33,953 bases of DNA from contig JAAYMW010000052.1 in NCBI GenBank assembly GCA_012521175.1, positions 1 to 33,953 of the forward strand, written 5' to 3'. How positions within the stretch are numbered: the stretch's first letter is position 1; every line of letters starts with the position of its first letter. Origin of the DNA: Candidatus Epulonipiscium sp. (GTDB lineage Bacteria > Bacillota > Clostridia > Lachnospirales > Defluviitaleaceae). The notes under the pieces were generated by a model. It was not told the origin of the DNA. It did not search any database and was given only the letters and a program-made list of their open reading frames with translations. The translations under genes were made by a program, and so were the position numbers. Positions 1 through 33,953 of the stretch are shown here, piece after piece.

Positions 1-77
1 CCTTTCTTTTATAAATGATTCAATTATTCTTTCATTTTACTATATTTCATTATCCCCGTCCACTTCACAAGGTTCAT

Positions 78-108
78 AAAAGGAGTAGACCATAGGGCTA
101 CTCCTTTT
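78..108 (-). terminator. Hairpin overlapping the permease stop codon, probable terminator
   Basis: AAAAGGAGTAG (78-88) / CTACTCCTTTT (98-108) perfect 11-bp stem; only a short T-tract. Confidence 0.55.
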
Positions 109-1777
109 ATATTACAGATACTTTACCTTTACTAATGAAGCTAAACAGCAATAAGGACAGAATAGTTGCAATAGTCAGGATAGATGCCAGAGCCGCCGCC
201 GTACCAAAACTTGCACGAACTACTTCAGTATAAATTGCTACAGAAATGGTTGCTGTTTTACCTCCATACAGCATAATACTGGAGCTTAACTCATTAATAC
301 TGGTAATCCAGCTTAAAATTGCTCCTGATATTACTCCTGGAGCCATCATCCTTGCAGTAATTTTAAAGAATGTTTTCATCGGAGAAACTCCTAAGTTGAT
401 CGATGCTTCTTCAATACTCTGATCAATCTGATATAGCATAGCACTGCTTGAACGAATGGTATAAGGCATTTTTCGTACAACGTATGCGACAATCAAAATA
501 GTCGCTGTACCTGAAAGAATCAAAGGAGGTTGGTTAAATGCTACCAATAAACTGATACCGAGAACTGCACCTGGAATAACGTAAGGGAACATAATCAATA
601 AATCTAAGAAATTTGTAATTTTATCTTTCCTCTTAACTATAAGATAAGAAATGAGCATTCCCAATATTACCATAATAATGATTGCGATCGTCGAGTATAC
701 GAAAGTATTGGTAATGTTCTTAGAAAGTTTATAGAAAATCTTTTGATAACTTTCCAAACTAAAACCTTTTACAAAAATAGGACCGTTCGTTTTGATGAAA
801 GAGGTAACGATTACCACGATTTGAGGCAAGAATGCTACAAAGGCTATGAACATGCAAATTGCAGTTAAGAAAATTCTTTTTCCTAAAGAAAGCTCTTCCA
901 CAATAGGTGGACGCAATGCAGTCATTACGTAATTTTTTCGTGATACAGCATATTTTTGAATAAGAAGTACAGTGGTTGAGCATAGTACAATTATTACACT
1001 GAGCGCCCCAGCCATATTGGCGTTACCACCCATTTCACTCATATACTCTTCATAAACCAAAACTGGAAGTACCTTATAACCTTCACCAATAAGCATCGGT
1101 GTACCAAAGTCAGCCAAAGAAGACATAAAGACCATGATTGCACCTGCTGTTAGGGTCGGCATAATCACTGGTATTGTAATTGTCCAGATTCTTTTTAGTT
1201 TACTGGAGCCGAGATTTTCAGCAGCTTCTTCTAAAGATCTGTCAATGCTGGACATAGCACCGGAAACATATAAATAAACATATGGGAAGAATTTAAGAGT
1301 AAATACCAGTACAATTCCACCGAAGCCATAAATTGGAGGCACAGTAATTCCTATTTTACTAAATAAGGTTGTGATAAAACCACTTCTTCCAAACAGCATA
1401 ATCCAGGAATAGGCTCCTATAAATGGTGGAGACATAAGAGACATAATAATCAATACATTAATTAATTTTTTTCCATAAATATTATAACGGGTTGTAACAT
1501 ATGCCATAGGCAGACCTATAATCACTGAAAAAAGCGTAGCAAAAAACGAAACGCTCAAGCTGTTCTTTAAAGTTCTGTAATAGTATTTCTTAGTAAAGAA
1601 TGTTACATAATTTTTTAATGTAAAACCACCATCTTTGGTTAGAAAACTGCGATAAAGAATAGAAAAGAACGGATAGATAAGAAATATAAAAAATAGTATA
1701 ATGGATAACCACTTTACAATATTCCAAAAGTCCAAACGTAATTTTAAGGAATTCTTTTTAGTGCCTTCATATGTCAT
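107..1777 (-). CDS. Iron(III)/AfuB-FbpB-type ABC transporter permease (two fused permease halves)
   Basis: 556-aa ORF with two membrane-permease repeats containing EAA-like loops (LEEAAENLGSS...; IEEASINLGVS...); 4-nt overlap with upstream ATPase stop (1774-1777). Confidence 0.92.
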   Translation of the reverse strand: MTYEGTKKNSLKLRLDFWNIVKWLSIILFFIFLIYPFFSILYRSFLTKDGGFTLKNYVTFFTKKYYYRTLKNSLSVSFFATLFSVIIGLPMAYVTTRYNIYGKKLINVLIIMSLMSPPFIGAYSWIMLFGRSGFITTLFSKIGITVPPIYGFGGIVLVFTLKFFPYVYLYVSGAMSSIDRSLEEAAENLGSSKLKRIWTITIPVIMPTLTAGAIMVFMSSLADFGTPMLIGEGYKVLPVLVYEEYMSEMGGNANMAGALSVIIVLCSTTVLLIQKYAVSRKNYVMTALRPPIVEELSLGKRIFLTAICMFIAFVAFLPQIVVIVTSFIKTNGPIFVKGFSLESYQKIFYKLSKNITNTFVYSTIAIIIMVILGMLISYLIVKRKDKITNFLDLLIMFPYVIPGAVLGISLLVAFNQPPLILSGTATILIVAYVVRKMPYTIRSSSAMLYQIDQSIEEASINLGVSPMKTFFKITARMMAPGVISGAILSWITSINELSSSIMLYGGKTATISVAIYTEVVRASFGTAAALASILTIATILSLLLFSFISKGKVSVI

Positions 1778-2859
1778 GAGAGCACCTCCGTTCCAGATTC
1801 GTTAAACAAACTAATCTTTTCAGGATTAAAAGTTAAACTCACTTTTTGACCTTGTTTACGTACAAAATCAATGTCTTTTGTATATTCGTTTGCTTCCACA
1901 ATTTGACCATTTGGAAGTTTAATCTCATAGTTTGCAAAATCACCAAGGAAAGTATACATACTGATTTCTCCTTGCAAACCATATTCGGAAGGATCATTGA
2001 TAATGAATTGTTCAGGACGTACTGAAATCTTGATGTTCCCCTCAACTTTCTTTTTTAATTTCATCTTAAATTTCATACCTGCATCCAGTTGTACATGGGC
2101 AGTCATATCCTCGTCCATCTTAACAATTTTCCCTTCCATAAAGTTTGAGATGCCGATAAATCCTGCCACGAATGTATTCTGTGGTTTTTTATAAATCATT
2201 TCAGGGGTATCTATCTGCATTACTTTACCTTTATTAAGAATTGCTATCCTGTCAGAAATTGCAAGGGCTTCTTCCTGGTCGTGGGTAACATATATGGTAG
2301 TGATGTTAAGATCTTTTTGAAGTTTTTTAATGATGGTTCTCATCTGGACTCTCAATTTTGCATCCAGATTAGAAAGAGGTTCATCCATTAATAAAACACT
2401 GGGACGGATAACAATTGCCCTGGCCAATGCAACACGTTGTTGTTGTCCTCCTGAAAGTTCAGAGGGTTTTCTATCTTTGAGATTTTCAATCTGTACTAAT
2501 TTCAGTGCTTCCATAACTCTGGGTGCAATTTCTTCTTTTTTTACCTTACGGGCTTTTAATCCATAAGCAACATTATCAAATACTGACATATGAGGGAAAA
2601 TTGCATAATTCTGAAATACCATACCAATATCTCTTTTATGGGCTTCTATATTATTAATCACCTTATCATCAAAGTAAATTTTTCCCTCTTCTATAGAGTT
2701 GAAACCGGCAATCATGCGAAGCAATGTGGTTTTACCACAACCGGAGGGTCCTAATAAAGTAAAAAATTCCCCCTGTTTGATATCACATGAAATATGGTTT
2801 ACAGCAACAAAATCGCCATATTTTTTTACCACATTATCAATTTTAACTGTATGACTCAT
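1774..2859 (-). CDS. ABC transporter ATP-binding protein (Fe3+/spermidine/putrescine class, TOBE-like C-terminus)
   Basis: Walker A GPSGCGKTT, signature LSGGQQQR, Walker B VLLMDEPLSNLD, H-loop VTHDQEEA. Confidence 0.96.
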   Translation of the reverse strand: MSHTVKIDNVVKKYGDFVAVNHISCDIKQGEFFTLLGPSGCGKTTLLRMIAGFNSIEEGKIYFDDKVINNIEAHKRDIGMVFQNYAIFPHMSVFDNVAYGLKARKVKKEEIAPRVMEALKLVQIENLKDRKPSELSGGQQQRVALARAIVIRPSVLLMDEPLSNLDAKLRVQMRTIIKKLQKDLNITTIYVTHDQEEALAISDRIAILNKGKVMQIDTPEMIYKKPQNTFVAGFIGISNFMEGKIVKMDEDMTAHVQLDAGMKFKMKLKKKVEGNIKISVRPEQFIINDPSEYGLQGEISMYTFLGDFANYEIKLPNGQIVEANEYTKDIDFVRKQGQKVSLTFNPEKISLFNESGTEVLS

Positions 2860-2899
2860 CTTCTCGCTCCTTTAAAATGTAATTTCCCTTTTATAAATG

Positions 2900-2943
2900 C
2901 CGCGCAGGCAATGAAAAGAAAATACCTTTTCCCACCTGCGCGG
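2900..2943 (-). other. Intercistronic GC-rich hairpin between binding-protein and ATPase genes
   Basis: CCGCGCAGG (2900-2908) / CCTGCGCGG (2935-2943) perfect 9-bp stem, not followed by a T-tract on the minus strand. Confidence 0.6.
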
Positions 2944-2986
2944 TATATAATGCTTTTTTAGAACTCTAATATTTTTTCTTCATTAA

Positions 2987-4051
2987 TTATTGAACGATAA
3001 CTTCTTTCCATTTATTCATAATCTCTTCTTTTTGTGAAGAAGCCCATTCAAAATCGTAATCGACCATTGGGATTTCGGACATTGGAGGAAGTCCTTCTGG
3101 TGGATTGGTATCTAATCTTACTGGTCTTCTTCCAAAATCTGCTGCCATCATGCCTTGACATTCTTTACTTAATACAAAGTTTAAGAAGATTTCTGCATTT
3201 TCTCTGTTCTTTGATCCTTTTACCAATGCAATACCATCTGGAACTGCAGATGTTCCTTCTGATGGGTATACAATACCTACATCAGCACCAGCCTGAACAT
3301 ATTTAATAGCTTCTTTTTCAAGGGTTAAGCCAACTGCATATTCTCCATCTGCAACTTTTTTGTAAACATCTCCAGAGGATCCAAGAATTTTACCGTCTAA
3401 GTTTGCAACTAATTTTTCTATAAATTCCCAACCTTTTCCGTCATCTTTACCAAAGGCAGTTAAGATTGTACACAGGATTGTGTAGGATGAACCAGATTTT
3501 GCAGGGTCTGCATAAGCAATTTGTCCTTTGAATTTTGGATCAATAAGATCTCCCCAACCTTTTGGTACATCGTTTTCAGCAACCAGTTTCTTATTGTACA
3601 TGATAACCATTGGAAGTGGTGATTCACCGGTCCACATATTATTTGGGTCAACATAATTTTTGTCGATGTTATCAATATCTTCCGGTACGAAAGGCTCGAA
3701 ATATTCTGTGTACGCTGCTAAAGAGTCAGCACCGCCGCCCCAGAAAACGTCACAAAGAGGATTTGCACTTTCTGCTTCGATTCTTTTTAAGAGTTCCCCT
3801 GTACCTGCTGCAACTAAGTCAACTGTAATACCAGTTTTTTCTTGGAATTCTTTAATTCCGGCATTTAATGGGTCTGCTGGGTGTGGTGAATAAACTGTAA
3901 CACGTTTAGAATCATCGCCTGTTTGTGGTGTTTCTTCACTTGTTGACGGAGCAGATGGCTGCTCTTCTGTGGATTGTTGATTACTGCCACAACCAACCAG
4001 TGTTGTAGCCAACATCATGAACACCAATAGCATACTTAAAACCTTTTTCAT
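2987..4051 (-). CDS. ABC transporter substrate-binding lipoprotein, Fe3+/AfuA-like
   Basis: Lipobox LVGCGSN; extracellular solute-binding fold (VTVYSPHPADPLNAGIKEFQEKTGITVDLV...DVFWGGGADSL). Confidence 0.93.
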   Translation of the reverse strand: MKKVLSMLLVFMMLATTLVGCGSNQQSTEEQPSAPSTSEETPQTGDDSKRVTVYSPHPADPLNAGIKEFQEKTGITVDLVAAGTGELLKRIEAESANPLCDVFWGGGADSLAAYTEYFEPFVPEDIDNIDKNYVDPNNMWTGESPLPMVIMYNKKLVAENDVPKGWGDLIDPKFKGQIAYADPAKSGSSYTILCTILTAFGKDDGKGWEFIEKLVANLDGKILGSSGDVYKKVADGEYAVGLTLEKEAIKYVQAGADVGIVYPSEGTSAVPDGIALVKGSKNRENAEIFLNFVLSKECQGMMAADFGRRPVRLDTNPPEGLPPMSEIPMVDYDFEWASSQKEEIMNKWKEVIVQ

Positions 4052-4252
4052 TCATATCTCCTCCAATTCTTTTTTGAATCTGTGTTGCTTTTTGATAAAT
4101 TTATTATTACAATTTACAAATTAATTATTACATTTAATAGTGATAAATACAACGTGACAAACATGAACTTTTGTTTAAGATTTGGTCATCTTGTATAAAA
4201 AATCCTTATTTTTATCTTATATTTATGCATTTTAAACATAAAACAAGGAACC

Positions 4253-4281
4253 TTGAATTATAAAAATAGCTGTGTTAGAAT
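4253..4281 (+). promoter_or_regulatory. Sigma-A-type promoter for the hexose-phosphate mutase gene
   Basis: TTGAAT (4253-4258), 17-nt spacer, TAGAAT (4276-4281); CAAGGAACCTTG (4244-4255) overlaps the -35 and TGTGT/ACACA (4271-4275/4283-4287) flank the -10. Confidence 0.5.
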
Positions 4282-4317
4282 GACACAAATAAAAAATGCT
4301 ATGTGGGAGGAATAATT

Positions 4318-5730
4318 ATGATAAAATTTGGAACAGGTGGATTTCGTGCAATTATAGGTGAGGATTTTACAAGGGAAAACCTTGAGTTAATCGCCAAAGC
4401 ACTTTCTCAAATGATTGTTCAGGATGAAGTGTCGGACAAGCCAGTCATCATTGGCTATGACAGACGATTTTTATCCAATCTTGCAGCCCAGTGGATTTCC
4501 AGTGTATTTGCAGCAGAAGGCATTACTGTGCATCTTATTGATTTTAACGCTCCTACCCCAATGATTATGTTTCAGGTAAAAGAGGAAAATGCCGCCTATG
4601 GCATTGCTGTTACGGCCAGTCATAATCCTGCGGAATACAATGGAGTTAAAGTCTTTACCTCCGGCGGCCGTGATGCTACCGAAACAGTTACCAATAGAAT
4701 TGAAAATGAAATCGCAAAAATTAATAAATCTGAAATTTCCAGAATGGATTTTTCAAAGGCTCTCGAAGCAGGACTCATTAAAAGAATCAATCCACAAAAT
4801 GCATATATAGACAGTATTCTAAATTTAATTAATATTGAAGCCATTAAAGAAAGAGGGCTTAAAATTCTTCTCGACCCTATGTATGGAGTTAGCCGAACAA
4901 CCCTTCAAACGATTTTAATGACATGCCGCTGTAATGTAGAAGTTATCCATAGCCGACATGATACACTTTTTGGCGGCAGACTTCCCTCACCTAACAGTGA
5001 TACTCTTACCCGCCTCTCACAACTGGTTGTAAATGGTGGCTATGACCTTGGTATTGCCACCGATGGTGATGCTGACAGAATAGGTTTAATTGATGCCAAT
5101 GGTACTTTCATTCATCCCAATGACATATTGGTATTGCTCTATTATTATCTCCATGAGTTTAAGGGATGGAAAGGAGGCGTGGTAAGAAATATTGCCACTA
5201 CTCACTGCCTGGACAGAATGGCAGAGGATTTTGGAGAAGTATGCTATGAGGTTCCCGTTGGATTTAAGCATATTTCCTCCAAAATGGAAGAGACCGATGC
5301 AATTATCGGTGGAGAATCTTCTGGAGGGTTGACCGTAAGAGGGCATATTCGTGGAAAGGACGGGGTATATGCCGGTGCTCTGCTTACCGAAATGTACAGT
5401 GTAATCGGTAAGCCTCTGTCTGAGATACTGGATGATATACACAGCAAATATGGAAATTATTTTATGAGTGAAGCGGATTTTCGTATGACACAGGAACGTA
5501 AAGAGCAATTACAAAAATTCCTATTTGAAGAAAAGAATGCTCCAGATTTCGGCCTTGAAGTTGAGAAAGTTTCATATCTGGATGGATTCAAAGTTTACTT
5601 CAAAAACGGCGGCTGGATTATCTGCAGATTTTCCGGAACTGAACCGGTTCTGCGTATCTTTTCTGAAATGAGCACTCAGGAAGAAGCCGATCGTATTAAT
5701 AAAATCTTCCAGGAATTTTTACAGCTATAA
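4318..5730 (+). CDS. Phosphoglucomutase/phosphomannomutase family protein (alpha-D-phosphohexomutase)
   Basis: TASHNPAEYNGVKV active-site motif, TDGDADRIG metal-binding motif, GESSGG sugar loop, RFSGTEPVLRIFSE phosphate loop. Start placed at 4318 after GGGAGGA; the track start at 4303 overlaps the RBS. Confidence 0.95.
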   Translation: MIKFGTGGFRAIIGEDFTRENLELIAKALSQMIVQDEVSDKPVIIGYDRRFLSNLAAQWISSVFAAEGITVHLIDFNAPTPMIMFQVKEENAAYGIAVTASHNPAEYNGVKVFTSGGRDATETVTNRIENEIAKINKSEISRMDFSKALEAGLIKRINPQNAYIDSILNLINIEAIKERGLKILLDPMYGVSRTTLQTILMTCRCNVEVIHSRHDTLFGGRLPSPNSDTLTRLSQLVVNGGYDLGIATDGDADRIGLIDANGTFIHPNDILVLLYYYLHEFKGWKGGVVRNIATTHCLDRMAEDFGEVCYEVPVGFKHISSKMEETDAIIGGESSGGLTVRGHIRGKDGVYAGALLTEMYSVIGKPLSEILDDIHSKYGNYFMSEADFRMTQERKEQLQKFLFEEKNAPDFGLEVEKVSYLDGFKVYFKNGGWIICRFSGTEPVLRIFSEMSTQEEADRINKIFQEFLQL

Positions 5731-5732
5731 GC

Positions 5733-5758
5733 AAAGGCTTCGCAGCCGCGAAGCCTTT
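5733..5758. terminator. Bidirectional terminator between converging mutase and aspS
   Basis: AAAGGCTTCGC-AGCC-GCGAAGCCTTT perfect 11-bp stem followed by TGTTTTATT. Confidence 0.85.
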
Positions 5759-5765
5759 TGTTTTA

Positions 5766-7550
5766 TTATTCTTTTATGTCTATTTTTAATCCCAGTTCTT
5801 CCAGCTGTTTCTGGGTAACTGTACCTGGTGCTTCTGTCATTGGACAGGAAGCATCTTTTACTTTTGGGAAAGCAATAACATCTCTTATGCTGTCTTCCTG
5901 TGCCATAAGCATAACCATTCTGTCCAGTCCATATGCCAGTCCACCATGAGGTGGTACTCCATATTTAAAGGCATTCATTAAAAATCCAAAATTCTCGTAG
6001 GCAGCTTCTTTTGAAAATCCTAATGCTGCAAACATTTTTTCCTGAACATCCTTTTGATAGATACGGATGCTGCCTCCACCGATTTCTACTCCATTCAGGC
6101 AAATATCATAAGCCTTCGCCCTTACTTTTCCAGGGTCGGTATCCAGTAATTCTATATCTTCATCCATCGGCGAAGTAAAAGGATGATGTTTTGCAACAAA
6201 TCTCTGTTCTTCTTCATCCCATTCAAGAAGTGGGAATTCGGTTACCCATACAAAAGAATACTCATCTTTCTTGGTTAATCCCAGGCGCTTTGCAATTTCT
6301 AAACGAAGATTGCCAAGCGCATCGTATACTACAGAATTTTTATCTGCACAGAAAAGCAGGAGATCTCCTTTCTGAGCATCCATAGCTTTTAAAATGGCTT
6401 GTACGGTATCTTCTGATAAAAATTTTGTAAAGCTTGATTTGAGCGTTCCGTCTTCATTAACAACAATCCATGCAATACCTTTGGCACCATAGGTTTTACC
6501 TACTTCAACCAGAGAATCGATTTGTTTTCTTGGGAAGTTTCCACAGCCTTTAGCGTTGATGCCTCTGACACTTCCTCCATTTTCGATTGCATCTGTGAAT
6601 ACCTTAAAATCACTATCCTTTACTACATCTGAAATATTTACCAGTTCAAGTCCAAAACGAATATCTGGTTTGTCACTTCCAAAGCGGTCCATGGCTTCCT
6701 GATAAGTTAATCTTGGAATAGGAAGAGGAATATCCACATTGATCGCTTCTTTAAATACCCTTTGAAGCAGTCTTTCGTTAATGTCAATAACATCGTCTAC
6801 CTGTACAAAGGATAATTCCATATCAATTTGAGTAAATTCAGGCTGTCTGTCTGCCCTTAAGTCTTCATCTCTAAAGCATTTTACGATTTGGAAGTATCTA
6901 TCAAATCCAGAAACCATTAATAGTTGTTTAAAAGTTTGTGGGGATTGTGGTAAAGCATAAAAGCTGCCCTGATGAACACGGCTGGGCACAAGATAATCTC
7001 TTGCACCCTCCGGTGTACTTTTTGCAAGCATCGGCGTTTCTATTTCTAAAAAGCCCTCGCTGTCCAAGAAATTTCTTACAGATTGAGCAACCCTGTGTCG
7101 GAGCATGATATTGCTTTGAAGATCCGGTCTTCTAAGGTCTAAATAACGATATTTAAGACGAAGATCTTCTTTTACCGCGCTGTTTTCTTCTATGGCAAAA
7201 GGAGGGGTTTCTGCCTCAGACAATATACGAAGCTCTTTTGCAATCACTTCAACATGTCCTGTTTCCATATTTGGATTAATGCTTTCTCTTTGACGAACAT
7301 TCCCTCTTACAGCAATAACAAATTCGCTTCTAAGGGTTTCTGCTTTCTTAAAGCCTTCAGCATCTACATCATTTTCATCAAAAACAACTTGTAAAAGTCC
7401 GGTTCTGTCTCGTAAATCAATAAATATTAAGCTTCCTAAATTTCTTCTTTTCTGTACCCATCCCATTACAACGACTTCGCTGCCAATTAAATTTTCTTTG
7501 ACCTGAGTACAATAATGGGTTCTTTTAAGTCCTGCCATTGATTCTCCCAT
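5766..7550 (-). CDS. aspS: Aspartyl-tRNA synthetase
   Basis: Class II aaRS; MAGLKRTHYCTQVKENLIGSEVVVMGWVQKRRNLGSLIFIDLRDRTGLLQVVF, C-terminal GLAYGLDRMVMLM. Start set after AGGAGG, 7 codons inside the track ORF. Confidence 0.97.
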   Translation of the reverse strand: MGESMAGLKRTHYCTQVKENLIGSEVVVMGWVQKRRNLGSLIFIDLRDRTGLLQVVFDENDVDAEGFKKAETLRSEFVIAVRGNVRQRESINPNMETGHVEVIAKELRILSEAETPPFAIEENSAVKEDLRLKYRYLDLRRPDLQSNIMLRHRVAQSVRNFLDSEGFLEIETPMLAKSTPEGARDYLVPSRVHQGSFYALPQSPQTFKQLLMVSGFDRYFQIVKCFRDEDLRADRQPEFTQIDMELSFVQVDDVIDINERLLQRVFKEAINVDIPLPIPRLTYQEAMDRFGSDKPDIRFGLELVNISDVVKDSDFKVFTDAIENGGSVRGINAKGCGNFPRKQIDSLVEVGKTYGAKGIAWIVVNEDGTLKSSFTKFLSEDTVQAILKAMDAQKGDLLLFCADKNSVVYDALGNLRLEIAKRLGLTKKDEYSFVWVTEFPLLEWDEEEQRFVAKHHPFTSPMDEDIELLDTDPGKVRAKAYDICLNGVEIGGGSIRIYQKDVQEKMFAALGFSKEAAYENFGFLMNAFKYGVPPHGGLAYGLDRMVMLMAQEDSIRDVIAFPKVKDASCPMTEAPGTVTQKQLEELGLKIDIKE

Positions 7551-7594
7551 GATAAACCTCCTATAGTCCAAAATAATAAATTAATGATTCCGTT

Positions 7595-8857
7595 TTATTC
7601 AATGAGTCCTTTTACTGCCTGTACAATATCACTAAGGACAACTTCTGTTTGTTCTCTGGTTTCCATATTCTTAATCACAGATTTTCCGGTATTGATTTCA
7701 TCGTCTCCAAGAATCATGGAATATTTTGCACCTATTTTATCCCCATATTTCATCTGGGCCTTTACACTTTTCCCCAGATGATCTGCTTCTGCAGATATAC
7801 CTGCCTGGCGAAGCTGGTATACGAGACGATGGGCTTTTATTAATGCTTTTTCTCCTATGGAACCTATAAAAATATCTCTTGATGGAGTGAATTCTTTTTT
7901 CCCTTTCTCAGCTTCTGCTACCATCAATAATCTTTCCAAACCTACGGCAAAACCTACTGCCGGAGTAGGAGCTCCGCCCAGTTCTTCAACTAAATTGTTG
8001 TATCGGCCTCCTCCACAAATGGTTCCCTGGGCACCGATATCTGTAGAAATAAATTCGAATACGGTTCTCGTGTAGTAGTCTAAGCCTCTTACAATACCCG
8101 GATCTACGGTATATTCTATTCCCATTTCATCCAATAAAGTTTTCACCATTTCAAAATGATGTTTGCATTCTTCTCCTAAGGAATCCAATACTGTAGGTGC
8201 ATTGACAACAATTTTGCCACAGGTTTCATTTTTACAATCTAAAATTCTTAAAGGATTTTTCTCAAATCTTTCTCTGCAGGTTTCACAAAGGTGATTTAAG
8301 TTTTCTCCAAGATACTCTTTTAACTTTTCATTATATTTCTTGCGGCATTCCGGTCCTCCCAGACTGTTAATATGTAATTTTACCTTGGATATGCCCATTC
8401 TTTTTAACAGTTCTGCGGCAACAGTAATCACTTCTACATCTGCAGTTGGAGAGTCCGCCCCAAGAAGTTCAATACCAAATTGATGGAATTGTCTCATTCT
8501 TCCTGCCTGAGGCTTTTCATATCTAAAAGCAGGAGTAATATAGTACAGCTTTGTAGGCTGAGTATCCGCATACATTTTTTGTTCCAGATAAGCTCTGACA
8601 GCTCCCGCTGTTCCTTCCGGCTTTAAGGTAATGTTTCTTCCTTTTTTATCCTGGAAGCTATACATTTCCTTTTGAACAATATCCGTTGTCTCCCCTACGC
8701 CTCTTTGGAAAAGTTCTGTATGTTCAAACATAGGTGTCCTGATTTCTCCGTAGCCAAAATCTTTGCATAATTCCCTTATAATCTGTTCCATTTCCTGCCA
8801 AGCAATAACTTCACTTCCAAATAAATCTTTCGTTCCACGATGTGCTTTGGTCAGCAT
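7595..8857 (-). CDS. hisS: Histidyl-tRNA synthetase
   Basis: LTKAHRGTKDLFG start; FRYEKPQAGRMRQFHQFGIE; RGLDYYTRTVFE; anticodon-binding C-terminus. Confidence 0.97.
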   Translation of the reverse strand: MLTKAHRGTKDLFGSEVIAWQEMEQIIRELCKDFGYGEIRTPMFEHTELFQRGVGETTDIVQKEMYSFQDKKGRNITLKPEGTAGAVRAYLEQKMYADTQPTKLYYITPAFRYEKPQAGRMRQFHQFGIELLGADSPTADVEVITVAAELLKRMGISKVKLHINSLGGPECRKKYNEKLKEYLGENLNHLCETCRERFEKNPLRILDCKNETCGKIVVNAPTVLDSLGEECKHHFEMVKTLLDEMGIEYTVDPGIVRGLDYYTRTVFEFISTDIGAQGTICGGGRYNNLVEELGGAPTPAVGFAVGLERLLMVAEAEKGKKEFTPSRDIFIGSIGEKALIKAHRLVYQLRQAGISAEADHLGKSVKAQMKYGDKIGAKYSMILGDDEINTGKSVIKNMETREQTEVVLSDIVQAVKGLIE

Positions 8858-8912
8858 ATAAATTCCTCCTTAATGATATAACCTTCTATAACGTTCTATA
8901 AGCCATTTCAAC

Positions 8913-9174
8913 AAAAAATCCGTCCATGACAAATAAATTTTGTCAGGGACGGAAATCTCTTCCGCGGTGCCACCCTGCTTGAATAGCATTCCTCTTAGAG
9001 TTTTATAACGGTAACAAACCGTACAATCCTACTCCATTTTCAGATTGTCACTCGAGGATGTCCTTCGAATATTTTTTCTTTAAAAGCTCTCAGCCTGGGC
9101 TTTTTTTTCTGTAAAAGAAAACAAATATTCTACTCTTCCTCTCAACGCTTTAATTAATTGCTATCATACCATTC
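8913..9174 (-). promoter_or_regulatory. T-box leader of the hisS-aspS operon (antiterminator plus terminator)
   Basis: Minus-strand AGGGTGGCACCGCGG T-box core (8962-8976); Stem I S-turn-like AGTA...GAA; terminator CCGTCCCTGACAAAATTTATTTGTCATGGACGG (8920-8952) followed by TTTTTT; T-box 3' segment shared with the terminator (TTCCGTCCCT). Confidence 0.93.
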
Positions 9175-9181
9175 ATTCTAC

Positions 9182-9210
9182 ATTTTATGCGCATTAAAAA
9201 TCATTGTCAA
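9182..9210 (-). promoter_or_regulatory. Promoter of the T-box/hisS-aspS transcript, overlapping the 3' end of hemZ
   Basis: Minus strand TTGACA (9210-9205), 17-nt spacer, TAAAAT (9187-9182); hemZ stop ends at 9194. Confidence 0.75.
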
Positions 9211-10612
9211 GGTCTTTCAATCCCTTTTGTTTTCTTAAGATCATTTCATCAACTCGATTGATATATTCTTCAACATTTTTAACATTAGGTATACGCTCAA
9301 TTCTATTGGTCTTAGGATCTACGACTTTTGTTATGGCTCCTGCCCCTAAGGCTAAGATTGTTTCTTTTTCTTCCATGATTTCAATATTGTACACCGACTC
9401 TTTTCCCACTTTACAATAGCCTACATTTTCAAAATTTCCAAGCATATTTTTTTGTCTGTAAAGATAATAGGGCTCCATACCCATCTCATAGGCCCCCTGA
9501 CTTGTAATGGATATCATTTCTTCTATTTCCTCAGCTTTTGTCAAGGTATATTCTTCTAAAGATTCTCTTAACCTTGAAGCCCGTTTAATCGCCATGGTAT
9601 GTACTGTAATGCTGTCGGGATCCAATGTCTTTATCTTTTCCATAGTAGTTTTAACATCCTGTGGACTTTCTCCGGGCAATCCTACAATTAAATCCATGTT
9701 GATGTTGCGATGCCCTATCTCCCTTGCCCAATGAAAAACTTTTACAATGTCTTCCGTAGTATGTCTTCTACCAATACGTATAAGAGTCTCTTCATTCATA
9801 GTTTGAGGATTTATAGAAATTCGGTTGACGTGATATTCTTTAAGCAACTCCAGTTTTCTTTTAGTAATCGTATCAGGACGCCCGGCTTCTACGGTAAATT
9901 CCTCTGTATCTTTCACATTAAAATGCTTATTCACCAACATTAACAATCTTCCCAGTTGGTCTTCATTTAAAGAAGTAGGCGTTCCGCCTCCTATATAGAT
10001 ACTCCTAACCTTCTTAATGCTGCTATACTTCCCACCGAAGATGATTTCTTTTTCCAGGGCATTCAGATAATCCTCTACCTGCTTTTCTCTATTGTCTATG
10101 GCATAGGAAGTAAAAGAGCAATACAGGCATCTCGTAGGGCAAAAAGGAATCCCAATATAGACACTAATCTCATTCTCTTGATTTTTTTCTAATATACTTT
10201 TTTCTTTTTCCGCAACTCTTATCATCAGTTCCACTTTATCTTCTCTGATACCATAGAACTTTAATAATCGTTTTTTTATCTCTTCCCTAGGCATATTCTG
10301 CTCAAGCATTTCATGCACAATTTTTGTAGGTCTTATGCCTGTAAGAAATCCCCAGGGCATTTTTACTCCGGTAAATTCACAAAGAGTACGGTAAAGGGTG
10401 CGAATCAAAAGCTGCTTGGTGTACTTTGGATCATCGCTTCCCTCTTCTTCTTTAAATCCTACAAGCTTATCCTTTTGATAAATTTCTGCTCTGCATAAAT
10501 TACCTCTTAAAATACTTCTAATCCTTACATCTTTAATATAACCCTCAAAAGGCTTTATGATATTTTCTATTTCGTAATGATATGCATGTCCAATTAATTC
10601 TATATCAATCAT
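9194..10612 (-). CDS. hemZ: Oxygen-independent coproporphyrinogen dehydrogenase-like radical SAM protein HemZ
   Basis: Radical SAM motif CPTRCLYCSFTSY, GGGTPTSL, VNRISINPQTMN, IVGLPGES; HemZ-type N-terminal extension. Confidence 0.9.
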   Translation of the reverse strand: MIDIELIGHAYHYEIENIIKPFEGYIKDVRIRSILRGNLCRAEIYQKDKLVGFKEEEGSDDPKYTKQLLIRTLYRTLCEFTGVKMPWGFLTGIRPTKIVHEMLEQNMPREEIKKRLLKFYGIREDKVELMIRVAEKEKSILEKNQENEISVYIGIPFCPTRCLYCSFTSYAIDNREKQVEDYLNALEKEIIFGGKYSSIKKVRSIYIGGGTPTSLNEDQLGRLLMLVNKHFNVKDTEEFTVEAGRPDTITKRKLELLKEYHVNRISINPQTMNEETLIRIGRRHTTEDIVKVFHWAREIGHRNINMDLIVGLPGESPQDVKTTMEKIKTLDPDSITVHTMAIKRASRLRESLEEYTLTKAEEIEEMISITSQGAYEMGMEPYYLYRQKNMLGNFENVGYCKVGKESVYNIEIMEEKETILALGAGAITKVVDPKTNRIERIPNVKNVEEYINRVDEMILRKQKGLKDLDNDF

Positions 10613-10614
10613 AT

Positions 10615-11259
10615 TTATACATCCCAGCCATCTACACTGAAGTATGGATTTTCTCTTTTTTCAGAACCAATGGTTGTTGAGCCACCGTGTCCCGGGTAAA
10701 CTATAACATCTTCGGGAAGAACAAGAAGCTTATCCTTAATCCCGCTTTTTAAAAGATGAAAATTGCCACCGGGGAAATCCGTTCTTCCAATAGAGCTTTG
10801 AAACAAATTATCTCCCGAAAACAAAACTTTATGATGCTCTTCATAATAATTTACCCCATCCATAGTATGTCCAGGGGTATGAATCACTTTAAAAGATAAA
10901 TTTCCGACTTGAATGATTTCTCCGTCAGAAACAAATGTATCGGCAGTTTTTGTAAATCCCCTATGGGCAAACGCACCAGAAAGATTAAGATTAGGATTAC
11001 TTAAATATTCATTTCCTTTCTCATGGATAACAACTTCTGCTCCAGTAAATTCTTTAATCTTATCCAATGCTCCTATATGGTCAAAATGGCCATGGGTGAT
11101 AAGAATATATTCTATATCTAAATTTTCGTTCTTTATGGCTTCAATAATTTTATTTCCCTCTGCTCCGGGATCTACTACTATACCTTTACCGCTCGTTTCA
11201 TCTCCCATGATATAACAGTTTACTCCCATCATCCCTACGGTAAGCACTTTTAATATCAT
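10615..11259 (-). CDS. MBL-fold metallohydrolase (glyoxalase II-like)
   Basis: ITHGHFDHIGAL (HxHxDH), HTPGHTMDGVNYY, YPGHGGSTTIG. Start set at MILKVLTVG after AGGAGA. Confidence 0.92.
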   Translation of the reverse strand: MILKVLTVGMMGVNCYIMGDETSGKGIVVDPGAEGNKIIEAIKNENLDIEYILITHGHFDHIGALDKIKEFTGAEVVIHEKGNEYLSNPNLNLSGAFAHRGFTKTADTFVSDGEIIQVGNLSFKVIHTPGHTMDGVNYYEEHHKVLFSGDNLFQSSIGRTDFPGGNFHLLKSGIKDKLLVLPEDVIVYPGHGGSTTIGSEKRENPYFSVDGWDV

Positions 11260-11275
11260 ACAGGTTCTCCTTACA

Positions 11276-11725
11276 TTAAAAATTTTTATCACTATCCATT
11301 AAAATGGTTACTGGACCATCGTTTAATAAATTCACTTCCATATGGCTTTGAAATTTTCCCTGCTCTACTTTAATACCCGTTGCTTTTGCTTTTTCAATAA
11401 ATCTATTATAAATTTGTTCAGCAACAGCAGGAGGCGCTGCATTTGAATAACTTGGCCTCTTCCCTTTTCTGGCATCTCCATATAGAGTAAAATTAGGGAC
11501 AATCAAAAGCTCTCCTCCTACATCTTTAAGAGACAGGTTCATCTTGCCTTCTTCATCTTCAAAAATTCTTAAATGAATGATTTTATCCATCATATAATCC
11601 ATCACTTTTTCATCATCCGACTCCTGCATTCCCAGAAGAACCAGCAACCCTTTTCCAATTTCCCCAATAATATTTCCATCAACTTTAACACTCGCATGAG
11701 CTACTTTTTGTATAACTGCCCTCAA
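11276..11725 (-). CDS. dtd: D-aminoacyl-tRNA deacylase
   Basis: MRAVIQKVAHASVKVDG, LLIVPNFTLYGDARKGKRPSYSNAAPP, MEVNLLNDGPVTILMDS are DTD hallmarks. Confidence 0.96.
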   Translation of the reverse strand: MRAVIQKVAHASVKVDGNIIGEIGKGLLVLLGMQESDDEKVMDYMMDKIIHLRIFEDEEGKMNLSLKDVGGELLIVPNFTLYGDARKGKRPSYSNAAPPAVAEQIYNRFIEKAKATGIKVEQGKFQSHMEVNLLNDGPVTILMDSDKNF

Positions 11726-11736
11726 TGCTTTACCTC

Positions 11737-13974
11737 CTAGGTAGTCACTCGTATAATATCGTTTATTCCAGGTATATTCTTAATTTTCTTGGTAATAACC
11801 TCTAATTGCTGCACACCACTAATCTCTATGGTAATATTAAAGATCGATTCATTATTTTTATTCGTTCTGGCATTCAGCGCCTTTACGGGGATTTTTTCTT
11901 CTGTAAGTACCCTCGAAATATCAATGAGCATACCCATTCTGTCTTCACCGATTACTTTAATTTCTGTCTGATAGGTTCTATTTTTCGTATCCTGCTCAGC
12001 AACATACCATTCCGCATCAATTAAACGATTTTTGTCTTCATCCCCTAAATGAATAATATTAATGCAATCGGTTCTATGAATGGACACTCCTCTGCCTCTT
12101 GTAATAAACCCGACGATTTCATCTCCCGGAACAGGATTGCAGCATTTAGAAAAGCGCACCGCCACATCTCCTACTCCCTTTACGACTATACCACTTTTTG
12201 ATTTTTTAACAGGCTTTTTAGATTCTTCCTGAGGAACAATAATATTCTCTTCTGTTATGTGCTTTTTCTGCTCTTTTTGATATTCCTCATACAATCTATG
12301 AATAACTTGCCCTTCTTTAAGGCCTCCATGTCCTACAGCCGCACAAACTGCATCCCAGGTTTGAAATCCATACTTTCTTAAAACCGATTCAATTCCTTCC
12401 GGCTTTAATAAATCGTTTAAATTGAGGCCTTTTCTTTTGGCATCTTTCTCAAGCATTTCTTTCCCACGAATGATGTTTTCCTCTTTGAATTCTTTTTTAA
12501 ACCATTGATTGATTTTAGTTTTTGCCTGAGAACTTTTTACATTTTTGAGCCAATCCCTGCTAGGCCCTCTTGAATTTTGAGAGGTTAATATCTCAATACG
12601 GTCTCCATTTTTTATCTGATAATCAAACGTAACGATTTTACCATTTGCTTTAGCGCCTACCATCTTATTCCCAACAGCACTATGAATAGAATAAGCAAAA
12701 TCAATTGGCGTAGAACCATAGGGAAGACTGATAACATCCCCTTTAGGCGTAAAAGCGTATACCTGATCATTAAATATATCTAAATCCAGCCTAAGCGCAT
12801 CCATAAATTCCTTATTATCAGACATTTCTCTCTGCCATTCAAGAATCTGCCTTAACCATGCCAGTTTTTCTTCAGTCTTGTCCTGGGATTTATCATGGTT
12901 TTTACTTCCTTTTTTACCTTCTTTATATTTCCAATGGGCAGCAATCCCATATTCTGCTGTACGATGCATTTCCCATGTTCGAATTTGAACCTCGAAAGGT
13001 TCTCCCTCAGGGCCGATGACACTGGTATGAAGAGATTGGTACATATTGGGTTTGGGCATAGCAATATAATCCTTAAATCTTCCCGGAATCGGTTTATACA
13101 TTTCATGTATAACACCAAGCACCCCATAGCAATCCTTAACTGAATCCACTATGGCTCGAATAGCAAACAAATCATAAATTTGATCTAAGGTTTTATTTTG
13201 ACCCACCATTTTTTTATAAATACTAAAAAAGTGTTTTGGCCTTCCTTCAACGGATGCTTTAATACCTGCTTCATCTAACTTTTTCTTTACCTGTTCAATA
13301 ATTTTTTCTATATATTCTACCCGTTCAATACGTCTTCTTGCAATTTTTCCCACCAAGTCATAATAAGCTTCCGGTTCAAGATATCTAAGGGCTAAATCAT
13401 CCAACTCCACTTTGATCTTGGAAATACCCAGTCGATGGGCCAAAGGCGCATATATATGCAATGTTTCATAAGCCTTTTCTTTTTGTTTTTCCGGGGACAT
13501 GAAGCGAAGGGTTCTCATATTGTGCAATCTGTCGGCAAGTTTAATCAGAATGACTCTTATATCCTGAGCCATGGCCAAAAACATCTTTCGATAATTCTCT
13601 GCCTGAATTTCTTCTTTTTCCATTTCTTTATTGCCGGTAGAAAACTCAATCTTACCTAACTTTGTTACGCCTTCTACCAATCTGGCAATTTCTTCGCTAA
13701 AAAGTCTTGATATATCTTCAAAGGTATAGTCGGTATCTTCAATAATATCATGGAGAATTCCTGCCGTTATAGATTCTAAATCCAGCTCCAGCTCAGCCAA
13801 AATAACTGCTACTTCCAATGGATGTATGATATAAGGTTCTCCGGATTTGCGGTATTGGCTTTTATGTGCTTCCTTGGCAAGATGATAAGCACGTTCAATC
13901 ATCGATAAATCATTGGAGGGATGATAAGATTGAATTGTGCGTATTAACTTTTGGTAAATCGCTTCGTCGGGCAT
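11737..13974 (-). CDS. relA: Bifunctional (p)ppGpp synthetase/hydrolase RelA/SpoT
   Basis: HD domain GILHDIIEDTDYT; synthetase motif; TGS domain (VYAFTPKGDVISLPYGSTPIDFAYSIHSAVG); C-terminal ACT. Start set at MPDEAIYQKL (13974) after GGGGGA; the track ORF is 36 codons longer. Confidence 0.96.
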   Translation of the reverse strand: MPDEAIYQKLIRTIQSYHPSNDLSMIERAYHLAKEAHKSQYRKSGEPYIIHPLEVAVILAELELDLESITAGILHDIIEDTDYTFEDISRLFSEEIARLVEGVTKLGKIEFSTGNKEMEKEEIQAENYRKMFLAMAQDIRVILIKLADRLHNMRTLRFMSPEKQKEKAYETLHIYAPLAHRLGISKIKVELDDLALRYLEPEAYYDLVGKIARRRIERVEYIEKIIEQVKKKLDEAGIKASVEGRPKHFFSIYKKMVGQNKTLDQIYDLFAIRAIVDSVKDCYGVLGVIHEMYKPIPGRFKDYIAMPKPNMYQSLHTSVIGPEGEPFEVQIRTWEMHRTAEYGIAAHWKYKEGKKGSKNHDKSQDKTEEKLAWLRQILEWQREMSDNKEFMDALRLDLDIFNDQVYAFTPKGDVISLPYGSTPIDFAYSIHSAVGNKMVGAKANGKIVTFDYQIKNGDRIEILTSQNSRGPSRDWLKNVKSSQAKTKINQWFKKEFKEENIIRGKEMLEKDAKRKGLNLNDLLKPEGIESVLRKYGFQTWDAVCAAVGHGGLKEGQVIHRLYEEYQKEQKKHITEENIIVPQEESKKPVKKSKSGIVVKGVGDVAVRFSKCCNPVPGDEIVGFITRGRGVSIHRTDCINIIHLGDEDKNRLIDAEWYVAEQDTKNRTYQTEIKVIGEDRMGMLIDISRVLTEEKIPVKALNARTNKNNESIFNITIEISGVQQLEVITKKIKNIPGINDIIRVTT

Positions 13975-14089
13975 ATTTTTCCCCCATTCGTTATATATAA
14001 ACATATTTCCTTTATTATAGTCATTCTCTACTATAAATGCAACATTCTCAAAAAAAGAAACTGAACTGTCAGAACATTCCATGTAAATA

Positions 14090-14779
14090 TCAAATGTTAA
14101 AAAGGCTAAAAGGATATGCCGTCGGTTTTAATTCAAAGCTACATACCTTATTGGTTTTAGGGTGGTTAAAAGTTAATTTCCATGCCCATAGTGCAATTTG
14201 AGTCCATTCTTTTTTCTTTACAAAAACTAGATTGTATTTAGTATCTCCCCAAAGAGGCAAATTTTTATTAGCCAACTGAACGCGTATTTGATGATGTCTA
14301 CCGGTTTTTAATTCAATTTTTAAAAGACTTAAAGGAGTTTCCTGTGTATATACACTATTTACATAGGTATATTCAAGAATAGCTTCTTTTGCTCCTTTAG
14401 TCCCTTGAGGAACTACTTTGGATATATTCTTTACCTGATTTTTAAGAAGATAATCTCTTAATTCTTCATGGTCTGCTCCTGGCTTTCCACATACTACAGC
14501 TAAATATTCCTTTTTAAAATGATGCGACTGCATTTGCTCAGACAGTTTTGCATTGGCATCTTTAGTCTTTGCAAATACCATCAGTCCCCCAACAGGTCTA
14601 TCCAGCCGATGGACAAGCCCTATGTAAGGGTTTCTGGCAGCAGGATATTTCTTTTTTAAGTCCCCTTTAAGTAAGCTCAGCATATCCATATCTCCCGTTT
14701 TATCCTGTTGGGAGGGTACTTTAGGGGGTTTTTCAACCACAATGATATGTGCATCTTCATATATTACTCTTATCTCCAT
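14090..14779 (-). CDS. RluA-family pseudouridine synthase
   Basis: GLVHRLDRPVGGLMVFAKT motif, LKTGRHHQIRVQLA. Start set after AAGGAGA. Confidence 0.93.
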   Translation of the reverse strand: MEIRVIYEDAHIIVVEKPPKVPSQQDKTGDMDMLSLLKGDLKKKYPAARNPYIGLVHRLDRPVGGLMVFAKTKDANAKLSEQMQSHHFKKEYLAVVCGKPGADHEELRDYLLKNQVKNISKVVPQGTKGAKEAILEYTYVNSVYTQETPLSLLKIELKTGRHHQIRVQLANKNLPLWGDTKYNLVFVKKKEWTQIALWAWKLTFNHPKTNKVCSFELKPTAYPFSLFNI

Positions 14780-14814
14780 AGTCTTCTCCTTTTTCAAAAG
14801 ATTAAACTTTTCTT

Positions 14815-14859
14815 TTTATTGCATAGAAAATCCAGTGGAATTTTCTGTGCAATAAAAAA
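14815..14859. repeat. Hairpin-only copy (A) of the dispersed intergenic repeat
   Basis: TTTTATTGCATAGAAAATCCAGTGGAATTTTCTGTGCAATAAAAAA; matches the 3' hairpin of copies C and E. Confidence 0.75.
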
Positions 14860-14862
14860 TAA

Positions 14863-14882
14863 TGGAACGCATGTATGCGTTC
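14863..14882 (-). terminator. Terminator downstream of apt
   Basis: GGAACGCATACATGCGTTCC followed on the minus strand by ATTATTTTTT; stop of apt at 14890. Confidence 0.75.
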
Positions 14883-14889
14883 CGTCAAC

Positions 14890-15402
14890 TTAGTATTTTA
14901 TAATGGATTCTACACTATAACCTTTCAAAATCTCCCTGCCCTTTAGAAACTCTAATTCAATCAAATATACAAGCTTGACTACCTCGCCCCCAACTTGTTC
15001 GATTAAATCAATAATCGCCTTGGAGGTTCCTCCAGTTGCCAATAAATCATCTACAATAACTACTTTTTGACCAGGCTTAATCGCATCTATATGCATCTCA
15101 ATGGTCGCTGTCCCATACTCTAAATCATACTCTTTTTCAACGGTTTCATAAGGTAATTTCCCTTTTTTGCGTATAGGAATAAACCCTTTATTCATGTTGT
15201 ATGCTATAGGAACGCCAAAAATAAAACCTCTGGATTCTGGTCCTATAATAAGATCAAAATCTACTCCATCCAGTTTATCCATCATTTGATCAATGGATGC
15301 TTTTAACCCTTCAGGGCTTTGCAAAATAGGTGTGATATCCTTAAATACAATGCCTTCTTTTGGAAAGTCTATTACATCTCTTACAATCTGCTTTAAATCC
15401 AT
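14890..15402 (-). CDS. apt: Adenine phosphoribosyltransferase
   Basis: FPKEGIVFKDITPIL, IGPESRGFIFGVPIA, VVIVDDLLATGGT PRPP-binding motif. Confidence 0.97.
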   Translation of the reverse strand: MDLKQIVRDVIDFPKEGIVFKDITPILQSPEGLKASIDQMMDKLDGVDFDLIIGPESRGFIFGVPIAYNMNKGFIPIRKKGKLPYETVEKEYDLEYGTATIEMHIDAIKPGQKVVIVDDLLATGGTSKAIIDLIEQVGGEVVKLVYLIELEFLKGREILKGYSVESIIKY

Positions 15403-15403
15403 T

Positions 15404-17854
15404 CTACTTCCCCCTCTGGTTCTCTTTTAAATATTTTGCCCATCGAATCATTTTTTGAAGTATTTTAGAATCCTCTAAAGTTACTTTTTGATTCGAAAGG
15501 TGGTGGAAAAATACAGTATCACTCTCAAATTTATAGCGTATTAAGCCTAATTCTTCAAAAACATCCATACATAAAAGCAGTTTAAATTCATTCATATCCG
15601 CTGCTTTATTACATTCCATCAAAAGATGGTCTAAGTATGCAGATCGAATATTTAAGGTTTCGAGCAATTTTATATGTCTATACAAAGCTGCAAAATCCTG
15701 ACGATTAGGAATCAATTTTTTTATTTCATCCTGATGAATGGTATAGCTTTTCTCAACCCAATACAGAATATTGACTTTTTTCTTAAGCAAATTATATTCT
15801 GAAGGACTCCATAATGGATCGTAAAGAATCACCTTCTCGTATGAATTAAAATCAATGTGTTCAATGATAGGATTAACAACAATATCATATTCACTTTTTG
15901 AGCCACAACAATTAGTATACCAAACTTTTGGCTTTTTGTTAAATAGATTTTGATGATTTTTTATTTCTTTTAGCAGCTTAACCAAATTCGTTTTGGTATG
16001 CACTAAGAGAATCGTTTTTCTGTCATCAAATAAATCTTCTGTTGAAAGTTTATATTCTAAATCTAAATCCATAGTAGCTTCTTTTTGTTTGATATCTATT
16101 TGTTTAAATAAATGATATAAAGACAAATAGTAATTGTATTTCATCTCATCTTCTTCTGTATATTTTAAGTCTTTGATTAAAAGTTGAGGTTCTTCCACTT
16201 GATTCCATTTATTGATTTCCAGGGCAAAAGCAACAGAAACTTTACGGCCCCAATTAAGATAGTTGCTGTAATCTCCTAACCCAAAACCAATACCATTCAC
16301 TATCTTATTGGAATCTGTAAAAGCAATCTTTAGATGATTTCCTTCTTTCCCTACAGGACGAATATTTTGAATGACACTTTCCAAAGAAAACAAAGGTTGA
16401 GGATTACCGACCCCATAGGGCTCCATCAATGCTAATTCCGTGGCCAAATCAAGGTTAATATCATCCAGTTTAATATGCGCATCTAAATAGATTTTTGGTA
16501 TTAATGTTTCTTCATCCATTATATTATTAGCATATTCATTAATAAAAATTCTAAAATCATTAATATTTTCTATAGGCATCGTTAAACCTGCTGCCATTTC
16601 ATGTCCTCCGAATTTTGTGAGAAACTGGCTGCTGCTACAAAGTGCCTCAAAAATATTAAAACCTGATACGCTCCTTGCCGATCCCTTTGCAACTCCGTCT
16701 TCTATACATAATAAAATAGTAGGTCGATAGAATTTTTCCATGATTCTTGAGGCGGCTATTCCTATTACTCCATGATGCCAATTTTCTGATGCAACGACAA
16801 TAACCTTAGTGTTTTCCATATCAAGCTCTTTTTCTATAAGTTCCAGGGCTTCTTCTAAGATTCTTTGTTCCATTTCTTGTCTGCGTCTGTTTTCATCATT
16901 AAGTTCTTCTGCAATAAATGTCGCTGTCTCTTCATTTTTGGTAATAAAGAGCTCAATGCCTCTCTTTGCATCTCCCACTCTACCTGCAGCATTTAATCTG
17001 GGGGCTATACCAAACCCTATCAGTCCCGCGGTAATAGCACCTCCTTTGTATCCTGACACCCTAAGAAGCGTCTTAAGACCTACATTCCAGGTATTTGGAA
17101 TACTTTCAAAGCCCTTCTTAACAAAGATTCTATTTTCATCCACTAATGAAACCACATCGGCTACAGTGCCTATAGCAACAATGTCTATATATTTCCAAAT
17201 ACTGTTTTCAACCCTTAGCTTTTTTGCCAATCCTTGAATGAGTTTAAAAGTGACACCAACTCCAGCCAATAGTTTAAAAGGATAGCCGCATTCCTTCTGT
17301 TTCGGGTCAATCACGGCATAGGCCTCTGGAATTTCACTCTGACATTCATGGTGGTCTGTGATAATAAGATCTATTCCTAATTCTTTCGCAAATTTTGCCT
17401 CATTGACTGCTGCAATTCCTGTGTCCACCGTGATAATAATCTCTGTACCACTATCTTTAAGTTTTCTAATAGCATCTATATTAAGCCCGTAGCCCTCTTC
17501 TATACGATCCGGGACATAATAGTCTATATTGCCTCCGTTTTCTTTTAAAAACATAAAAAGAATTGAAGTACTGGTAATTCCATCGACATCATAATCCCCA
17601 TAAATCGTAATTTTTCTTTTCTGTGCTAAACCTTCTAAAATCCTCTCCACTGCTTTTTCCATATCCTTTAGCAAAAAAGGATCATGAAGTCTGGAATAAT
17701 CCGGATGTAAAAAGGACATCATATCATCAGTATTTTTAATGCCTCTATTGTTTAAGACTTTAGCCATTAATGGCGAAACAGGCAACTTTTCTGTTTTATC
17801 TGAATGTTCTTCGCTAGCGCCGCGATACACCCATAAATTTTTTGATTGAATCAT
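15404..17854 (-). CDS. recJ: Single-stranded-DNA-specific exonuclease RecJ
   Basis: YGDYDVDGITST, ITVDTGIAAVNEA, DHHECQ, FGGHEMAAGL motifs; long C-terminal extension. Confidence 0.95.
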   Translation of the reverse strand: MIQSKNLWVYRGASEEHSDKTEKLPVSPLMAKVLNNRGIKNTDDMMSFLHPDYSRLHDPFLLKDMEKAVERILEGLAQKRKITIYGDYDVDGITSTSILFMFLKENGGNIDYYVPDRIEEGYGLNIDAIRKLKDSGTEIIITVDTGIAAVNEAKFAKELGIDLIITDHHECQSEIPEAYAVIDPKQKECGYPFKLLAGVGVTFKLIQGLAKKLRVENSIWKYIDIVAIGTVADVVSLVDENRIFVKKGFESIPNTWNVGLKTLLRVSGYKGGAITAGLIGFGIAPRLNAAGRVGDAKRGIELFITKNEETATFIAEELNDENRRRQEMEQRILEEALELIEKELDMENTKVIVVASENWHHGVIGIAASRIMEKFYRPTILLCIEDGVAKGSARSVSGFNIFEALCSSSQFLTKFGGHEMAAGLTMPIENINDFRIFINEYANNIMDEETLIPKIYLDAHIKLDDINLDLATELALMEPYGVGNPQPLFSLESVIQNIRPVGKEGNHLKIAFTDSNKIVNGIGFGLGDYSNYLNWGRKVSVAFALEINKWNQVEEPQLLIKDLKYTEEDEMKYNYYLSLYHLFKQIDIKQKEATMDLDLEYKLSTEDLFDDRKTILLVHTKTNLVKLLKEIKNHQNLFNKKPKVWYTNCCGSKSEYDIVVNPIIEHIDFNSYEKVILYDPLWSPSEYNLLKKKVNILYWVEKSYTIHQDEIKKLIPNRQDFAALYRHIKLLETLNIRSAYLDHLLMECNKAADMNEFKLLLCMDVFEELGLIRYKFESDTVFFHHLSNQKVTLEDSKILQKMIRWAKYLKENQRGK

Positions 17855-17945
17855 TTTATCCCTCCATAATCGCAGCTTTTATTATAACCAAGCAGCAAAA
17901 AAAAGTCCACGAGATTTTCTTGTACCAAAATTGTGTAGAATATGC

Positions 17946-17951
17946 TATAAT
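17946..17951 (+). promoter_or_regulatory. Extended -10 promoter of the S1-domain gene
   Basis: TATGCTATAAT (TGN-TATAAT); best -35-like TTGTAC is 20 nt upstream. Confidence 0.5.
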
Positions 17952-17981
17952 GGAGTTGCAATAAAATATAGGAGTGTTGAT

Positions 17982-18350
17982 ATGTCAAGTAAATATCAAG
18001 TTGGTCAAATTGTAGAGGGTACAATTAACAGTATTAAACCGTTTGGAGCTTTTGTAACCCTGGATGAGTCTACCCAGGGATTAGTCCATATCTCTCAGGT
18101 TACACACGGTTTCCTAAAGGATATCAATGAAGTTGTTTCCGTAGGAGATAAGGTAAAAGTCAAAATTGTATCCATCGACGCTCAAACAGGCAAGATTTCG
18201 CTTTCTATGAAAGATGCTGTTGCTAAAAAGCCTGTTGAAAGTGCTCAATCAGCTGCTTCCGATAAAGACCGTCTGGAAGAAATGCTAAAAGATTTTCTAA
18301 AACATTCTAATGAGAGACAAGCGGCTTTAAATAAGCGAAATAATCGTTAA
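17982..18350 (+). CDS. S1 RNA-binding domain protein (general stress protein 13/YugI-like)
   Basis: YQVGQIVEGTINSIKPFGAFVTLDESTQGLVHISQV...GDKVKVKIVSID; start set after AGGAG, 17 codons inside the track ORF. Confidence 0.9.
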   Translation: MSSKYQVGQIVEGTINSIKPFGAFVTLDESTQGLVHISQVTHGFLKDINEVVSVGDKVKVKIVSIDAQTGKISLSMKDAVAKKPVESAQSAASDKDRLEEMLKDFLKHSNERQAALNKRNNR

Positions 18351-18391
18351 ACATCACAAAGACCTGCCAACCGGCAGGTCTTTGTGATGTT
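18350..18391. terminator. Bidirectional terminator between the S1-domain gene and secF
   Basis: AACATCACAAAGACCTGCC-AACC-GGCAGGTCTTTGTGATGTT, 19-bp perfect stem, then TTTT. Confidence 0.88.
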
Positions 18392-18400
18392 TTTATGTGA

Positions 18401-19294
18401 TTACGCAGTTTTAGAAATAGATTTCTTTTGAAATTCATACCATAAGGGGCTGGCAATAAAGATTGAAGAATAAGTACCGGCAATAATCCCTACAATTAAT
18501 GGCAGTGCGAATTCTTTTATGGAAGCAACTCCAAGGAAATACAGCACTGTTATGGTAAGCAAAGTTGTTACAGAAGTATTGATTGAACGAACAATTGTCT
18601 GAGATACACTAGTATTAATTAATCCTTCTAAGTCGCCTTTTTTCGCTACCTTTTTATTTTCACGAATTCTATCAAATATTACGATGGTGTCATTGATTGA
18701 ATACCCTACAATGGTTAGAATCGCTGCGATAAATGAGTTATTTACTGGAACTCGTCCAATAGAATACACTGCTAATACAATGAGCACATCATGTATTAAT
18801 GGCAACACAGCAGCAAGACCAAATCTCCAGTCTTTAAAACGGAAAGTAATATATATAAGCATCAAAATGGAAGACACAAGTAATGCCTGCAGTGCTTTTA
18901 ACTGCATTTCCGTACTGATCGTAGGAGACACATCATCTACATTTAATAAATCATTCATTCCGTCTAAATTAAACTTTTCTTTTAGAACATCGTATAATTT
19001 TGTTCTTGTTGCAGAATCTAAAGATTTCGTCTTAATGGTTACGCCCTGTTCTCCCGAACGTGTAATCTGAGGGTTTTCTTCCCCTGTGATATCTACAACA
19101 ATGGGCTTAATATCCTTTGCGATATCAAAATCTTGTCCAATGTTAACTTCCATTACGGTTCCGCCAATAAATTCAACGTCAAAATTTAAAATCCCATTCC
19201 CCATAAATGCATTGATTGGCATGGCCAATAGTCCTGCTAAAATAAGAATAATTGAAATAGTAAACCAGGTTTTGCGTTTTTCAATAATATTCAT
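18401..19294 (-). CDS. secF: Protein translocase subunit SecF
   Basis: DVEFIGGTVMEVNIG, SINDTIVIFDRIREN, TSVTTLLTI. Confidence 0.96.
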   Translation of the reverse strand: MNIIEKRKTWFTISIILILAGLLAMPINAFMGNGILNFDVEFIGGTVMEVNIGQDFDIAKDIKPIVVDITGEENPQITRSGEQGVTIKTKSLDSATRTKLYDVLKEKFNLDGMNDLLNVDDVSPTISTEMQLKALQALLVSSILMLIYITFRFKDWRFGLAAVLPLIHDVLIVLAVYSIGRVPVNNSFIAAILTIVGYSINDTIVIFDRIRENKKVAKKGDLEGLINTSVSQTIVRSINTSVTTLLTITVLYFLGVASIKEFALPLIVGIIAGTYSSIFIASPLWYEFQKKSISKTA

Positions 19295-19308
19295 CTTCTC
19301 GGCCTCCT

Positions 19309-20535
19309 TTATTTCGCACCATATAGTTTTGGATTTTTCAGCCCGAGATTAACGAACTGTTTAAGAATAATTCTTGTTACTACCAATGCAGTGAACATTG
19401 AAACAAGAATACCGATTCCCAGAGTCTGTGCAAAGCTTTTAATAAGCCCTGTACCTATCCAGTATAATACACCGGCTGCAATTAATGTGGTTACATTTCC
19501 ATCTAAAATTGCAGAAAACGCCTTACTAAAACCTGAATCCACTGCAGCTCTTAAAGTTTTCCCTGCATTTAATTCTTCTTGAATTCTTGCAAAGATAATT
19601 ACATTGGCATCTACCGCCATACCTACAGATAAGATGATACCAGCTATACCTGGAAGAGTTAAAGTGGACTGTAATAAACTTAAAATAATTACAACCGCTC
19701 CGCAGTAGAATAATAAAGCCAAATCAGCAGCAAGACCGGGAACTCTATATACAGCAAGCATAAATAATAAAACTAAAATGATTCCTATAAAACCTGCTTT
19801 AAGGCTGGTTTCTAAAGCACTGGCACCTAATTTAGCACCAACGCTGTTACTTTGTAATGGAGTTAATTTAAAAGGAAGCGCTCCGGCTTTAATTCTTGCA
19901 GCCAGTTCATCTGCCTCTTCTATTGCGCCAACGCCTTCTATAACAGCATTTCCTTCAGTAATAACAGAATTTACTACTGGGGCACTGATAATTTGATCAT
20001 CAAGAGCAATCATTATAATTTGACCAAGATATTTTTCTGTTGCTTTTGCAAAAGCTTCTTTTCCTTTTGAATTAAATTCTAAGGCAACAACTGCTTTAGT
20101 GATTCCATTGTCGTTAACAACTTCTCTTCTTGCATCTTTTACTTCATTACCAGTTAAAATAACTTCTCCTTCAGGACTAATAAATTGAAGTTGTGCGGTT
20201 GCACCAATATCTTCTATTGCTTTATTGGGATCTTCCACTCCGGGGATATCCACACGAATCCTTCTATTTCCTTCTCTTGCTACTTCTGCTTCTGTGTAAT
20301 TACCGCGATCCAATCTTCCCTGAATCATTTCAATCGCAGCGCTCATCTCTTCATCCGTAGGATTTTCTTTATCCGCTTCATAAACAATATTTACCCCGCC
20401 TTTTAAATCCAATCCTTGCCTTATATTTTGAGCACCTAAAAAATTGTTTTCACCGATTCCAAAATAGGCTACTCCTCCTGTCAGACCAATCAGAACGACA
20501 GTTAAAAGTAATATTAATCCGCTCTTGACCTTCAT
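19309..20535 (-). CDS. secD: Protein translocase subunit SecD
   Basis: RQGLDLKGGVNIVYEAD, GMAVDANVIIFARIQEEL; start set at MKVKSGLILL after GGGAG, 6 codons inside the track ORF. Confidence 0.96.
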   Translation of the reverse strand: MKVKSGLILLLTVVLIGLTGGVAYFGIGENNFLGAQNIRQGLDLKGGVNIVYEADKENPTDEEMSAAIEMIQGRLDRGNYTEAEVAREGNRRIRVDIPGVEDPNKAIEDIGATAQLQFISPEGEVILTGNEVKDARREVVNDNGITKAVVALEFNSKGKEAFAKATEKYLGQIIMIALDDQIISAPVVNSVITEGNAVIEGVGAIEEADELAARIKAGALPFKLTPLQSNSVGAKLGASALETSLKAGFIGIILVLLFMLAVYRVPGLAADLALLFYCGAVVIILSLLQSTLTLPGIAGIILSVGMAVDANVIIFARIQEELNAGKTLRAAVDSGFSKAFSAILDGNVTTLIAAGVLYWIGTGLIKSFAQTLGIGILVSMFTALVVTRIILKQFVNLGLKNPKLYGAK

Positions 20536-20697
20536 TGTTTTTTCTCCCTTCATACAAAATACACAAAATTAATTATATGCTTTATCCTATGGTACGTCAA
20601 TATTTTTACAACTATTATATTTTATTTTGTATAATTTTTCCCTAATATGTATTTTGCTGAAAAATAATTGGTTTATCTACTTATTCTTAAAATCTAT

Positions 20698-20720
20698 AGG
20701 TCGGCCTTTAAGGCCGACCT
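20698..20720 (-). terminator. Terminator downstream of scfB
   Basis: AGGTCGGCCTT/AAGGCCGACCT palindrome between scfB stop (20734) and secD. Confidence 0.65.
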
Positions 20721-20733
20721 TCAGGACTTCTGC

Positions 20734-22086
20734 TTATTCTGCCAATTTTGCCGTTACATATAAAGCACATTCAACCCTTTTCTTTTCTAATTCACAGCCG
20801 ATTTTATATGGTATATGAATATCTCCATGGAACTGATAAGCATTGGCTGCACATCCTCCGCTGCAGTAAAATTTTGCCCAGCAATTTTTACACTCTTCTT
20901 TAGCATACACATTACAAGCCTGGAACTGCTTTTGCATAGGCAGATTCTGGATCCCTTCAAAAACATTTCCCATTTTGAATTCTTCTAATCCTACAAATTG
21001 ATGGCAAGGATATAAATCTCCTTCCGGGGTAACAGCTAAATACTCTGAACCCGAGCCACATCCTGCAAGTCTCTTGGCAACACAAGGGCCCTGTGTAAGA
21101 TCAATCATAAAATGGAAGAAGTTGAAACCTTGTCCTTCCTTCTTACGACGCACCAGTTCTTTTGCCAATTCTTCATACTGCTCATATAACATTGGCAAAT
21201 CTTCTTCCCTAAGGGCATATGACATCTCTTTAGGCGCTACAACAGGCTCTACAGAAACCTGCTTAAAGCCTAAATCCGCCAAATGAAGTACATCCTTGGC
21301 AAAATCCAGGTTTTCCCTTGTAAAAGTGCCTCTTACATAATAGTTGGTTTGATTTCTGCTGTCTGCAATCTTTTTAAACTTTGGAACAATAATATCATAA
21401 CTTCCTTTATGATTAACAGTATAACGCATTCTATCATGAACTTCTTTTCTTCCGTCAATGCTTAAAACGACATTGTGCATATGTTCATTGATATAAGCTT
21501 GTATCTCATCATCTAACAAAACGCCGTTGGTAGTAATGGTAAAACGAAAATTCTTATTATATTTTGCTTCTATGCTTCTTGCATAATCCACAATTTCTTT
21601 TACAACCTCAAAATTCATTAGTGGTTCTCCACCAAAAAAGTCAATTTCCAGGTTGCGGCGATTTTGAGAAGCTTGAATCAGGAAATCAATGGCTTTCTTT
21701 CCTACTTCAGCACTCATCAGTGAACGATGACCTCTATATTCTCCTTCTCCCGCAAAACAATATTTGCATTTCAAATTGCAGTCATGGGCAATATGAAGGC
21801 ATAAGGCTTTAACAATAGGATTTCTTCCCTGAAATTGACTTAAATAATCCACATACATATCTTCTGTAAAAAGAAGACCCTCTTTTTCTAATGCTTCTAT
21901 TTCTTCAATGGCTTCTTCTAATTGGGATAAAGCATATTTTTCTTTGTACTTTTGTATGAGTTCGTCTTTAGGATACTTTTTATAGTCATCTACCAATTCA
22001 TAAACAATATCATCTACCACATGAACAGCTCCACTATATATGTCAAGAACCATATTGACTCCGTCCATGGAAAATTTATGTATCAT
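20734..22086 (-). CDS. scfB: SCIFF (ranthipeptide) maturase: radical SAM/SPASM thioether-forming enzyme
   Basis: CNLKCKYC radical SAM motif, FFGGEPLMNFE, SPASM Cys cluster (CKNCWAKFYCSGGCAANAYQ); N-terminal precursor-recognition-like region; adjacent SCIFF precursor. Confidence 0.95.
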   Translation of the reverse strand: MIHKFSMDGVNMVLDIYSGAVHVVDDIVYELVDDYKKYPKDELIQKYKEKYALSQLEEAIEEIEALEKEGLLFTEDMYVDYLSQFQGRNPIVKALCLHIAHDCNLKCKYCFAGEGEYRGHRSLMSAEVGKKAIDFLIQASQNRRNLEIDFFGGEPLMNFEVVKEIVDYARSIEAKYNKNFRFTITTNGVLLDDEIQAYINEHMHNVVLSIDGRKEVHDRMRYTVNHKGSYDIIVPKFKKIADSRNQTNYYVRGTFTRENLDFAKDVLHLADLGFKQVSVEPVVAPKEMSYALREEDLPMLYEQYEELAKELVRRKKEGQGFNFFHFMIDLTQGPCVAKRLAGCGSGSEYLAVTPEGDLYPCHQFVGLEEFKMGNVFEGIQNLPMQKQFQACNVYAKEECKNCWAKFYCSGGCAANAYQFHGDIHIPYKIGCELEKKRVECALYVTAKLAE

Positions 22087-22127
22087 TCTATCACTCCAAT
22101 TTCTATTTTAGTACATTTATTTTATAC

Positions 22128-22272
22128 AGCAAGAAAGAGTTTCGCTTACGAAACTCTCACGCCGAGCGCGGTCGACAAAGCCGACAAATACAATACGCGC
22201 GAGTGTGCATTTTGCCCGAAGGGCTTTTTATTATATTAGGAAATTCAGAGGAATTTCCTATATAGTAAAAAA
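22128..22272. repeat. Near-full-length copy (B) of the dispersed intergenic repeat
   Basis: AAGAAAGAGTTTCGCTTACGAAACTCTC...GCCCGAAGGGC...TAGGAAATTCAGAGGAATTTCCTATATAGTAAAAAA; aligns along its length with 25517-25648 and 28091-28234. Confidence 0.9.
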
Positions 22273-22299
22273 GCAGCGACGTAATGCCACTGCCAGGAA

Positions 22300-22440
22300 T
22301 TAATTGTTTTCGCAAGATTGATTTGCTACAGTACAAGATGTTTTACAAGCAGATTGACAAGATGTTTGGCATTCTCCACAGCCACCTTTTGCCATACTTT
22401 TCTTTAATGTAGCCGTATTTAATGTCTTAATATGTTTCAT
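22300..22440 (-). CDS. scfA: SCIFF ranthipeptide precursor (six cysteines in forty-five residues)
   Basis: MKHIKTLNTATLKKSMAKGGCGECQTSCQSACKTSCTVANQSCENN*; RBS AAGGAGAAGGAGG upstream; adjacent to maturase. Absent from the ORF track (below its length cut-off). Confidence 0.96.
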   Translation of the reverse strand: MKHIKTLNTATLKKSMAKGGCGECQTSCQSACKTSCTVANQSCENN

Positions 22441-22470
22441 ATTTATGCCTCCTTCTCCTTAATTCGACTC

Positions 22471-22476
22471 ATTATA
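22471..22476 (-). promoter_or_regulatory. Extended -10 promoter immediately upstream of scfA
   Basis: Minus strand TATGTTATAAT, 35-40 nt upstream of the scfA start; -35 poor (TTTTCA). Confidence 0.5.
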
Positions 22477-22508
22477 ACATACTTAAATTTAATTGAAAAG
22501 GGGATTGG

Positions 22509-22922
22509 TTATTTTTTCACATTAATTCCTATCATTCCTCCTAACGTTCCTCCAGCTCCCGCCATGATAAGAAGTGTTGCAGTATTACGAGTCATCATTA
22601 ATTCTTTACCTACAGTAGTGGAAACAATAATTAAAATTACAGCATAAACAAGACCTGCTATAAGTCCCCAAAGCCATCCTTTTGATGGTGCGCCTTTCGC
22701 AGTGTCATATCCTGCTACTAAAACAGAAATGATCGTAGTAACAATTGCGATAGCGGGAATACTACTTTCAGGCAAAGATGTATAGGTAAGCAGTAATGCG
22801 GAACCAATAAAAAAGATTGCAGTAATCATATAAGCAACTATATTTGCCTTTAAAAGAGTAATGATTCTCCATTCACTTACCTTGTTCATCGTTTGCACGG
22901 ACTTATGCTTGGCTTTTACCAT
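22509..22922 (-). CDS. TIGR04086-like small integral membrane protein
   Basis: 137 aa, four hydrophobic segments, glycine-rich (VAGYDTAKGAPSKGWLWGLIAG; AGAGGTLGGMIGI); family known to neighbour SCIFF loci. Confidence 0.75.
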   Translation of the reverse strand: MVKAKHKSVQTMNKVSEWRIITLLKANIVAYMITAIFFIGSALLLTYTSLPESSIPAIAIVTTIISVLVAGYDTAKGAPSKGWLWGLIAGLVYAVILIIVSTTVGKELMMTRNTATLLIMAGAGGTLGGMIGINVKK

Positions 22923-22965
22923 CTTAGCACCCCTTTTATTTCCCCTATAATTCTTTTCTGTACTA

Positions 22966-22994
22966 TTGTACGATTCTTAGTTATCATTTATGAT
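22966..22994 (+). promoter_or_regulatory. Promoter of the PHP-domain gene
   Basis: TTGTAC (22966-22971), 17-nt spacer, TATGAT (22989-22994). Confidence 0.5.
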
Positions 22995-23029
22995 AGAAAT
23001 AGATTGATTTTTGAAAGGTGGCTAAATAA

Positions 23030-23878
23030 ATGCGGTATATTGATCTTCATGTCCATTCCAATGTATCTGACGGTACCTTAACGCCTAAAGAACTTGTTCA
23101 TTATGCTAAGCAAAAAGGCCTTCTGGCTTTTGCATTAACAGACCATGATATCATAGATGGAATACAGGAAGCCCTCAATGAAGGCAGGGAGTGGGGTGTT
23201 GAAGTGATTCCCGGAATAGAATTTGCAGCAGAATACAAAGACCGGGAAATTCATATTCTAGGATTATTTATTGATTATAAAAATCCTCATTTTATTCAAA
23301 AATTAGACTGGATTCAAAATGCCAGAGTAAGAAGAAATGAAAAAATGCTACAAAAATTAAATGCCCTTGGTATCGATGTTACTTTGGAAGATTTACAACA
23401 AAGAGCGGGAAAAGATTTAATCACAAGAGCCCATTTTGGGAAAGTGCTCTTTGAAAAAGGTTATACAAACACTTTAGAAGATGCTTTTCGCCTCTATTTA
23501 AGTCCTGGCACTCCCGGCTATGTTAAAAGAGATATTTTAACTCCCAAGGAATGTATAAAACTTATCCATGAAGCAAATGGCTTGGCAGTACTGGCTCATC
23601 CTACGTTGTATCATTTGTCTGATGACGAGTTGAATGACTTAGTACACTCTTTACAAGAAAATGGGTTGGACGGAATTGAAGCAATTTATTCACTTTATTC
23701 CAAAGAGCAGGAAAATCAAATGCGCTCTCTGGCACACCGATTCAATCTTCTTATAAGCGGCGGCAGTGATTTCCATGGAGCAAATAAGAAAAGTATAGAT
23801 ATGGGAGTAGGAAAAGGCAATCTTAAGATTCCTTATGAAATTTTAGAAGAAATGAAAAAAAGGGTTGCACAAAAATAA
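23030..23878 (+). CDS. PHP-domain phosphoesterase (YciV/RNase AM-like)
   Basis: IDLHVHSNVSDGTLTPKELVHYAKQKGL, ALTDHDIIDG, IPGIEFAAEY, LAHPTLYHL, SGGSDFHG. Confidence 0.93.
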   Translation: MRYIDLHVHSNVSDGTLTPKELVHYAKQKGLLAFALTDHDIIDGIQEALNEGREWGVEVIPGIEFAAEYKDREIHILGLFIDYKNPHFIQKLDWIQNARVRRNEKMLQKLNALGIDVTLEDLQQRAGKDLITRAHFGKVLFEKGYTNTLEDAFRLYLSPGTPGYVKRDILTPKECIKLIHEANGLAVLAHPTLYHLSDDELNDLVHSLQENGLDGIEAIYSLYSKEQENQMRSLAHRFNLLISGGSDFHGANKKSIDMGVGKGNLKIPYEILEEMKKRVAQK

Positions 23879-23905
23879 GAAAGTACCTATTTGGCACTTT
23901 CTTAT
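23877..23905. terminator. Bidirectional terminator between the PHP gene and yajC
   Basis: AAGAAAGTACC...GGCACTTTCTT followed by ATTTTT. Confidence 0.6.
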
Positions 23906-23918
23906 TTTTATAGAGATT

Positions 23919-24308
23919 TTATTTGTTTGCTGTTTCTTTTTTATCTTCTTTTTTAGTTTCTTCTTTTTCTTCTTTCTTAATTGCCATCTCAGGTTCTTTG
24001 ATCGCTGCTATATTACTCTTTTGTAAGGGTACTCTAATGCCTTTGTTTAAGCCTAATTCTATAATGCATATATCATTAACCATATCTACTACTTTGCCGT
24101 AAAGTCCACCGGTTGTCAGTACTGTATCACCAACCTTAACACTGTTTAACATTTCTTGAATTTCTTTTTCTCTTTTTCTCTGCGGTCTAATAATTAAAAA
24201 CCACATAATTCCTGCCAAAACAGCAAAATATAATAGTGTCCCCAATAATGTTCCTGTTTTTTGTCCGGTTGTTGTAGCTGCATCTGCCAATACAAACAAA
24301 CTATTCAT
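23919..24308 (-). CDS. yajC: Preprotein translocase subunit YajC
   Basis: FLIIRPQRKREKEIQEMLNSVKVGDTVLTTGGLYGKV; charged K/E-rich tail. Confidence 0.94.
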   Translation of the reverse strand: MNSLFVLADAATTTGQKTGTLLGTLLYFAVLAGIMWFLIIRPQRKREKEIQEMLNSVKVGDTVLTTGGLYGKVVDMVNDICIIELGLNKGIRVPLQKSNIAAIKEPEMAIKKEEKEETKKEDKKETANK

Positions 24309-24310
24309 TC

Positions 24311-25447
24311 CTATTCCTCCTCTTTTTGTTTGAATCCCTCTAATTTTTGTTTTTTATAAACGGCATAATTTCCATTATCCAATGCATCTCTTATTTCTTC
24401 CATCATTGTATTGAAAAAGTACAAATTGTGAAGAACACAAAGACGCATTCCAAGCATTTCTTTTGCTTTTAACAGATGCCGTATATAAGCTCTGCTATAG
24501 GTTGTACAAGAAGGACATCCACAGCCTTCTTCAATAGGTCTTTCATCCAATTCATATTTTGCATTAAAGAGATTTATTTTCCCTCTATTGGTATAAACAT
24601 GTCCATGGCGACCGTTTCTTGCCGGAAGTACACAATCAAAAAAGTCAATGCCTCTGTCTACCGATTCTAAAATATTTTCCGGGGTCCCCACACCCATCAG
24701 ATAAGTAGGTTTATTCTGTGGAAGATAAGGAACAACTTCCTCCAATATACGATACATTTCCGCATGGGTTTCTCCTACTGCTAAGCCTCCTACGGCATAA
24801 CCATCCAAATCCATTTCAGAAATCACCTTAGCATGTTCAATACGAATGTCTTCATAAGTACCTCCCTGATTAATTCCAAAAAGCATTTGACTAGGATTAA
24901 CCGTATCTTCCAACTGATTTAAACGGTCAAGCTCTGCTTTACATCTTTTAAGCCATCTTGTTGTACGGGCTACAGAATCTTCCATGTACCCTCTTTCAGC
25001 CGGATAAGGTGGACATTCGTCAAAAGCCATCGCTATAGTAGAACCGATATTGGACTGAATTTGCATACTTTCTTCCGGACCCATAAAAATCTTTCTTCCG
25101 TCAATATGGGAAGAAAAATATACCCCTTCTTCTTTAATTTTTCTAAGAGATGTAAGGGAAAAAACCTGAAATCCTCCAGAATCCGTAAGAATCGGTCTGT
25201 CCCATACCATAAATTTATGAAGGCCACCTAATTTTTTAATTATTTTATCCCCCGGACGAAGATGAAGATGATATGTATTAGAAAGAGCGACCTGGCATTT
25301 TACATCTTCTAAATCTTTTGTTGAAAGTGCGCCTTTGATGGCTGCAACTGTTGCCACATTCATAAATACAGGCGTCTGTATGATCCCATGGGGGGTATGA
25401 AATTCTCCTCTTTTTGCCCTTCCTTCTGTTTTTAGTAGTTTATACAT
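24311..25447 (-). CDS. tgt: tRNA-guanine transglycosylase
   Basis: LTDSGGFQVFSL, GGLAVGE, MGVGTPENILESVDRGIDFFDCVLPARNGRHG, Zn-site CGCPSC. Start set at MYKLLKTEGRAKRG after GGAAGAAG; the 40 extra codons in the track run into repeat copy C. Confidence 0.97.
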   Translation of the reverse strand: MYKLLKTEGRAKRGEFHTPHGIIQTPVFMNVATVAAIKGALSTKDLEDVKCQVALSNTYHLHLRPGDKIIKKLGGLHKFMVWDRPILTDSGGFQVFSLTSLRKIKEEGVYFSSHIDGRKIFMGPEESMQIQSNIGSTIAMAFDECPPYPAERGYMEDSVARTTRWLKRCKAELDRLNQLEDTVNPSQMLFGINQGGTYEDIRIEHAKVISEMDLDGYAVGGLAVGETHAEMYRILEEVVPYLPQNKPTYLMGVGTPENILESVDRGIDFFDCVLPARNGRHGHVYTNRGKINLFNAKYELDERPIEEGCGCPSCTTYSRAYIRHLLKAKEMLGMRLCVLHNLYFFNTMMEEIRDALDNGNYAVYKKQKLEGFKQKEEE

Positions 25448-25516
25448 GATTTCTTCTTCCTTTGTCATAAATTTATTCATTGTAAGCTGCAAAAAACACT
25501 TACGTCTCACTTGTGG

Positions 25517-25648
25517 CATAAGAAAGAGTCTCTCTTGCGTAATTCTCACGTCGAGCACTGTTGGCAAAGCCTACCGCGAGTGTACATTCTGCCCGGAGGG
25601 CTCTTTATTGCATAGGAAATCCGGAAGAATTTTCTATGTAATAAAAAA
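25517..25648. repeat. Diverged near-full-length copy (C) of the dispersed intergenic repeat
   Basis: AAGAAAGAGTCTCTCTTGCGTAATTCTCACGTCGAGCACTGTTGGCAAAGC...CGCGAGTGTACATTCTGCCCGGAGGGCTCTTTATTGCATAGGAAATCCGGAAGAATTTTCTATGTAATAAAAAA; internal deletion of roughly 15 nt relative to B and D. Confidence 0.85.
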
Positions 25649-25662
25649 TTTAGCTCCTTGCA

Positions 25663-25694
25663 GACCAGCCGAATTTTCTTATGTCACAAAAAAC
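25663..25694. repeat. Possible degenerate tandem half-hairpin (C2) of the same repeat
   Basis: CAGCCGAATTTTCTTATGTCACAAAAAAC resembles GGAAGAATTTTCTATGTAATAAAAAAT just upstream. Confidence 0.4.
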
Positions 25695-25779
25695 AGTGTA
25701 CCGTGAAAAGCATTTTTTTTCAAGGGGGTGATAATAATAAAAGAAAAATTACTCCAAGCAATAGGGAGAGATAATGTAG

Positions 25780-25808
25780 TTGAAAAGATGTTAAAATAGT
25801 GATACAAT
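25780..25808 (+). promoter_or_regulatory. aroC promoter
   Basis: TTGAAA (25780-25785), 17-nt spacer, TACAAT (25803-25808). Confidence 0.6.
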
Positions 25809-25842
25809 TTTCTAAAATTTCATCCCTGAAAGGAGGGATCCC

Positions 25843-26943
25843 ATGGCAGGATCCATATTCGGAAAACATTTTAGAATATCTACCTGGGGGGAATCCCATG
25901 GGAAAGCTCTCGGTGTTGTCATTGACGGCTGTCCTGCTGGTATTTCACTTTCTGAAGAAGATATTCAAAAAGATTTAGATAGACGAAAACCCGGTCAATC
26001 CCCTTTTTCCACTCCTCGTAAAGAAAATGATAAGGTTGAAATTCTCTCAGGCATATTCGAGGGAAAAACAACAGGTACGCCTATTTCCTTAATCGTATAC
26101 AATACCAATCAAAGATCCTATGACTATTCAGAAATTGCAAAGTGCTACCGTCCCGGCCATGCAGATTTCACTTACGATGAAAAATACGGTTTTAGGGACT
26201 ATCGCGGCGGAGGCCGTTCTTCCGGGCGCGAAACCACTGCAAGAGTTGCAGCAGGGGCAATTGCTAAAAAAATTCTTGCAGAATTCGGAGTAGACATTAT
26301 GGCCTATACCCTGTCCATTGGGCCTGTTTCGATTGATCCTGCTAAATTTAGCCGGGAAGAAATATTTAAGAATTTCCTGGCTATGCCGGATCAAGAAGCA
26401 GCCGAAAAGACAGCCGCTTACCTGTATGAAATAAAGGAAAAAGAAGACTCTGCCGGAGGCATTATCGAGTGTGTAGTCACCGGTCTTCCCAGCGGCGTTG
26501 GAGAACCTGTATTTGAGAAATTAGACGCTATGCTTGGAAAAGCCATCTTTTCCATCGGAGCCGTAAAAGGATTGGAATTTGGCACTGGATTTAATGTTGC
26601 TAAAATGACTGGTTGGGAAAATAATGACTTTTTCCAATACGATGAAGAAGGACATCTCACAAAATTATCAAATCATGCCGGTGGTATTGTAGGAGGTATC
26701 AGTGACGGTTTCCCTATTGTCTTCAGGGCTGCCGTTAAACCTACTTCATCCATCCACAGGACACAAAAAACAGTTAACAAAGAAGGCCAAAATATAGAGC
26801 TCCAGGTAGAAGGCCGCCATGACCCAATTATCGTTCCCAGAGCCGTCATCGTTGTAGAAGCTATGACCGCCTTGACTTTAGTGGATTATCTGTTTGAACG
26901 AATTTTTTCCAGAATTGATTTAATTAAAAAAGCGCTTTTATAA
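25843..26943 (+). CDS. aroC: Chorismate synthase
   Basis: RISTWGESHGKALGVVIDGCPAG, RPGHADFTYDEKYG, RDYRGGGRSSGRETTARVAAGAIAKK; RBS AAAGGAGG. Confidence 0.97.
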   Translation: MAGSIFGKHFRISTWGESHGKALGVVIDGCPAGISLSEEDIQKDLDRRKPGQSPFSTPRKENDKVEILSGIFEGKTTGTPISLIVYNTNQRSYDYSEIAKCYRPGHADFTYDEKYGFRDYRGGGRSSGRETTARVAAGAIAKKILAEFGVDIMAYTLSIGPVSIDPAKFSREEIFKNFLAMPDQEAAEKTAAYLYEIKEKEDSAGGIIECVVTGLPSGVGEPVFEKLDAMLGKAIFSIGAVKGLEFGTGFNVAKMTGWENNDFFQYDEEGHLTKLSNHAGGIVGGISDGFPIVFRAAVKPTSSIHRTQKTVNKEGQNIELQVEGRHDPIIVPRAVIVVEAMTALTLVDYLFERIFSRIDLIKKALL

Positions 26944-26952
26944 ACAATAAAT

Positions 26953-26988
26953 GCCTGTTTATTCACATTGAATTGTGGACAAACAGGC
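26953..26988. terminator. Terminator between aroC and queA
   Basis: GCCTGTTTATTCACA...TTGTGGACAAACAGGC then CCTTTTTATTTT. Confidence 0.8.
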
Positions 26989-26994
26989 CCCTTT

Positions 26995-28020
26995 TTATTT
27001 TATAAACATTGCATCTCCAAAGCTAAAGAATCGATATTTCATATCCACAGCGGTTTTATAAGCATTCAATATGATTTCTCTACTTGCCAGAGCAGATACC
27101 AACATAATTAATGTGGATTCAGGAAGATGGAAGTTAGTGATCAGGGCATCAACTATTTTAAATGGATAACCCGGATAAATAAAAATATCCGTCCATCCGC
27201 TTTTTGCCTGAACCACCCCGTTTTCATCCGTACAGGATTCAAGTGTTCTGCAGCTGGTCGTTCCTACGGCTATGATTCGCCCTCCATTTTGCTTACAGCG
27301 ATTGATTTTATCTGCTTCTTCCTGGTCAATCCAGCAGAATTCGGAATGCATTTTATGCTCTAAGACATTTTCTACTTTTACTGGTCTAAAGGTTCCTAAC
27401 CCTACATGAAGGGTCACATTGGCAATTTCTATATTTTTTTCTTTGATTTCTTTCAATAATTCTTTAGTGAAATGAAGTCCTGCTGTGGGCGCTGCAGCCG
27501 ATCCCTTATGCTTTGCATAGACAGTTTGATATCTTTCTTTATCTTTTAACTGATGAGTAATATAAGGCGGCAGAGGCATTTCTCCTAAAGTATCCAACAC
27601 CTGCTCAAAGATGCCTTCATAAATTAAATGTACAATTCTCTTGCCATCATCAATGATTTCTTCTACTTCTGCTTTTAGTTCCCCGTTTCCAAAGACAATA
27701 ATATCTCCTGGACGAGCCTTTTTCCCCGGTTTTACCAAGGCTTCCCATCTGTCATTGTCTTTTCTTGTTAAAAGCAATACTTCCACCTTAGCCCCTGTAT
27801 TTTCTCTTGCTCCGATTAATCGTGCAGGAATAACCTTCGTATTATTCAACACAAGGCAATCTCCAGGATTTAAATAGGAAACGATGTCTTTAAAATGTTT
27901 ATGTTCCATTTCTCCGGTTTTTTTATCTAATACAAGAAGTCTTGAAGAGCTTCTATCTTCTAATGGATCCTGAGCAATGAGTTCTTCTGGCAATTCATAA
28001 TAAAAATCATGCACATTCAT
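26995..28020 (-). CDS. queA: S-adenosylmethionine:tRNA ribosyltransferase-isomerase
   Basis: [51 protein letters not shown]; start set at [11 protein letters not shown] after GGAG, 14 codons inside the track ORF. Confidence 0.97.
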
Positions 28021-28090
28021 AATATTTCTCCATTCATTTAAAAATCTATATAATATTTTCACCTAATTATAAAAAAATTCTTCTTGTATT

Positions 28091-28234
28091 GCAACAAGAA
28101 AGAGTTTCTCTTACGAAACTCTCGCACCGAGCGCGGTCGGCAAAGACGACAAATACAATACGCACGAGTGAGGATTTTGTCCGAAGGGTTTTTTAATATA
28201 TAGGAAATTCAGAAGAATTTCCTATATTAAAAAA
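28091..28234. repeat. Near-full-length copy (D) of the dispersed intergenic repeat
   Basis: AAGAAAGAGTTTCTCTTACGAAACTCTCGCACCGAGCGCGGTCGGCAAAGACGACAAATACAATACGCACGAGTG...TCCGAAGGG...TAGGAAATTCAGAAGAATTTCCTATATTAAAAAA; closest to copy B. Confidence 0.9.
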
Positions 28235-28235
28235 C

Positions 28236-28270
28236 GGTGTCTGTTATTTTCTTTCATAACAGACACCTTC
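28236..28270 (-). terminator. Terminator downstream of the 28274-28421 small ORF
   Basis: GGTGTCTGTTAT...ATAACAGACACC 12-bp stem, then GTTTTTTAATATAGG on the minus strand. Confidence 0.75.
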
Positions 28271-28273
28271 AAT

Positions 28274-28421
28274 TTACCTACTTTTTTCATGTTTACTTTC
28301 ATGTACACCTATTTTTTGGCCGTCAATAAGGCCTACATCAGCATTTCCCTTCGGATCCATTTTTCTTAATTCAGGGTTGTTTTTTTCTCTATCCCTCATT
28401 CGATTTTTGTTATTGTCCATA
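28274..28421 (-). pseudogene. Small hydrophilic protein gene with an apparent frameshift at an A8 run
   Basis: RBS AAAGGAG then ATGGACAATAACAAAAATCGAATGAGGGATAGAG-AAAAAAAA-CAACCCTGA: frame 0 gives MDNNKNRMRDREKKQP*. A one-base slip gives MDNNKNRMRDREKNNPELRKMDPKGNADVGLIDGQKIGVHESKHEKSR*. Confidence 0.55.
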
Positions 28422-28487
28422 TTTTATAACTCCTTTAATAATTTCTTACAGTAATAGTATGAATACAATATCAAAAAAATATTCAAA

Positions 28488-28526
28488 GGCTCCATATTCT
28501 GATTGCCTCAGAGTATGGAGCCTTGT
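28488..28526 (-). terminator. Terminator downstream of the stalk-domain protein gene
   Basis: AAGGCTCCATATTCTGA/TCAGAGTATGGAGCCTT ~17-bp stem; on minus strand followed by TTTGAATATTTTTTTG. Confidence 0.8.
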
Positions 28527-28529
28527 CTT

Positions 28530-28569
28530 TTGCATAGGAAATTTTTTCGGATTTTCTATGCAATAAAAA
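28530..28569. repeat. Hairpin-only copy (E) of the dispersed intergenic repeat
   Basis: TTTGCATAGGAAATTTTTTCGGATTTTCTATGCAATAAAAA; matches the 3' hairpin of copies A and C. Confidence 0.7.
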
Positions 28570-30243
28570 TTATTTTATGATTTGAAATGCATTATTCTCT
28601 AAAATAGCCTCTACTTCTTCATACCCTGTCAGAAAAGCAAAATTATAACGGGCAGGAAGAGCAAATACGTATTTTTCATTGCGGCCAAGTTCCTTAGGCA
28701 GTATCGGTGCTGCTCCCACACTAAATTCTTCTTTTTGTAGGGCATTCCACTGAGCCAGAGTAAAGATCATAACAGGGATATCCTGTCTTGGGTTTTGATC
28801 AGTCCATTGAGGATGTCTGATACTAAGCATAGGTCCTCCCTCAACTTTTTTACCTGCTTTTGAGCCTTTTATAGAAATGCCTTCCCATTGATCGGTAATA
28901 ATTGTATACCCTTCCCATGTATCCGGCAGTGAGAAACTAAAACCATATTGGGTATTTTTATACATAATGGCGTCGGTTTCTATATTTTTGTCAAAACTCA
29001 CTTCATCTATCAGCCAGGTATTATTGATATTTTTTATAATCAGCATAATAGGCTGTTTTGCAGTAAAGCCTCCACTTAGTTTATCCATAGCAGTTACTTC
29101 AACAATTTCACCTTTTACTTTATAACTGTATTCCGATAATTTTTCTATGCTTAATATTTCTATATGATCGGGATACGGGCTGGATGTTAATCTTCCTGGA
29201 GCAGCCTCTATATCTTTCTGCCATTTTTCTAAAAGAGCAGAAGACACAAATGGTTTATAGTTTTCTTCCATGCTCTTTTTAACCACATCTTCCGGAGCTA
29301 AAAGAGAAACCATTTGAAGTGTATTGCCAAACTCTAAGACTACCTCTTGAACTGCCTTTTTTTCGCTTTCATCATTATCTTGTTTTACACCAGACAAATC
29401 GCCCTGAACCTTGTTGATGTTGCCCTTATGGAATCTCACTAAAGTACTTGGATATGTCAAGGCCTGAGTCACCATATCCTCTTTTCCTGGTGAATGCAAT
29501 GTGGCATGAACATATGCCGTTCCAGGAGTTACTTCTGTAATGCTGTCCACTGTAATGCTATAGCCTCCAGTTGGCTTTTCTCCAGCTGCTATCAGCACAT
29601 ATTGCCACTGCTTATCGGATATTAAATGAAATCCTTCTTTCTTATGATAATTTTGATACCATTTCGCCAACTCTTCATTTTCTTCTAATACTTCTTTTTC
29701 TACTATTTCATATTTTATAGTTTTCTCAACATGAATAACTCCATCGTTTTTATTGGTATGAATAATCATTGCTCTTAAATTTTTATCCCATTCAACTTTA
29801 GCACCTAAGGTTTGAGCTACAAATCTTCCGGGTATAAAGGTTCGGTTCTTAGACATCTTTGCCGGAGTATCCAGTTTTAAAAGTTCTTCCTTTGGCGTTC
29901 CATTGATGTTTCTAATGACTTTAACCGTATCTTTTCCAACTATCAGCTCAATCCTGATATTCTCTGCAGAGATTACAACCAATTTTTGTTCCGGATGCCA
30001 TTCCACTTTGGCACCTAGTTTTTCCAGCACACCCCTTAAAGGGATTAAAGTACTGTTATTTTCCATAAAAGGTTCTGCATCTGTTTGGAGCCATTGATCA
30101 TTGACCTGAATACCAATACCCTTAGAAGGTTTCATGATTTTATCCATCAAACTATCTTTCGGCATAGCCATTACTGCTCCAGATGAAATCAGAGCACAGC
30201 ATATTCCTAATGCAATAGATTTTTTAAAACTTAATCTACTCAT
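28570..30243 (-). CDS. Secreted protein: copper amine oxidase N-terminal-like stalk domain plus PrcB C-terminal-like region
   Basis: Signal peptide; stalk repeats (STLIPLRGVLEKLGAKVEWHPEQKLVVI; RTFIPGRFVAQTLGAKVEWDKNLRAMII); PrcB-like GEKPTGGYSITVDSITEVTPGTAYVHATLHSP...TQALTYPSTLVRF. Confidence 0.8.
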   Translation of the reverse strand: MSRLSFKKSIALGICCALISSGAVMAMPKDSLMDKIMKPSKGIGIQVNDQWLQTDAEPFMENNSTLIPLRGVLEKLGAKVEWHPEQKLVVISAENIRIELIVGKDTVKVIRNINGTPKEELLKLDTPAKMSKNRTFIPGRFVAQTLGAKVEWDKNLRAMIIHTNKNDGVIHVEKTIKYEIVEKEVLEENEELAKWYQNYHKKEGFHLISDKQWQYVLIAAGEKPTGGYSITVDSITEVTPGTAYVHATLHSPGKEDMVTQALTYPSTLVRFHKGNINKVQGDLSGVKQDNDESEKKAVQEVVLEFGNTLQMVSLLAPEDVVKKSMEENYKPFVSSALLEKWQKDIEAAPGRLTSSPYPDHIEILSIEKLSEYSYKVKGEIVEVTAMDKLSGGFTAKQPIMLIIKNINNTWLIDEVSFDKNIETDAIMYKNTQYGFSFSLPDTWEGYTIITDQWEGISIKGSKAGKKVEGGPMLSIRHPQWTDQNPRQDIPVMIFTLAQWNALQKEEFSVGAAPILPKELGRNEKYVFALPARYNFAFLTGYEEVEAILENNAFQIIK

Positions 30244-30338
30244 GACGCATTTCTCCTTTCTCCTTATTTAGCTATCAATAAATAATATGTAAATTTTGTC
30301 TTCAAATTATTAGACGCAATAAACTAATAAATGTTCCA

Positions 30339-31280
30339 TCATACATTCAATTTTTTGGGAAGATTAATTGCAATAATCCCCACCGTTACCATCAGTAATC
30401 CCCAAAAGAGCTGAATGGTAAGCATTTCTCCCGGGATAAATAATGCAGAAAGCAAGCTTCCTGAAACAGGGATCATAAACTGGTATATCGTTACCTCTCC
30501 AGCCTTATTATATTTTAACAACGCATACCAAAGGGCAAATGCCACTGCCGATAAGAAAGCAGAATAGAGAAATAAAATCCATGCTTTAGGAGTAAATGTC
30601 AAGAAATCGATAGAGGATTGATTCATTCCAAATAAGAGCATTGCTGTTGCCCCCAATAACATCTGCCATGCTGTTACCAAAAAAGGATGGATATCTTTTG
30701 ACAACCTCTTTGCTATAAATGTACCCCATGCACTGACAATACCGGATAAAATCATGAATCCTTCTCCCATAAACGAAAAGGATAAGGAAAAACTATCCCC
30801 TCCTTTTTTCCCTAAATTCGCTAGGATGATTCCGCCAAAGCCTAAAATTAATCCGAGCATTTTATTCGTATCTATTTTATCATCCGTATAGATGAAATGC
30901 GCAAAAAGCACTACAAAAAAAGTGCTTATAGAAGACAGGACAGAACCCTTCATCCCTGAAGTATAGGCAAGTCCATTATAAAAAAAGAAATACTGCAATG
31001 CTGTTTGCAGCATTCCCAAAATAAAAAGTTCTAATAAAACCTTTTTACTGACCTTAATAGGAATTTTGATAACCCACTTTATAAGCAGAAATAAGAAAAT
31101 TGCCGCCACAAAAAATCTCATTCCAGCAAATATCACTTTTCCATAAAGATCATCTGCCCTAAGTCCGATTTCTTCATAGCTCACTTTAAGCACAGGAAAT
31201 GCGCTTCCCCATAAAATCGAACAAAATATTGAAATTGCGATTACAGAATACCTGTTTGTAAGAAATTTTTTACTATCCAT
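30339..31280 (-). CDS. DMT-superfamily (EamA) transporter
   Basis: About ten hydrophobic segments; LWGSAFPVLKVSYEEIG; tandem EamA halves. Confidence 0.9.
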   Translation of the reverse strand: MDSKKFLTNRYSVIAISIFCSILWGSAFPVLKVSYEEIGLRADDLYGKVIFAGMRFFVAAIFLFLLIKWVIKIPIKVSKKVLLELFILGMLQTALQYFFFYNGLAYTSGMKGSVLSSISTFFVVLFAHFIYTDDKIDTNKMLGLILGFGGIILANLGKKGGDSFSLSFSFMGEGFMILSGIVSAWGTFIAKRLSKDIHPFLVTAWQMLLGATAMLLFGMNQSSIDFLTFTPKAWILFLYSAFLSAVAFALWYALLKYNKAGEVTIYQFMIPVSGSLLSALFIPGEMLTIQLFWGLLMVTVGIIAINLPKKLNV

Positions 31281-31465
31281 ATGATGTATATCCCTTCCTA
31301 AAAAACTTATGCCTACAGATTATAATTTTCATATCCTTTCAGATACCATTTGTAGTATAGCATAGAAATAGATTTTATATAAAACCTAAAAATATTGGAC
31401 TGTATTTTCTTCTCAATAATACAAATACTAATTTATGTTCATTCAAAACTGAAAGGAGTTATGAT

Positions 31466-31669
31466 ATGAATAGAGTACATTATCAAGTAAATGGTATGCA
31501 GAATGAAAATTTTAAAAATCAAATTAAAAATGCTTTGGATAAAATTGAAGGAGTACAAATGGTAAATGTGGATTTAAGAAGAGGCTCTGTAGAAGTAGGC
31601 TATAATAAACCTGCAGATGAAAATGAAATTAAAGAATGTATAGAAAAAACCGGATGTACAATTGAATAA
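31466..31669 (+). CDS. Heavy-metal-associated (HMA)-like small protein lacking the CxxC motif
   Basis: VHYQVNGMQNENFKNQIKNALDKIEGVQMVNVDLRRGSVEVGYNKPADENEIKECIEKTGCTIE: ferredoxin-like HMA pattern with MQNEN where MxCxxC is expected; RBS GAAAGGAG. Confidence 0.75.
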   Translation: MNRVHYQVNGMQNENFKNQIKNALDKIEGVQMVNVDLRRGSVEVGYNKPADENEIKECIEKTGCTIE

Positions 31670-31673
31670 ATTT

Positions 31674-31725
31674 AAACAGGTACCTGCTTTGTCCATTTTC
31701 AAAGACGGACAAAAAGGTACCTGTT
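31674..31725 (+). terminator. Terminator downstream of the HMA-like gene
   Basis: ACAGGTACCT...TTGTCC...GGACAA...AGGTACCTGT then TGATTTATTC. Confidence 0.65.
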
Positions 31726-31728
31726 GAT

Positions 31729-32020
31729 TTATTCTATGTTTATTAAAGCATTACTTGTATGAATCTTTATATCTGCTTTTATATTGGCTGTATTGTAATT
31801 CCCCGTTTCTCCTTTTAAAAATTTTTCTGTGTTTTTCTCTGTTCCAAAAATGTCAAATCTTCTACATCAACTTTTCCATTAATTGTTTCTAATTGAGCAG
31901 TTTCGCTATCCAACCCAAGCATTTTCAGGCTACCATTATTCGTTTTTACATTAATATTTTTGAAAATTTCTTTGAATTATTTTTAGGATCATTTGAATCG
32001 AATGGATTATTATCTTGCAC
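31729..32020 (-). pseudogene. Decayed DUF4097/LiaG-like (beta-strand adhesin-like) gene with frameshifts and probable internal deletion
   Basis: RBS AAGGAGG, GTG start, VQDNNPFDSNDPKNNSKKFSKILM*; next frame INVKTNNGSLKMLGLDSETAQLETINGKVDVEDL; third segment GTEKNTEKFLKGETGNYNTANIKADIKIHTSNALINIE*. Confidence 0.7.
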
Positions 32021-32124
32021 TTTGCTTCCTCCTTATATCATTACCAATTATATCTTTATATACGAAAAAAAATGCAATGAGTATGCTCTATGATCCTATT
32101 TTATATTCTAATGAATTAAAAAAT

Positions 32125-32169
32125 ACCTGTTATGTTCTTTCTTCAAACATTGAAGATGAACCAACAGGT
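32125..32169 (-). terminator. Terminator downstream of the SpoIID-like gene
   Basis: Minus strand ACCTGTT..GTTC..TTCAATGTTTGAA..GAAC..AACAGGT followed by ATTTTTTAATTC. Confidence 0.75.
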
Positions 32170-32233
32170 AGTTTGCATTTATCTAATGAAGATAGAATTT
32201 TTAGACGATTACCTCTTTCACGCATAAACTTCT

Positions 32234-33841
32234 TTAACGCACCGTTGTTCCTGTAAAGTAATAAGATAAGATTTGCTTATAATTATAGCCTTGATCTGCC
32301 ATTCCCTTTGCTCCCCATTGACTTAATCCTACCCCATGGCCGGAGCCTTTACCTTTAAATACGAAATCTCCTGAAACAGGAGTCGAAGGAATACAAGAAA
32401 TTTCGTTCACCCCATTTGAACCCTGTACATAAATGGAATCTTCTTCTAAATCAATGGTCTTAATTTTTTTATCTTCTCCTATGACAGATATTTGACTATG
32501 GTTCATATTTTTCGTGATATTTCCATCTCCCATTACAACAATCGAACTAGAGGATGAACCATTTCCATTCTTAATAATTTCAAACATTCTACTGGGCAGA
32601 CTCACGCCATTGCTTTTAAAAAAGGTCCGTACAGTTTCCTTAGTAAGAATTTCTGTTCCCTTGTTGCCAATAATTTTTAACTCCATAACTCTCCCGCCGG
32701 GGGTATAACTTTCAATCTGAAGATCCAACACTTCTCCAATATCTTTCCCACTGTTTATTAAAAGTGTCTCTATTTGTTCTTTAGTAAAACTTCTCGTCCA
32801 ATCCTGATGATTTTCTTCATAGATATCTGGTACCGCTTTTAAATAAGGAAGCGGAGTAACCCAAACATTTTCAGAGCTTTCCGTATATCCGCCGCTACTG
32901 GCAAAATAAAATGCTTCAATAATTTCATCATCGTAATATAGAAGCTCTCCCTGGGTCGCTTTCACAGATTCATTAGAGTTTATATTTTCTGCTCCATAAC
33001 CCTTATAGGTTTGGCAGTGCTCTCCATCGCATAAATCATAACCGCTGTTTTTATGTTTTCCCATAAACAGTACAGCATAATTTCTGGCTACAACAGACTG
33101 GGCTTTTAAAGCTTCAATATTCCAGGAAGCATACATCTCAGAGGGGACTACGCTGTAAAGATATTCATCCAACAAAATAACATTAACCGCTGTAATTCCT
33201 GCTCCTCCATATCTTCCAAATTCTATTCTTCCTCGATATTGTCTGTCTCCAAAATCTATAATCCCATCGCTAAAAGCAGAAATACCTTCAAACTGAGGAT
33301 ACGCTTCTTCTCCTTCTATAACTGTAATCATTTCATTTTGATTTCTCAATATTATACGAGTATTGGAAGGTTCTTTAATCATAAATCGTTCGCCTGTAAT
33401 ATCATTTGCACTAAGACTTATGATTTGCGCTTCCTCATAGGACTGAAACTCTCCAATATAAACCATCCATTTTGAAGAAGAGAATCCAGCGGGAAAGGCG
33501 TTAAATCCCAATCTTTGAAAATCCTGTGCCAATGACTTTGCTTCATCATATGTATTCAAAAATTGATTCATGGCTATAAAATAAGCGTTAGAAGGAATGA
33601 CGCAAAATCCTGTATTAGACTGAAATACAACTTCAGGAATAAAATCTCCTTTCAATTCATAACCCATTACAATTTCATTATTTTTGATATCTATTTTATT
33701 GGTATTCTTATATTTATATTCCAGACCGATTCTTATCCAGCTGGGGATATGAACTGCTCCTGTCACTGACAATTTAGGTATAAAAACATATGTAAAAAAC
33801 AGAATACAAATCAGTAACTTTAAGTTTTTTGTCATTTTCAC
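32234..33841 (-). CDS. SpoIID/LytB-domain protein with N-terminal SPOR-like region
   Basis: SpoIID core EYLYSVVPSEMYASWNIEALKAQSVVARNYAV, SSGGYTESSENVW, GSGHGVGLSQWGAKGMADQGYNYKQILSYYFTGT; SPOR-like AMNQFLNTYDEAKSLAQDFQRLGFNAFPAGFSSSKWMVYIGEFQSYEEAQ. Confidence 0.92.
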   Translation of the reverse strand: MKMTKNLKLLICILFFTYVFIPKLSVTGAVHIPSWIRIGLEYKYKNTNKIDIKNNEIVMGYELKGDFIPEVVFQSNTGFCVIPSNAYFIAMNQFLNTYDEAKSLAQDFQRLGFNAFPAGFSSSKWMVYIGEFQSYEEAQIISLSANDITGERFMIKEPSNTRIILRNQNEMITVIEGEEAYPQFEGISAFSDGIIDFGDRQYRGRIEFGRYGGAGITAVNVILLDEYLYSVVPSEMYASWNIEALKAQSVVARNYAVLFMGKHKNSGYDLCDGEHCQTYKGYGAENINSNESVKATQGELLYYDDEIIEAFYFASSGGYTESSENVWVTPLPYLKAVPDIYEENHQDWTRSFTKEQIETLLINSGKDIGEVLDLQIESYTPGGRVMELKIIGNKGTEILTKETVRTFFKSNGVSLPSRMFEIIKNGNGSSSSSIVVMGDGNITKNMNHSQISVIGEDKKIKTIDLEEDSIYVQGSNGVNEISCIPSTPVSGDFVFKGKGSGHGVGLSQWGAKGMADQGYNYKQILSYYFTGTTVR

Positions 33842-33953
33842 GAGGCTACCTCCCTAACTTATAAAAGCAATTTTAAGCCACAAAATACGTATATTTCGAC
33901 TTCAATAAGCTATATTATAAAAGAGAATATGATAAAAATCCATAGGACTTAAG

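Follow-up and report, generated by a model that had tools for sequence, protein, structure and literature searches.

Few RiPP precursors are as widespread among Clostridia as the SCIFF peptides. The locus described here lies in a 33,953-nt stretch of Candidatus Epulonipiscium sp. DNA (hereafter the window) taken from a draft assembly (2.1 Mb, 220 contigs, 79% complete), and the questions that it raises are whether a 46-aa cysteine-rich reading frame is a true SCIFF precursor, which of its residues its maturase would join, and whether the product is likely to leave the cell. The features of the locus are collected in Table 1.

Table 1. Features of the scfAB locus and its surroundings, in window coordinates.
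Feature	Position	Strand	Basis or remarks
scfA, 46-aa SCIFF precursor	22300..22440	−	ATG start; leader 1-20, Cys-rich core 21-43; TIGR03973 and PF13165 matches
scfA ribosome-binding site GGAGG, 7 nt 5′ of ATG	22448..22452	−	Sequence; kept in same genus and family
scfA promoter TTTTCA-N17-TATAAT, extended −10 (TG)	22471..22499	−	Kept in L195, L196, L198, L200, L202
scfA intrinsic terminator, GGCAGTGGC/GTCGCTGCT stem and T tract, directly 3′ of gene	22264..22294	−	Alignment and shuffles
Dispersed repeat copy (~140 nt, hairpin-rich), ~136-nt insertion between scfA terminator and scfB	about 22128..22263		Genome copies, empty sites
Further repeat copies	28092-28234; 25520-25646
scfB, SCIFF maturase, radical SAM/SPASM thioether synthase with N-terminal precursor-binding region	20734..22086	−	TIGR03974 match; identity to CteB
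scfB ribosome-binding site GGAGTG	22092..22097	−	Sequence
TIGR04086/DUF3792 membrane protein, neighbor judged outside the system	22509..22922	−	Same frequency with and without SCIFF
secF and secD, conserved neighbors, no evidence of dedicated export	18401..20553	−	SecD/SecF adjoin scfAB in 59 of 77 loci

Identity of the Precursor and Its Maturase

The first-pass annotation had proposed a SCIFF precursor gene at this position, and the same sequence was recovered from the minus strand, with cysteines at residues 21, 24, 28, 32, 36, and 43 in the CX2CX3CX3CX3CX6C spacing that it gave. The frame is shorter than the 60-aa default minimum of the ORF listing, which would explain why it is missing from the ORF track. 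The two profile models named there as a check, TIGR03973 for the precursor and TIGR03974 for the maturase, both score well above their curated cut-offs (87.4 bits against 50, E = 4e-25, and 750 bits against 425, respectively), and PF13165 also matches the scfA product (88.1 bits; cut-off 27), the two precursor profiles each matching over the full length of the ORF. The peptide has the features that define a SCIFF, with six cysteines in about 45 residues, a conserved leader and spacing, and an adjacent ScfB maturase, whose gene begins 213 nt downstream. The proposed leader is likewise borne out, residues 1–21 matching the CteA leader bound in the CteB structure (PDB 5wgg).

Small size is the one point in favor of regarding the frame as a decayed or chance cysteine-rich ORF, but the profile scores exclude a chance match, the expression signals are conserved, and substitutions are mostly synonymous, so that this reading is practically excluded. 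Compared with the closest named relative (L061, a Candidatus Epulonipiscium sp. MAG with an 82% identical ScfB), scfA differs by nine synonymous and three non-synonymous codon changes, the latter all in the leader; selection on the gene, as read from these codon changes, is visible.

ScfB (450 aa) is 67% identical to CteB (PDB 5wgg, E = 2e-210). Of the 14 aligned CteB cysteines it keeps 13, including those of the radical SAM CX3CX2C motif and of the SPASM region with its auxiliary clusters. The only one replaced, at alignment position 228, is a serine in the window ScfB and lies outside the cluster motifs, and the N-terminal precursor-binding region is recognized by the CteB alignment only. 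By every test open to sequence, the pair is a SCIFF precursor with its maturase, and homology bears out the earlier description of a complete ranthipeptide precursor/maturase pair, where complete means precursor and maturase only. The donor Cys32 and the acceptor candidates Thr34 and Thr37 are present, and a ranthipeptide thioether is predicted in the window product.

Among characterized systems, the window pair resembles CteA/CteB (thermocellin) of Clostridium thermocellum (PDB 5wgg, 5why) in the identity and cluster cysteines of its maturase, in a homologous leader and in the Cys32/Thr34/Thr37 candidates. It differs in that a dispersed repeat separates its two genes and in that it is known from genes alone. 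Tte1186a/Tte1186, the SCIFF system of Caldanaerobacter subterraneus, compared here by literature only, belongs to the same peptide family and has in common with it the residues reported as donor and acceptor (PMC8326336). Freyrasin (PapA/PapB), a Paenibacillus ranthipeptide, shares the radical-SAM non-alpha thioethers, and the PapB-family model NF047865 matches the window ScfB below its cut-off (304 bits against 340); it differs in having six Cys-Asp links and another precursor (PMC8172795).

Transcription Signals and the Intergenic Repeat

The ribosome-binding site and extended −10 attributed to scfA in the first-pass annotation, GGAGG and the TG preceding the −10 hexamer, were both found and are conserved in the genus and family. 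Promoter-pattern matches in the region are not above chance (9 vs. 10.2), but the scfA promoter is nonetheless conserved in the genus and family. Downstream, the terminator is kept across nine aligned sequences (the window and eight relatives) with all stem cells paired, and 33 of 77 loci show a terminator-like site behind scfA, compared with 1.4 in mononucleotide shuffles. Covariation in the stem was not above shuffled controls in the nine-sequence alignment and was rejected as proof of the terminator, the variation that does occur being compatible with pairing. scfA has a promoter to itself and is separated from scfB by a terminator, so that on the simplest reading transcript of the precursor should be more abundant than that of the maturase, and scfB would depend on read-through or on another promoter.

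The 213-nt scfA–scfB gap of the window compares with 78 nt in two genomes with an empty site (G243 and G245), while a third (G244) carries a related repeat copy at the same junction. The presence of filled and empty junctions within one genus points to insertion of the repeat. The window's own genome has dozens of full or partial copies of the repeat, and three other genomes of the genus have about as many; in most other relatives searched it is rare or lacking. Rfam at gathering thresholds returned a T-box as its only match over the window, and the repeat matches no listed RNA family; the T-box leader (RF00230, 122.7 bits) lies at 8942-9154 on the minus strand, upstream of hisS and aspS. Two separate short palindromes, at 14813-14859 and 28523-28569, resemble the tail hairpin of the repeat and adjoin gene ends, where they may act as terminators.

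Distribution, Gene Order, and Export

In a sample of 243 Clostridia genomes, 209 had a SCIFF and 207 a ScfB over its cut-off; the 14 control genomes had no SCIFF. Among ScfB-anchored loci from named records, 77 of 80 have a SCIFF upstream of ScfB at a distance of 55–527 nt, and two of the other three end too close to ScfB to tell. Individual loci depart from this pattern in various ways. One (L069) has about 760 nt upstream of ScfB, rich in short repeats, with no readable SCIFF there. Two genomes (G182 and G232) gave a strong ScfB match and no SCIFF match in the profile search, where contig breaks or divergent precursors are possible. In another (locus L183 of G100), two SCIFF leader-core units are fused in a single 95-aa frame adjoining ScfB.

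The genes recurring beside scfAB in the 77 loci encode SecD/SecF (59), RecJ (40), TIGR04086 (36), Apt (19), and RelA (19), and more rarely a PHP-domain protein (15), YajC (9), and Tgt (9). The pair thus looks as if it were set into an old gene order of Firmicutes including B. subtilis, tgt-yajC-TIGR04086-secDF-recJ-apt-relA. As a SCIFF/ScfB ranthipeptide pair of Clostridia, the window pair is standard: class-wide, housekeeping-like and locally ordinary.

An exported quorum-sensing RiPP would be expected to come with a dedicated leader protease and/or exporter. The first-pass annotation saw neither in the window, and this holds: no such gene was recognized among the scanned window proteins, whose transport-type members are an ABC importer-type set (with a solute-binding protein), an EamA permease, and the Sec-accessory proteins SecD/SecF/YajC. 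The result is also general, given that ORF clustering of the 77 loci found no recurrent protease or ABC exporter beside scfAB. A dedicated exporter or immunity protein might be sought in the TIGR04086 membrane protein, which lies directly upstream on the same strand in the window and near scfA in nearly half of the loci (36/77). However, this protein is present in 26 of 34 SCIFF-less and 159 of 209 SCIFF-bearing Clostridia (76% each, Fisher p = 1), it is found in B. subtilis, where there was no SCIFF hit, and its position is best explained by the old gene order. We therefore regard such a role as very improbable, the phyletic test lending no support to a SCIFF-specific exporter. SecD/SecF were likewise rejected as dedicated SCIFF export, being accessory Sec proteins in the same old order.

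Which Threonine Is Crosslinked

Reports on homologues describe one thioether and place it differently. Reviews (PMC8326336, PMC8172795) give the link as Cys32-Thr37 for Tte1186 and CteB in vitro, and as Cys32-Thr34, through the gamma carbon, for CteA produced in E. coli. To these reports we can add the natural variation of the core. Across 141 SCIFF cores (a few genomes being present in two collections, and part of the sample having been gathered with the SCIFF profile and hence biased to conserved cores, a bias from which the ScfB-anchored part is free), C28-QSACKTS-C36 is invariant in 141/141 loci. Thr34 is accordingly present in every core, and position 37 is Thr in 131, Gly in nine, and Ala in one. 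Codons at the invariant positions vary freely, which indicates that the constraint acts on the peptide.

The nine loci with Gly37 (L005, L010, L020, L027, L162, L164, L165, L169, and L183) come from four genome families (f6, f37, f66, and f29). All have an adjacent ScfB over cut-off, and these ScfBs form one clade with a support of 100. The single Ala37 SCIFF (G196) is without ScfB. Since Thr34 is invariant and Thr37 is replaced by glycine in a clade that keeps ScfB, the comparison favors the Thr34 gamma carbon over Thr37 as the predicted acceptor for Cys32, at least in the Gly37 clade. The loss of Thr37 is a single evolutionary event followed by much divergence, and it weakens the case for Thr37 in that one clade without excluding it in others. 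That the crosslink is Cys32-Thr37, with Thr34 kept for another reason, agrees with the in vitro results for Tte1186 and CteB summarized in those two reviews, and with the threonine at position 37 in the window ScfA and most other cores. Gamma-carbon chemistry requires a threonine side chain, however, and glycine occupies position 37 throughout a diversifying ScfB clade, whereas Thr34 never changes; we consider this placement unlikely. The glycine alpha carbon could in principle serve as acceptor in Gly37 SCIFFs, and Thr34 could be conserved for binding rather than crosslinking.

SCIFF Genes Without ScfB

According to published expectation, ScfB accompanies every ScfA (PMC5300114). The SCIFFs of one Clostridia family (f36) depart from it. 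ScfB exceeded its cut-off in none of 36 genomes of this family (best score 148 bits against 425), and a SCIFF over cut-off with an intact core was found in seven of them, in three genera (loci L146, L147, and L220-L224; genomes G082, G196, G277, G288, G285, G276, and G287). A clear ribosome-binding site precedes six of the seven genes, and a terminator-like hairpin lies downstream of most of them. Their chromosomal sites differ, except that G276 and G277 share flanking genes, and several of the peptides are closer to SCIFFs of other families than to each other, which hints at separate transfers. In four of the seven genomes no ScfB-like radical SAM protein was found at E values up to 1e-3. Mis-binned contigs are not an easy explanation, because the ScfB that is normally adjacent is absent from the surrounding kilobases.

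Apparent ScfB losses elsewhere (G017, G153, G235, and G059) were traced to a split ScfB frame, to contig ends or to ScfB at another place, and were rejected as orphans; after this screening, only f36 remained. The f36 genes may reflect a function of the unmodified peptide, another modifying enzyme, or recent gain with ongoing loss. A ScfB-independent function of SCIFF, either as an unmodified metal-binding or redox mini-protein or after modification by a different enzyme, seems to us rather improbable.

Proposed Mechanism and Role

Taken as a whole, the findings are best explained by a standard ScfA with its ScfB maturase, in which Thr34 is the most likely acceptor and a class-wide role is probable (we put this reading at roughly 0.85). 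By homology, ScfB would bind the ScfA leader (residues 1 to about 20), and its radical SAM cluster would take a hydrogen from a threonine side chain, to which the Cys32 sulfur would be joined. With the Thr34 gamma carbon as the most likely acceptor, a short ranthipeptide ring would result, and the remaining five cysteines would be left for disulfides, metal or further chemistry.

A quorum-sensing role was proposed in the title of Chen et al. (2020), and disruption of precursor and maturase in C. beijerinckii lowered expression of sporulation genes and raised that of agr, as reported in PMC8102284. This proposal and the transcriptome effects (Chen et al., 2020, via PMC8102284; PMC11063209) speak for a mature product that is exported and acts in quorum sensing, with general machinery encoded elsewhere in the genome to cut and secrete it. 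Against it, no protease or exporter recurs beside scfAB across the 77 loci, the core shows hardly any species-specific variation, and the effects of disruption alone do not demonstrate secretion. We therefore hold export for quorum sensing to be a serious but less probable alternative. A nearly invariant core, together with the lack of a dedicated export or processing gene, fits a conserved role that is intracellular or general no less well than quorum sensing. Given how little the core varies across Clostridia, the standard pair probably has a conserved class-wide role, whether intracellular or general regulatory or in metal or redox chemistry, rather than that of a strain-specific antibiotic or private pheromone.

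The window copy itself is nothing unusual, and the interest lies in the Thr34 comparison and in the SCIFFs that lack ScfB. The Gly37 clade supplies natural variants that separate Thr34 from Thr37 as acceptor. The ScfB-less family raises the question of whether the peptide works unmodified, and it is these SCIFFs that merit follow-up.
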